A stretch of DNA of 64,000 nt from Siphonodentalium dalli. Taxonomy: Eukaryota; Mollusca; Scaphopoda; Gadilida; Siphonodentaliidae. Below, in pieces: positions 1-64,000 of the stretch; position 1 is the first letter of the stretch, and the number at the start of each line of letters is the position of its first letter. The position numbers and the translations under genes were made by a program. The notes beneath the pieces were generated by a model, which saw only the letters and a list, made by a program, of their open reading frames with translations, did not search any database and had not been told where the DNA came from. Where the stretch lies: contig CP136068.1 in assembly GCA_032622095.1 (NCBI GenBank), forward strand, positions 127,291,989 to 127,355,988, read 5' to 3'.

Positions 1-1228
1 ATAAGCCAACTAGTTCTTGCAAACATAGTTTAAGAATTACTATGTAGTGAAATAGTTAAGTCTCTTGCTCTGCCCTTATTTGACTTTGTGATCCCATTTT
101 CACAAATCTGATAAGGATAAAAATTAAGTTCCCCAGTTGAAGTTGGTGATATTCACCCATTGGGCACCTCATTTATGAATTTTATCTTCTGCAAATTAGG
201 GGATATAGAAACTTCCTAGAAGGGAAATTTAACTAACAACAATGTAAATTTGATACTATAGATACTTCCCAGAAGATGAGGCCTAAGCAGAATGAGGTCG
301 TCAGAGGGTGAATTTGGTGATGCTAGCCTGCTGTGCCGGATAGCATCACAAAAAGCGTGTCTGTTCCTACATTGTGTATGCCTGGCCTCAAGCAACACAA
401 TGTATTATACAACAAGCCTTGAAATAGTGTGATAGTGTGTCTGTCATTTGCAGAGTGAGGTCCCCAGAGGGTGAATTTAGTGACGCTAAATTCACCCTCT
501 GGGGACCTCATTCTGATAAAGTCCTCAACTGCTATGGAAGACCTAGAATAAAATTGAATTTCCCCAGTTGAAGTTGGTGATGGTCACCCATTGGGCCCCT
601 CAATTATGAATTTTATCTTCTGCAAATTAGGGGATATAGAAACTTCCTAGAAGGGAAATTTAACTAACAACAATGTAAATTTGATACTATAGATACTTCC
701 CAGAAGATGAGGCCTAAGCAGAATGAGGTCCCCAAATGGTGATGCTAGCCTTGAATCAAGCTTTGAAATAGTCTGTCTGTTATTTGCAGAATGAGGTACC
801 CAGAGGGTGAATTTAGTGAGGCTATCCTGCACAGCGGGCTAGTATCACTAAATTCACCCTCTGGGGACCTCATTCTGATAAGGCCCTCAACTGCTATGGA
901 AGACCTAGAATAAGATTGAAGTTCCCCAGTTGAAATTGGTGATGTTCACCCATTGGGCACCTCAATCATGAATTTTGTCTTCTGCAAATTAAGGGATACA
1001 GAAACTTCCTAGAAGGGAAATTTAACTAACAACAATGTAAATTTGATACTATAGATACTTCCCAGAAGATGAGGCCTAAGCAGAATGAGATCTTGAGACT
1101 CTAGATACTTCCCAGAAGATGAGGCCTAAGCGGAATAAGGTTCTCAGAGGGTGTATTTGGTTATGCTAGCCTGCTGTGTAGGATAGCGTAACTAAATTCA
1201 CCCTCTGGGAACCTCATTCTGGCTCTGC
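1..1228. repeat. Family A hairpin MITE cluster, three direct copies
   Basis: Three direct copies of one block (about 117-300, 547-728 and 909-1090) share the same text, from a segment beginning AAGTTCCCCAGTTGAA through to GAAGATGAGGCCTAAGCAG. Between them lie palindromes in which GAATGAGGTCCCCAGAGGG and TGAATTTAGTGATGCTA are followed by their reverse complements (around 463-516, 780-880 and 1135-1222). The same palindromes recur at eight or so other places in the window (family A). No transposase was seen, so this looks like a compound of non-autonomous inverted-repeat elements. The exact outer ends are uncertain because the left end may lie outside the window. Confidence 0.75.
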
Positions 1229-1589
1229 CAGGCACTCATTGAGAAAATGAAATTAATCTGATTTTAATGACCACTGAGTGATAATATAAACAACAAGGGT
1301 GCTTCATTGATAACACCATTAATCTCATTTAAATTATGGATGACATGAATACACTCCCTGGGGACTCTGTCTAAGGCTGCAGAATCTTTATCTCTCTATC
1401 TGCCTTGCCATGTCTATCAGTTCATAGGAGAGTTGCCTTGTAATGGGAATTTAAATAAATATACTTTATTTACCTGTGAGTTAGGATATGAGATAGGGTG
1501 GAATGCTGTTGGTTGGGGTGGGGTTCTGGGTCATGTGATATATTTTTTTTGTATGTTAAATTGATCAAGGAGTTCCTGAATTTTTTATT

Positions 1590-2430
1590 ATTTTTTGGAG
1601 AATTATGGCCCTGGCTCCACCACTATTTGACCCAGTGACCCCATTTGAACAAATCTGAACCCCAGTCATTCAATGACCCCACATACCAAATATAAACTAA
1701 ATCGGCTTAATGGTTATTGACAAGAAGTCGTTATAAGAATTACCAAGGAGGAATATAGTTATGGCCCTGGTTTCGCAACTGTTTGACACAGTGACCTCAT
1801 TTGAACAAATATTAATGACAGTCACCTAGGGAACATCCACCCCAAATATGATCAAAATGCAAAAATGTAATTTTTTGGTTTTTAGAGTTATGTCCCTGAC
1901 TCTGCCCCTAATTGACCCAGTGACCCAATTTGAACAAATCTGATTCCCAGTCAACCAAGGTCCCTCAGTACCAAATATAAGCTAATTCGGCCCAACATTT
2001 TTGTAGAAGAAGTCATTGTAAGAATTACTATGAGTTATGGCCCTGGTTTCTCAACTAATTGACCGGGTGACCTCATTTGAACAAATCTGAACACCAGTCA
2101 CCAAAGGACCCTCCATACCAAATATTAGCTAAATCGGCACAATGGTTATGGACAAGAAGTTGTTGTAAGAATTACTGTGGAGGAATAGAATTATGGCCCT
2201 GGTTTCGCAACTATTTGACCCAGTGACCTCATTTGAACAAATCTGAATGAGAGTCACCTAGGGAACATCCACACCAAATATGAACCAATTTGGTATGATG
2301 GTTTCAGAGGAGAAGATGTTTTTAAAAAAGTTGACGGACAGACGGACGGACGGACGACGGACGGACGACGGACGAGGAGTGATGACTATAGCTCCACCGG
2401 AGACTTTGTCTCAGGTGAGCTAAAAACTAC
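1590..2430. repeat. Degenerate tandem-unit element with GACGGACG tail (type R)
   Basis: About four to five diverged units of roughly 150 bp each contain TTATGGCCCTGG, then GACCCAGTGACC, TTTGAACAAATCTGA, and ACCAAATAT followed by an AAATCGG-like end. The array closes with a GACGGACG run (2334-2376) and the terminal segment TCAGGTGAGCTAAAAAC. Elements of this build are common in marine invertebrate genomes by my recollection. No open frame is maintained. Two further arrays with the same unit plan but different ends lie at 48965-50612 and 62345-62712. Confidence 0.6.
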
Positions 2431-3332
2431 GAATAATGCGATCATTCATGGAGTATGGGTGATCAAAATTAAATAATCGTAGGGGCTTGAATAAGAATCG
2501 TAGGGGGTGGATTTTTTCTCCAAAATTAACAATCGTACGGGTACGGTTATTCGGATCACTAGAGTACCTCCCACTTATGGGCACACCTCAGCCGCAGTCA
2601 TCCTGCAATCCACCATAAGGGCAAAAGAACAGAAAGACTCAAAACGAAAATTAACCGGCAACACGTCTAGTAGTAGCGGCGATCCGGGCGAGCCCCTAAA
2701 AAGAAACAGTTGTCACTAGCCACCTTTACGATGAAGAAAGAATTGGGCCCCGATGAAAAAAAAAGTATGACAGAGTACGATTTATCTCGTCATATTTTCA
2801 TGTGCCGTTCTCAACATTTTTTATTGTGACGTAGGTCCACACGGCAAGCTGCCAAACACGCACAGGTGATGGTATGGGGAGACACTCGCGCTGCAGCGGG
2901 ATCGCCGACATAAATCTAGTTCTTGTCGATTTACCACGGGGAGTAAGATTCGATTCGAGATTCGATTCGATGTGAAATCCGCGTGTCTGATTCGAATCGA
3001 GATTTGATTTGAACAAAATCGCCGATTCGTCGGACCCTACTAGTACCCTCAACAATACTTATACCCTGCACAAAGCGTATACAGAAGAAAAGCCAGCACC
3101 TTAAAGACTACGTTACGAGTCTACTACCACGACACCTCATCCGTAAAAATACAAAGTGCTATATTCCACCATCACATAACACAAACCAGTTCGCAAACTC
3201 ATTTTTTGTTCGAACCATATGTGACTGGAATCAGTTGGAGGAATCACCAATTGTTAAAACCGAGCCAATGGATTCCTTCAAGTGCGCACTGGAAATCATC
3301 TAGACCTCTCTCTCCCGCTGCATATATACACA
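2431..3332. other. Non-coding stretch with a short coding-like relic
   Basis: No gene is supported here. 2640-2830 has a lysine-rich coding look in two overlapping plus frames, one ending at 2719 and the other reading KKKQLSLATFTMKKE and then a stop. This could be a frameshifted transposase relic, but no family is recognised. 2945-3020 is rich in GATTCGA repeats. Confidence 0.3.
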
Positions 3333-3495
3333 TTATCGGTACAGTGAAGTGATATGGGCTTCAGTATCACGCCGAGTTGACGATGTCAGATCGCCGTATC
3401 AAACGAGCTGCCGCAGGCAGCGAGTTTGATGCAGCGATCTGACATCGTCAACGAGACGTTATACTGCAGCCCTTATCACTTCACTGTACCGATAA
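3333..3495. repeat. Imperfect palindrome, arms of about 75 bp
   Basis: The left arm starts TTATCGGTACAGTGAAGTGA and contains TTGACGATGTCAGATCG. The right arm contains CGATCTGACATCGTCAA and ends TCACTTCACTGTACCGATAA. The centre is near 3414. It would fold into one long hairpin, consistent with a fold-back element about 200 bp upstream of the LTR element. No target duplication was identified. Confidence 0.75.
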
Positions 3496-3696
3496 AGCGT
3501 TTATTATACGACACATTTTTGGTTCATCCCATGTCACAAAGGGCAAAACTACTTCGTTACACCATCCCATGTCATCACCCCGGCAAAAGTACTCCATTGA
3601 ACATTCCCAGTCATCACCCAAAACTCCCAATAAATAAATAGTTCCCAACTTCCGGTGACCTAATTTCACGGGATACTGATACGGAATTCAAACTTC

Positions 3697-3910
3697 TGTT
3701 GTAAAGTGGCGAATCGGGCAGGGTTAATCCCCAAGAAGGCAGCCAATGACGTCAGGACCACGTGACGGCAGAACGAAACCTTACTCCTAAATGGAACCCA
3801 GATTGATTTATATCTCTGAATAAGCTACGTTCATCTACGAGCGATATCGTGGATCGAAACTTACTGGAGGATTGATCGCCACGACACGTCAATACCAGTA
3901 AGTTTACTAT
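3697..3910 (+). repeat. 5' LTR
   Basis: Begins TGTTGTAAAGTGG and ends GTAAGTTTACTAT; the same ends occur in the 3' copy. It contains a CCAAT box, a CRE and an E-box (see separate entry) and a TTTATAT stretch near 3808 that could act as a TATA element. The 3' copy lacks two of those bases, so the promoter function of that stretch is only suggested. Confidence 0.85.
3743..3764 (+). promoter_or_regulatory. CCAAT box, CRE and E-box cluster in LTR
   Basis: CCAAT (3743-3747) overlaps a perfect palindromic CRE, TGACGTCA (3747-3754), followed by the E-box CACGTG (3759-3764). The same trio is present in the 3' LTR (11083-11104). Although other parts of the two LTRs differ, this stretch is identical. 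It fits the U3 enhancer of an LTR; binding by CREB/ATF, NF-Y or bHLH factors is inferred from the motifs only. Confidence 0.55.
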
Positions 3911-4223
3911 AATTGACGCCGTCGACAAATTCTTAAAATCGTGATTTTGAGAAGGATTCGTCGAAGGATTTCACGGACTCACAGCGAAATCTCTGTGATT
4001 CCAAATTCAAAGGATTGACTTTGGAAAAGTGAAGATTCTTCTTTATTCTTCTTGCGGAGAGGGATGACACTCTCCGATAAATGTTTGCACGCTACTACGA
4101 TTATATTGTGGTAGCTTGCGTATTGTGCTTAATTGTGAAATTAGGTTTTTGGGAAATAATTTTTCCCAAAATCCTTGTGAAAATTCGCGCAAGCTTCGCC
4201 AGGAGGAATTCTGGGAAAGGATT

Positions 4224-4407
4224 CCAAATTTGGTGAAGAAGGCGGAGCAAACACCCATATTTGGGAAAAGTGTTCAATATTTGGGAAAAGTGACGGGAAT
4301 TCAGCTCCCATATTAGGAGAAGAAGTCACGTGGTGTTCTATATTTGGAAAGCCGACCATACGGTCTGCCATATTTGGAACGACTCTTGAGTAGTGTGCCA
4401 TATTTGG
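4224..4407 (+). promoter_or_regulatory. Cluster of CArG (SRF-type) boxes in the leader
   Basis: Five exact matches to CC(A/T)6GG lie within 184 bp: CCAAATTTGG (4224), CCATATTTGG (4255, 4368, 4398) and CCATATTAGG (4308). Two near matches occur at about 4275 and 4338. CCATATTAGG is identical to the well-known c-fos serum response element core. The region is downstream of the LTR and upstream of the first long frame. Part of the similarity comes from short repeats ATATTTGGGAAAAGTG and GCCATATTTGGAA, so the cluster could also be simple sequence amplification. Confidence 0.45.
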
Positions 4408-5164
4408 AAAGCCAGAAAACTCGGAAATCAACATTCGTTAAAATTCAATAATTCTCAGAACTGATCCACCGAAATTAAGACAATTTATTACTTCTGGGCA
4501 GAAGAAACATTCGGGTTATTTCCACACACACGTGGTAGCGCATGGACTCTGTCTGGTACACGTGAGAGCAAACTAACGACGAGTCCACAAAACGGAATAT
4601 TTCTTACACCGATGAGTTCCCTCACATTCACATCGAGGGCTATAAGACTATAATTAAAAGTCACACCAGCAATACACATCAGGAAATATATATCCCACAT
4701 GTGGGCATGTATTGTGTTTCAACAATTAAAAGTTATTCTTCTCATTGGTATCTTCGGTTTGAGATATTACACGACCGCATTCTAGTTTTTCGGACATATC
4801 TTAAAGGGACAATACCAGTTTGTGAAAATTGTTTCGAAGAAATCCAATAAACAAAATCAACACAGCTTGTAACCCCTCTATCGAGGGAATATCATTCGGA
4901 CACTTCTCTTAAAGAGACATACTTGATACCAAGCACGGACTCTTCCGACTGTTATTGTTTATAGTCAGTATTCCGATTTTATCTTTTGGAGATAAATAAG
5001 GGAAGAGAGTTGGAAATAACATCTGGTCTAACATTAATGACACTTACCTTTCAGCAGAAGAGTTTTTGACAAAGGTTTGAGAAACATATCGAAAAAAAAC
5101 TGCCCCTTTCAAATTGGGGAAGATCTAACCAGTACATTGCAAAGATATTGAAAGTCTTGAAAAG

Positions 5165-8100
5165 ATGGCCTACCAGAACATTAACATGGTCCAACAACAG
5201 GAAATAGAGAATGGGGGAGCACGATCAAAACCGTATTATCCCATGCAAATAAGTACTCCATACCCCTCGCAACATAGTGAACCAGCAGCGGAAGGAATGA
5301 CACACCCCTATGGGGGAGGAAATCATTCTTATCCCAGCAGCACCGACACTCTGGGTCAATATCAGGAAAGGGGTCAAGATCATAATATTATTCCCCGATT
5401 AAGTTCTAGGGATATGTATCGAGAGGTATCATGTTTCTATGAGGATGAGTCCTCGGAATATGACAGTAATTCCTCAGACTATGACGGTATTGCCTCAGAT
5501 TTTGGTGAGGAACAGAAAGGGGGAGATGAGGTGGGAATAAAACCGAAAGATGATTATTCGGACTCGGATGAGCAACTGAAAATATCAAGGGCTTCCGTCA
5601 AAGAACACCTCAAAGATTTACTCCCCCAACCAACTATCAATGACCTCTTCAACAACAAAATACCTGGATTCGCACGTTCTAAAACAGTCATAAAACAGGA
5701 GACCATAACCCCGCAACACTATGGGGAAAATACCACCCGTCATAACACAAGACAGCCAAATAGACCCCCTGAACAAAAATATGGGGAACAGAGACCCCAT
5801 GATACAAAATATGGGGAACATAGACCCCCTGCTGCAATACCAGTCCAAAAGCAATGGAGGGATCATGTTGATTTTATTGTCGAGCCCACAGGGAATCAAC
5901 ATCGTTACCCGACAGACAGGGTACATGGATCCCAAAATGAGGCACGAGTACCGGCTAACCAACCTGATGTACTGCCACAGAGGCCAGCAATGCAAAATCA
6001 CCAACAGAGAGAGCGTGAAGATGGAGCTCGTGAAAAGGAAAATTATGAACATCGTCAAAGGAACTGTCGTTCTCGTTTCAGGGGGGAATTCATGCCTCCA
6101 AAGTTTGACGGATTGCCCAGTTCGAGTTGGCAAACATTCCGTACCAAGTTCGAGAACTATGCCGCCATGAGAGGATGGGATTATCAGCTGGTAGTGACTC
6201 CTTTGCGCTGGTGTCTGGAAGGTTTCGCTGGCGACCATTACGCTAGATTGGTACAGCAATCCCCTCATATAGAGGGACCGGAAATGTTACATCGGATGGA
6301 GGAAAGGTTCGGAACCTGTGACATCAAAATACCAAGATCTCTGAATTTTGATGGAGCACCAAAATCGAGTTGGGAAACCTTTCAAATAAAGTTTGAGATG
6401 TATGCCGCCATGAAGGAATGGGATGACCAAGAAATGGTGAATCAGTTGTGGTGGTGTTTGGAAGGTATGGCTAGCGATCATTACACCATACTAGTACAGC
6501 AATCCCCTCATATAGAGGGACCAGAAATGTTACTAAGGATGCGGATTAAGTTCGCACGTGACATCAAAATACCAAGATCTCTGAATTTTGATGGAGAACC
6601 AAAATCGAGTTGGGAAACCTTTCAAACCAAGTTTCAGATGTATGCCGCCACGAATGGATGGGATGACCAGCAAGTGGTGAATCAGTTGTGGTGGTGTTTG
6701 GAAAGTATTGCTAGCTATAGCTACACCATAATAGTACAGCAATCCCCTCATATAGAGGGACCGGAGCTGTTAAGACGGATGGAGAAAATATTCGGAATGC
6801 GCGAAATACCACAACGGTATACGACTGACTCAAGTTCAGAGATGCATGTGCGGAAATCCCCATCAAAGCCATCGCACCACATACCTGCTACCCACACTGA
6901 GATAAAATGCGTACCGGTACTGAAACAAACCGAAAATACGTATACAGTCACCTTACCACTGCCGAGCAGAGTCTCAAACCCCTGCAGGGGCGACCCAGAC
7001 CAAACGATAGAAACCGAGGTGCCTGAAATTCAAACAGTGCCTGAAATTCAAACAGGAAATCCCAATTATAAATTGGAGAAATGTATACAAGATCTAGAAG
7101 AACAACTCTCAACCTTGCGTACGGAAATAAAAAGTACCTGCATAAAAGAGCAAACATCAGAATTTCACATGAACAGAACAGTACAAGAAACAACTCAAGG
7201 TGACATAACCAATCCCCAAATGTTGGGGACATCCCCACTCACATGGGATCCTCTGGGGACATGTACGCAAATTGCGGCATCACCTGATGGAATGCCCAAG
7301 AACAGATATTACCGAGATGGGAACGCGGGGACAGGGCTACCCTCAATTGAGGGACATCCTACCACGGTGATATATTCAAATGATAAATCTGTACTAGACA
7401 TTTCAATTTCAGGAGAATGTCAGGAGGTACCCATGACTAAAAACGACTCAAATGTCAGCTTTATAGTTGGAGATAAAGGACTATCCTCCATTGAGGAACA
7501 TCCTTCAATAGTGATATGCGCACAAGAACCGACTGTTGACATGGCCCAAAATATAAACAATCCAAATAACAGTAGAGATTCAGGGCCACCCTCTATCAAG
7601 GGACATTCAGAAATAAAGACACGTGTCAAAGAACAGACTATATGTGATGTATCTCAAGAAATCGAAGAAAACATCCAACTATTAAACAACTGTATGCCCT
7701 CATCTAAGGGACATCATACCTTGACTGTATCCAAAGGTGAGCAAGGAAATGTTCATTTAATAAACAACTTCACCCCCTCATGCGAGGGAGATAACATAAT
7801 GACTGTGTCCGAAGACAAGGACCAAGAACATATTGTGCGAGAAAACTCTAAAATATACCGGTTGGCAAGAAAACAGGAAACATCTGAACCTACCTTAATT
7901 GAGGACCAGTGTTCGAGATATCGGTATAACAACACCGCTAACTCTAATCATAGTGATGCAGTCTTTACAGGTACTGGTAGCTATACTCAAACTGATGAAC
8001 CCTCTACACGGAGGGATAACCTAAATGAAGACATGGGCATGAGTGACAAAAAGAAGATTGAAACTAAATTAGAAGTTCAATATGTCATGCCAGATGAGTG

Positions 8101-9349
8101 CCAACCATGCCGACCAAGAACTACATGTATCAACATAGACCGAACACTGGACATGATGCAACAGATGACACTTTTAGGAAAACCACTAATGGCTGATGCC
8201 CATATTCACTGTATAACTGACAGAAAGGATACAACATCAATGGAAGAATTGTTACAAACCCATGACATTGAAAAAATCCAAAATAATACTCAGCTAGAAA
8301 ACATAACAAAATACCCAGAATCGTATATTTCAAAACATGCCAGTAATAGTAAGACCTTGGAATCCCTCATCATGAGGGGCGATGAATTGGGTCTTTGGAG
8401 GCCGGGAGAAGGAGATCCAAAGGATGTCATTATAAGCCTCTTAAATATGGATCCAACAACAACATCTGAACAACCAGCTGTTAAAGAGAACACCAGTGAC
8501 CTATCGCAGAAGATAGAAACGCATACTGGTACCAATAATACCAGTCGTGAATCCCTCATAGTGGGGGCCAAGCAGATAAGACTGCAAATTACTAAGGAAT
8601 GCGAACCACACGAGGCAAGAATACATATTCAAGAAAATGCCCAAATAACAACTGGCACAAATGACAGAGACTGCCATGGATACATGATGACAGCTGAAGG
8701 TATATCTGGAGAGACAGACAAAGAGAGTCAATATGAGCACCTAGCTGTTAATGATAGCACTAGTGACCTAATGCAGAATATGGATACCCATACTGGTACC
8801 GGTACCAATAATACCAGTCTGGAATCCCTCATAGTGAGGGTCAATCAGATACACGTAAGACCGCAAATGACTAAGGCATGCGAACCAAGCGAGGCAAGAC
8901 TAAATATTTATGAAACTGCCCAAAGAACTGCTTGTATAAATGATATAGACTGCCATGGAGATATTACGACAGATGATGGTATATCTGAACAGACAGACGG
9001 AGAGAGTCAATCTACTAGTAGTAGCACTGAAGGCCATACAAGTCTATTAACTTTTCCACCTAGTTACGGAAACTGGAGTGATATTGAACCTTCTGATTTG
9101 ATTAGCTGCATACCAGATACATGTGACACCCAGCCTGTTAACAAAGACTGGACGGAAACACAAATGGTCACATGCATATCAGAAACTTGGGACGACGACA
9201 GTAGAATCTATGAGCCACCACCAGTACCATTCCCATCAATGGTAACACCAGTTGTCGACGACTCACACAGTGATGATACAATGCAAGACATTGGTGAACT
9301 GCCTTGGTATCCGGGTGGACATTCTTCGTCAATGAAATCACATCTATAG
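5165..9349 (+). CDS. Gag/capsid-like protein with triplicated core module
   Basis: A 1394-aa frame starting at an ATG in good context (A at -3, G at +4). Residues 90-125 are acidic (ESSEYDSNSSDYDG); 255-305 are rich in R, Q and H. Residues about 308-545 hold three tandem copies of a module of about 80 aa with the pattern FDG..SSW.TF..KF..YAA..GWD and W(W)CLEG.A..HY..LVQQSPHIEGPE. This resembles the helical capsid core of Ty3-type retrotransposon Gag proteins (FDG, SW..F, G.A motifs). A short coiled coil follows (632-665). Residues 725-880 carry several PSIEGH-like repeats and 1105-1282 an 89-aa duplication. D1011-A-H1013-I-H1015 looks like the first metal motif of TatD nucleases. No CCHC knuckle, protease or polymerase was found. 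The predicted role is particle or RNP assembly for the element's transcript. The Gag assignment rests on motif resemblance read by eye. Confidence 0.7.
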   Translation: MAYQNINMVQQQEIENGGARSKPYYPMQISTPYPSQHSEPAAEGMTHPYGGGNHSYPSSTDTLGQYQERGQDHNIIPRLSSRDMYREVSCFYEDESSEYDSNSSDYDGIASDFGEEQKGGDEVGIKPKDDYSDSDEQLKISRASVKEHLKDLLPQPTINDLFNNKIPGFARSKTVIKQETITPQHYGENTTRHNTRQPNRPPEQKYGEQRPHDTKYGEHRPPAAIPVQKQWRDHVDFIVEPTGNQHRYPTDRVHGSQNEARVPANQPDVLPQRPAMQNHQQREREDGAREKENYEHRQRNCRSRFRGEFMPPKFDGLPSSSWQTFRTKFENYAAMRGWDYQLVVTPLRWCLEGFAGDHYARLVQQSPHIEGPEMLHRMEERFGTCDIKIPRSLNFDGAPKSSWETFQIKFEMYAAMKEWDDQEMVNQLWWCLEGMASDHYTILVQQSPHIEGPEMLLRMRIKFARDIKIPRSLNFDGEPKSSWETFQTKFQMYAATNGWDDQQVVNQLWWCLESIASYSYTIIVQQSPHIEGPELLRRMEKIFGMREIPQRYTTDSSSEMHVRKSPSKPSHHIPATHTEIKCVPVLKQTENTYTVTLPLPSRVSNPCRGDPDQTIETEVPEIQTVPEIQTGNPNYKLEKCIQDLEEQLSTLRTEIKSTCIKEQTSEFHMNRTVQETTQGDITNPQMLGTSPLTWDPLGTCTQIAASPDGMPKNRYYRDGNAGTGLPSIEGHPTTVIYSNDKSVLDISISGECQEVPMTKNDSNVSFIVGDKGLSSIEEHPSIVICAQEPTVDMAQNINNPNNSRDSGPPSIKGHSEIKTRVKEQTICDVSQEIEENIQLLNNCMPSSKGHHTLTVSKGEQGNVHLINNFTPSCEGDNIMTVSEDKDQEHIVRENSKIYRLARKQETSEPTLIEDQCSRYRYNNTANSNHSDAVFTGTGSYTQTDEPSTRRDNLNEDMGMSDKKKIETKLEVQYVMPDECQPCRPRTTCINIDRTLDMMQQMTLLGKPLMADAHIHCITDRKDTTSMEELLQTHDIEKIQNNTQLENITKYPESYISKHASNSKTLESLIMRGDELGLWRPGEGDPKDVIISLLNMDPTTTSEQPAVKENTSDLSQKIETHTGTNNTSRESLIVGAKQIRLQITKECEPHEARIHIQENAQITTGTNDRDCHGYMMTAEGISGETDKESQYEHLAVNDSTSDLMQNMDTHTGTGTNNTSLESLIVRVNQIHVRPQMTKACEPSEARLNIYETAQRTACINDIDCHGDITTDDGISEQTDGESQSTSSSTEGHTSLLTFPPSYGNWSDIEPSDLISCIPDTCDTQPVNKDWTETQMVTCISETWDDDSRIYEPPPVPFPSMVTPVVDDSHSDDTMQDIGELPWYPGGHSSSMKSHL
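6079..6798 (+). repeat. Triplicated 240-bp capsid-like coding module
   Basis: Copies start at about 6079, 6319 and 6559 with a period of exactly 240 bp between copies 2 and 3. Copies 2 and 3 share long identical stretches (for example GACATCAAAATACCAAGATC at 6320 and 6560), so their duplication is recent; copy 1 is more diverged. All three keep TGGTGT/CTGGAAG and the CCCCTCATATAGAGGGACC stem-loop near the end of the unit. Confidence 0.85.
8477..9010 (+). repeat. 89-aa tandem duplication near the C-terminus of the Gag-like frame
   Basis: Two in-frame units of 267 bp (8477-8743 and 8744-9010) share the pattern AV..STSDL.Q...THTGT, NNTS.ESLIV, TK.CEP.EAR, AQ.T, D.DCHG, GIS..TD.ESQ. No known domain was recognised. 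Confidence 0.8.
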
Positions 9350-9783
9350 AATCGGAAGAGCAGCATTCTATAGAATGGGTTGATCAGCATTGGGACCCAG
9401 AGTCAGTGACAAGATTTGAACAATGAACAGATTTGAACCCTCAGGGGTATATTGAAGATCAATTAATTCCCTCTACGAGGGAGCTATAACTCAACACATC
9501 AAACTTATTATTGGCCACAAAGAATTTAAGACAGTAACTGATAATTCCCACATAGCCTATAGATAGTGGGTGAGAAATCTGCTATAAGAAATGAGAATTC
9601 CACGAGCCCTTGGGTGATGCAAATATCCAGACTACCCCATTAAGGGGTCGAAGTAAAGAAAGACTAAGAAAGAAGAATATAGTGGGAGCTTGGAAGATGA
9701 ACACATACAATTAGCTGTATAGACTATAATAACTGGAAGTGACGTACGATTGATCTCCAAATGCGAATGATCAGCGACATACC

Positions 9784-10554
9784 ATGAACCCACTTAACAC
9801 TGATATGTGGGATTCCCTTTATAGGGTAAGGCATCTAAGATCCAAGATGAAGCAACTGCTCTTCCAGAAAGTCAGAAGACCGGAGACCTACCCGGACTCA
9901 GATGAGAAGTGGGACAATCTGACAAGAGTAGCAATTGGTTTGCACCCAACTCATGTGGCAAGAATGGCCCCGGAGCAGGAGGACCGAGCGCTAAAACAGA
10001 TGAAATATCATCTGCAATGCCCAGAAGTTACCGCTTTTGGCGAAGTGGGGTTGGACCGGACAATTCGTCCCGAGTTCTGGAGGAGACAAACATCGCTCTT
10101 CCAGAGACTTATTGAGCTAGTAACAACGGACAAACCCCTCGTGCTCCACTTTAGAGGGTCAAGGGAATCTGGGGACGCCGAAGATGTATTCAACCGGGGA
10201 TTGGTCATGGCAAAAGAAAATTTGTCACCCCTTCAACCAATACACCTACATTGTTTCACCGGCAGTAAGGCAATGGTGGAGAAATGGATACAAGCGTTTC
10301 CCAGATGCTATTTTGGGTTCACTGCGAAAGTGGGAGATTTCACCAACACCCAAAAAGATGCCCTACAGGCCGTACCGGACGACAGACTATTGACTGAGAC
10401 AGATGCCCCATACATAGGAAAAAACCTGGGAGTAAGATATATACCCACGATGGTGGGAGATGTCGCTGTATTAATGGCAGAAGTGAGAGGATCTACAGTC
10501 GACCAGATCCTGAAGGTCACCGTCAAGAACGCCCGTGACCTATATCGACTGTGA
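9784..10554 (+). CDS. TatD-family metal-dependent nuclease (TATDN2-like), N-terminal motif missing
   Basis: A 256-aa frame matching the C-terminal four-fifths of TatD-type Mg-dependent DNases (amidohydrolase-fold TIM barrel). Visible motifs are GLHPTH (52-57), AFGEVGLD (84-91, with the expected metal ligand E87), LVLHFRG (119-125, H122), HLHCFTGS (154-161, H156), GFTAKVGDF (178-186), LLTETDAPY (202-210, catalytic D207), and the GVRYIP and NARDLY tail typical of the family. The usual beta-1 motif D-x-H-x-H is absent because the frame begins after it. An in-frame TGA lies about 30 bp before the ATG. A D-A-H-I-H motif occurs inside the upstream frame (8195-8209), so an active enzyme may require splicing or another route that joins the two. 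In this element it may process nucleic acid during replication or integration; that is inference. It is not an ordinary host TATDN gene, because it has no introns and sits between LTRs. Confidence 0.82.
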   Translation: MNPLNTDMWDSLYRVRHLRSKMKQLLFQKVRRPETYPDSDEKWDNLTRVAIGLHPTHVARMAPEQEDRALKQMKYHLQCPEVTAFGEVGLDRTIRPEFWRRQTSLFQRLIELVTTDKPLVLHFRGSRESGDAEDVFNRGLVMAKENLSPLQPIHLHCFTGSKAMVEKWIQAFPRCYFGFTAKVGDFTNTQKDALQAVPDDRLLTETDAPYIGKNLGVRYIPTMVGDVAVLMAEVRGSTVDQILKVTVKNARDLYRL

Positions 10555-11036
10555 GATCTCTCTAACAATATCCAGAGACGACGGATGCGGAAGGCCTCGG
10601 TCCCATCATTCTGTCCCTCTCATGAAGGGAAGGAGTAGCCCTTGCAGACCTAAGGCAGGATCGACACACCATCGCCAGGCTGGATGGAAAACAAGGGGAT
10701 GGGAGTTCCCCTCCAATTATAGAGAGAGACAGCGTCATGGGGACCGAGAAAATTACATGAGTCCGACCCCTGTTTGGGGAATGAATAACGGATAGTCAAA
10801 CACCCCGGTACGGAACAAGACAACAGAATAAAGACCCCTAAGGGGAAAGAATAACACATAGTCAAAAGAGAGAACCGAAGAAACCACACAATCATCGTGG
10901 GGAAAGGAGGAGGGATGGAATACCCCACACTACTGACACCAAGGCCTTGAGGGATAAAAGAACCCCTGATGGGGGGACAAGAAGACAGGAATCACACCAT
11001 ACAAGGCACCCTCCAAAAATGGAAAATTGGGAAGAG
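10555..11036 (+). other. Element 3' leader with stem-loops and polypurine-like tract
   Basis: Non-coding in any long frame. It holds four C-rich/G-rich stem-loops (10614, 10767, 10835, 10963) and a tract with two TT interruptions, GGAAAATTGGGAAGAG (11021-11036), ending exactly at the 3' LTR. This is the position expected for the plus-strand primer tract of an LTR element. Confidence 0.5.
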
Positions 11037-11249
11037 TGTTGTAAAGTGGCGAATCGGGCAGGGTTAATCCCCAAGAAGGCAGCCAATGACGTCAGGACCA
11101 CGTGACGGCAGACTGAAACCTTACTCTTGAACAAGAAACCAGATTGATTTATCTCTGAAGAATCGACGTTCATCTACGAGCGAAATCGTGGATGTAAACT
11201 TGCTGGAGGATCTATCGCCACGACAAGTCAATACCAGTAAGTTTACTAT
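11037..11249 (+). repeat. 3' LTR
   Basis: Same ends as the 5' LTR. The first 75 bases are identical; differences concentrate around 11112-11165. The flank ACTTC is followed by AAAGGATACTGATACGGAATTCA, whose last 20 bases also precede the 5' LTR, so the insertion target was probably a short tandem repeat. Confidence 0.85.
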
Positions 11250-11487
11250 ACTTCAAAGGATACTGATACGGAATTCATAGAATACCGATACGGCTCACGA
11301 CCAGACAAGCGTTTTCCGACTGCTCGGAATTTATCGCCAAACAATAGTGGTATTTGTAAGGGATTAGTGGTAGTCATATAATAAATGCCAGTATTGGATT
11401 CTGCAGCATAAAGATACAGATACAGAAAGCTAAACCAGATGTTAGTTTACACGAAATTAGGTGACGTAAAATTATCAAAACAAGCAC

Positions 11488-11694
11488 CTGCTGAACTTGC
11501 TCGCATTTATTTCTGAGAGCTAGATATTTCTTCAAGGTTTCTGTTTCCTGGGCAAACTTTTCGAGCTGTGCTTGAAGGTTTTCCGTGTTAATTTCAACTT
11601 CTAATTCAGTTTTAACGTCCGCTTCAGCCATTTCCGCTAAAGAAACAATAGGTGTATTCGATTGGTACTCGAGAGGAAATACTTGAGATTCCAA
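11488..11694 (-). CDS. First coding exon of an unrecognised coiled-coil protein
   Basis: 69 codons from an ATG at 11694, with an upstream in-frame TAA, to a good donor (CAG/gtgcttgt) at 11488. The peptide starts MESQVFPLEYQSNTPI and continues as an acidic heptad-like helix containing INTENLQAQLEKFAQETETL and ending NKCEQVQQ. The amphipathic pattern suggests a coiled coil. The next exon would lie at lower coordinates, beyond the LTR element or outside the window; none was found. The protein family is not recognised. The alternative is a chance open frame, but composition and the clean donor argue for a real exon. Confidence 0.5.
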
Positions 11695-12892
11695 GTTATT
11701 TTGCCGATAGGAAACTCGTCCATTTTACTAAAGGGGCAAGCCCGGTTTGATTTCGTTTCAATATCCACTGCACATTTATTAAAATTAATATTATACATCA
11801 TTGAAAAGCTTATTAAAAATTAATCAAATATCAGAAATATTCATAGTAGCTGGATACATACATGTACACATGTGGCTGCACTGTGTGCAAGTTTTAAAAA
11901 TGTATAATGATTTTTATTTCCAGTCTATTTATAATATTGCAATGACGAACATATCATAAAAAAGTTAATGAAATAATAATAAGAACAAATAAATAGAAAT
12001 AGGCAAAAAAGGAGATATTTACGAATGATCGTTAATATTCTTTGTGAATTATAATGAGTAAGACAAGCATAAACGCTCTTTATTGTTTTTTGTGTGTTAA
12101 TGATTCGATATTTAGTCTTATATTGGCAGCTGTTTTTATTTGCTTTATAATATATAGCCATATTTGTAGCCAAATTAAGGTGACTCTGTCTGCATGACTA
12201 GTCGAAATTTTTGCCATCAAGACATCCAATGAATGTGCTCATAGATAGGCTACAGTCTGCTAGCTATAATAGCCAACAGTCTGCTAGCTATAATAGTGAA
12301 TTTGTTCTGGTATCGGTAGGTGTAACCATATAAATAACGCACATACACGCAGGCATTAATAAAAGGGTATAATACGATGTTTGGGTAGGGGGTGGCCTGC
12401 AACGGAGTGCAATATACCGGTATATAGAATCCCATGTGGTATAGAGAGATGGGCAACACTCCGCTGAGGTATAGGCTTGTAATGTGATGGGAAGAAAGAA
12501 TCGACGTGGCTGGAATTTTCTGGTAATATTTAGTTGATTACCATGACATTCTTTCAGTTGACATGTTAAAGATGCTGCAATATGTGTTCACTCATCAGTT
12601 TGAACCCATGCATCCTTATAGTTAAACTTGTGGTTATTACGCCCTCTTGTATGTATACTGCGAACATATTTTTGCCTGCCAATGGAGCCATTGTGAAACA
12701 TAATGTGACTAAATACGTACTGTGGTATTTTAATACTTGTCTCTATGCTCCCATCTGTCGAGATGTATATTCACTTATCGCTTTGCGGTTATTTCGACTG
12801 GCGATTCGACATACTTTATTGAACTATTCATGGCCCGGGATGTTAGCCATGATAATTTTTCATGCTAAGATTAGGGAATTCGCTCATTAGCC
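11695..12892. other. Intergenic AT-rich sequence
   Basis: No gene recognised. A 24-bp direct duplication around AGTCTGCTAGCTATAATAG lies at 12254-12298. Open frames here have no recognisable composition. Confidence 0.4.
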
Positions 12893-13210
12893 ACCCTTAC
12901 TGAACAGAATGGCTTATTAAGCCATCCCTAAGCCCTCGCTTAGCCATCATAGACCAATGATGGCTAAGATAAACCATCACTATAGTTATATTAGCACTCA
13001 TGAAGAATAAGAAGGTCTGCGATGGCTTAGATAGCCATCCCATCAGGAATAATTTCTGATGATGGCCAAGGTGATGGTTAGTGCATGGCTTATTAATTAA
13101 GCCATCAACATGGAATTATATTCACTAGCCATCAGTACTGATGGCTAACAATCTCTTGGATAACCATCAGACTGGAGAAACATTCAAATGTTAGCCTTCA
13201 TGAAAGTCAT
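12893..13210. repeat. Array of GCCATCA/TGATGGCTAA inverted short repeats
   Basis: TTAGCCATCA-like words and their reverse complement TGATGGCTAA alternate at least twelve times in 320 bp, giving several local hairpins (for example ACTAGCCATCAGTACTGATG at 13124). The plan differs from simple tandem repeats because orientation alternates. Confidence 0.7.
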
Positions 13211-13329
13211 ATTAATGGTTAAGAGACCTGCAGCTCTCCTGAGACTGCCATATAGCTGCCATATGGCTGTCATATGTGGGTCCAACCAGATAGAGGAACC
13301 TAATTTCTAAAAAATAGGTTCTCTTTATA

Positions 13330-13765
13330 CCCTCCTGGTACCATGTTTTATTAGTTCCTCATGGGGCAGGGGCATATTTTAATTAGTCCTCATTGAACCA
13401 TATTTTAATACACCCTCATGGGACTATATTTTATTAACACCAATGGGACCGTAGTTTAATCAACACTGGTGACACCATATTTGACTTTTAATTAACCCCC
13501 ATGTTACCATATTTTAATCAACCCCCATGGGTCAATTATTTTATTAACCCTCATGGGACCATATTTTAATTAACAAGCATGGTGCCATTTTAATTAACCA
13601 TCACGGGTCAATGTTTGCATTAAGCGTAATTGGACCATATTTTAATTAGCCCTCATGGGATCATATTTTATTTAAACCCTCTCCGGATGTGACCATATTT
13701 TAATTAACCCTCATGGAACTATACATGTATTTTAATTAACCCTCATGAGAGACCATATTTTCAGT
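13330..13765. repeat. Minisatellite, unit of about 30 bp
   Basis: About fourteen degenerate units of CCCTCATGGGACCATATT plus TTAATTAA, with units varying between 25 and 40 bp. Confidence 0.85.
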
Positions 13766-13844
13766 CGATATCAGGAGTGCATTACCTGAGGCCCTAGCTC
13801 CTATGGTGTATATTGGCAATTAAGTATATATGAACCTCGTGCAT

Positions 13845-14125
13845 GGGAGGTGATGGACTAAATGTGATTAAAAATGTACTCGGTATTTGCGTACTTGGAT
13901 GGACTAAATGTGAATAGAAATGTACTCGGTATTTGGGTACTTGAACAATGTAACGAAGATCAACAATTTTGGCCTGATTATTATTCTGCATGCTATTTCA
14001 TGCACTATTCAGACCTCTATTTCAATAGAAATTAGAACAAGTATTTGCGTACTTGGATGTACTAAATGTGATTAGAAACGTACTTGGTATTTGCATACTT
14101 GAACCAAGTACTAATAATTATTCTG
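13845..14125. repeat. Dispersed direct repeats of about 50 bp
   Basis: GGACTAAATGTGATTAGAAA followed by GTACTCGGTATTTGCGTACTTG occurs near 13855, 13905 and 14052. TTATTCTGCATG plus TTATTTAATGCACTATTCA occurs near 13980 and 14118. This looks like local duplication. Confidence 0.65.
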
Positions 14126-14693
14126 CATGTTATTTAATGCACTATTCATACCTCTATTTAACAAATAACAAAGAAATAATAAATGCCAGCCGAAATCATG
14201 TTATTCAAATGTCATATACGAGAATAAAAAAACCCAACAGTTTAGTGTATTTGCCGTGAGCAATCATCAAGACGTTCGTAACCTTTTTGGCAATGGATGT
14301 GTTGTTATTGGTGTATCAATGCAATGGCCATTGCACATTTGGCGATGAACATTTCAATCAACCTTTGTGAACACATATGAGGGTGACGACCCCCCTTTTC
14401 GTACGCCGGATACGGGGTCTGTTATGGCGTATTCCGGATGCCAGACCACCGTACGCCGGATGCCGCCGGGCACATATATCGGATGCCGGATGCTTCCATT
14501 GATAATTTTTCTTGACGTTAAACAGCAAAAACACAACGAAATTACGTCCGCTAATTTATATTTCTTTGCTCGGACACTCTATTTTCCACAATTTAGCTAA
14601 TTATACGTCTCGTGATAAATAATATATCGTACCTACTGTTAAAATAAATCGCAATGCTTATCTGCGATATCGGTTTGTTATATTATCTTGCCG

Positions 14694-14752
14694 ATAAAGA
14701 TGGATAACTCCAAAATCAAGTGGTATAATCACTTGATTTTAGAGTTATCCAT
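14694..14752. repeat. Palindrome, arms of about 25 bp
   Basis: GATGGATAACTCCAAAATCA and AAGTG face CACTTGATTTTAGAGTTATC and CATC. Related wording occurs in the G-type repeat at 19736, so this is probably the end of a G-type element. Nearby, 14810-14935 is another G-type fragment. Confidence 0.7.
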
Positions 14753-15984
14753 CATTATCTGCAAGATCGTCCGTTTGACCTCGTGTTTCTTGTAATCAAA
14801 CATTTGAAATAATAAACTTCAAAAATCTATATTGATCAATCTGAGGTTTGACGGGTGAGTTCATCGACTAGAATCAAATATTTTAACCCTCGAAAGAAAT
14901 AGTAATTTAGGAGCGTCTGATATTGTATTAAAATTATATAAATTACGATTTAAATTATAAGATAATGAATACATGTTTTGACTGAAAATTTATAACACGC
15001 CAATTAGCGTTCGACCAATATCAGTTATCTTTTGAGCTACGGTGACTGGTCCCTTATCCAGAGTAAATATCTTTAGTATTCGCTTGAGTTGTAAAACGGT
15101 CTGTCGTATAATTGCAATATGCCTATGCATTGTATTCGCTCCACACACCTTCATTGATCAATTATAGTACGCACCCCCGATCATTCAATCAAAATATTCG
15201 TCCACCTTTGAGCGTTATAACACTAATATGACCCAATATGACCCAATATGGGCTGTGATTTCAAGTGTTCTTATTCAAAAAACAAATGCATGGACATATG
15301 GGTGATTCTCCCTTAAATGAACATATTCGTCCATAGAATTCTGCAAAAATTAAATATGTCACATGCCGATGAATTTTATGTGAGTATGTAGCACAGATAT
15401 TGGTGACCACAAAAATGACATTTGGTAAAATTATAGGGCACGGTCAAGGTCAATCTAGGTCGTTCATTACAGCATGTGCCAATGACGTTTTTGGGTTGAA
15501 TCAGGGCGACGTCATTGTCAAATTCGCTCTTTCTCCAAAACTTGTGTTTAATTCGAATATCATGATTAATGGAAACCAAACAAAATTGAGCCACTTTGTT
15601 GACATGTGCCCTTTAATAGTTGAATTATCGTTATGAGTATATATTCAACTTGTACATCATGGAGTAGCCGATGATGTATCCGTCCAAACGACGTATCGCA
15701 CAGCTCCGCACGTTGAGACGTCTATGAGATACAGCCATTTGAATATACGTGGTGGAAATTGATGTGCTTTGTGGGCGTTACTTAAGGTTGTTCCACACCG
15801 GGCGCGAGCGAGCGATTATAACGGCCGTTTTCTAACGTCCGTAGCAGTTCAAAGCGCGCGATTTTTATGTCCACACCGCAAATGACTGAAACGCTTCGTC
15901 GCGCGCGATAGTCAGGTTATTATTCTGTGTGTATACGCTAATTTCAGGGGGAGTCAGGTGGCTGCATGGGGGATACCCCCACCC

Positions 15985-16765
15985 CCACACACTTATGACT
16001 AATGTGTAGGGTTTCTACAAACAACGTGTAGCCCTGCTACACAACCATTATTCATTTTTTATCTTAAACATATTTTACACAATAAATGGGTCAATTTATA
16101 CACATGTATACACACTGGTGTGCATAAAATCAACACCTATGCCTTACACATGTTGTGTAAATTCTTACACATATATATCGTAGACAAGAATGTAAAGTTC
16201 AGTATTCCGAACTGTGGGTATATAGTATTCATGGCAAATGGAGATTTATATGTTAAAACTTTCATGGCGTACAATGGTACGTAATATTTTGCTCTGTCAT
16301 GTGTGAGTTTTCGTTTTAAATGAACAGACCATGGTCGTGGCGTGGTTGCACGTAATTAGTATTAACGTATTACAACAATCATTTAAACAAGAGTAAGAGC
16401 AGTATTCTTCATGAAAGTTTTAACAAATATATCCTCATATATCATTAATACAATACTCACAAGTCGGAATTTTGAACTTACATTCCTTGTCTACAATTTG
16501 TTTATTCTCGTCACTCAAAATTACATGGGTATTGAGACAGTAGTAAATTGTATTCCAAAACATATACTCAAACAATATCGTCGTCATGTAGCAGACTATG
16601 AAACTGAAGGCACGCAATGCGCACGATCTACATTCTTACACAAGTGTGTGTATTAAAATGTGTGTAGAACGGCACTTGGTCAATGTATTTGTATGTAAAA
16701 CTACACATTGCTATGTGTATTAACCGGGTTTACACATTTGATGTGTAATCGTTTCTACACATTAG
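15985..16765. repeat. Fold-back repeat nested in the PIF-like element
   Basis: Segment 16187-16270 (TAGACAAGAATGTAAAGTTC, later AAACTTTCATG) is inverted at 16408-16497. The outer parts (15990-16170 and 16630-16765) are full of TGTGTAG/CTACACA words in opposite orientation. The centre is near 16340. Confidence 0.6.
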
Positions 16766-17018
16766 TTATAATAGTGCTCCCACCCGGTAATACGCGATTA
16801 TTATTAGTTGATGAATGCATTGTCTCATGTTTACCACAACGTCTTTTGGAATGAACTAGCCTCGTTATATTCTTTATCATTTCCCCTGATTATACCAAAA
16901 TATAATTCACCAGCCAATGGAGCAGATTATACGGTCCATGATTTTAGTTCTTTACAAGGAATAAACTGAATATAGTAATCTAAGGTGGAATTTCAGTCAC
17001 GAAAAATAACAAAAATAA

Positions 17019-17145
17019 ATGGTTAATTATTTGGTCATAGAGACATACAGTCATACAGACACACATGGCATACATACTTACATACAGTCATACAGACACA
17101 CGCACCCTTACAGACACACATGTGCCATACAAACACACATGCGTT
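17019..17145. repeat. CATACA/CAGACACA low-complexity tract
   Basis: Short tandem words ACATACAGTCATACAGACAC repeat with small variations. Confidence 0.75.
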
Positions 17146-17927
17146 GTACTTCGATTATTAGCCTCTCGCTAAAGTCCTCCATTATCGCGGCGACAAATCA
17201 GTGTGCCGTCATCAAATAGAAAAAATAACGGTCGTATAAACACCTATTTGAGAGCCGTCCAATTATCTCGCTGGTTTGCAACAAAGCGACAATTCGACGA
17301 AGCATAAAATCACTGCTATAATCGCCTCGTGGTCAGCGAGTCGGTCGCTTGCGGTGTGAACATAAAAATCGCGCGCTTTGAACTGATATACGGACGTTAG
17401 AAAACGGAGTTATAATCGCTCGCTCGCGCCCGGTGTGGAACAACCTTTAGAGTTCAAACTGTCTAAGAGGTCAACGTATACACCGTACAGATCTGATAAT
17501 TGGAAACAGATTTTGATCACATAAAGGGCTATTCCTATCAAGTCGGGCATGCCCTGATCCATCGTACACTTGGTTTGACGCCAAACGACCGAGGAACTCT
17601 GATGTAGATAACGTGAACATACATGTACGTCAATCAAACTCTGTTCCTCAAAGGGTTCGCCAAATTGCAAAGAGAATTTACAATAAAAAACAATGTCGAT
17701 GGATTTCTCTTACATGTTTCAAGATATCGAACTGATATGTGGTATTTAGGGGTTTTTCGATGAGCTCAATCAGATAGAATTGTCAGTGAGATATTCCGAT
17801 GGCCCAAAATGTGTCATTGCATGACGCCTTTGCTATTGCACACGAGCCGAAAATCGTCCCACAGGCAGAACGATTGTTGAAAAGTACCGAAACAATTGAT
17901 TTTCAAATTGTCATTTGCTTCTCTCTG

Positions 17928-17965
17928 AGCACACCCCCCCCACTCACTCCCCCCCCCCCCCCCGA
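17928..17965. repeat. Poly-C tract
   Basis: Two C runs of 9 and 15 or so bases separated by ACTCACTC. A matching G run occurs at 19584-19597 within a G-type repeat. Confidence 0.85.
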
Positions 17966-18075
17966 TCCAATAACAACTATACGTGTATGTACATCGTGTT
18001 GACCCTTTTACAACAGAACCACCCAAATATTCTAAGCGTGAAATGTGTCTTTGGCTGGCTGTAACGTTATTCTGC

Positions 18076-18456
18076 GTCGCGGTGTGGACATGTCGCGGTG
18101 TGGACAATTTTGATATTTTCTTCATTTTTTTTTCAATTTCTGTTTATGTCAGGCGTCCATTCGTTTTTATTCACGATTCTTCACCCCATGTGTACTATTT
18201 GAGCAATTTTGGTAGTCTCCCGACATATTTTCTAGTTCCTTTGATAGCGTCGCGGTGTGGACATTAATTAAGGTTCGCTGGAGGGTACAATTATTTTCGT
18301 CTCATTTTTCATGTGTTTTGATTCTTTATATTGTCCAAAATCTTCAAAACAAATTGTCAAAAGGCAAAACTTTCTTATCCGTATGGTAGGTTGTTGCCCT
18401 TAGTTAAAATGGAACCGGGGTGGCCTATATTGTACATAATGTCGCGGTGTGGACAT
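18076..18456 (+). repeat. Four copies of GTCGCGGTGTGGACAT
   Basis: Copies at 18076, 18092 (15 of 16 bases), 18249 and 18441. The first two abut and the others follow at about 157 and 192 bp. The word resembles the subterminal ATGTCCACACCGCA of the 15785-17446 element (inverted at 15869; TTGCGGTGTGAACAT at 17353). They may mark an eroded end region of a related element. Confidence 0.6.
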
Positions 18457-19154
18457 TTCTCGAGACAGGCGACTTTCGATGTTTCAGAGTCAATATTTAC
18501 ATCAAACCACGAAAAACGTGCATCATAAATGATATTCATAGATAAAGAGTCCAAGAAATAACATAACAGCGCACGTTGTTTGTCAATTAAAGGTAAGCTA
18601 ACTTAATAGGAATAAAATGAAATTTCGCAGTTAGGCGATGAGACAGTGCGATTTTCGTGTTTTCTCGTTGTTTTGACCATGTAACTAAAGGCATGTGTTG
18701 ATATGTTACAATACTGTTATATCATAACGTTGTGCCACATGCTCCTCAGTGAAATGGAACGCCACAATAGGTCTTGTTTGTGGCACAATCATATTTTTAT
18801 GGAATAATTGTACACGAGACATCAATTTGCTCGTTTAAGGGAGAACCACCCATATGTACTGTATCGACATGGACTGCAGGGAGGCGACAAGACAGTGACA
18901 AATATTTACAAGTTCACGGATATGAAATAATATGCTACAAAATATAATTGGGCGGGAACATGAGTGCCCGTGCCTCACAAATGCTTCAATAATTAATCAC
19001 TGATCAAATTGCATGATATTGCGAGTGTGTGGTGCGACATGAGGTGTTTGTAAACATGAATTATTATAATCTTAACTCCTAGAGTCAGTATGTGAAATCA
19101 TAACATTGTTAGATTTATTATATTATATTGCACATGTATAATGCTATACGTTTG

Positions 19155-19529
19155 TTAAAGTGACGTGAAACACTCCGGTAGGGTGATCAAACAGAAATGG
19201 AGGATAATCTTGCTCAAAGTAGTTATTTTTACAAATCTTAAATCCAAACTGACAACAAACACCGCCATTATTATATATTAATTAAATTCAGTGACTTTCG
19301 ATGGCGAAATCGTTTTCGTTACTTTATCGCCGATAGTTGCGTCCCGAATCGAGAAGTAAATATTTACAATTGAGCGTAGTTCAGATGATGTTTTCTATGG
19401 AGTGGTTCGGTCGATTTACTTAACATTTTCGGTGATGTAGTAGAATGCTACATTCCACCAGCTGGCATACTGCCTGAATACTAACTTAACAGTTTAACGC
19501 TCCCGAACAAGTCCATAATATGTCTTTAA
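19155..19529. mobile_element. F-type MITE
   Basis: One end reads TTAAAGTGACGTGAAACACT and the other ATATGTCTTTAA. Another copy in reverse orientation lies at 57871-58244 and a partial one at 21410-21771. All share CTTTGAGCAAGATTATTCT, AATTGTAAATATTTACA and GACCATACCACT segments. No coding capacity. Confidence 0.65.
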
Positions 19530-19945
19530 AGGTACTCAATCCGAATCAACGCTCGCAAATTACCATTTCCTTGGCTTCGGGTGGGGGGGGGGGGGGTAAA
19601 CATATTTGATTCGAGTCGAGGAACCCATCCATCACAGCTCAGAGTGATCAAATATCGATGTTTGAAATCTATTATTTTAGGTGGCCCAATTTAGACAGTC
19701 AACGAGAAGAATTTCATCGACCAAATTGCGGGTAAAGATGGATAACTTTAAAATCAAGTGGCTTTTTGTGTCAGATATTTGACAAACCGGCAAAATTTCG
19801 TTGAACAAAATGTTTATACTATAGTTGATTGTGCTTTTCGTTATATTTGGGCAATTATTAGGTTCTGATAACTGAAGCGGCATTTTAAAACATGTTTTCG
19901 TTCTTGTTGGAATGTGATGATATGATGGATTGAGTACCTTTAATT
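19526..19945. mobile_element. G-type MITE
   Basis: Ends TTAAAGGTACTCAATCCGA and GGATTGAGTACCTTTAA are inverted. The interior holds a G-run and GATGGATAACTTTAAAATCA. Related copies or fragments lie at 14810-14935, 34955-35390 and 55196-55345. It abuts the F-type copy, sharing TTTAAAG. Confidence 0.7.
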
Positions 19946-20194
19946 TGAAATATTAAATATTAAAAAGATGTTAGTTTTCTATTTGCGTGTCCCTGCATGG
20001 TGTCCAATACTACCGTGTACGACCGTGAACGGTCACCCAATATTAGCTATATAGGTGGTTTCCGCACATGCCACTTCAACTTCTCCTCATTCAGTATATT
20101 ATATACCACTCGTCATTTGGAACATGGTCTATGCCTTTCACCCCCACCCAATACGCCCTATCATGTCATTAACTCCCGGCCATATTAGATCCAC

Positions 20195-20432
20195 CATGCA
20201 TGCAGGTCCCGTTCCGTGCTATCAGAGATTCTTCCATGCAGCACCGGTTCCGTGGTTTTATTGCTATAGAGATCAAAGTTATGGAGTAGCATTTCCATAT
20301 GTGGAGCTTTTGAATATTCATGACTTCCATACGGTATATGTCATCTATGGAAATGCTACTCCAAAACTTTGAACTGTAGCACTAAAACCACGGAACCGGA
20401 CCTGGTGGGTCCAATATGGCCGCGAGTAAGTT
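20195..20432. repeat. Long imperfect palindrome
   Basis: The left arm contains CACCGGTTCCGTGGTTTTA and ATGGAGTAGCATTTCCATA; the right arm contains ATGGAAATGCTACTCCA and AAAACCACGGAACCGG. The loop is near 20315. Fold-back type; no target duplication identified. Confidence 0.7.
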
Positions 20433-20704
20433 AGACAGGGCGTATATATGTATGATATGAGATCATACCTTTAGTAAAAAGTTTAATCTTTCCGTAAAGC
20501 TGCTAAATCAAATCATTACTAGCCAATACGGAGACTAATTCCAATACCTCATGCCAACGTTCACTTCGTTCCTGAGTCTGTTTTCAATAAATTTAATCAA
20601 ATAGTATTCCGGATGCCGCCTCTCTGTTATTGCGTATTCCGGATGCCGGGGTCCATTTTAAGCCGGATGCTATAGGGGGAGGAGGGGTCGTCACCCTCAC
20701 ATAT

Positions 20705-21409
20705 CATACCGTCATTCCATACACGACGTAGTGTGTAAATATTTCACGTATGGTGTGTAAATATTTCAAATTAAACTTAAGTTTGGCACGTCCGATTATT
20801 AAAATGTTTTCACATCCTTTCTCACAAAGAGCTCAGTATACACACATACAAAACATATCACATATATTCCTGTATAATCAACTACATAGACGTTACCTAT
20901 ATACACATTTATCACAATCACTACATTAAAGCTGCAATATACATGTACCATATATATGCCTAATAGTATGATCTTGAGGGTGTTAGCTTTTCTGACTATG
21001 GTTTTCTTGTACTAATTTGCTATCATAGATGTTTGTGGGTCCTGTTGTATTGCTGATGATGATGGCGAGCTGCAAGGCAGAGTTCAGCCCCTTCTCTATG
21101 CTTATTGACTGCTGCCATCATGTATATTTTCGTAATTAAATCTAACATTTTTTATTTTTGTATTTTGTCCATTACAATTCATTCTGGCTTGATCTAGCCA
21201 ATCTTCAAATGAATATGGACTGTTTGGATTCTCAGTATAATTCAGAATGAATTGTAACCTGCTAAATTAAGTGAGTGATTTCCTAGAATTCTGTGTACGT
21301 GGTGGCAGCTATCTTTACCCTAAAATGTGCCACTTCTCCCTATTTGTGTACAAGGGAAAAGTGACTTGTTCCTCATATACCAGTACACATAATTATGTCC
21401 CAACATCAT
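20705..21409. other. Intergenic sequence, no gene
   Basis: AT-rich. Contains a duplicated GTGTGTAAATATTTCA word near 20730-20770 and an inverted pair TACAATTCATTCTGGCTTGA / AATTCAGAATGAATTGTAA around 21172-21260. Nothing coding is recognised. Confidence 0.4.
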
Positions 21410-21771
21410 ATTGAAAGACATGTTGTGGATTTGTTAATATGCATGAAATTGTTAAGTTAGTACTCCGGCGCTATGCCAACCTGGGGAATGTAGCATTCTA
21501 CTAACATTGCCGAAAATTTCAAAGAAATCGACCATACCACTGCATAGAAAACATCATCTGAACTAGCTACGCCCAATTGTAAATATTTACATCTCGATTC
21601 AGTACGCAAATATCGGAGATAATCTAATGCAAATGATTTCGCCATCGAGAGTCATTGCATTTAATTAATATATAAGAATAACTGTATGTATCGTCAATTT
21701 GGATTAATATTCGTAACAAAGAACTACTTTGAGCAAGATTATTCTTAATTTCTATTTGATCACCCTAATGG
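21410..21771. mobile_element. F-type MITE, partial
   Basis: Reverse-orientation copy of the F-type sequence, running from a segment like AAAGACATGTTGTGGATTTG to TTGATCACCCTAATGG. Its terminal part is interrupted by the hAT-like element that starts at 21772. Confidence 0.6.
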
Positions 21772-23005
21772 ACGGTGGCTGGTTTAGGACATGGGATTTT
21801 TTTTGTTTTTTTTCGTAGCCACGAAATACTAATTCGTGGCCACGAAATAACTAATTCGTGGCCACGAAATAACTAATTCGTGGCCACGAAATAACTGATT
21901 GACCTTTGCATATATCCAGATACCTTTACGGCGACTGGTTACACTTGCACCAGGTGCAATGCATTCGATCGCAGAGAAGCTACTATAAACCCCTTATGGC
22001 GTGGGACCCGGGCTATATGGGGATATGAACGTCCGATATAAACTAGCCCAGAGAGAACGGGGAACACGGGTTAGGTGGCTCCAAGACAAACTGAATATTC
22101 ATTAGTTTTTACCACAAGGGGTCGAATGGGAATGACAGTTCTCTCGGCCTATTGACCGATTTAAGTCAAATAAGGGGTTGTATGGTGGCCCCAAAACAAA
22201 CTTATAAATATTCACCCCTTTCGATCATACCCGATCCAAAATGGTCGCCGCTCAGAAGGGGTTAAATAGGGTAACCATTATTTCTCGGCCACTGACCGAT
22301 ATATATCAAATAAAGGGTGGTGTACAGTGGCTCGCAAAGCAAGCTAAATTTTCACACCTTCAGCCCACCTCGAGTGAAAATGATAACTGATCAGAGGGGT
22401 CCATCATATATGGTACCCATGCAAACCCCCCCCCCCCCCACATTTTAGGTCGAATAATGTGTGTTGTAGGGTGACCCCCGAGACAAACTAAATATTCACC
22501 CGCTTTCACCCTTTGCGATTCAAAATGGCCGCACCAGATGGGTTCAAATATGGCACCTATACAATTTCTCGGCCCCTTAACCGTTTGATGTGGTATAATG
22601 GGTGTTGTAGGGTGGCCCCCCCAAGATATACTGAATGTCATGAGTGCCCTATGTGACCCCCCCTGGATGGTGGCAACTTTGGATCGGGTTGGTGAAAGGG
22701 GTGATTACTTCATTTGGGCCACCCTACAACACCCTTTATCTCATATCGCCGTTGCTCATGCCAAGATGGTGGACAACGACTACCAGATCACCTCTATCCC
22801 CTTCCATTACAACAATGACTAACGATCGTATATTACGATTAGTTATTTCGTTGCCACGAATTAGCTATTTCGTGGCCACGAATTAGCTATTTCGTAACCA
22901 CGAATTAGTATTTCGTGGCCACGAATTAGTATTTCGTGGCCACGAATTAGTTATTTTGTGGCCACGAAATAAAAAAAAAATTCCATGTCCTAAACCAGCC
23001 ACCGT
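21772..23005. mobile_element. hAT-like non-autonomous element with subterminal repeats
   Basis: Inverted ends ACGGTGGCTGGTTTAGGACA and TGTCCTAAACCAGCCACCGT. Flanks CCTAATGG and ACTAATGG match at 7 of 8 bases, an 8-bp duplication as in hAT elements. Just inside each end, TTCGTGGCCACGAAATAACT units are tandemly repeated (four on the left, six on the right, inverted). The centre (about 21960-22660) is a diverged tandem array of roughly 190-bp units with TCGGCC..TGACCG, GTTGTAGGGTGGCCCC and AATATTCACC. No transposase. Confidence 0.75.
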
Positions 23006-23194
23006 ACTAATGGGCTCTTGTGTTGTATAATAAATACTTAATGAATCATAGAAGCCAATGTTGGTGTTAAATTGAACATCAGCCTTTAAAATTGTTAGTT
23101 CTTCATGAAAACAGCATGCAAAATGGTAGCTCACAAATTTCCAGCACAAACTAACATTCAGTTAACTGTCTTGAAGCAGTATTAAAAAACTCTA

Positions 23195-23378
23195 TTAACC
23201 CTTTGAGTGCCAGGTCGATTTTTGTATCAACCCATATACCCTGTGCCAATGCATTCTCTTATATAATTTTTTTTTTACAAATTTTTACAATTTTAATAAT
23301 TTATTTTTATATTCTTTAACAGACTTATTTTGTAGGTTTAGGGCCGATGAGATCGGCCCCTGGCACTCAAAGGGTTAA
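23195..23378. mobile_element. C-type TTAA MITE (piggyBac-like ends)
   Basis: TTAA flanks and inverted ends CCCTTTGAGTGCCAGG / CCTGGCACTCAAAGGG. CCCTTTG-type ends at TTAA sites are typical of piggyBac-derived MITEs. This copy lacks the right arm of the central hairpin found in other copies. Confidence 0.75.
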
Positions 23379-23524
23379 ATACTCATCCGAGCCTTGCACT
23401 AGTTCAGATCATGTACTTTTTATGGCAGTTAATCATTTCCAATAGTTATATAAACTTGCTGAGAATGCTGTTCCTAAAATTTCCCCATCTAAAAATTTTG
23501 ATTAAAGTAACTTTTTTGATATTT

Positions 23525-23778
23525 TTATTGTTGTATAATATGCTTGGTGTGGTCTTTAGATAGCAAAGATTCCTTCAGGTGGTGCACTTGCTTAACAGTT
23601 AAGTAATTTTTCTGTGCATGTTCATCTAAACTTTCCACCTCGTGACATAGCTCAGGCATGGAACCCCTTAACTCTCCCTGAGGTTGTAACATTTCTAACA
23701 AGAAGTTGCACATCGGGTGCTGGGGTACACCCAATGTGCCAATTGAAACATGGTCAGGACGGAAACCAAATTTAGAAA
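23525..23778 (-). CDS. Probable terminal exon of an unrecognised gene
   Basis: A minus-strand frame reading KFGFRPDHVSIGTLGVPQ, then HPMCNFLLEMLQPQGELR, and ending in HLKESLLSKDHTKHIIQQ before a TAA that overlaps an AATAAA signal. Composition and helical pattern look like real protein, and the stop plus polyadenylation signal suit a 3' exon. The 5' boundary is not resolved: no strong acceptor was seen, and a stop lies upstream at about 23803. It could instead be a retrocopy fragment or transposon relic. The family is not recognised. Confidence 0.4.
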
Positions 23779-24415
23779 GATATATGAGGAGATGGACAAT
23801 AATCCAAAATTTTCAGATAAAGATAGCTAACTCTTGAATGGAAAATGTGAAAGCCCTCATGGTGCCAAATTTATAAGCATACCAAATTTCATCTAGATCC
23901 AATAACCCATGGTTGAGATATATTAGCGGTCGAATGGATGCATGTAATCCATAATACCTCCCCCCATCTTTTGGGTGGGGGTACATGTATAATTAACTAA
24001 CAGCTATTTGACTAAAAGTTTTTGATTGAAAAATACAAAAATATTTTAATCATGGTCCAAAAACGTTAATTTACACTAGATTGGAAACTCAAATTATCGG
24101 GAGAATTTCAACCATTGATCGAATCATGAAATTTCTGAACATTTTGACCAAAGTTTGAGGAAGGGGGTAGGGGTGGTGGTGAATTCATTTTAACTCAATG
24201 GTATTTTGTGCCATGGCTGCACATGTATCACTGTAACATATCAGTTATTAGGCTCCTGTTGTGAAAGTATATCAAGAAAAAAAGATACCAATGTTATTAA
24301 ATAGTTTAATATGTTTTTGTTATCTAAACAATATCTTCAATACATAATGGAATGAATTGACATTCTGATTTACAATTCTGTTTACAAAAATTGCATATAT
24401 AACAATATGTTTGTA
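23779..24415. other. Intergenic, no gene
   Basis: AT-rich. 23840-23960 carries a degenerate unit (ATGGTGCCAAATTTATAAGC, ACCAAATTTCATCTAGATCC) like those in the tandem-unit elements. No coding frame supported. Confidence 0.4.
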
Positions 24416-24419
24416 CATG

Positions 24420-24995
24420 GCATTCAGTGAGGAGGGGTTGACACAGGTTTGACTCATCAAACCCACCCCTGGTTAAGTGGTCCTGCTAATATGCTATGAT
24501 GCTGGTGGTCCTACTGAATTGATATGATGCAGGTAGGGCAAACTGATGCCATTACAAAAAATTAAGCACCATTATTTTTTCTAGAGTTGTCATTTTTGTG
24601 ATGTTTGGCGAATCAGAGCGATTTCAGAAAAAAACAGTGTATGCATGAAATATTCAAGAACATATATTTAAAAAAAATATAATAATGCCTGTGCTGGTTC
24701 TAAAATGAAGTGAATAACCATTTTATTATAGTCAATTTCCAACAACTAATACAACCAACCAGTATTAAAAATATTTCGCAATAAATAGGTTTTTGAATGT
24801 TGATATGCATGATGGCTTTTCCTGGAGGTTCAGGATATCGGAACACCGCAAAAAAGACAAATTAAAGAAATATAACAGCACTTTTTGTTAATAGCATCAG
24901 CTTGCCCTAAAGCATCATAGCAATTCAGCAGGACCTAACTACATCATAGCACATCAGCAGGACAACTTGACCAGGGGTGAAACCAATGCAATCAC
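24420..24995. repeat. Inverted-repeat element, arms of about 110 bp
   Basis: The left arm (24420-24560) contains ACCCCTGGTTAAGTGGTCCT and TGATGCAGGTAGGGCAA. The right arm (24885-24990) contains GCTTGCCCTAAAGCATCAT and GGACAACTTGACCAGGGGT in inverted order. Arms are diverged; the interior is AT-rich. Confidence 0.6.
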
Positions 24996-25055
24996 AGAAT
25001 GAATTTCATAAAGCTCACTCTACCTCCTTGTCATGCAATTGGTAAATTTCATCTG

Positions 25056-25251
25056 TACAGTAATGCCCTAAATAATCGACTTCTTAACCACATCATAATT
25101 ATAGGTAATTTTTCAGGATTTAGTCGGAAATATGGCTTGTTGCCATTCATAAAGCTCTCACTGAGAGCTTTCCGATGAATGGCAACAAGCCATATTTCCA
25201 ACTAAATCCTGAAAATTACCCATAATTCTGATTATTTAGGGCATTACTGTA
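25056..25251. mobile_element. B-type hairpin MITE, copy 1
   Basis: TA-bounded near-perfect palindrome. The consensus left arm starts CAGTAATGCCCTAAATAATC and contains GGATTTAGTCGGAAATATGG and GCCATTCATCGGAAAGCTCT; the right arm is its complement, with a loop of a few bases. This copy lacks about 15 bp of the right arm. TA flanks fit a Tc1/mariner-type target. Confidence 0.85.
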
Positions 25252-25876
25252 GCTGCGGAATGTGAGTATGGCCACCCAGGATCACCAGACATTGAACATG
25301 GTCTATCTCTTCTGGTCACAATTAGATCATCATTTTTATAATTCTCGATTTCTAGAATACAAATAGCTATTTTGAGATTGGGTATACATGTATTATTTGT
25401 CTATAAAGTCATAATATTAAAGTGGTTTATTTTGATCGTCAGAAATGCAATTTGTAGTTATTGAAGGTCCTAACAAAATAGATGTCTCCTTCTTGGTATG
25501 CTTCTGAAATTCTCTTAACGTTCGATTGCAGATTTCTGTTCTAAAATAGCCCATAACATTTTCCCGTGGATGTGAAAAGAAATTCTAAATAAAATTTATA
25601 TTAATTTATAGAAACTTTTCCCCCTGATTGGGTGTCTTTTATTCATATCTATTATTGAATACCCAAGATTTTAAATAAAACTTTCTGGGAAGAGATAGAA
25701 CATCTTTGAAGTACAAGGTACACAGGACCGCATATATCTCTTGAGAAGCAGGACGGTATAAATATCATAAATTATTCTTTTCATACGATTTAGGAATATC
25801 GTGTGAGATTAAATTCAATAAAATATAAATCATAAAAATTACTAATAGAATGGATTAAGTAATAACATTTATTTCC
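25252..25876. other. Intergenic, no gene
   Basis: AT-rich single-copy-looking sequence; no frame or repeat recognised. Confidence 0.35.
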
Positions 25877-26091
25877 TTAACCCTTTGAGTGCCAGGTCCG
25901 ATTTTTGTATCAACCCATATACCATAGGTCGCCTCGCATATATAAGAGAATGCAATTTGGCCTAACATTTGTTTGTTTTTTTTTTTTCCACAATTTTTTA
26001 CAATTTTAATAATTTATTCTTATATTCTTTAACAGACTTATTTTGTAGGTTTAGGGCCGATGAGATCGGCCCCTGGCACTCAAAGGGTTAA
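25877..26091. mobile_element. C-type TTAA MITE
   Basis: TTAA flanks and ends CCCTTTGAGTGCCAGG inverted. Same body as other C copies (ACAATTTTAATAATTTATTC, GGGCCGATGAGATCGGCCCC). Confidence 0.8.
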
Positions 26092-26363
26092 TATATTAAA
26101 GATTGTCAAAATATTTTGGAATTATATAAATATATATATATATATATATCCAGAGTGTTATTTACATGTCCTGCACACAATGATTGGAGATCATCGGAGA
26201 TCCGGGGTAACCACAATCAATATTTCGAGATCCAGGGTACCGCGGTCAATGGAAGGATGTGAACTTGACCATTTTGGCTACTCTTGCTGATATCCCGACT
26301 ATCAACTCTGGACTCACTATTGTGTGAATAATGGATATGTGAGATGGAGGGTTAATTGTGGCG

Positions 26364-26555
26364 TTAACCCTTTCATGACAGGAGCTGAGCTGGTTCAGTA
26401 TTAAAGATCCTGTGCCAGTGCACTCTCTTATATAAGCGAGTCTCCCATAGGGAGTCTCACATATATAAGATAATGCAATGGCTTACATGGTCAAGGTAAA
26501 TCATTATTGTTAGATATATAAGAGAATGCATTGGCTCAAGTCATGGAAGGGTTAA
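26364..26555. mobile_element. D-type TTAA MITE
   Basis: TTAA flanks and ends CCCTTTCATGACAGGAGC / TCATGGAAGGG. The interior holds the palindrome CTCTTATATAAGCGAG and CTCACATATATAAGA shared with C and E types. Confidence 0.7.
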
Positions 26556-27044
26556 TCCATTTGTGGTCAAACCAAATATGGACGCAGTTTGGAATAAGAA
26601 CATTGCAAACAGAGGTACCTGTAGTTCAATCAAGTACAAACCTGTGACAGCTAGGGAAGGGAAGTAATAAAAATTAAGGGGGGGGAATAATTTGAACACA
26701 TGCGCTTCTTTTATGGTGGGTTAAAAATAAATATCACTCTAATAATATCCATTTACATAATATATGGTTCATCCATTTATATATATACGATTCATCCATT
26801 TACATAAAGGGGTACATAAATTTACAATGTAGTGATGTTCTTCCATGGTAAAATGTAGGCACTAATTTTATGTATAGACAATTAAATGTTTTGTTTGGCA
26901 TCTTAGTACAGTGTGTAGATGAATTCAATTCAGATAGAACTATTTCAATGAACATATTTTGTTCTAAAGGGACCCCAAGGCCCTCGATGCAGGTTCATGC
27001 GAAATTAAATGAATTTTATATAAGCATGTAAAACAACTGTCATT
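26556..27044. other. Intergenic, no gene
   Basis: Contains TTCATCCATTTATATATATA direct repeats at 26755-26815; nothing coding. Confidence 0.35.
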
Positions 27045-27260
27045 AATAACCCTTTCAGTGCCAAGTCTGACTTTTGTATCAACCCATATCTCCTTGGTCA
27101 TTTTTCAAATTTATTGATTATAATAATGTGATACATTGACGGAAAGAGCTCCAAGAGCTCTTTCCATCAATGTATCACATTATTATAATCAATAAATTTG
27201 AAAAATGATCAAGGAAATATGGGTTGATACAAAAATCGGACTTGGCACTGAAAGGGTTAA
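27045..27260. mobile_element. C-like palindromic MITE
   Basis: Near-perfect palindrome of about 210 bp with ends CCCTTTCAGTGCCAAGTC / GACTTGGCACTGAAAGGG and centre AGAGCTCCAAGAGCTCT near 27155. The right side is flanked by TTAA; the left TTAA is eroded (TAATAA). Confidence 0.75.
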
Positions 27261-27514
27261 CAAGTACACGTACCTGTAAATAGATAAAGTTTCATGAAAT
27301 TCTGTCAAAATTTTGTCATGTTGTCATCCGCACAACAAACATTTCAGACAGACACCGCTCATTTCTCTAGTCCCGCAATTTTTTTTTATCAGAGGACAGC
27401 TGGATAAATCTCCACCCCAGTGACCCCACCCCAGGTCTGGGTGTAAAATTTATGATAGTAGAGGCATGGGTTCGATCTTTGTCCTAGGCAACAACATCTT
27501 GAAGAGTGATGACA

Positions 27515-27732
27515 TACAGTAATTGCCTAAATAATTGACTCCTTAACCACAGCAGAATCATGGGTAACTTTTCAGGATTTAGTCGGAAATATGGCTTGTT
27601 GGCATTCATTGGAAAGCTCTCAGAGAGCTTTGCGATGAATGGCAAAAAAACCATATTTCCAACTATAAATCCTGAAAAATTACCCATAATTCTGCTGAGG
27701 TTAAGGAGTCGATTATTTATGGCATTACTGTA
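27515..27732. mobile_element. B-type hairpin MITE, copy 2
   Basis: TACAGTAATTGCCTAAATAA to TTATGGCATTACTGTA. Arms contain a few mismatches, notably in the inner part (GGCAAAAAAACC). Confidence 0.85.
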
Positions 27733-28254
27733 TATATCTGTATATATATGATGAACATAATTTAAACAGTAATTGAACATGGCTCTACCACTGGATGCCA
27801 AACATATAGCTGCTAGTGAAAATGACAAGAACCCTTCTGTTACATTAACAGTGAAAGACAATCAGGCCATGTTCTGAGTTGTAAATAGAAAGAAAATATT
27901 TCTCTATAAATACAACAATGAATGATATATACATCAATAACAGCAAAACCATAAAAGTAGTCCGGAGGACTGCTCCGTCTTATTGGGTAAAAATAATGGC
28001 TTGTAATTCAATCTATAAATTTCAGTTCTGTCTTAGGCCCCACCAATTTATTAGTTTTTAGTTAAAAATATGAATAACAAGGGAATAAATCTCCAGATGG
28101 AGGGGAAAAAAATATATATAAAAAACCAGGTGATATACAAAACTCATATATTACATTTTTTGTAAATAATATTAAATAAAACCAACACATTAATATCTCA
28201 AATATTCTCATTTTTCCATGATATTATGACGGATAGAATGGTTTGTTGATAAGT
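27733..28254. other. Intergenic, no supported gene
   Basis: A 34-codon plus-strand frame (27777-27878, MALPLDAKHIAASENDK and on) has protein-like composition, but neither an acceptor nor a partner exon was found. Confidence 0.3.
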
Positions 28255-28499
28255 TTAACCCTTTGAGTGCCAGGTCTGATTTTTGGATCAACCCATATAC
28301 CCTGTGCCAATGCATTCTCTTATATATGCGAGTCGACCATAGGTCGCCTCACATATATAAGAGAATGCATTGGCCTAACAATTTTTTATTTTTTTTTACA
28401 ATTTTTTACAATTTTAATAATTTATTCTTATATTCTTTAACAGACTTATTGTGTAGGTTTAGGGCCGATGAGATCGGCCCCTGGCACTCAAAGGGTTAA
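28255..28499. mobile_element. C-type TTAA MITE, full copy
   Basis: Full copy with TTAA flanks, CCCTTTGAGTGCCAGG ends, central hairpin GCCAATGCATTCTCTTATAT / ATATATAAGAGAATGCATTG, and body AGGGCCGATGAGATCGGCCC. Confidence 0.85.
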
Positions 28500-28701
28500 A
28501 ACAAAACACCAAAGGCATATTTTGGTAAAAAGTTGTCGCCGGGTTCGTAAACAAACTACTTAAATTGGTGTCGCCTAACAAGATCATTTTCAGAAGCAAA
28601 AACAAATTCCACGGCAACACTGAATACTTTTATAGCTACAGTCAATATTTCCTTTCTCGAGTTTATTTTATTTCTAGGAGGCTTGACTTTATGATATATA
28701 T

Positions 28702-28795
28702 TTAACCCTTCCATGACTGAAGCTTCCTGAAAATTTGCGAAAACCCTGTGCCAACACATTCTCTTATATATATGCGAGTCTCCCATAGTGTGTCT
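28702..28795. mobile_element. D-type TTAA MITE, truncated by family A
   Basis: Starts TTAACCCTTCCATGACTGAA and runs into CTCTTATATATATGCGAGTC, then stops where the family A end TGTGTCTGTCATTTGCAG begins. This gives relative age: family A inserted later. Confidence 0.65.
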
Positions 28796-29212
28796 GTCAT
28801 TTGCAGAATGAGGTCCCCAGAGGGTGAATTTAGTGATGCCATCCCACACATTGGGCTAGCATCACCAAATTCACCCTCTGGGGACCTCATTCTGCTTAGG
28901 CCTAATCTTCTGGGAAGTATCTATAGTCTCAAATTAACATTCTTTTTAGTTAATTTTTCCCCTCTGGTAAGTTTCTATATCCCGTAATTCACAGATGATA
29001 AATTGCATAATTGAGGAGACTAATGGGTGAACATCACCAACTTCAACTTGTGAACTTCAATCTGATCCTAGGTCTCCCATAGCAGTTGAGGCCTAAGCAG
29101 AATGAGGTTCCCAGAGGGTGAATTTAGTGACGCTATCCTTTACGGTGAGCTAGCATCACTAAATTCATCCTCTGGGGGCCTAATTCTGCAAATGACAGAC
29201 AAACTATTTGGT
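28791..29212. mobile_element. Family A MITE, full-length copy
   Basis: Each end carries a hairpin (GAATGAGGTCCCCAGAGGG against its complement), bounded by TGTCTGTCATTTGCAG / CTGCAAATGACAGACA. The body includes GGCCTAATCTTCTGGGAAGT and ATGGGTGAACATCACCAACT. Confidence 0.8.
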
Positions 29213-29333
29213 AGGTTCACGGCCCTGTTAACAAGTACACTGCCGACTACGAGTTATCTCATACTATTTGCATGTACTTGAATGGGCCTCGGCAGTGAAT
29301 ATATTAAAGCATTTCATCCTACATGCTTATTTC

Positions 29334-30716
29334 TACGGCAGCGTGGGACCGCCACAATCGTTTATTTTTTCAGAAATCTTAATCTGTTTAAACAGATTAC
29401 TTAGTCTGGTTTGATTTTGTTTAACCATGGTGTTGTAGCTTGGTAAGCTGACTACATGCCCTACATAGACACAATAAAGAGGCCCATCGACCTCCAGATG
29501 AGAAGGAACTATACTAGTGGGTGGATGTTCTCGAAAATTTGAGTGAGCAAAAGCAAAAACACTATTGAAAAAATTCGCCAAAAAATATTAAATGGTTTGA
29601 TCTGGGAAAACTGATTGACAGCGGGTGGATAAATACTCCTGCTTCATGTGGACATACACATGCGTTGTTCGTTGTCTGTTTTACGATGAGAAACGTCTGT
29701 TTTATGATGAGAAACAAACATATCTCCATATCATATACGTGAAAATGACTTAACCATTTTCTCGGTTGTGAACGGGACCTATTTAATAACGCTCCCCGGG
29801 TCAAAATACACACATATACACATTTTCAGCCCCGATGGTTCAGCCGTTTGGTCGCCAATAAACGGACAAACAAATAAACGAACAACAACGTTGAGTTTTA
29901 TTAGTATAAGATTAGCCCCATATGTGTACGGCCATTTAAGGGTATATGGCCTGAAATTCCTTAAATGGACGGGCCTAGTTTCAAAATTCGAAATTATTTT
30001 TTTTCATATATCCATATAACGATCATACAAACTTAATATGCCATATTGAAGTTATATTTTGCAACACTAAGAGCACCGGAGACTTATTGTTTAACATTTT
30101 GTTCATGCTCTGAAAAGTATGATGGCATTCTGTTTCTGTTTTCTCCGTTACCACAGACAACATTATATCTGATAGTGAGGATTGGCTGTTATCCGGTTTT
30201 TAGTATTGTGTATTTCAGTGGTAGATATCTGGCACCCGACTAATCATTTGACAATGAACACACACCGTGTTCTTCCAATTCCTCCGATATTGGTGACTGT
30301 GAATGATGATTTATGGAAGTCAATTTCCACATTAGTATTCCATTATTATTTCAATTTCCTAACAAACCCTAAACATCCGTACACATATGATCACAATGTG
30401 TTATGTGTGGAACATGTGTGTGCCTTCTCATCTGGAGGTCGATGGGCCTCTCTTTATTGTGTCTATGTAGCACATGTAGTCAGCTTACCAAGCTACAACA
30501 CCATGGTTAAACAAAATCAAACCAGACCATGCGGATTTGACAAATGAACGTTTCTTCCTCAGATGAAGCTATATATCTCCCAGTTAAATGGTGATATCCA
30601 CTATTCAAAACATAATTTCGCAAAACGGAATGCTCCCTAAAACAGAATACTAATCTGTATATACAGATTAAGATTTTTGAAAAAATAAACGATCGTGGCG
30701 GTTCCACGCTGCCGTA
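29334..30716. mobile_element. 1.38-kb element with inverted repeats of about 170 bp
   Basis: Ends TACGGCAGCGTGGGACCGCC and GGCGGTTCCACGCTGCCGTA. Arms share TTTAACCATGGTGTTGTAGC, CAAGCTAC, and GAGGCCCATCGACCTCCAGA inverted (29334-29510 against 30425-30716, the latter with a 70-bp insertion). TA at both ends suggests a TA-target transposon. The interior contains an RTE-like LINE tail. No transposase frame. Confidence 0.7.
29800..29912 (+). mobile_element. RTE-like LINE 3' end fragment
   Basis: CCCGATGGTTCAGCCGTTT, then AACGGACAAACAAATAAACG and GTTGAGTTTTATTAGTATAA. This wording is typical of RTE-clade 3' tails in invertebrates as I recall them. No coding portion remains. Confidence 0.55.
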
Positions 30717-30944
30717 TATTTCAAATGATGCATACAGTATCTAGAAATAAGAGACCATTAATATCACCACTGAAGGCCGTGTCTTATTTCATTTGATGAC
30801 TCAAGTGATGTTGTAAATTTTCATTTATAAGTTCACAATGTGTGAAAATATCTGTTAATGAGCAACATTCATCATGTTCAGATAATTAATGTTTTCCAAT
30901 CATGACAGAGATGGAATATTATTTTTCCAATTTCTTTTGGAATA

Positions 30945-31372
30945 GGTTCATTGTTGCAAGCCAGAGCATACAAGACAATCAATGATGGTGATCATGAAAA
31001 ATCATTCTCAAAGACTCGGCCATTTTGGCTTCGTTCGGAAATAACCTCTTCCATAAATAGAAACCATATCTGTCGGACAATTTCAATCAAGAGATTAAGC
31101 TTGTGCATACCACCAGGAAATAAGTCTGTGTTGACTGGGAGACTCCTCTGTTAAACTTTAACTAATTATTGATATTTAATAGTATTTATCACTGTTTAAT
31201 GCATGATCAAGTTTGGTACAGCCATGCAGTGAATAAAATCTGCTCCATTCACATTAATATGTCAACGAGTCAAGGTCATAGCCTTATTGCCTGGATCGTG
31301 TATTATAGCATTGCGCGAATAATGGTTTCTATTTATGGAAGAGGTTATTTCTGAGTGAAGTGGAAATGGTCG
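30945..31372. repeat. Inverted-repeat (fold-back) element
   Basis: GAAATAACCTCTTCCATAAA (31039) is inverted as TTTATGGAAGAGGTTATTTC (31333). Outer parts match more weakly. No coding frame. Confidence 0.6.
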
Positions 31373-31689
31373 GGTAGTTGAGAATGCATGAATAATATCA
31401 TGAGGGAAGCTTTTAAAAGAAACATGATCTTTTCAATCTAATGAATTCATGTAGTCTCATATGTATAGAATATTCCATATCAAATAGGTGTAATAAAATG
31501 AATATCAAATTGATATGAAGACAGCAACAAATATCAACTGAACTGTAACAAACAGTGATCACTGACAATGAAACCACAAAGTGTGCACAATATTGTAATT
31601 TACCAAAGACTAGTGGCCAAAATATTTAGAGATTGGAGTAAAAGCCATGAGTTCATCCTCAGTCTGGTTTATATCCGATTTTTTGTCAA

Positions 31690-31989
31690 TTAAAGGGGTA
31701 CTGTACCCTAAATCAGGTCATTTATGGGACCATCTCCTTTTATACTTAACAGAATATATGCAACAAATGAATATATTTGAGCCATGGATGAGTGCAAAAT
31801 ACACTATGACTGGAGTCATAAATTCATTTTCATTATAATTACTATGTTTTTTTTGCATCATTCATGGAGCACACAAGTGTATTTTGCACTAATCCATGGC
31901 TCAAATTAATTCATATGTTGCATATATTCTGTTGAATATAAAATAGATGGTCCGTAAATAGCGGGATTCAGTGTACAGTACCCCGTTAA
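31690..31989. mobile_element. TTAA-flanked palindromic MITE
   Basis: Ends TTAAAGGGGTACTGTACCC and TACAGTACCCCGTTAA. Arms share ATATATGCAACAAATGAATA and GAGCCATGGAT in inverted order. The loop is near 31840. Confidence 0.7.
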
Positions 31990-32253
31990 CATAATTTCAT
32001 TGATTCACTGTTATTTGAGCAGAACATTGCAACAGACAAAACAGATTGATTGATAAATACAGAGTAGGTGGGATAACTCTAGTGTTTATCGGTAATTTTG
32101 TGTAGACCCACATGTTCGTAGAAATCAGATATAAAAATACTTCAATGCACGACAAACTTCATCCGATCTCCATACAGTATGCCTAGAGGTCAAGGGTCGA
32201 GGAGTCGAGAATGGTTTTTACAAAAATGATTCATAGCATATACATATACGGCC

Positions 32254-32470
32254 TACAGTAATGCTCTAAATAATCGACCCCTTAACCACAGCAGAATTAT
32301 GGGTAATTTTTCAGGATTTAGTCGGAAATATGGCTAGTTGCCATTCATCGGAAAGCTCTCCCTGAGAGCTTTCCGATGAATGGCAACAAGCCATATTTCC
32401 GACGAAATCCTGAAAAATTACCCATAATTCTGCTGTGGTTAAGGGGTCGATTATTTAGAGCATTACGGTA
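32254..32470. mobile_element. B-type hairpin MITE, copy 3
   Basis: TACAGTAATGCTCTAAATAA to GAGCATTACGGTA; the palindrome is nearly perfect through the centre CTCTCCCTGAGAG. Confidence 0.9.
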
Positions 32471-32910
32471 CATATTCAGTTATCTCTACAAACCATTGTA
32501 TTCTGAGACACATGATGATCTAAAGTGTGACAACAAAGTAGACATTAAATTATTATAGCAAGTCTTAACGTGCATCTCCAATATTCTTCAGTAACAAATT
32601 AGATATATTCCATCATTTTATTGTATTTTCTTTTCATATGTTCTGATTACAAAAGATAGTTATATCTGAATGCTATCCTTGGGGATTTCATCATTATAGA
32701 GTAGGTATGGTTGGAATGGTGACACAAAAAGTATTCCAGTAAAATAATTTTAAGGTATTCCACTAGCTGTTCCAATGTGAATCAGTTGGGCTCCAGAACA
32801 GATAAGCTATGATTCAGAATGACAAACACGAAGTTACGGGCGATATCACATCAGTTATGCAAGCCAAAGAAAACAATATGTGTAGTTGGGTTTTTCCTAC
32901 CGACCACAGT
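32471..32910. other. Intergenic, no gene
   Basis: Nothing recognised; AT-rich. Confidence 0.35.
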
Positions 32911-33170
32911 TTAACCCTATCATGACTGGAGCTTCCTAAAATTTTGCGAAAACCCTGTGCCAATGCATTCTCTTATATATGCGAGTCTCCCATCACATAT
33001 GTCTCGCATATGTAAGAGGATACATTGGCCTAACAATATTTACCTTGGCTTACAAGGTGAAGGCAAATATTGTTAGGCCAATGTATTCTCTTATATATGT
33101 GAGGTTCCCTATGTGAGACTCACATATATAAGAGAATGCATTGGCACAGGGTTTTCGCCAACTTCTAGAA
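32911..33170. mobile_element. D-type TTAA MITE, expanded hairpin
   Basis: Left end TTAACCCTATCATGACTGGA. The interior has the ATGCATTCTCTTATATATGC hairpin twice plus a second palindrome GGCCTAACAATATTTACCTT / AATATTGTTAGGCC. The right end is eroded. Confidence 0.65.
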
Positions 33171-33529
33171 ACTAACTAGTTATTTTTTTTAAGTCAAAGA
33201 ATAGGATTTTCACACAAAACAATCTGTATTCAATAATGCAATTGATGTACATGAGTCAAACTTAAACACAAATAAACAAATTTAGAATACTAGATATGGA
33301 CTCTAAATTTTTCTGACACGTAAACCCAACCAAACATTTAATTTTCTTTGGCCAAATTTTGAACGCTTGTTCCCTGCACACATTGCACTGTCCAGTTAAT
33401 GAACGTTGTAAGAAGTCGGGTTTTTCTGGCACTAAACGAGAGTTAACACCACAGGAACATCTGTCCAAGTAATATATTGAACACACCCTGCAATTAGACG
33501 TATCCTTCCAATGATGAAACTCCAGAGGC

Positions 33530-33574
33530 TCAAGTCGTTGGGGCGTCTTGCCAATTAGTTTCGACAAGTGGAAC
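33530..33574 (-). CDS. COBL-like gene, last coding exon
   Basis: The acceptor is tttgtttcag/GTTCCAC at 33574. In phase 0 from the previous exon it gives VPLVETNWQDAPTT and a stop, extending the WH2 motif (LRK-VP). In another phase the same exon stays open for over 100 codons with many cysteines, but that frame does not join the WH2 exon, so it is probably 3' untranslated sequence. Confidence 0.55.
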   Translation of the reverse strand, partial: VPLVETNWQDAPTT

Positions 33575-33610
33575 CTGAAACAAAATCCAAAGACATCATG
33601 AATAAGACAT

Positions 33611-33856
33611 TTAACCCTTTGAGTGCCAGGGGCCGATCTCATCGGCCCTAAACCTACAAAATAAGTCTGTTAAAGAATATAAGAATAAATTATTAAAATT
33701 GTAAAAAATTGTTAAAAAAAAATTAAAAAATTGTTAGGCCAATGCATTATCTTATATATGCGAGGCGACCTATGGTCGACTCGCATATATAAGAGAATGC
33801 ATTGGCACAGGGTATATGGGTTGATACAAAAATCTACCTGGCACTCAAAGGGTTAA
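33611..33856. mobile_element. C-type TTAA MITE, minus orientation
   Basis: Full copy with TTAA flanks, 37 bp upstream (in gene orientation) of the last COBL-like exon acceptor, so it lies within the final intron. Confidence 0.85.
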
Positions 33857-34161
33857 TACTCCAGAAAGTGCCCAGCTATTTCCCTTATATAGAATCCCTA
33901 TTCTAATTCTGTGGGTGTTTCCTGGTGGGTTAGTATCACTTTGCAGACATGCCGCAGGTGATTAACTGAAGGTGCGATCGCCTGTGTTGTTACAATGCTG
34001 GCAATTAGGCCGATCTAAGTTAAGTTTTGTGTCCAGGCCACCTTGAGCTTGTTAATACTAAGGCCATGATAACAGTTGTCACTTGTTTGTCGCGCATATG
34101 TATGTAACAGTAACTAATCTTCACCATGAATATCTAGTGTTGTGTCCAGGCCACCTTAAAC
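33857..34161. other. Intronic sequence
   Basis: Within the last COBL-like intron. A direct duplication GTGTCCAGGCCACCTT occurs at 34030 and 34141. Nothing else was seen. Confidence 0.4.
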
Positions 34162-34580
34162 CTGTTTTTTTTACCCTGTGCCAATGCATTCTCTTATATA
34201 TGCGAGTCGACCATAGGTCGCCTCGCATATATAAGAGAATGCATTGGCCTAACAATTTTTTACAATTTTAATAAAAAATTTTTTTTATTCTTTAACAATT
34301 TTATAATTTCACCCATACAGAGCCCCAGACAAACATGAGCAGAGGACACTTCTATATGCTTCTATATATGTGTGGGGCTCCCTGCAGGGTAATGGATGTT
34401 TTTTATTTTATGTCCTAAAAATTGTAAGAAACATATTTAAAAAAAATGATAAAAAATTGTTAGGCCAATGCATTCTCTTATATATGCGAGGCGACCTATG
34501 GTCGACTCGCATATATAAGAGAATGCATTGGCACAGGGTAAAAAAATCCCGACTTTCGACTGGATTTGATATGGCGGGTC
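34162..34580. mobile_element. E-type double-hairpin MITE, left end truncated
   Basis: Two copies of the CCAATGCATTCTCTTATATA hairpin, in inverted relation, flank a central GAGCCCCAGACA ... TGTGGGGCTC palindrome. The right end is TCCCGACTTTCGACTGGATT then GGCGGGTC. The left equivalent is missing. The complete copy is at 46518-46972. Confidence 0.75.
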
Positions 34581-34589
34581 ACATATAAA

Positions 34590-34870
34590 ATTTATTAACT
34601 AAGTGCACTAAATTTTATTCCAGCCGAGCTTTAGCGAAGCTCGAATAAAATTTAGTGGATGAGGTTAATAAATTTTGTATAGAATTGCGACGAATTTGAG
34701 ATCCATGTTATCACATAATCATATTTTACCAAGGAAAAATGATATCGAAATGGCTGGGGTTAAAACAAAAATTAATATTAATTTCCTTATCACAACCAGA
34801 GGAAGTAAAGACACCTTCAAGAAAAAATAGAGTTCCATTTTAAATGTGTCTTTTCATGTTGACAAAATTG
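34590..34870. repeat. Dispersed repeat M, plus copy
   Basis: Contains CACTAAATTTTATTC ... GAATAAAATTTAGTG, a hairpin, then TTGTATAGAATTGCGACGAA and AATGTGTCTTTTCATGTTGA. The inverted copy lies at 53515-53825, inside a different intron of the same gene. Confidence 0.65.
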
Positions 34871-34954
34871 ATCAACTAGCCTTATCACCCATGTATATCT
34901 CATAGTCAACACTAAATAACACAACATAAATCGAATATCATAATTATGTTCTAA

Positions 34955-35390
34955 TTAAAGGTACTCAATCCGATGGTCCCCATATCATCAGATTCCAACA
35001 ACAACAACACTTTTTGAAATGCCGCTTCAGTTATTAGAATCGAGTAATTATCCAAAAATAATGCTAACCAGTCAACTATAGTATAAAATTGTCCAAAACT
35101 GTTATTTATCACCATTTTGTTCAATGCAATTTTGCCCATTTGTCAAATAACTGACACAAAAAAGCCATATCTAGAGTTATTCATCTTCATTAGCAATTCG
35201 GTCCAAGACCGTTTCTCATCAACTGTTTACTTAAAATTATCTGTGGTGAAAATAATAGATTTCAAACATTGATATCTGATCACTCTGAGCTTTCATGGGT
35301 GGGTTCCTCGACTCGAATCAAAATTTTGTTTACCCCCGGAGCCAAGGAAATAGTAATTAGTGAGCGTTAATTCAGGTTATGCATCTTTAT
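34955..35390. mobile_element. G-type MITE
   Basis: Left end TTAAAGGTACTCAATCCGA. Contains GCCGCTTCAGTTATTAGAAT and GGTTCCTCGACTCGAATCAA as in the 19526 copy. The right end is diverged. Confidence 0.65.
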
Positions 35391-35402
35391 CATAATAATA
35401 AA

Positions 35403-35656
35403 CAAGCCTTGAAATAGGGTGTCTGTCATTTGCAGAATGAAGTCCCCAGAGGGTGAATTTAGTGATGCTACCCGACATAGCAGGCTAGCATCACCAAATT
35501 CACCCTCTGGGAACCTCATTCTGTTGAGGTGTAAGCAGAATGAGGTCCCCAGAGAGTGAATTTGGTGATGCTAGCCCGCTATGCAGGGTAGCATCACTAA
35601 ATTCACCCTCTGGGGACCTCATTCTGCAAATGACAGACATCCTATTTCAAGGCTTG
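35403..35656. mobile_element. Family A MITE, palindromic short form
   Basis: CAAGCCTTGAAATAGGGTGT and ACATCCTATTTCAAGGCTTG bound two back-to-back A hairpins (35437-35525 and 35538-35628), making the whole a large palindrome. Confidence 0.8.
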
Positions 35657-35782
35657 ATAATAAAGTTTCAGCAGTGACATCAACATCATTGCGCTAAGCT
35701 CTTATGTCACTATGTATGCCGATAATAGACGTGTGCCTTCCTAAAAAATATATGGCCGGGTTTAGGGGCTAATTATATGTGA

Positions 35783-36001
35783 TACACTAATGCCCTAAGT
35801 AATCGACTCCTTAACCACAGCAGAATTATGGGTAACTTTTCAGGATTTAGTCGGAAATATGGCTTGTTTTGCCATTCATCGGAAAGCTCTCCCCGAGAGC
35901 TTTCCGATGAATGGCAACAAGCCATATTTCCAACTAAATCCTGAAAAGTTACCCATAATTCTGCTGTGGTTAAGGAGTCGATAACTTAGGGCATTACTGT
36001 A
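35783..36001. mobile_element. B-type hairpin MITE, copy 4
   Basis: TACACTAATGCCCTAAGTAA to TTAGGGCATTACTGTA. It ends 20 bp from the donor of the WH2-encoding exon (36021). Confidence 0.9.
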
Positions 36002-36020
36002 AATAAAAAGTTTATTATAC

Positions 36021-37444
36021 CTTCCTGAGGTTCTTGCCGAATCCTCGTATTGCGAACATGAGCCCCTCTCTTGGATCCATCTGTGGTTTGAACCGAGGAT
36101 CGTCTTTATGCCTGTTACTGACCGAGGGCTTCGCTGGTTTTGCCGTCGTCGTTGCAAAAAATGGTGGAGGTGGAGGGGCAGCAGGAGCAGCATTTTGTGG
36201 TGATGATTGCGTGAGTGTGAATTTTGACTCCATGTTCTTAATAACTTCCATTTCGCGATTCTGTTGTTCAGTTAACGCCTGCATGCACTGCTGAATTTGT
36301 TCCATAAGTTGTTGTTGTATTCGTAAATTCTCCTGCATTTGATCGGGGCCGACGTTATGTTGCTGTAAGAGTTTCTGATTTTCCAATAGTTGTTGCTGCC
36401 ATCTTGCCATTTGTTGCTGAATTTCGATTTGCGATGACATCGGAGATGGTTCACGATTTACGGGTGATGAATAAACATTTGTAAGCGAGTCTCGCTTCGA
36501 TTTTAACAATTTATCGTCCAATCTACTATTATCACCATAGTCCTCTACGAAAGATTTACGCTTCTGTAAAACATTCTGCAACTCTTTGCCAACCATTTTG
36601 TTTTTCTCCTCGAATGATAAATTAATCGTCGATGATGTCACATAAGATGGTGAGCTAGGACTAAAGTCAAGAGTTCTTGATGTACCTCGATTAATTGGAT
36701 GAGCAATTTGTGAAATTGATTTCTCCTCGAGAACAGTTTCTGTCTCACCTTCAGAACGAGGCGAAAAGTTAAGTTCGGAACACCTGTTATTAACATCGTC
36801 TTTACTAGGCGTTGTACTCTCGCTAGGTCCTTCGCTAACAAGAGATAATAATGAAACGTTCCCACTGTATCTGTCATTGGAAGCACTCGTGTTAAATGAT
36901 GTCTGTGATCTGTCCACAAGAACTGGTTTTTTAGCAGGTTTTGGGACAGTATAGTTAACATTCCGTAAATCAGAAAGAGTTATAACAAACTCCTCTTTCT
37001 CTTTTGGAGGCTCGTTTATTTTTGATTGTTTATTTTCAAAGCGTGATTGGTTCATTCTTCTTCCGAAGTCTGAATCGCGCTCATTAAATGTCACACGGTT
37101 CGTTGCTATGGGAAGGGTATACACAATCTCTTCTATTGTTTCTGTCCATTCCTCTTCCTCCTCGTCATTCACATTGTCTTCTGCTCGAGAAGGCTTATCA
37201 GATATATCATCATCGTCATAGAAATCATCCTTGAATTTTATTGGCTTAGTCTTATCTCTGTTGTCAAACTTGTCAGTAATTTCCGAAACTTCAAAATCAA
37301 CAGATGTTCTGCCGGTTTCTTCTGCTGTACTCCTTGGAGTCTCCAGATGTTGGTCATTCACTGAATCATCATCATTCGGTAAATTAAGTTTCGACATTTT
37401 GTTAACGAATGTAGCCATCTCAGATTCGTAATGGTCGGGCACTT
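36021..37444 (-). CDS. COBL-like gene, large exon with coiled coil and WH2 motif
   Basis: The acceptor is ttccttttcag/AAGTGCC at 37444 (entered in phase 1) and the donor AAG/gtataata at 36021 (phase 0). The exon encodes 474 codons plus two bases. In order: a charged acidic segment (SDKPSRAEDNVNDEEEEEW), serine-rich linkers, a Q-rich coiled coil (QQQMARWQQQLLENQKLLQQ and MEQIQQCMQALTEQQNRE), a short proline run (APAAPPPPPFF) and a C-terminal WH2-type motif (EGLMFAIRGFGKNLRKV). WH2 motifs of Cordon-bleu proteins bind actin monomers and drive filament nucleation; a single C-terminal WH2 recalls COBLL1 or invertebrate COBL. The alternative reading has a stop one codon past the donor, ending the protein at ...LRKV. 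Family assignment rests on this motif plus the basic proline-rich exon upstream. Confidence 0.8.
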
Positions 37445-37589
37445 CTGAAAAGGAAATAATTAGAGGTGACTATGAATCATGTTATCAAAGTCCAGATACC
37501 CAAACAAAAATATACATGGCTTGTTTGAAGTATTGTCCAAAGTGTGCGTGTCAGACCAGTATTAAAAATATCTATATTTGCAGTTACCC

Positions 37590-37965
37590 TGACCACATTG
37601 TTCTGTGGGTCGGTAGGGACCTCATTCTGCTTAGGCCTCATCTTCCCTGGAAAGTTTCTTTATTATCAAATTTCTATAGAAACTTCTTCACATTAGATTC
37701 TATTTCTTTTTTAGTTTAGTTTCTATATCTCCAAATTGGCAGACGACATATTGAATAATCGAGGTTCCCAATGGTTGTTTGTACATCACAATATTCACCA
37801 TTTGAGAACTTCAATCTGAGTCTATGTCTCCCATAGCAGATGAGGCCATGCAGAATGAGGTTCCCCAGAAGGTGAATTTGGTGATGTTAGCCCACTGTGT
37901 GGGATAGCATAACTAAATTCACCCTCTGGGGACATCATTCTGCAAATGGCAGCCACACTAAACTC
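37590..37965. mobile_element. Family A MITE, long form
   Basis: Left ACCTCATTCTGCTTAGGCCT. The body has GAAACTTCTTCACATTAGAT and TCGAGGTTCCCAATGG. Right hairpin at 37853-37945, ending CTGCAAATGGCAGCCACAC. Lies in a COBL-like intron, 145 bp upstream of the large exon in gene orientation. Confidence 0.75.
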
Positions 37966-38784
37966 AGGTTTGGCCGCCTGCATTGCAATACATATCTTTA
38001 CATCTGACATTGGATACAAAGTAGGGGCTACAAGCCTGCAATGATGTGGAACTTCACGTTGCAATGCGCAACGCGATGGCGATGTTTATATTACGCTACG
38101 ATGTGCATCATGTTGCAGATTGTTAATTGCCACTATGAATTAGTTCAGCCTTCATTCAGGAATCAAGTTGCCAACTGCCCACATGGCAACTTCAACCTGA
38201 TTCCTGCAATTAGTAAGGGTAAATTTATTTTATTGATGAAATTGATATGTCACTCAGGGAACAACTGTTGATAAACTGAATAATTTATTGTTGTCAGATA
38301 GCAATTCATGAGTTTTAGATGCAAAAGATTAATTTTCTTAAATTGTGATACATCACATCAGACATTCACTATGCATAACAAAAATGTGATGCATTGAAAT
38401 CATTGAATCATTGCAGCCAAGTGTCAGCAGGTAAAACAAACCATATCTTTATTATGGCCTCAGTGGGGAGAGAGAAAATATAAAAACATACCTACATCGA
38501 AGCATTTTGTCAGTATTTTGAGACATACTTTATTTATTTGCCATACCTTTGAGATGCAACCTAGTTTTAATTTCATGTTAATGCATGGGTAAATTTGTTT
38601 TCTATGTTTGTATGGCCTATCTATAACATATTCAGGGAAAATCCAGAGATGCTGGTTCTTGTCCAAAGTATTAAACCTTATAGGGCATTTTCTGGTCCAT
38701 TAACAGTTTTTCAGGGCATTTCAAACAGTGTAACGTCATTGAACACTGGCCGATAATGGGACGCTTTGTTCATTATCGGCTCGC
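37966..38784. other. Intronic sequence, no exon recognised
   Basis: Contains a hairpin AGGAATCAAGTTGCC / GGCAACTTCAACCTGATTCCT near 38157-38205; otherwise nothing. Confidence 0.4.
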
Positions 38785-38940
38785 TGGCATTATAGTTTAT
38801 CTACGGCCCTCTCGGAATGATTATAACAGCCCTTTATCCTATTAGTGGCCCTCGACTCCGTCTCGGATGGCTTATAGGTCTTCTCGCAATTAATCATTCC
38901 GAGAGGCCGGTTAATAAACCATAGTGCCCTAAAAATCATG
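38785..38940. repeat. Palindromic repeat
   Basis: GGCATTATAGTTTATCTACG, then CCCTCTCGGAATGATTA, is inverted as TAATCATTCCGAGAGGCCGG and TTAATAAACCATAGTGCCC. Confidence 0.7.
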
Positions 38941-39142
38941 TTATTGTTATACTATCATTACAGACTTTTTTTTTTAGCCTAGATTAAAATAGTTAAATTA
39001 ACAACACATTCCTCATTATCAAGTTTTAATTTTACGCAAAACATTGATTGCATGCTTCTGAAATTTACCTTGGCTGAAAAATGGAGAACAAAAGTACTTT
39101 TGCCTCGGTATATACTACTATTAGGCGATAGGTGATGCTACT

Positions 39143-39358
39143 TACAGTAATGCCTAAATAATCGACTCCTTAACCACAGCAGAATTAAGGGTAATTTTTC
39201 AGGATTTAGTCGGAAATATGGCTTGTTGCCATTCAATGGAAAGCTCTCAGTGAAAGCTTTCCGATGAATGGCAACAAGCCATATTTCCGACTGAATCCTG
39301 AAAGATTACCCATAATTCTGCTGTGGTTAAGGAGTCGATTATTTATGGAATTACTGTA
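39143..39358. mobile_element. B-type hairpin MITE, copy 5
   Basis: TACAGTAATGCCTAAATAAT to TTATGGAATTACTGTA, with a few arm mismatches. Confidence 0.9.
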
Positions 39359-40240
39359 CCAAGGCTATCCAAATTATTATTATTGGTACTTTAATAAAAA
39401 TTGTTTAACAAATTTAATTTGAGAGCAAAAGTCTTTTCCCCATATGCAAATTGTCATAACATATTGCATATATCATATGCATCAACGGAAAGATGTAAAG
39501 ACAGCTAGACTAATGTGAGGGTATCTTAAAAAGGTGCCGAAGTTTTGAAACATGAAAATTGATTGCCTTCAATGAGGACATTCTATACTTGACATAATAA
39601 AATTATGTTCTTATTCTGTCTGTTAACTGCAAGAAAACTGATTGCTGTATTTTAGTTTTCAGCTTCAGGCAGACATAAATATAGTTTGTTGATAACAAAT
39701 ACACATGCATGATTACAGGAGTAGGTGAATAACAAATTATTGTTATAAAATACAGCAATATACGCACATTTGAGCAAAATAAATACAAAGCTAATTGAAG
39801 CATGAACATGAACATCCATCACAAATGGGTGTATTGTTGTGAATGTCATGTCAATCTCTTAAAGAAGGTCTGTTTCTTCTTAAACATGTTTTATTTAGCT
39901 TTCATGGTGTAAAATAATAAATATGAGTCGAAGACACCAGTGTGGAAATGCTTCTATCAATTAATATTGATTTAAAATCAATATATTCTTATATAATCAA
40001 GTGGGAGATTTTTTCATTACTATTTAAAATTTTTAAATAGAGTTATGCCCCATGATGTGCTCTGAATGATCCCAAGCCATAAAATGTCCCAAATTGATTG
40101 TATGTATATTTACCAGAAAATTCGAAATAAAATCAATATTATATACCAGAAATAAAATCAATATTAATTGATAGAAGCGTTTCCGGACAGGGATCTTCGA
40201 TTCATATTTCTTATTTCATACCCAGGAAATTATATTATAC
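39359..40240. other. Intronic sequence, no exon recognised
   Basis: AT-rich. CAATATTAATTGATAGAAGC near 40155 is an inverted partner of GCTTCTATCAATTAATATTG near 39951, implying a fold-back of about 220 bp. Confidence 0.45.
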
Positions 40241-40457
40241 CTGTTATTGGAATTGACAGACCTTCTTCAATGGGGTGACCCCCCTCAAGAATTTCACAGG
40301 TCTGAGCCATCAGTACTTCATTTAAGCATTTATTTATAAAATTTATAGAAAGAGATAGACCATCTTTAACAGACAGTAAAGTTGATCCTGGCACTATATA
40401 TATCGTAGTTTTTGTGTAGTTATCTTTCCTGAAAACAGTAACTTTTAAGATAGCCGT
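40241..40457 (-). CDS. COBL-like gene, 217-bp exon
   Basis: The acceptor is aattgtgcag/ACGGCT at 40457 and the donor AACAG/gtataata at 40241. It encodes TAILKVTVFRKDNYTK, IVPGSTLLSVKDG and ILEGGHPIEEGLSIPITG. It must be entered in phase 0 and leaves in phase 1, matching the next exon. Entry directly from the 41499 exon would hit a stop after a dozen codons, so an intervening exon is required. No domain recognised. Confidence 0.55.
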
Positions 40458-40583
40458 CTGCACAATTCTGTGTAAATTTATTCACTAGTTCCCTTAGAAA
40501 TGTTCAGCAATCCATGGCTATGGAAGGTTTTTTTTTCATGTTTGGGTAATTAAACAATACATGTACTATGTATATACAAAACA

Positions 40584-40730
40584 TACAGTAATGTCCTAAA
40601 TAATCGACCCCAAACCACACCAAAAAGAGCTTTCCGATGAATACCAACAAGCCATATTTCCGACTAAATCCTGAAAAATTTCCCATAATTCTGCTGTGGT
40701 TAAAGGGTCATATACTTCGGGCATTACTGT
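40584..40730. mobile_element. B-type hairpin MITE, copy 6, internally deleted
   Basis: TACAGTAATGTCCTAAATAA to TTCGGGCATTACTGT; most of the left arm is missing. Confidence 0.8.
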
Positions 40731-40899
40731 GACTGCATAAATAAATAAATGTATATACAATTAAGCAAAGTGTGCTTGTAAAGGAACAGACAATTACATC
40801 TTATTTATCATTTCCAATAAAGATCATTCTGCAAAAACTATAAAATTGACACAACTATTAATTATTAACAAATGTAAGAATTTTATTGAGAACTGGTGA

Positions 40900-41125
40900 A
40901 ATTCTGTGAGGTATTTATAGTAATTTCCAACCTGACACCCCACTAAGGTTGGAAAATTTCCAACTAATTTCAGTCAATTTTGTTTTACCAAAAGTAGGAA
41001 AATATGCAAATTCCCCACTAATAAATTGTCAGAAAACCAATACATGAGAACAATTTCAACCTATTGTTGGTGTGAAATTTCTAACTAATGTTGTGTCAGG
41101 TATGAAATTTCCAACTGTTGAAAAT
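40900..41125. repeat. Cluster of AAATTTCCAACTAAT words
   Basis: TTTCCAACT(A/G)-type words recur at about 40924, 40957, 41076 and 41106, with TTGGAAA complements nearby. This is a degenerate local repeat in an intron. Confidence 0.45.
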
Positions 41126-41131
41126 TTTGAC

Positions 41132-41202
41132 CGAAGTTATGATTGTAATATTTTCTTTGGCTATTTCAAAAACATCTGGCCATCGACAGCGTGATTCCTG
41201 AT
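41132..41202 (-). CDS. COBL-like gene, candidate 71-bp exon
   Basis: The acceptor is aatgtcgtag/ATCAGG at 41202 and a weak donor TCG/gtcaaaat at 41132. Entered in phase 1 from the 41499 exon it reads (G/D)QESRCRWPDVFEIAKENI and TIITS, and leaves in phase 0, exactly what the 40457 exon needs. Together with that exon it forms a frame-preserving 288-bp pair. Proposed from frame logic; the donor is poor. Confidence 0.4.
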
Positions 41203-41254
41203 CTACGACATTAAAAACATAAAAACGAATGAAAAGAACATGATAACAATAAGT

Positions 41255-41456
41255 TACAGTAATGCCTTAAATAATCGACTCCTTAACCACAGCAGAACTA
41301 TTGGTAATTTTTCAGGAAAATATGGATTGTTGCCATTCATCGGAAAGCTCTCACTGAGAGCTTTCCGATGAATGGCAACAAGCCATATTTCTGACTAAAT
41401 TCTGAAAAGTTACCTAATTCTGCAGTGGTTAAGGAGTCGATTATTTAGTGCATTTA
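41255..41456. mobile_element. B-type hairpin MITE, copy 7
   Basis: Starts TACAGTAATGCCTTAAATAA; the right end is truncated at GTGCATTTA. It fills about 200 of the 296 bp between the 41499 and 41202 exons. Confidence 0.85.
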
Positions 41457-41498
41457 AAGACTGTAAAGAAAACAAAAAGTTAGAAGGGAATCGCATAC

Positions 41499-41684
41499 CA
41501 TCATTCCCAGTATAAAACGTATCCTCGTCGGGGAAACGTCTGCCGTCATAAGTGTAATCATCAGGGTCTATATTAGGCATATAAGCCTCTTCACCAACAG
41601 CAACAGCTAGCGCAAACGATAAGCTGACGTCTTCGATTGTATCTATCGACGTCCGGCTAATTCTGCTATCGGCACGGTTATGGA
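41499..41684 (-). CDS. COBL-like gene, 186-bp exon
   Basis: The acceptor is ctccttctaacag/TCCATAAC at 41684 and the donor GATG/gtatgcga at 41499. Phase 1 in and phase 1 out. Encodes HNRADSRISRTSIDTIED, a short small-residue stretch (SLSFALAVAVGEEAYM) and DDYTYDGRRFPDEDTFYTG. No domain recognised; both splice sites are good. Confidence 0.7.
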
Positions 41685-41734
41685 CTGTTAGAAGGAGAGA
41701 GTACATGCATCATTAATATTGCATCTTACATCCC

Positions 41735-41870
41735 GCTAAGCCATGCTTAATGAAAAATGTAAGACGCAACCACAAAGCTACAGAGAGGCAGCATGCAGGC
41801 TATAAAGTAAATGAGGTATTGATTTTTCCTTCTATTATTCTTATTGTGAAGTTGGGGTATCTTGGAGTAG
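41735..41870. repeat. Local duplicate T, copy 1
   Basis: Shares AGAGGCAGCA, TATTGATTTTT(C)CTTCTATTAT and GTATGACAGTTC-like text with 43195-43345; probably an intronic duplication. Confidence 0.55.
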
Positions 41871-41896
41871 AGGTGTGACAGTTCCAATTGTATTAA

Positions 41897-42078
41897 TTAA
41901 CACTTTCATGATGGAGAGCATTGGTGCAGCATTAAAGATCCTGTGCCAGTGCATTCTCTTATATATGCGAGTCTCCTATAGGGAACCTCGCATATATAAG
42001 TGAACGCATGGCTTCATTCAATGCATTGGCACAGGGTTTTTGAAAAAATTCAGGAAGCACCTGTCTTGAAAGGGTTAA
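41897..42078. mobile_element. D-type TTAA MITE
   Basis: TTAACACTTTCATGATGG to GAAAGGGTTAA, with the CTCTTATATATGCGAG core hairpin. Confidence 0.7.
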
Positions 42079-42319
42079 GAATCCCTCCTGCTTTGGGTCA
42101 CAGTTTTGCTGAATTCATCATTGTTGAATGATATCGTGCAAAAAGACATCCAGAATCTCCCAAAGGTGCAAAATGTCACCCAGCATCTTGAAATCTCATC
42201 CAGAACTCAATTTTAGATTAGTCGACCGTCTGCTAATTATTATTACAATACTAGTAAGTATTTGTTTTTGTTAGGAGTGGAATTTCAATGGGCATTCCAT
42301 TCCTTTCGCTTTGAGTTTG

Positions 42320-42510
42320 ACTTTTTTTGCACGGAGATCCTGGGTGTCATTTTGCACATTCAGGAGATCCTGTGTGTATTTTTGCACATTCAGGAGATAC
42401 TGGATGTCTTTAAGGATGTTCAGGAGATCCTGGTTATCTTTTTGCACGTTCAGGAGATCCTGGGTGTCTTTTTGCACATTCAGGAGATCCTGGGTGTCTT
42501 TTTGCACAAA
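42320..42510. repeat. 30-bp minisatellite (six units)
   Basis: Units of TTGCACATTCAGGAGATCCT plus GGGTGTCTTT. The period is a multiple of three, so several frames stay open (the minus frame reads repeated VQKDTQDLLN). Diverged relatives occur just upstream (42140-42200, inverted). Confidence 0.85.
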
Positions 42511-42744
42511 ACAATGTGACAATCACAAAATCAGCCACAGTGGAAAGTTCAATAAGGGGCAATAAATATGCATGGTTGATCCTATCAATTTCAAAATCAT
42601 AGAAGAATAAACATGCAGGTTATCATGCTGGAGACATTTATATACATGTGTTAGTGCGTAGAGTTGATATAAATGAATGAAACCACTGCTGATCAACTTG
42701 ACACCAAAAGGGTCATGTGAATATTCAGTTACATTTGAATTAAT

Positions 42745-43042
42745 AAGGCAATGTTATCCTTCTACACTAAATGGACTCTCCAGTTCAGTTATAAAAGCAT
42801 ACATTAGAACGTATGGGAGACCAAATTCACATTTATTAATAATTGTGCTTTCAGCGCAATTCAATTGCGCTTCAGCACAATCAATTGCACTTCAGCGCAA
42901 TTAATTTTCCATATATGGCTAAACCCCCCAGTTAATTAATGAATAAATCCAATAGAAAATTAATTGCGCTGAAGCAATTATCATTATCTGAATATTTTAG
43001 GAACTACTTGTCAGTGAGTATTTAGTATAGACATGGTTTAAT
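42745..43042. mobile_element. O-type MITE with AATTGCGCTTCAGCGC palindromes
   Basis: The left end resembles CTACACTAAATGGACTCTCC and the right ATTTAGTATAGACATGGTTTAA. Between them lie several copies of TTCAGCGCAATTCAATTGCG and its complement (42849-42975). Related copies are at 60049, 61090 and 57713. Confidence 0.5.
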
Positions 43043-43194
43043 CCCTATTTTGGATCTAAAATATGATAAAATAATGTTATTCGGGTCACAGGTCTAAAGC
43101 AGATATAAGTACTAGTCAACTGTCAATTTAGTTTCGATTCAAAGACTTATTATAAGCCATGCCAATGAACTTGTTAACTTCTGTATATGCTTGC

Positions 43195-43345
43195 CAAGCT
43201 AAGGTTAATGACAAATGTGAGATGCAGGCATGCAGCCATGCACAGAGGCAGCACTGGAATGTATTGATTTTTTCTTCTATTATTCTTGTTATGGTATGTT
43301 GGAGTCAGAGGTATGACAGTTCAAAATTGGCTTAAGAAACCCTCC
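43195..43345. repeat. Local duplicate T, copy 2
   Basis: See the copy at 41735; same order of shared words. Confidence 0.55.
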
Positions 43346-43721
43346 TGTTGAGAGTCACAGATGGAAGAGACTGTAGGGGTGATTGATTTCAAAAAGGGAA
43401 TTGCTTAAGTCTGATTAATTTCAAAATCATAGGTGAATGAACAGGTTATTGAAATTAACTGGACTCAACCAATAGTTCTTAATATACGTCTTAACAGTCT
43501 TAGTACATGAAGGTCTTTGAATGTGCAGTGAAATTGAGGTGTTAAAACAGCTATAGTGAATATATATATATATCATATGTATGTATAATATGGTTAAATT
43601 GGCTACATTTATGTTAGTCTAGCAAACTATATGTAACAGCAGGATATAAGTGACAAAATAAAACACAAGTCACCCAATATAGAAATCATTCTGTCATGAG
43701 GGGGCAGATCAGAACAGGGTA

Positions 43722-43938
43722 TACAGTAATGCCCTAATTAATCGACTCCTAAACAACAGTACAATTATGGGTAATTTTTCAGGATTTAGTTGTAAATATG
43801 GCTAGTTGCCATTCATCGGAAAGCTCTCACTAAGAGCTTTCTGATGAATGGCAATAAGCCATATTTCTGACTAAATCCTGAAAAATTACCCATAATTCTG
43901 CTGTGGTTAAGGAGTCGATTAATTAGGGCATTACTGTA
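43722..43938. mobile_element. B-type hairpin MITE, copy 8
   Basis: TACAGTAATGCCCTAATTAA to TTAGGGCATTACTGTA. Confidence 0.9.
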
Positions 43939-44547
43939 CACAAGAAACCAATAATAATCACAGAATGAAGTTTCTTATTTGCTAATTGGAATCAAAATTT
44001 AAATTAAAACCATTAAAGATATATTCAGGGTTCCAGACCTCCAGTTACAACATAGAATATGTAGCATGCGTCGTCGCACTGTTGATGTCCGTGAGGGGGA
44101 ATTGAGGCTCTGCTGAGTCCAATAGATGCCAAATGCCCCGAGCGGACACAAACAGTTTAAGTCACAACAACATTAGCTACATATTTTATTTATCCATCGA
44201 ACAAAACTTGCCTTTTGTGAGGTAAATCTGTCATTTTCCTCAGTTTTACATTCGTTATTTCGATGACGCCCATACATTCATCAGGTCAAGCAAACTAATT
44301 AGCATTCATGACATGGGAAAACCGGAGTGCAGCTTAAAGCGAAATAGTTCATTGGGGTTTTTTAATAGTTATTCTAAGCTGGGCTTGTTGTAATGGTTTA
44401 TAGATTTTTAGAGCGAAAACAAACATCCGTTTACAAATTTTGTATCAATTGCGGTGAATTATGGGCGACAAAAACATCCCAAAATCACAATGACGTCATT
44501 TAGGTCAGTTGATGTCCCTAGTTAACTGCGAAATTTGCATATACAAT
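43939..44547. other. Intronic sequence, no exon recognised
   Basis: Mixed composition; nothing recognised on either strand. Confidence 0.35.
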
Positions 44548-44764
44548 TACAATAATGCTCTAAATAATCAACTCCTTAACCACAGTAGAATTATGGGAAA
44601 TTTTTCAGGATTTAGTCGGAAATATGGCTTGTTGCCATTCATCGGAAAGCTCTCAGTGAGAGCTTTCCGATGAATGGCAACAAGCCATATTTCCGACTAA
44701 ATCCTGAAAAGTTACCCATAATTCTGCTGTGGATAAGGAGTTGATTATTCAGGGCATTACTGTA
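44548..44764. mobile_element. B-type hairpin MITE, copy 9
   Basis: TACAATAATGCTCTAAATAA to TTCAGGGCATTACTGTA; long perfect inner arms around CTCTCAGTGAGAG. Confidence 0.9.
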
Positions 44765-45392
44765 TTAATACCACAGAATGTCATTTTGTTATTGAAAAAT
44801 TAGCGAATTCATTTCTGGTTTCCCTCTAAAGTAATGTTCAGGTAAGTCCGTTGCGTACATTGCATTGGTCTGCACGTTGTTTTGACTGCGTCGAACTGTT
44901 CACACGAGTGCGTACGTTGCGTTATAATGCAGAGCTTCTGATTAGTAATTGCAGTCTAAGTTCGATATTGGAATAAATGCAATATTACAAATCAATCTAT
45001 CTGTAATAAATTAGTTCTACGATGTCATATATCCCAACAACTAAAACGTTATTGACATAAATACAAGTCAATTTTCCTTCGCTTCGAAGACAGACACCAT
45101 TTTTTGAAACCAAGACACCATATAAGATATGCGTTAAGCCTAATGTTGCGTTGAAAATAGAATATCTCCATTGCGTGCATTAACAGATAAGTAACGGCCA
45201 TACCACAGCCATCTGAACGTCTTAAGTGTTATTGTCTGTAATCCACTTGCATCCAATTGTCTGTAATCTCAATCGAATTGTGCAATGTACACACTTACTT
45301 ATCTGAACAATACTTAGAACAACAAAAATAATATGAAATAAATGCATTAAAATTCAATATCACTGTAAAACTTAGCCTGGAACCCTGAATAC
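44765..45392. other. Intronic sequence, no exon recognised
   Basis: 44850-44930 contains TTGCGT-rich words (GTTGCGTACATTGCATTGG, TACGTTGCGTTATAATGC) and ATCCACTTGCATCCAATTGT duplicates near 45240. No gene. Confidence 0.35.
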
Positions 45393-45513
45393 ATCTTTAT
45401 AAGTTTTCTCTTATATATGCAAGGCTCCCTATGGGAGACTCGCATATATAAGAGAATGCATTGGCACAGGGTTTTCCCAAAATTTCAGGACACTCCAGTC
45501 ATGGATGGGTTAA
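45393..45513. mobile_element. D-type MITE, right portion
   Basis: TTTTCTCTTATATATGCAAG, its inverted partner and GCACAGGGTTTTCCC, ending ATGGATGGGTTAA. The left end is missing. Confidence 0.65.
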
Positions 45514-46517
45514 ATTTAGTAACTTCCAAAAGTCAGTTAGTTTTGAATGATCGAGTCAAATGATTCATTTCATAAAGAGTGTTTATACTTTTGTTATAAG
45601 TCAACTGTACATTTGGAGAAAAAAAGTTCTAGCTTATACTTATATACAATGTATTACTATCTATCAGACTTATTGCATTATTTTTTGATGATATTGCACT
45701 ATGAGTGATACTGATAACATTTCAAAAGTTTTATTTTCCTTGGTTAATAAAAATCGGCTTACAAAATGTTGATTAATCTAGTATAAAATTGGTTGGAAGC
45801 TCTTTAAGAACAAGTTATTTTAAACATTAAAACTTGTATCGAAAACGTTCAGTGTAACAAATATATACAGAAAAAAAAAGAGTTTTGGTGGAATTTTACA
45901 ACACCGCCACTAAAGGATGGGATGGGGTGAATATTTTACAGCAACTATCATGCTATTATGTGAAAGAAAGTTAACACAATACAAATAACAAAATATAAAT
46001 GTACAAGCTACATCAAATAGATTACATAGAGTGAGACATGTACATATTGAGCAGGTGTCAACATAAAAGAATATAAAAAGCATCAACATAAAAGAGCAAA
46101 TGTATATTTGAACGATGGTTGTAATTTCCAGCTGACAGGGTAGAGTTGTCTATCCTATATTGATATTGGCTGTTGAAATATCAAGCTTCAAAGATAGTAA
46201 TAATCTGAATAACTTTATGTGCAAATTAATTCAGTAAGTCTGTGTCCAAAGAATCACTTGCAACCAACATTTTATTTTTAAAGGTATTTATCTTGGTGAA
46301 AGGAAATCAATACTGAAATTTCAATCATTTAGTTGTGAAATCAACTAATCAAATTAAATTTAAATTTCCCAATGTACACCTTTCATTAAAATTCAACAAA
46401 ACATAGCATTGGTTAGGAATTGTCCATTTATAAACTGTTCTAACTATATACTAGTTATATATATTATATAACATAAATATTAGCAAAGCATTACATACAT
46501 AATCATAGCGAATATTT
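45514..46517. other. Intronic sequence, no exon recognised
   Basis: Strongly AT-rich; no frame, no repeat family recognised. Confidence 0.35.
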
Positions 46518-46972
46518 GACCCGCCATACCAAATCCAGTCGTAAGTCGGGATTTTTTTACCCTGTGCCAATGCATTCTCTTATATATGCGAGTCGACCAT
46601 AGGTCGCCTCGCATATATAAGAGAATGCATTGGCCTAACAATTTTTTACAATTTTAATAATTTGTTCTTGTATTCTTTAACAATTTTATAATTTCACCCA
46701 TACAGAGCCCCAGACAAACATGAGCAGACGACACTCTTCTATATGCTTCTATATATGTGTGGGGCTCCCTGCAGGGTAATGGATGTTTTATATTTTATGT
46801 CCTAAAAATTTTAAGAAACATTTATTTTAAAAAAATGATAAAAAATTGTTAGGCCAATGCATTCTCTTATATATGCGAGGCGACCTATGGTCGACTCGCA
46901 TATATAAGAGAATGCATTGGCACAACAGGGTAAAAAAATCCCGACTTACGACTGGATTTGATATGGCGGGTC
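46518..46972. mobile_element. E-type double-hairpin MITE, complete copy
   Basis: Inverted ends GACCCGCCATACCAAATCCA and TGGATTTGATATGGCGGGTC, next TCGTAAGTCGGGATTTTTTT. Inside are two inverted copies of the CCAATGCATTCTCTTATATA hairpin and a central GAGCCCCAGAC / GTGTGGGGCTC palindrome. No coding. Confidence 0.85.
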
Positions 46973-47230
46973 ACATATTTAGTTTTGAAGCATGAGATTT
47001 ACAGAGAATGGATACATGTTTATTATTATATTGTAGCACTAATATATTATAGTATATATTTATCATGTGGAGGCAAATGTAAGTAAATGGACACTGAGCA
47101 TACTTTTGTGTTAGAAGTTAGGCATGAACATATTTTCGAATATCTGAATTTTTGGTCTATACAAATAGGCTGGAATTTCTATTTTTATGTCATGTGATCT
47201 CGGTATTTTTGCTGATAATTTCAGTGTATC

Positions 47231-47447
47231 TACAGTAATGCCCTAATTAATCGACTCCATAACTACAGCAGAATTATGGGTAACTTTTCAGGATTTAGTC
47301 GGAAATATGGCTTGTTGCCATTCATCGGAAAGCTCTCCCCGAGAGCTTTCAGATGAATGGCAACAAGCCATATTTCCGACTATATCCTGAAAAGTTACCC
47401 ATAATTCTGCTGTGGTTATGGAGTCGATTAATTAGGGCATTACTGTA
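47231..47447. mobile_element. B-type hairpin MITE, copy 10
   Basis: TACAGTAATGCCCTAATTAA to TTAGGGCATTACTGTA. Confidence 0.9.
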
Positions 47448-47979
47448 GCTCAACACTCATTTGTAAAAAAAAATCCAAAGAGGGGTGTTCAGGAAGGACA
47501 TAATTAACTTTAAAGAAATTTAAGTGATATTCTTTTTGAGGGGTAGGGCTATTATCATAACCTTTTCTGCCACAATGGCATCTTATCAACTTTTCAAGTA
47601 AGAACAGATTGGATAACAAATTCCATGACCAAATATACATTCCAAACTCAAATTGTTGACAAGAGATGTCATTTGTTTCCTTCTAACAAAAATATATACA
47701 AGGTTAGATTTGCCCCCACACTGTTACAAAGAGATATACATGCAGAAAGAAAATATCCATCACTCATGATAATATAAGTAATATAAGTCCCCAAAATGGC
47801 TTTGTCTACAATTTTTTGGCATATTTAACGTCATGATATATATATGCTATTTCTGAGCAATTTTCAAGTCTCCATAATAGCCATTCATGAATTAGTGTAA
47901 TTCATGGGAGAAATCAAACTTGTAATATTTAGAGATGGATTTTTGGTAAAATATCAACTCTCTCATACAGATTTGTTCA
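47448..47979. other. Intronic sequence, no exon recognised
   Basis: Nothing recognised. Confidence 0.35.
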
Positions 47980-48212
47980 TACAGTAATGCCCTAATTAAT
48001 TGACTCCATAACCAAAGCAGAATTATGGGTAACTTTTCAGGATTTAGTCGGAAATATGGCTTGTTGCCATTCATCGGAAAGCTCTCACTGAGAGCTTTCC
48101 GGAGAGAGAGCTTTCCGATGAATGGCAATAAGCCATATTTCCGACTAAATCCTGAAAAGTTACCCATAATTCTGCTGTGGTTAAAGAGTTGATTAATTAT
48201 GGCATTACTGTA
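47980..48212. mobile_element. B-type hairpin MITE, copy 11
   Basis: As the consensus, with an extra GAGAGAGAGCTTTCCG at the loop (duplicated stem tip). Confidence 0.9.
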
Positions 48213-48719
48213 TCTACTCTTTTTTACTAGTTCAATATGCAACAATAATTGTAGACAAGTTACAAGACTTTTAGAGTTGGGAAAGTGTTGATTTGTGATA
48301 GCAGATAATACAAATAAAAATAAGATATTATTATAAATATTATTATCATGTTAACGATTCTTATTTCTATCTATTGGAAACTAAATGTTATATTTAATAT
48401 TAGTTTTTATAGAAAATAAAATACATTACAAACAAAGCGTAAACTCGGCGTGAAAACATGAAGTGCACTGCATTTAGTGAGTCACGGATTTCAACTGCAC
48501 AAAGACCTTGTAGTGGTAACTAGGTTTGATCAATAAGCCTGTTTTCTACCAAATAAGGCAGAAATATGTCATAAAACAGCTACTCTGGTAATGTTTGCTA
48601 AACAAAATTATAAATTTCTCAGTATGGTTGCCATTTTTAAATTAATCAGCATTAATCAGAACAGAACGCAGCATCCTCATGTTGTACAATGCCTGCGGTG
48701 GACGGACCTGAAAATATGG

Positions 48720-48965
48720 TGCCAGACATTTGCAGAATGAGGTCTCAGAGGGTGAATTTAGTGACACTACCCCATACAGCAGGTTCAGGATCACCAAATT
48801 CATCTTCTGGGGACCTCATTCTGTATGGATCTCATTCATACGGAAGACCTAGACACAGAGTTGGTGAGATGGTGAAGATGGTGATGTGTACCCATTGAGT
48901 ACCTCGATTATGCATTGTGTCGTCTGCTAATTTGGGGATACAGAGAAACTAAACTAAAAAAGAAC
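48720..48965. mobile_element. Family A MITE, partial
   Basis: One A hairpin (48737-48823) and the body segment to GGGATACAGAGAAACTAAAC; the second hairpin is missing. Confidence 0.7.
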
Positions 48966-50612
48966 AAGCGGTGGCATCAGAGATGCTGTGTCTCGTTTTC
49001 GGTGGCTTACCGCCGGTGGCTACCGCCAATTGGTGTGCATCAGTATCGGTAGACTAATTAATAGGTAAAATCGGTTAATATTTGTTCAAGTTATCGCGCT
49101 AACGGCCTCAAAATCGCGAAGAATTCACAAACTAAGGGCCATAACTCTATCAAATTTATTGGGCCAGGTTGGTTTTCGAACTCGTCCAGGATATTATTGG
49201 AAGACACCTGTATACCAAATTTTAGTTGAATCGGATGACGTTTGTTGAAGTTATCGTGCTAACGAGCTAAAAATTCACGAAAAATGACTAATTAAGGGCC
49301 ATAACTCTATCAAATTTTATCGGGCCAGGCTGGTTTTCGAACTCGTCTGAAATATTCTTGGCAAGTATGTCTATTCCAAATTTTAAACAAATCGGAGGAC
49401 GTTTGTTGAAGTTATCGCGCTAACGAGCTAAAAATTCACGAAAAATGACTAATTAAGGACCATAACTCTATCAAATTTTATTGGGCCAGGCTGGTTTTCG
49501 AACTCGTCCAGGGTACCTATATACCAAATTTTAGTTGAAACGGATGACGTTTGTTGAAGTTATCGCGCTAACGAGCTAAAAAATCACGAAAAATGACTAA
49601 TTAAGGGCCATAACTCTATCAAATTTTATCGGGCCAGGCTGGTTTTCGAACTCGTTCGAAATATTCTTGGCAAGTATGTCTATTCCAAATTTTAAACAAA
49701 TCGGAGGACGTTTGTTGAAGTTATCGCGCTAACGAGCTAAAAATTCACGAAAAATGACTAATTAAGGGCCATAACTCTATCAAATTTTATTGGGCCAGGC
49801 TGGTTTTCGAACTCGTCCAGGATATTATTGGAAGACACTTATATACCAAATTTTAGTTGAATCGGAAGACGTTTGTTGAAGTTATCGCGCTAACGAGCTC
49901 AAAATTCGTACAAAATGACTACGAGTTAAGGACCATAACTCTATCAAATTTTATCGGACCGGGCCGGTTTTCTAACTCGTCCGAGGTATTCTTGGGAGAC
50001 ACCTATATATCAAAATTTCAATCAAATAGGATGATGTTTGTTAAATTATCGCGCTAACGAGCTGAAAATTTGTGGAAAAAATGACTAATTAAGGGCCATA
50101 ACTCTATCAAATTTTATCGGACCTGGCCGGTTTTCGAACTCGACCGAGATATTCTTGGGAGACACCAATATACCAAATTTCAGTCAAATCGGATAACGTT
50201 TGTTGAAGTTATCGCGCTAACGAGCTGAAAATTCGTGAAAAATGACTAATTAAGGGCCATAACTCTATCAAATTTTATCTGACCAGGCCGGTTTCGAACT
50301 CGTCCGAGATATTCTTGGGAGACACCTATATCCCAAATTTCAATCGAATCAGATAACGTTTGTTGAAGTTGTTGCGCTAACGAGCCTAAAATCAGTGAAA
50401 AATGGCAAAGGGCCATAACTCTGTAATAAATGTGTGGACGAACCCGATTTTTTGTCTGCAGCTTACATGCATGGATATGTACGCACACCAATTTTTTTTT
50501 TAATCCGTCAATAAACGGTTGAGTTATAAGCAAAACACGTCGCCCGCCCGCCCGTCCGCCCACCGTCCCTCATCAAACTATAAGTCGAGTTTTGGAAAAA
50601 AACTCGACTAAT
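48966..50612. repeat. Tandem array of units of about 160 bp (type P)
   Basis: CCATAACTCTATCAAATTTT recurs near 49139, 49299, 49460, 49608, 49769, 49932, 50096, 50258 and 50413 (last degenerate), spacings 148-164 bp. Each unit also has GGTTTTCGAACTCGTC, ATTCTTGG, TACCAAATTT, AAATCGGA and GTTTGTTGAAGTTATCGCGC. The array ends in CGCCCGCCCGCCCGTCCGCC and an AGTCGAGTTTTGG/AAAACTCGACT hairpin. Same plan as the type R array at 1590-2430. No conserved frame across units. Confidence 0.85.
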
Positions 50613-50639
50613 AAAAATTACCATGTGTGTTGTCAATTT

Positions 50640-50720
50640 TTTTAGGCCAATGCATTCTCTTATATATGCGAGGCGACCTATGGTCGACTCGCATATATAA
50701 GAGAATGCATTGGCACAGGG
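50640..50720. repeat. Solo core hairpin shared by C, D and E MITEs
   Basis: GCCAATGCATTCTCTTATAT ... ATATAAGAGAATGCATTGGC without the flanking ends of any of the three families. Confidence 0.75.
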
Positions 50721-51250
50721 CATAACTGTAACCATCACAATGTGGTCAATGAGCCGGTTCCAATGATATCCATATTTGTATGGTTTTATTGAGACAGACC
50801 CAAGATAATTTAGGCTGTTGCAGCCTTGTTTGGCTGTTTTTGGCCGGTTTGTTGGGTAAAGGGTTAAACTACATTCATTTCTTATATTTATATAGCTGTT
50901 TCCTCATTAGTTCCTATAAACTCTTCTGAAAATTTAGCAGCCTGCAGTTTGTATACTATGCCATGCTGCACTATAAGTTAGCCCAATATTCTTCCTGTGA
51001 AATATCAATCGATTCGTTTGTGGTCGCCCACTTAAAATAATATGCTCAGTTAATCTATCTACTGCTTTTAGTCATGTAGGACAACAACATGTGACATTGG
51101 TTCATGCTATAGTGTATTTTATTGGGATAGGAAATGCATGATCCAATTGGCAGTTGACTAGTCACCAAACATGATTTAGTATAACACACACAGGCTATGT
51201 AGGTTAGCAGCTCATCGACATGGGAGGCTGTTTTAACATTTATTAATAAT
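50721..51250. other. Intronic sequence, no exon recognised
   Basis: Nothing recognised. Confidence 0.35.
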
Positions 51251-51254
51251 TGGA

Positions 51255-51500
51255 CTCCAGCATAATACAATTGTGCTTAATTAAGCACAATTAAATTAGG
51301 CTTAAGCGCAAATAGTTTGTTTTGTGTTGAAAAAAATCTGACCTGATAGTAATCCTGTAGACTATTCTATAAGAATTATGTTTATGGTTTTGTTTATGGT
51401 GATCATTAATTGGCCTAAGCGCAATTCAAATTACAGAGTTTTAATTGCGCTTAAGCACAATTGCTGCCAATATAATGTTAAATAAATTGCGCTAAAGCCC
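51255..51500. repeat. AATTGCGCTTAAGCGCAATT-type palindromic cluster
   Basis: TGTGCTTAATTAAGCACA, TTAAGCGCAA, TTGCGCTTAAGCACAATT and AATTGCGCTAAAGC occur within 250 bp in both orientations, resembling the O-type cluster at 42849-42975. Confidence 0.6.
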
Positions 51501-51577
51501 AGTTATTTAATAAATGTGAAAACAGCCTCCCATAGATTCACATTGCTGAACGATAACACAGCAGTTATTGTACTTAC

Positions 51578-51847
51578 GATTTCTAGGTGAGTTTTCGAAA
51601 CTTGAAGAATCCTCATTAATATCCACGCTAGCGTCTACCATGACATTCCTGTTGACACCATAGGTTTCGTTATAGCTGTCTGTATCAGAGGGAGGCGGTT
51701 CATCAGGAGGAGGCGGAGCAATGAATTCACAGGGTCTTTGTGACTTGGGTATATCAGTTAACTCCTCAGATTTAACAGTGGAATCTTCGACCATTAACAT
51801 ATTGTCATTGATCACGTCTTCAAGATCCGCGATCACATCCAATCCAT
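51578..51847 (-). CDS. COBL-like gene, 270-bp exon with proline-rich motif
   Basis: The acceptor is ctttctctgtag/ATGGATTGG at 51847 and the donor AGAAATC/gtaagtac at 51578. Phase 1 in and out. Encodes GLDVIADLEDVINDNMLM, then RPCEFIAPPPPDEPPPSD and an acidic serine-rich tail. The IAPPPPDEPPP stretch is a typical profilin or SH3 ligand and matches the proline-rich middle of COBL proteins. Confidence 0.78.
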
Positions 51848-51955
51848 CTACAGAGAAAGATAATTTGATATAACTCAAAGGTAAACTGTGTAACTACTCG
51901 AGCACAATTTTTTTTTATGCCTATAATTAAAGACACCTGTATCATAACATCCAAA

Positions 51956-52140
51956 TACAGTAATGCCCTAAATAATTGACTCCTTAACCACAGCAGAATT
52001 ATGGGTAATTTTTCAGGATTTAGTCGGAAATATGGCTTGTTGACATTCATCGGAAAGCTGATATATTTCCGACTAAATCCTGAAAAATTACCCATAATTC
52101 TGCTGTGGTTAAGGAGTCGATTATTTAGGGCATTACTGTA
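51956..52140. mobile_element. B-type hairpin MITE, copy 12
   Basis: TACAGTAATGCCCTAAATAA to TTAGGGCATTACTGTA; the inner stem tip is deleted. Confidence 0.88.
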
Positions 52141-53145
52141 GTCATAATTTTATTACAAAAATAACAACATAGAAATTCACTAAAAGGAAAGACTTCTTCT
52201 GAAGTTTTAAATATGTTATTGCATGTTAATTTGAAAGACTTCATCTCAGTGCATAGGAATGTGATTAGTTAGATGAATTAATTTTGGTTATATTTTTAGT
52301 ATATAGTTATAAAGATATATTAAATCTTTTACCCACCAAAGATTGGCTGCAACACTTTGGATTTCAATATTGCACTAGTAATTCTAAATGGTGCAGTATA
52401 GAATAGTATATACTTCTCAACAATTATGTATTATAGAGATTCGAACAGTAAGTTGTCTAAATTGTATTGATGTCAAATGATACCTTTTCGCGGCATTCAT
52501 AAATCTTGCCTTCGGCATTACAATTAACAAGAAATTAGATTTTTATGTTTTTGCATAAATCCCTATGTATGAAAAGATATTTTCCTATTACTTCAAAGTT
52601 AATGTAGTGTAAATATGCTTTCAAGACAGCGAAAAAAAGAGTTATCAGCATATCACCAAAAAGTGACGCGGTGTCCAGTTACTCCCATAATGTGCATTTG
52701 ACTCCTGCTTGCTGTCAAACGGAGAACATACATTCTTTTTGCCTTTAATTGTGACAATTATGACAAGTGTCACGCAAAACAAAAAAAGTGTTTATAACCA
52801 TGGATAAATTTCCACATATCATGGCACAAATAGAAATTTCAGAACATTATGATTGGACAACAAAAAAGTTGTTTGAATATAGCCAATTTAACACTGAATG
52901 CATGCATGGACAACCAAATTAGGGTGAACAAAGATGGCATCAGAATTTGTAATGCAGCCAAAGCCCAGATCAGTCGCTGATTGGTCGAATATATTTGCTA
53001 ATAATTATTTGATTGACAGCTGTGGAAAGGTCTATTGCTCCACGCATTGAAACTAATTCTGTAGAATGCATGCGATACAAGGATAAATTATTTTAACACA
53101 TAATTAGCCCATAAAGTGACGTAATAGGTCAGTGCAATGATATTA
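52141..53145. other. Intronic sequence, no exon recognised
   Basis: Nothing recognised on either strand. Confidence 0.35.
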
Positions 53146-53430
53146 TTAACTCTTTCAGTGCCAGGGGCCGATCTCATCGGCCCTATTTACGGTCTGTAGA
53201 GTGCCAGGGCCGATATAATCTGGCACTGAATGAGTTAAAGAATATAAGAAAAAATTATTAAAATTGTAAAAAATTGTAATAAATAATAACAAATGATGAA
53301 AAATTGTTAGGCCAATGCATTCTCTTATATATGCGAGGCGACCTATGGTCGACTCGCATATATAAGAGAATGCATTGGCACAGGGTATATGGGTTGATAC
53401 AAAAATCAGACCTGGCACTGAAAGGGTTAA
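53146..53430. mobile_element. C-type TTAA MITE with duplicated end
   Basis: TTAACTCTTTCAGTGCCAGG, GGCCGATCTCATCGGCCC, a second partial end (GAGTGCCAGGGCCGATATAA ... GGCACTGAATGAGTTAA), then the standard body and CCTGGCACTGAAAGGGTTAA. Confidence 0.75.
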
Positions 53431-53514
53431 TAAGTTAATTGGAATATAATTATGATATTCGATTTCTCTTGGGTTATTTAATGTTAACTGTGAGATACAC
53501 ATGGGTGATAAGAT

Positions 53515-53825
53515 GTGATTGAACAATTTTGTCAACATGAAAAGACACATTTAAAATGGATCTTTATTTTTTCTTGAAGTTGTCTTTACTTCCTCTTTGG
53601 TTGTGATAAGGAAATAAATATAATTTTGTTCTAACCCCAGACATTTCGAGATCGTTTTTCCTCACTAAAATGTGATTATGGGATAAAAGGGATCTCAAAT
53701 TTGTCGCAATTCCATACAATGTATATTAACCTCGTCCACTAACTTCGATTCGAGCCTCACTAAAGTTGAATTTAGTGCACTTGGTTAATAAATTTTGTAT
53801 AGAATTGCGACTCATAAAAGATCCC
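53515..53825. repeat. Dispersed repeat M, minus copy
   Basis: Inverted relative of 34590-34870: AATTTTGTCAACATGAAAAG, TTGTGATAAGGAAATAAATA, then a CTCAAATTTGTCGCAATTCC segment. Confidence 0.65.
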
Positions 53826-53864
53826 CTATATAAGTAATATTAATCTTGCTAATGATATACAAAC

Positions 53865-54032
53865 CAAGTTCATCTGTATATTGAGCACTGGGTTCCTCAT
53901 GTTCGGGCATAATTTCAACATCAGTGTGGAGCTCGAGTTCGGTGTGCGTTTCGGTCTCGAGCCGAGATGTTTGATGGGTGTCTTGAGGTACAGGAGAGGA
54001 GGACACAGGAGAAGATATATCGTTAGCAGCAC
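53865..54032 (-). CDS. COBL-like gene, 168-bp exon
   Basis: The acceptor is aatacaccaag/GTGCTGC at 54032 and the donor CTTG/gtttgtat at 53865. Phase 1 in and out. Encodes AANDISSPVSSSPVPQDTHQ and an acidic segment (TELELHTDVEIMPEHEEPSA). Splice sites are weaker than those of neighbours, but the frame fits both sides. Confidence 0.6.
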
Positions 54033-55195
54033 CTTGGTGTATTAAAGGAACGTAAATGGTGTTAGTCACACAAGCAGTTAAATGTAAGATTAAAATTTAT
54101 AAAAGAAAATAACATATTCAAATAGCTGAATTGGTTATAATGGGAAAGATTATTAGAATAAGTAGAACCATAAATATAATTAGTTTTATATACCACATAA
54201 ACGGACATGGCTCAATCTATTCTCCAAATGTTTTCTACGTAATTTAGAGGCATGGATAGTTGGATACAATAGGTCAACAAATACATGAATTATTAATACA
54301 CCGGCTTCGTATACTCTGAAAAACACTTGCCAAAGTCACAGCAATTTTCCAGCCATTTTCAATTTTTCGCCAGAAGTCAGACAAATGCCATATTTCTACC
54401 ATATCAGGAATAGACTAACAGAGAACACAGTTTCATGTCATGCAAATGGCTGTTTTTTGTTTGGGATGGAGATTCTTAAACAATTTACGTCCAAGTAACA
54501 AAAAATTCTGTACACAGAATACATTGCGATTAATGAGGACTTTCCCTCTAGTAACAAAGGCCTCTCTTTATGGAGATACAATTTATAAGCACTGTATGTC
54601 ATGTGGTTGGTATGTGCATGTTTACTGGTCCCGAGATGAATTGTCACGCAATTGTACTTGCAAACATAACAACCACAATAACTGAAAGCTGAAACTACTT
54701 CATTCTTGCAACAGATGTTGAGATGGGGGTATAGTTAACAAAGATTAATTATGCTCTTGAGTCTAGTAACTTTTTGTGGCGTCTCCAGGACAATGAGATA
54801 TGGTTCACTGACTCTTAACCCTTCAGAAAATAAATGCATGCTGACAGTAAGTTAGTTGATTCCCATTTCATCTACAGGGATGACAAATGCATTATGGGAT
54901 ATAATCTTGCCGACTTTGTTGTCATACGAGACATTGAGATCAGTGTTACACTTTACGATCGTCTTTCCTAAAATGAATAAAACATCGCCCAAACCTTATT
55001 TGACAATGACGCATTCAGTAACTTATAATGCACTGCTACTGTTTTAACCCTTTGATTGATAAATAGATTTTCCAATTAGGATTAAAAGCATACATATCAA
55101 TACTGTATTAGGAAATGTTCAGATGACATCAGCAAACGATGGGCAGAGAAATGTCAAAAGATGTAACATTCCTACAATTGAACCAATGGGAATCA
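54033..55195. other. Intronic sequence, no exon recognised
   Basis: Single-copy-looking; no supported frame. Confidence 0.35.
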
Positions 55196-55345
55196 CTTGA
55201 GAAATAACAGATTTCAAAAATTGATATCTGATCACTCTGAGCTTTGATGAGTGGGTTCCTCTACTCGAATGAAATATTTTTATCATGGAGGCCAAATAAA
55301 TAGTAATTATAGGTGTTTAATCGGATAATGCATCTTTAACATATC
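55196..55345. repeat. G-type MITE fragment
   Basis: TTGATATCTGATCACTCTGA, GGGTTCCTCTACTCGAAT and AATAGTAATTATAGG match the right part of the 34955 copy. Confidence 0.55.
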
Positions 55346-55528
55346 AGAATAGCAAACTGTAAAAAGCAAAAAAATTAAAAACCATTGTTAATATAAAAAG
55401 CTAAGAAGATAAAACTGTATATATTAGATGTTCAAATCATCAAAGCATTAATTTGTTTGTCAAATATGATTGAAAACCTCAATATTCTGGAGTATGCGGT
55501 TTCATTGAATCCTGCAGAGTATGATATA

Positions 55529-55745
55529 TAGTATGATGCCCTAAGTAATCGACTCCTCAAACAAAGGAGAATTATGGGTAACTTTTCAGGTTTTAGTCGG
55601 AAATATGGCTTGTTGCCATTCATCGGAAAGCACTCGAGGAGAGCTTTCCGATGGATGGCAACAAGCCATATTTCTGACTAAATCCTGAAAAGTTACCCAT
55701 AATTCTCCTGTGTTTGAGGAGTCGATTACTTAGAGCGTAACTGTA
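55529..55745. mobile_element. B-type hairpin MITE, copy 13
   Basis: TAGTATGATGCCCTAAGTAA to GAGCGTAACTGTA. Arms share CTCCTCAAACAAAGGAG against CTCCTGTGTTTGAGGAG, a variant subtype. Confidence 0.85.
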
Positions 55746-55837
55746 GTATGATGCTATCCAGAACCTTCTTTTTAGTTCATATATTAGTATTAGTATATTT
55801 TGATCAAGGTTTCTGGAGTCATGGGCGGCATAAGATC

Positions 55838-56028
55838 CAATAGTGTGTCTGTCATTTTCAGAATGAGGTTCCAAGAAGGTGAATTTAGTGATGCTATCCA
55901 GCACAGTGGGCTAGCATCACCAAATTCACTGTCTGGGGACCTCATTCTGCTTAAGCCTCATTTTCTGTAAAGTATCTATATTCACCCTCTGGGTACCTCA
56001 TTCTGCAATTGACAGACACACTATTTGC
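55838..56028. mobile_element. Family A MITE, short form
   Basis: ATAGTGTGTCTGTCATTTTC and CAATTGACAGACACACTAT bound one hairpin and a partial second. Confidence 0.75.
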
Positions 56029-56439
56029 AGACTTGGGCATATCTAGAAGGCACAGATGCTTCCAAATTTTGTCTACATAATTTGAGAAATCAAAACCATT
56101 TTGAGACATTGAAACATTTATAAAAAAAAGGAAAAAAGATTTGTTTTAATATTTCAAGAAAAAAGCAAAAACGAATGACAGGGTAGAGTTCAAATTATAT
56201 CCATTAGATGAACCTCAGTCATTTAACCTCTTCACTGCTGAATGACTTTATGACATCGTGTGCTGGGCTGTTGACGTTATTGCCATTTTCTAGTGGGAAA
56301 ATATAACGGGAATATCACAAGAACCATAAAACTGACTCAGTTGAAAGGCTAATATTGTTCCAAATCGTGGAACATCATACACTATTTGAAACTTCGAGAT
56401 ACAGTTATTCATATGCACCAATCTCTGAGTTCCAGTTAT

Positions 56440-56610
56440 GTATAATGACCTACTGCTAGTCAGGCCTCAGCTCACAAGGCGACTCGGGCGAGATTGTCGC
56501 CTTACTGTCGCTGACTTCGCTCTATCGTCGCTCTAAGGCGAAATCGAAGTCGCCTTCAATTTTAGGGGGAATTTTTTTTTTTTTTCGTTTTTTTTTTTTT
56601 TCGTTTTTTT
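56440..56610. repeat. GCGAC-rich segment and poly-T tract
   Basis: GGCGACTCGGGCGAGATTGT, CGCCTTACTGTCGCTGACTT and AAGGCGAAATCGAAGTCGCC give many short GGCGA/TCGCC inverted pairs, followed by T runs to about 56610. Possibly the end of a SINE-like or fold-back element. Confidence 0.4.
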
Positions 56611-57476
56611 TCCAGACATGTCCGTATATAGATGAATTGTGGCGGCCATCCCAAAAATAAACAGACGATGCAGAGCCAAAGCAGTGCTAGTGTGCTGAAG
56701 TAGGTCCGTTGTACCTACCAACCATAAAGCACACTGCATGCACTTTTACATCCATAATAGTTACGGACGTCACAGTAGCGAAGAGGTTAGAATACAAATC
56801 CCCCCTGCATGTCCAAATGCAAAAATTAACATGGAGAAAAGTGCTCTTTTGAAGGAAGTTCCCTCCTTGCCCTCCAGTACTTCAGTCACACCTGTGTGTA
56901 AGTAACAACATAGGTAGCTCATTTAGGAGGACACAAACAGTGGGTCCAGTGATAAAATTTCCCCTTATGCTAGGCTCATTAAATCTTAGTCAAGGCTTAA
57001 CAAGGCTGCTCTTTGTTGTATCAGTAAGTAAGGGAATTCTCCCATAAATTACCCAGGGTCCTTTGTGCTCGTCTGTCTTAGTGCATATTTATGTGACATT
57101 GTGTTAGCTTACTTTATTTATTGGGGAGAAAGTGCAAACATTTGTCAAGACAACGACAGTCATTGAATTATATTAACCAACTTTATGTGCTTTGAATGAG
57201 TTCACTGAGTTAGATTCTATAACTACCTGTGTCGGAAGTCAACAGTTGATAAATAGTAAGACCGTATTAGGCGTATAGTACAGAGGTATTTTTGATGAAT
57301 TTTCTGAACATTTAAAATTCAAGCCAACATTGTGGACTAGGGGTACATGCAACCTACTACAATGAGTATAGCTATTTTCCTAACTGATTAAACATGCCTA
57401 TTACTCGACGAATAGTCAGATTCGTTTGCAGCATTTTAGAAAACAACCAATCCTGAGGACAATTTCACTCTTCATG
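56611..57476. other. Intronic sequence, no exon recognised
   Basis: Nothing recognised. Confidence 0.35.
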
Positions 57477-57690
57477 TAGTAAAGTAATGCCCTAATTAAT
57501 CCACTTCTTAACCACAGCAGAATTATGGGTAACTTTTCAGGATTTAGTCGGAAATATGGCTTGTTGCAGTAAGACAGTCTAGTCTGACTATGCCACACCC
57601 TCGAATTTTACAATATTTCCGACTAAATCCAGAAAAGTTACCCATAATTCTGCTGTGGTTAAGAAGTCGATTAATTAGGGCATTACTGTA
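57477..57690. mobile_element. B-type hairpin MITE, copy 14, centre replaced
   Basis: Outer arms match the consensus, but the centre is AGTAAGACAGTCTAGTCTGA and following bases instead of the usual stem tip. Confidence 0.82.
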
Positions 57691-57712
57691 TGAATCATGT
57701 GATTTCCAGCCT

Positions 57713-57800
57713 CAACCCTTTCTACACTAAATACTCATTGACAGGTAGTTCCCTAAGGAAATGTTCAGCTAATAAGTTCAACAAATGACAATAGCTAAAC
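57713..57800. repeat. O-type MITE fragment
   Basis: CCCTTTCTACACTAAATACT, GAAATGTTCAGCTAATAAGT. Confidence 0.45.
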
Positions 57801-57870
57801 ACGTTATACAATTTATCTTCAAACTCTTTGGTTATAATTGCATAACCTTAATCCAAACAAGAGTTATTTC

Positions 57871-58244
57871 TTAAAGACATATTATGGACTTGTTCGGGTC
57901 CGTGAAATTGATAAGTTAATACTTATGCGATATGGCAACTTGGGTAATGTAGCATTCTACTAACGTAGCAGAAAAATTCAAAGAAATCGACCATACCACT
58001 CCATAGAAAACATCGTCTGATCTACACTCAATTGTAAATATTTACAACTCGATTCGGGACGCAACTTTTGGTGATAAACTAACACAATTTTCACCATTGA
58101 AAGTCAATACATTTAATTAATATATAAAAATGACCATGTGTGTTGTCAATTTGGATTAATATTAGTAAAAAATAACTACTTTGAGCAAGATTATTCTCAA
58201 TTTCTATTTGATCACCCTACCGGAGTGTTTCACGTCACTTTAAA
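57871..58244. mobile_element. F-type MITE, full copy
   Basis: TTAAAGACATATTATGGACT to GAGTGTTTCACGTCACTTTAA; same order of inner segments as the 19155 copy, inverted. Confidence 0.7.
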
Positions 58245-58353
58245 TGACTGTAATTTCTTATCAGAAACCTATTTCAGTTAATTCTCTTTGTGACCTAACA
58301 ATTGAAAATAGAAGTTTTAATTTCTTTTGGTGTTTGAACTGATCAGTTTGGCT

Positions 58354-58593
58354 TTAACTCTATCATGATGGGAGCTGCGCCGACAGCACCAATAAAGATC
58401 CTGTGCCAGTGCATTCTCTTATATATATGCGAGGCTCCCTATATAAGAGAATACACTGGCTTACAAGGTCAACATAAATATTGTCAGGCCAACATATTCT
58501 TATAGATGTGAGGCTCCAAATGTGCGACTCATAAAATGCATTGGCACAGGGTTTTCGCAAAATTTCAGGAAGCTCCAGTCATGGAAGGGTTAA
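58354..58593. mobile_element. D-type TTAA MITE
   Basis: TTAACTCTATCATGATGGG to CATGGAAGGGTTAA, with degenerate core hairpins. Confidence 0.7.
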
Positions 58594-58971
58594 GAAATAT
58601 TTGCAGACATATATATGTCACAATTTGCTCGAAAACGGAGAATGTGCTATATCTATCAATTTTAACCAGATCACTATGAATCCTGTTCCCACAAATATAT
58701 GACTGTTGAGAAAATATAAATGTTCCAAGTGATTTCGGTCACCAGTTTTCAAGGTTGTGAAATTTGAACATCAAAATCTGTTCAATATCTAGTTTTTGCA
58801 GAATCGTAGATGAGTTATGTATAATTCAAGACAAGGTCATTTAAGTCAAATAACTTGTTTTGTCTTTCGAAAATATAGAAGTAACAAATAAATATTGAAA
58901 TTTCCAGAGCAAATTTTGACTCAAAGACCACTGCAACTGGAGGTGCTAGATGTTCAGATCACTTATAAATA

Positions 58972-59297
58972 GGTCTCATATTCTCTGGAAAGTTTTTTTA
59001 TTGTCAAATTTCTATAGAAACTTCTTCACATAGATTCTATTTCTTTTTTAGTTTAGTTTCTCTATATCCACAAATTCGCAGACGACACATTGTACAATCG
59101 AGGTTCCCAATGGGTGTACATCACAATATTCACCATTTGGGAATGACAATCAGAGTCAATGTCTCCCATAGCAGATGAGGCCATGCAGAATGAGGTTCCC
59201 AGAGGGTGAATTTAGTGATGCTAGCCCGCTGTGTGGGATAGCGTCACTAAATTTGCCCGCTGGGGACCTCATTCTGCAAATGACAGGCACACTAAAC
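58972..59297. mobile_element. Family A MITE, long form
   Basis: The body matches the 37590 copy closely (GAAACTTCTTCACATAGATT, TCGAGGTTCCCAATGGGTGT). The right hairpin 59187-59277 ends CTGCAAATGACAGGCACAC. It ends 33 bp before the COBL-like donor at 59331. Confidence 0.8.
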
Positions 59298-59330
59298 TCA
59301 GGCTTCACAGTAGATAAACAAACATCTCAC

Positions 59331-60000
59331 CTGTACCCGATGGCTTGGGTGGAGCGGGTGCTTTCTTTTTCTTCCCTGTAGCAGCACCTCTCCCTCGATT
59401 AGAATCCTCCAGTGAGCTAGATCTCTTTGGTACTGTCTTAGAATCGACAGCTTTTTTATGCGGCAGTGTTTGGCTGTACACCTCAATATCAATATTAGCA
59501 CCGTGGGCGTGGTTTACACCACTATCACAACCAGTCAAATTATCAACACCCTCCAGCGAGTCTATGTCCATATTTGTTTTGAAAGCACCACCCGTGTAAC
59601 CTTCCGGAGACTCCGCCCCACTAATGGTTATTTCGTGATATCCACTAGAATCGGAACTATTCCGGGAATGCAGCTTATGTGCTGTAGGATCTATAGTCAG
59701 TTTTCCTGGAATTGATTCTACTTCCATCCGCCGTTCAATTTTAACAGGACTACTTTCTGGAAATTGTTCGACACGTTTTTGCGGAGGCAGAGGCGCAGGT
59801 CGCTTCTTGCCGCCAGATTTTTGGGGAACATTGTTCTGTTGCACAGGCATTGCACTATTTTTAGAATCTGTGACGTCGATCATTGTCATTGGTCGATGTT
59901 GCGCCTTATTAGGTTGATTTGTGTGATGTTCACTCGTACTAGCGGTACGACGAGGCGTTTCCTCTGCTATCCTTGTTGGTACATTCTCTTTAGCAATATA
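59331..60000 (-). CDS. COBL-like gene, 670-bp exon with KRAP-like basic proline-rich motifs
   Basis: The acceptor is ctttaattacag/TATATTGC at 60000 (phase 0) and the donor ACAG/gtgagatg at 59331 (phase 1). The product begins YIAKENVPTRIAEETPRR, contains GGKKRPAPLPPQKR (near the Cordon-bleu KKRAP motifs that bind the SH3 domain of syndapin/PACSIN), a serine-rich middle (HSRNSSDSSGYHEITISG) and ends with a second basic proline motif (GKKKKAPAPPKPSGTG). These two motifs are the main support for the COBL assignment besides the WH2 motif. COBL proteins act at the cell cortex, where syndapin and actin nucleation meet; that role is inferred from the family. Confidence 0.82.
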
Positions 60001-60048
60001 CTGTAATTAAAGCAATATTTATAGATGAATTCAGGGTTCTAGCCTTCT

Positions 60049-60270
60049 CCCTTTCTCTAAATGGATTCTCCGAGTCAGGTAAAAAGTGTACATAGGAATG
60101 GTCTATTATTCATCTGAAGGGATGTTAAGGTGATAAAAGCAGACAACAGATACAGAAAAGTGCAGAAGGAGTCATATTTATTGAGGAAAATGTTTAGCTA
60201 ACAATTATTTCCATCGTTTGTTGAACTTATTATCTGAACATTTACTATGGGACAATGAGGTATCTATCAT
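60049..60270. repeat. O-type MITE, partial
   Basis: CTTTCTCTAAATGGATTCTC, GGTCTATTATTCATCTGAAG and GAGGAAAATGTTTAGCTAAC correspond in order to the 61090 copy. Confidence 0.55.
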
Positions 60271-60842
60271 TCTCAAGTGTAGCTTCTACATCAGAGTTCA
60301 ACAATTGGTTCATTTAAAATTTTCCTTGTTTTTCCAGGGTTATCTTTTTTTTTCTTCATTTTTTTGGTTTTGCTTTAAGAATATTCTATAAAGATTAAAA
60401 CAATTTTTCATTTCTGTTCTTGTTAATTCTTTATTTTTAGCAAGGTCTTGTAGTGAGGGGTTTTCTTAACTGATATGAGCCACCATGCACTGTGTGACAC
60501 TTATGGCACATGGTTCCTGCACCTGTTTTGTGATCAAATTCAAGGGTATTCCACGAGTATCCAAGGCAGGATTCAAGGCTTTTTCAAGGGTGCACCCGCT
60601 AGAAATTCAAGGGTATTCCAGGCTGATACATAGACTATTGTATGTGCAAATTACTCGTACTAGCAAGCATAGACATGTTACATACTAGTATTAAATGAAA
60701 CTGATGAGTATAAAGTATTTCACACTGTTGGTGCATGAACATTAGGAGCCGACAATTTCTAATTTCTTTTGACAGAAGAAAGGCATTTTTCGTCAAATAT
60801 TTAATAAGCGGCAGCCAAGATGGTGGCTGAGTTATCACTCAC
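60271..60842. other. Intronic sequence, no exon recognised
   Basis: 60540-60630 repeats CAAGGGTATTCCA-type words; nothing else. Confidence 0.4.
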
Positions 60843-60982
60843 ATTCTTAGGTTTCTTATCTTTTCGGAGGAAGGACAGGAATCCTTTCTTCTTCTTCTTT
60901 TCTATGGGTTTATCTTTGGATGGTAGACTTAAGGCTTGGTTCCTTGATAAATCTGGAAGTGATTGTGTTTCATCCATTGCCA
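60843..60982 (-). CDS. COBL-like gene, 140-bp exon (most 5' exon recognised)
   Basis: The acceptor is ctatttttcag/TGGCAATGG at 60982 (phase 1) and the donor AAGAAT/gtgagtga at 60843 (phase 0). Encodes AMDETQSLPDLSRNQALS and the basic cluster KKKKKGFLSFLRKDKKPKN. The SLPDLS and K-rich FLSFLRKDKK features suit the region following the N-terminal ubiquitin-like Cobl domain in this family. Earlier exons, including that domain, were not found in 60983-64000 and probably lie outside the window. Confidence 0.75.
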
Positions 60983-61086
60983 CTGAAAAATAGAAGACAC
61001 TGTTTAGAACTGTGTGGATGATCGGTCCATTGCCAGTTTGCCACTGAAAAATAGAAGACACTGTTTAGAACTGTGTGGACGATCGG
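60978..61086. repeat. 48-bp tandem duplication covering a splice acceptor
   Basis: TGCCACTGAAAAATAGAAGA through GGA(T/C)GATCGG occurs at 60978-61025 and 61039-61086, offset 61 bp, one difference. In gene orientation both contain the polypyrimidine tract and AG. Confidence 0.9.
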
Positions 61087-61089
61087 AGA

Positions 61090-61598
61090 TTAACCATTTC
61101 TATACTGAATGGAGTCTCCTTGTCAGTCATAAAAGTATACATTGGAATAGTCTATTATTCATCTGGAGGGGTTTTCAGGAAACATTATAAACAGACAACA
61201 GCTCATAAAATTGCAGAAAGAGTCAAATTTATTGGAGGGAAATGTTCAGATAATAAGTTCAACAAACGACCTATCTGAGCATTTCCAAAGGGATAACTAC
61301 AGTAATGCCCTAAATAATCGACTCCTTAACCATAGCAGAATTATGGGTAATTTTTCATGATTTAGTCGGAAAATTACTCCAAATATCAAACATTGAGATA
61401 AACAAATTTTGACTAGAGTGGACGTGGTTAGCAGTATCCACGCGGAAAGCTCTCAGGGAGAGCTTTCTGATGAATGGCAACAAGCCATATTTCCAACTAA
61501 ATCCCGAAAAGATATCCATAATTATGCTGTGGTTAAGGAGTCAATTATTTAGAGCATTACTGTACCTATCAATGAGTATTTAGTATAGAAAGGGTTAA
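61090..61598. mobile_element. O-type TTAA MITE carrying a B-type insertion
   Basis: TTAACCATTTCTATACTGAA at the left and ATTTAGTATAGAAAGGGTTAA-type text at the right, with TTAA at both edges. The interior is interrupted by B-type copy 15. Confidence 0.65.
61298..61564. mobile_element. B-type hairpin MITE, copy 15, interrupted
   Basis: TACAGTAATGCCCTAAATAA to AGAGCATTACTGTA, with about 75 bp of unrelated sequence in the left arm. Confidence 0.82.
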
Positions 61599-61669
61599 AA
61601 TTGTACATACATTTCAGCTGTATATTTATTAACAAACTAACAAGTTGTTTAGTTTCTTTACAATGATAA

Positions 61670-61940
61670 TTTTCTTTTTTTTAGTTTAGTTGCTCTGTAT
61701 ATATGCCCAATTGCCAGATGACAGAATGTATAATCAAGGCACCCAATGGGTGCACATCGCCATATTCCCCATCTGGGAACTTAAATCTGTATCTAGGTCT
61801 CCCATAGCATATGATTTCAAGCAGAATGAGGTCCCTAGAGGATGAATTTGGTGACGCTATCCCAGTGTGCAGGGTAGAGTACTAAATTCAACCTCTGGGG
61901 ACCTCACTTTGCAAATGTCCAGCATCATATTTTGAGGCCT
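61670..61940. mobile_element. Family A MITE, long form, 3' portion
   Basis: The body runs from TTTTAGTTTAGTTGCTCTG to CCCAATGGGTGCACATC, then one hairpin (61817-61912). Confidence 0.7.
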
Positions 61941-62344
61941 GGTTTTGTCATATGCCATTACCAACATGTTATCACTTATTATTTCGATGAAGAAATTTGT
62001 TTTCTACAGTTGCCAGTTTATTACTTGGCAGTACTGTAGATATAAATTTGTATAATTCAAGACAAGGTCATTTGAGAACATAGATGTACGAAAATATTTA
62101 TTTGATGCAAAAGTACCCCAATCAACATGACCATTCCAAACAGATTTAGATGCTGTTTACAATTACCGTTATTTTTTAATAGTGGTGTGGTCTTGAATGT
62201 AAAACATGCCAAAGACCTTAGAATTGATAATTTAAAAAACAGAACAATTTTTATAATAGCATCACATTGCCGCAGAAGTGTTATAGTTAAATCAGCATGA
62301 CCCACCAACATCATAGCATAACAAAGGCACGCCGTCGGGGGCAT

Positions 62345-62712
62345 GGCATAATACGCCCGTTTCTGGAGTAGAGTGGGGCATGTAGACAGAACCCATATTT
62401 GAACTTGATCTGTATACCAAATTTGGTTCAGTTCACTCGATTCAATCTAAAGTTGTCAAGTGGAAACCGCATATCAGGTAAAATCTAAGTCGAAAAAGGG
62501 GCATAACTCAGTCAAAATCAGGCGGACGAAACCCATATTCGGACTTGATCTGTATTTTGGGGTGGTAAACTAATAAACCAAATTTGGTTCAGTTCACTTG
62601 ATTCAATCTAAAGTTATCATCCGGAAACCAAAAGCGGATGGACGGATGGACGACGGACGGACAACCCATTTACATAATACGACCGTTTTTTTCTTCAAAC
62701 GGGCGTATAAAA
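62345..62712. mobile_element. Inverted-end element with tandem-unit interior (type Q)
   Basis: Ends ATAATACGCCCGTTTCTG and AAACGGGCGTATAA are inverted. The interior has two units with ACCAAATTTGGTTCAGTTCA and GATTCAATCTAAAGTT, then GGACGGATGGACGACGGACG. Unit plan as in types P and R. Confidence 0.65.
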
Positions 62713-63090
62713 ACAGTTTCACATCAACATAAGAAAGAATTAAGGCACTTATAATTTTCTGTCAATGAATGGTTGCAAAGATTTATTTATGTTACTATAT
62801 ACCCATTAAGGTTTGTCTGTTATTCAAGTTGTTACTTCAATGCAATCATAGTGCTAATAGTCACACAAAGACATTCGGACATTCAGTGGTCAGGGAAATG
62901 TTGTGTAGGATAAATTTCATTAATTACTATAAGATTTCAATCAATCAATTCTCTTATTTATGCCTCGGCAATAGGCGAAAACAACTTCAGATTCATTCAA
63001 CACTGAAGTCGAGTTTAAAAAGTCCCCTAAGTGATTACTCATGTCGCAGGCTATTGAGAAAAGCTAGTTACTATCCACCTGTACAATGAC

Positions 63091-63283
63091 TACAGTAATG
63101 CTCTAAATAATCAACTCCTTAACCACAGCAGAATTATGGGTAACTTTTCAGGATTTAGTCGAAAATATGGCTTGTTGAGAGCTTTCCGATGAATGGCAAC
63201 AAGCCATATTTTCGACTAAATCCTGAAAAGTTACCCATAATTCTGCCATGGTTAAGAAGTCGATTATTTAGGGCATTACTGTA
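63091..63283. mobile_element. B-type hairpin MITE, copy 16, flanked by long direct repeats
   Basis: TACAGTAATGCTCTAAATAA to TTAGGGCATTACTGTA. Both sides carry GTTACTATCCACCTGTACAA plus TGAC (63067-63090 and 63284-63307). The stem tip is shortened. Confidence 0.88.
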
Positions 63284-63309
63284 GTTACTATCCACCTGTA
63301 CAATGACTA

Positions 63310-64000
63310 TGTACAGTAAGTACACCTATCTATATAGGCAAAGCTTTCCAAACAAGAGAAAGGTACTCCAGCTATTCTAACAAAAGCTATGTGTAGTAAT
63401 GTTAGCAGATATAATACCCGTCTGAATAAATTTAAATGCCATCACACGGGTCACTTATGAATTTAAATATCTGGGTGAGACGTACATTCTATGCATAGAT
63501 ATACGTGTACTGTGGTCTATATAATGTGAACGCTGAAGGGGTACATGTCTTCTTTGGAGGGTCATATAAAAGAACAAACATTTGTTCATGTAAATCTCTC
63601 AAGCATATTGCTGGATAAATTTGCACAGTCAGGTAGTCTACCCATACACAGGATCATTTACAGTTTTGCAGCTTGGTCTTAATAAGAAATGTGATCCTAT
63701 GATTCTAAAATGTCACTCTAAAGAAGCCAAACTGTGTTGTAAATTTACAGTTTTGAACATAACCTCTGAGAATATTCAACCAGGGCCATCGTGGATTGGA
63801 ACCCACAAATTATACATAAGAATTCTCACTTTCGTCACATTCCTGCCTGCGGTTTCAGGGATCAAAATAGTCCATAAACACTTGTATATGGACTTGATAT
63901 TCTTTGCAAAGACTTGATATAATCAATATAAATTACAACTTATAGGGGTCCTATATGGGGTCCTTTTTTCCTTCAATCATTTTATTTTTGTGTAAAGTTA
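63310..64000. other. Unassigned sequence
   Basis: A 98-codon plus frame (63621-63917) with several cysteines (NKKCDPMILKCHSKEAKLCC) is open, but there is no splice or homology support. Upstream COBL-like exons were sought on the minus strand and not recognised. Confidence 0.3.

What the first reader, a model, noticed from the sequence alone, without database searches (positions are those of the whole stretch)
3697..11249. LTR element whose only products are a Gag-like protein and a TatD nuclease
Seen: near-identical 214-bp direct repeats, a 5-bp flanking duplication ACTTC, a 1394-aa frame with capsid-like modules, a 256-aa frame with TatD motifs, and no pol motifs. Known: LTR retrotransposons normally carry pol; terminal-repeat elements with gag only have been described, chiefly in plants; TatD proteins are metal-dependent nucleases. 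Inference: a non-autonomous Gag plus nuclease element that uses another element's reverse transcriptase, with the nuclease substituting for or adding to a step in replication. I do not know of a named family with this content.
Basis: partly seen in the sequence, partly recalled or inferred. Interest (0 to 1): 0.88.

Follow-up and report, generated by a model that had tools for sequence, protein, structure and literature searches.

The report
Retrotransposon family encoding RNA-repair and nuclease enzymes
The element in the window is a short, dependent offshoot of a larger jumping element that, besides the usual copying enzymes, carries a third gene joining an RNA-repair enzyme to a nuclease, a pairing we did not find described for any such element.

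Summary
The LTR element is real and multi-copy, but it is not an independent "Gag + TatD" system. The genome (2.2 Gb, unnamed, probably mollusc) holds eight 7.35-7.58 kb copies including the window's, and longer copies with related LTRs (two of 14.4-14.5 kb). Long copies encode Gag, a Ty3-type Pol with a C-terminal PHD finger, and a separate ORF3 in the env position. ORF3 fuses a Tpt1/KptA RNA 2'-phosphotransferase, a zinc-finger region and a complete TatD nuclease. The window copy lost pol, Tpt1 and the TatD N-terminus with its metal-binding HxH; its 1394-aa frame evolves neutrally (dN/dS about 1). In long copies TatD is under strong purifying selection (0.10-0.17). One read copy of each of three further families shows a PHD-ended Pol followed by Tpt1-zinc finger-TatD; 33 of 73 Tpt1 sites have a listed TatD downstream on the same strand, 0 in the control orientations. 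A -1 frameshift heptamer joins gag and pol; a splice-acceptor-like site precedes ORF3. Most likely ORF3 is a spliced-message enzyme that mends or trims RNA used in reverse transcription (inferred, not shown). Closest known: bdelloid rotifer LTR elements with DEDDy-exonuclease ORF3s.

The parts
3693..3696 (.). 4-bp target-site duplication CTTC, left
3697..3911 (+). 5' LTR (TGTTGTAAAG...TTTACTATA), of a different subtype from the 3' LTR
3914..3926 (+). putative primer-binding site TGACGCCGTCGAC two bases after the LTR; tRNA not identified
   Evidence: sequence; the same bases follow the LTR in 13 of 15 copies (C2 counted with a shifted end); role inferred
3697..4350 (+). 5' LTR plus leader shared with long copies (92.7% to C5)
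5165..9349 (+). 1394-aa frame: Gag-derived N-terminal 550 aa, about 840 aa without a match outside short copies; lacks the second half of the capsid region and the zinc knuckle; neutral
6075..6794 (+). three tandem copies of the N-terminal capsid-like module (one per Gag in long copies)
9784..10554 (+). 256-aa frame; homologous to TatD from 9880 on, without the HxH metal site; truncated relic of ORF3
9880..11250 (+). TatD C-terminal part, 3' UTR and 3' LTR shared with long copies (about 94% to C5)
11029..11036 (+). short polypurine stretch GGGAAGAG just before the 3' LTR, in 13 of 15 copies
   Evidence: role inferred
11037..11250 (+). 3' LTR
11251..11254 (.). 4-bp target-site duplication CTTC, right

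Best explanation
The window holds a non-autonomous short LTR retrotransposon moved in trans by a larger Ty3/gypsy-type partner family that shares its LTRs, leader and 3' end. The partner encodes Gag, Gag-Pol (by -1 frameshifting at U UUA AAC) with an integrase-linked PHD finger, and, from a spliced message, an ORF3 protein joining a Tpt1 RNA 2'-phosphotransferase to a TatD nuclease through a zinc finger and a conserved region. Shown by sequence: copies, domains, selection on TatD, recurrence in four families. Inferred: frameshifting, splicing, trans-mobilisation. Mechanism of ORF3 (inferred, about 0.35): it works on RNA needed for reverse transcription. Tpt1 takes off 2'-phosphates that RNA cleavage and re-ligation can leave; TatD trims 3' ends or the RNA strand of hybrids. 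In the short form the TatD stretch persists as 3' sequence, not as an enzyme. The confidence given is for the anatomy and the partner relation.
For: Copies, LTR pairs and 4-bp TSDs: (9 of the 15 LTR pairs measured have no substitutions). Long-copy domains (C5): (RVT_1 4.8e-26, RNase H 2.5e-31, integrase, PHD 2.5e-9; PTS_2-RNA 2.5e-41; TatD 7.3e-37 over the whole profile); closest solved RT is Ty3, closest solved Tpt1 7yw3. Shared blocks of window and long copies. Selection in ORF3 (C5 vs C4): TatD dN/dS 0.10, zinc-finger region 0.14, Tpt1 0.35, linkers 0.50-1.12; TatD vs linkers p 0.0003. Recurrence: one copy each of families A, B and D with a Pol end (integrase, PHD) followed by Tpt1-zf-TatD; 33 of 73 Tpt1 sites with a listed TatD downstream, 0 in control. 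Slippery heptamer in phase in C5, C9a and C4. Acceptor-like site between pol and ORF3. TatD barrel model with 256 of 582 residues at pLDDT 90 or more and TatD top structural matches.
Against: No transcript, protein or activity data. Selection on Tpt1 alone is not significant within the family (p 0.48 vs linkers; 4 of 9 changes synonymous, p 0.098, or 12 of 33 against C2, p 0.050); dN/dS of Tpt1 is 0.46 and 0.52 in the C5-C2 and C5-C3 comparisons. C5 vs C9a and C9b differ too little to test (ORF3 3 synonymous to 9 and to 7 nonsynonymous, 0.87 and 0.68). In families B and D the third Arg of the tetrad is Lys. Copy C5 has no 4-bp duplication. LTRs, RT and gag of families A, B and D were not read. 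The origin of about 840 residues of the window's long frame is unexplained, so 'simple deletion derivative' is too plain. 48 of 71 TatD frames of 700 aa or more have no listed Tpt1.
Confidence: 0.85

Rival explanations
1. One reading: a self-contained Gag plus nuclease element in which its own TatD replaces or adds a replication step.
For: Both frames are uninterrupted in the window and in C6a; TatD profile E 2.9e-36.
Against: The TatD frame lacks HxH, and the match starts at profile position 46 or later in the 7 of 8 short copies that one search lists; the 1394-aa frame is neutral and uninterrupted in only 3 of 8 short copies; a long pol-bearing copy with full TatD was read.
Confidence: 0.04
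2. The 1394-aa protein works as a modified Gag that parasitises or blocks the partner's particles (three capsid modules, no zinc knuckle).
For: Module triplication with 33 invariant columns against the long-copy Gag; the frame survives in 3 of 8 young copies.
Against: dN/dS 0.63 to 1.58 between window and the seven other short copies, with too few changes to exclude weak selection; the capsid model was poor and decides nothing (pLDDT 43.5).
Confidence: 0.12
3. ORF3 is a counter-defence protein: Tpt1 puts ADP-ribose on RNA or DNA ends, or undoes host RNA cleavage, and TatD destroys host nucleic acids or small-RNA intermediates.
For: [quoted passage not shown] Families B and D carry Lys at the third tetrad position; Ala at two tetrad arginines slows step 2 in RslTpt1 (PMC6333775 passages), so these might stop at the ADP-ribosylated intermediate.
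Against: The tetrad is complete in families A and C. What Lys does at that position was not tested, and which residue is which is my reading of the motif.
Confidence: 0.25
4. ORF3 is mainly a nucleic-acid-binding or targeting protein and its enzyme folds are inactive leftovers.
For: A zinc-finger-like stretch and basic repeats in ORF3; linkers evolve fast.
Against: TatD dN/dS 0.10 to 0.17 in three comparisons; the metal-site motifs (recalled) are present in C5 and in the B and D domains, D read to shortly before its end.
Confidence: 0.12

Closest known systems
Bdelloid rotifer LTR retrotransposons Juno and Vesta with enzymatic ORF3 (DEDDy exonuclease, GDSL esterase), PMC5408684 (passages; section 3.6)
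   Same: Retrovirus-like LTR elements with a separate, captured enzyme gene in the env position; one type resembles 3'-5' exonucleases for RNA and ssDNA ends; the paper says such ORF3s are expressed from spliced messages
   Different: Different folds (DEDDy/GDSL vs Tpt1 + TatD in one protein); 'TatD' occurs 0 times in that text; 'PHD' occurs once in a passage not shown to me
TelKA2n, non-autonomous rotifer family (PMC5408684 section 3.6)
   Different: Keeps an env-like ORF3; the window form keeps only a truncated TatD and has a new long frame
TR-GAG elements of plants (search listing only; details recalled)
   Same: LTRs, gag-type frame, no pol
   Different: Window frame lacks the zinc knuckle and is neutral; animal host (inferred); TatD remnant
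Cellular Tpt1/TRPT1 and TATDN2-like proteins
   Same: Domain folds; proteins with the same zinc finger-NSPA-TatD layout are on record: P0121 (Saccostrea), P0122 (unnamed source) and P0123 (labelled a Sedimenticola MAG, perhaps host contamination)
   Different: Here Tpt1 and TatD are fused and lie behind a PHD-ended Pol in LTR elements; the three recorded proteins show no Tpt1 match
Ty3 (Metaviridae)
   Same: PR-RT-RH-IN order; best solved RT match is Ty3
   Different: HhH in Gag, PHD finger, ORF3, larger size, 4-bp duplication (5 bp for Ty3, recalled)

Membership tests
Ty3/gypsy (Metaviridae) LTR retrotransposons, long copies | Pol order protease-RT-RNase H-integrase with Ty3-like RT | tested here: met
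   one copy (C5):
Ty3/gypsy (Metaviridae) LTR retrotransposons, long copies | Flanking LTRs, short TSD, polypurine tract | tested here: met
   TSD absent in 3 of 14 copies (C3, C5, C6b)
Ty3/gypsy (Metaviridae) LTR retrotransposons, long copies | RT phylogeny within Ty3/gypsy | not tested
   no tree was built
Non-autonomous LTR element (window) | LTRs shared with a pol-bearing partner; no own pol | tested here: met
   (C5 LTR 86.5% to the window's 5' LTR, 95% to its 3' LTR)
TR-GAG | Functional gag frame as only gene (recalled definition) | tested here: not met
   neutral frame without zinc knuckle
Tpt1/KptA RNA 2'-phosphotransferase (ORF3) | Profile match and Arg-His-Arg-Arg tetrad | tested here: met
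   motifs in A and C; B and D have Lys at the third place
Tpt1/KptA RNA 2'-phosphotransferase (ORF3) | Removes RNA 2'-phosphate with NAD+ | not testable with these tools
   needs assay
TatD nuclease, long-copy ORF3 | Whole TatD profile, TIM barrel, HxH-E-H-H-D site | tested here: met
   (motif list recalled)
TatD nuclease, window ORF | HxH metal site | tested here: not met
Env-bearing retrovirus-like elements | ORF3 is a membrane fusion protein | tested here: not met
   Pfam finds only Tpt1 and TatD in ORF3 at E up to 0.1; transmembrane segments were not predicted

The most novel reading that the evidence does not exclude
A lineage of animal Ty3-type retrotransposons has, in place of env, an RNA-repair enzyme (Tpt1) fused to a TatD nuclease, and uses it to undo RNA damage, made by the host or by RNA re-ligation, that would stop reverse transcription. 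As far as our searches show it would be the first retroelement-encoded RNA 2'-phosphotransferase and would point to a source of 2'-phosphorylated RNA in animals, where the job of Tpt1 is unclear.
Probability: 0.35. Interest if true: 0.9.

Novelty: new variant of a known kind. Interest (0 to 1): 0.74.

Why it matters
Tpt1 occurs widely, yet outside fungi its substrate is a puzzle (PMC6333775, passages: metazoan tRNA ligation leaves no junction 2'-phosphate, and the mouse gene is dispensable). A selfish element that has kept this enzyme, fused to a nuclease and seen in four families, gives a concrete context in which to look for the natural substrate. It also widens the known range of ORF3 captures in LTR retrotransposons, pairs an integrase with a PHD finger (possible chromatin targeting, inferred), and warns that some 'TATDN2-like' gene models in molluscs may be retroelement genes.

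Tried and rejected
Rejected: single-copy locus; chance TatD match; HxH supplied by the 1394-aa frame (ADAHIHC at 8192): a lone short motif in another frame, about 1.6 kb upstream of the TatD frame, not further tested. Led nowhere: viral-contig scan gave 0 relatives from 22 pattern matches; genome-contig scan kept the best 80 of 468 confirmed loci, whose titles are bacterial, and these were not followed; capsid model poor; solved-structure search with Gag gave nothing and with the window frame only two weak ribosomal-protein matches; Tpt1-region search in proteins of about 647-2058 aa: none of 305 candidates. Not reached: a pol-TatD co-location count, the primer tRNA, and the source of the 840 residues (not completed). 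The scored TatD list covers 150 of 529 candidates and the Tpt1 list 150 of 154, so counts are lower bounds. Rows left out: C2 from the TSD count; the 29-kb LTR pair and five single LTR hits (their loci L030-L036 were used only). The domain split crashed after printing its main results and was redone.
Full report
WHAT IS IN THE WINDOW. The element lies at 3697-11250 between 4-bp duplications CTTC (3693-3696, 11251-11254). The LTRs are 214-215 bp and begin TGTTGTAAAG and end TTTACTATA. They differ at 17 of 212 aligned bases. That is odd for a copy which, after its first 500 bp, is 99.2-100% identical per 500-bp step to C6a and C7b; the first 923 bp match a stretch at C4:203219906-203220828 at 99.35%. 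A conversion or recombination at the 5' end is the simplest reading, so the LTR difference should not be used to date the copy.

THE FAMILY. The LTR finds 37 places in the 2.2-Gb genome. Thirty of them make the 15 two-LTR copies measured; a 29-kb pair and five single hits were not measured. In 9 of 15 pairs there is no substitution between the LTRs, so the family was recently active. Eight copies, the window's included, are short (7354-7577 bp) with the window's content; C8a and C8b share their flanks, so they are one insertion duplicated. The other seven are 9.6-17.6 kb; C5 and C9a are 14.5 and 14.4 kb. The C5 copy has frames of 790, 1684 and 1346 aa.

THE LONG COPIES. Pfam on C5: ORF1 has a helix-hairpin-helix (3.3e-9), a PNMA capsid match (0.0011, below its cut-off) and a zinc knuckle (0.0021, below cut-off). 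ORF2 has protease, RVT_1, RNase H, integrase and a C-terminal PHD finger (2.5e-9). ORF3 has PTS_2-RNA (Tpt1/KptA; residues 256-430; 2.5e-41) and TatD_DNase (1075-1345; 7.3e-37, positions 1-253 of 253). Solved-structure matches agree: Ty3 RT for ORF2, with BPTF and PHF2 PHD fingers, and tRNA 2'-phosphotransferase 7yw3 (7.9e-30) and YcfH TatD (3.5e-14) for ORF3. The modelled TatD part is a confident barrel whose best PDB matches are TatD enzymes; the part before it was modelled poorly.

GENE EXPRESSION SIGNALS. ORF1 and ORF2 overlap with a T TTA AAC heptamer in the phase for -1 frameshifting, found in C5, C9a and C4 and not in the other copies by the filter used. Between the pol stop and ORF3 lies an acceptor-like site, TTTCTCCTCTATTTGCAG|G in C5, C9a and C9b, with close variants in C4 and C2. 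Family D has TTTTTCCTCTGGTTGCAG|G; B has an AG directly before its ATG (11 of 15 pyrimidines), but a better-scoring site lies inside its pol; A has only a weaker candidate (10 of 15). Tracts of 12 or more pyrimidines in 15 before YAG occur 5 times in 14,882 bases of the C5 piece. Frameshifting and splicing are inferences from these sites.

SHORT VERSUS LONG. Window and C5 share the 5' LTR and leader, a 189-bp gag piece, the capsid module (three tandem copies in the window, one in C5) and everything from 9880 to the 3' LTR. Gone are pol, Tpt1, the zinc finger and the first part of TatD with DSHFHLD; GEVGLD, VLHFRG, HLHCFTG and ETDAPY remain. One search lists 7 of the 8 short copies (not C1b), each starting at TatD profile position 46 or later. 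The last 840 or so residues of the 1394-aa frame matched only other short copies among the sequences held; their origin is open. The 1394-aa frame is uninterrupted in 3 of 8 short copies (window, C6a, C7b). The TatD-side frame is 266 aa from stop to stop in the window and C6a, 216-222 aa in four copies, and shorter in C1b (154) and C7b (178).

SELECTION. Window against C6a, C7b, C1b, C8a, C8b, C7a and C1a: dN/dS of the 1394-aa frame 0.63, 1.58, 1.12, 0.99, 1.29, 1.15, 0.93; against C8a about 10 of 50 changes are synonymous, with 21% synonymous sites (p = 1). The TatD part of the window gives 0.15-0.17 against C5, C9a, C9b and C4 (the first three nearly identical to each other), 0.59 against C2, and 0.47-0.51 between the two short subtypes, so the constraint may sit in the long lineage. 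Long copies C5 vs C4: ORF1 0.29, ORF2 0.20, ORF3 0.34; C5 vs C2: 0.49, 0.37, 0.40, C2 carrying stops; C5 vs C9a and C9b differ too little (ORF3 0.87 and 0.68 on 12 and 10 changes). Within ORF3, C5 vs C4: TatD 0.10, zinc-finger region 0.14, Tpt1 0.35, linkers 0.50-1.12; vs C2: TatD 0.16, Tpt1 0.46, zinc-finger region missing there; vs C3, which has stops: TatD 0.17, zinc-finger region 0.23, Tpt1 0.52. In C5 vs C4 TatD differs from the linkers (p 0.0003), the zinc-finger region too (p 0.007), Tpt1 does not (p 0.48). These tests use related copies and are approximate.

RECURRENCE. The genome has 83 Tpt1 matches among 150 scored of 154 candidates, all 83 over the Pfam cut-off, and 150 TatD matches scored out of 529 candidates, all over the cut-off. 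Merged into 73 sites, 33 Tpt1 sites have a listed TatD within 6 kb downstream on the same strand and none upstream or on the other strand; of 46 full-length Tpt1 sites 28 have one. Of 71 TatD frames of 700 aa or more, 23 have Tpt1 and 48 do not. Small stretches of one copy each of three further families show the same order: pol end with integrase and PHD finger, then ORF3 with Tpt1, zinc finger, NS.A..HW-like region and TatD (A; B and D). The TatD of A was read only in part there (one search gives the whole profile by coordinates), that of D to near its end; their LTRs, RT and gag were not read. Integrase-PHD identity is 59% A-B and 64% C-D, 44-50% otherwise; Tpt1 is highest for A-B (44%) and flat elsewhere (34-39%), TatD highest for C-D (46.0%) and nearly as high for A-D (45.9%, short stretch). 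This fits common descent but does not prove one capture, and a conserved stretch (QY.LA...W) lies before Tpt1 in A and after it in C and D (by eye).

OUTSIDE THIS GENOME. A search of 5.8 billion proteins with the window TatD lists mollusc proteins near the top (Saccostrea, Mercenaria, Magallana and others; 120 of 6239 hits shown). ORF3 as query found 3 proteins, all with zinc finger-NSPA-TatD but without a Tpt1 match: one from Saccostrea, one unnamed, one labelled a Sedimenticola MAG. Mercenaria P0041 joins RNase H of a reverse transcriptase to TatD. No Tpt1-bearing protein of this kind was found. The host being a mollusc is an inference from these relatives.

MECHANISM. Shown: domains, motifs, selection on TatD, recurrence. 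Inferred: the short form is packaged and copied by the long partner through shared ends; ORF3 comes from a spliced message; it acts on RNA in or around reverse transcription. Tpt1 removes an RNA 2'-phosphate with NAD+, its Arg-His-Arg-Arg tetrad being essential (PMC6333775, passages); families A and C keep it, B and D have Lys at the third place (which residue is which is my reading of the motif). TATDN2 is described as degrading the RNA strand of R-loops (PMC12754012, passages). An enzyme pair that clears 2'-phosphates and trims RNA ends or hybrid RNA would help a template or primer through reverse transcription; a counter-defence use is the main rival.

NOVELTY. Paper searches for TatD or TATDN2 with retrotransposon terms, Tpt1 with transposon terms, phosphotransferase with LTR retrotransposon and PHD with gypsy listed no paper whose title or abstract start describes this; I read listings, passages of four papers (PMC6338049, PMC5408684, PMC6333775, PMC12754012) and one section. 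Subscription papers and repeat databases were not searched. Captured enzymatic ORF3s are known in rotifers (PMC5408684), so the kind is known and the variant looks new.

Noticed in passing
window 3324-3504: An 89-nt inverted repeat (85% complementary, 3 nt between arms) lies just upstream of the element; looks like a small foldback element.
   Followed up: no
window 11377-60006, minus strand: Open stretches that look like exons of one or more host genes on the minus strand (e.g. 36018-37469, 59308-60006, 11377-11724); the LTR element sits near one of them.
   Followed up: no
G000:C8:44312119-44319872 and 44443225-44450991: Two short copies with identical 12-bp flanks on both sides, so probably a segmental duplication and not two insertions; both have an altered start of the 3' LTR.
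   Followed up: partly
G000:C6:168573725-168849731: Five Tpt1 sites within about 280 kb, mostly partial or with stops.
   Followed up: no
G000:C6:103057155, C3:80495244, C7:145794264, C1:56547136, C1:9271635, C6:103415839, C5:96621661: Seven TatD matches in single open frames of about 300 aa with the best scores in the genome, on five chromosomes; origin unknown.
   Followed up: no
G000:C5:240197101-240197769: A TatD match inside a 2082-aa open frame.
   Followed up: no
L129-L132, L134, L137 (families B and D): Third catalytic Arg of Tpt1 replaced by Lys in two families; might change the enzyme into an RNA ADP-ribosyltransferase.
   Followed up: partly
G000:C5:114006623 and 114016430: Two Tpt1 sites 9.8 kb apart on the same strand; in the first the frame runs into a coiled-coil-like stretch (L122).
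   Followed up: no
P0041, P0089 (Mercenaria records): Gene models named TATDN2, one fused to RT RNase H: possible misannotation of retroelements as host genes.
   Followed up: partly
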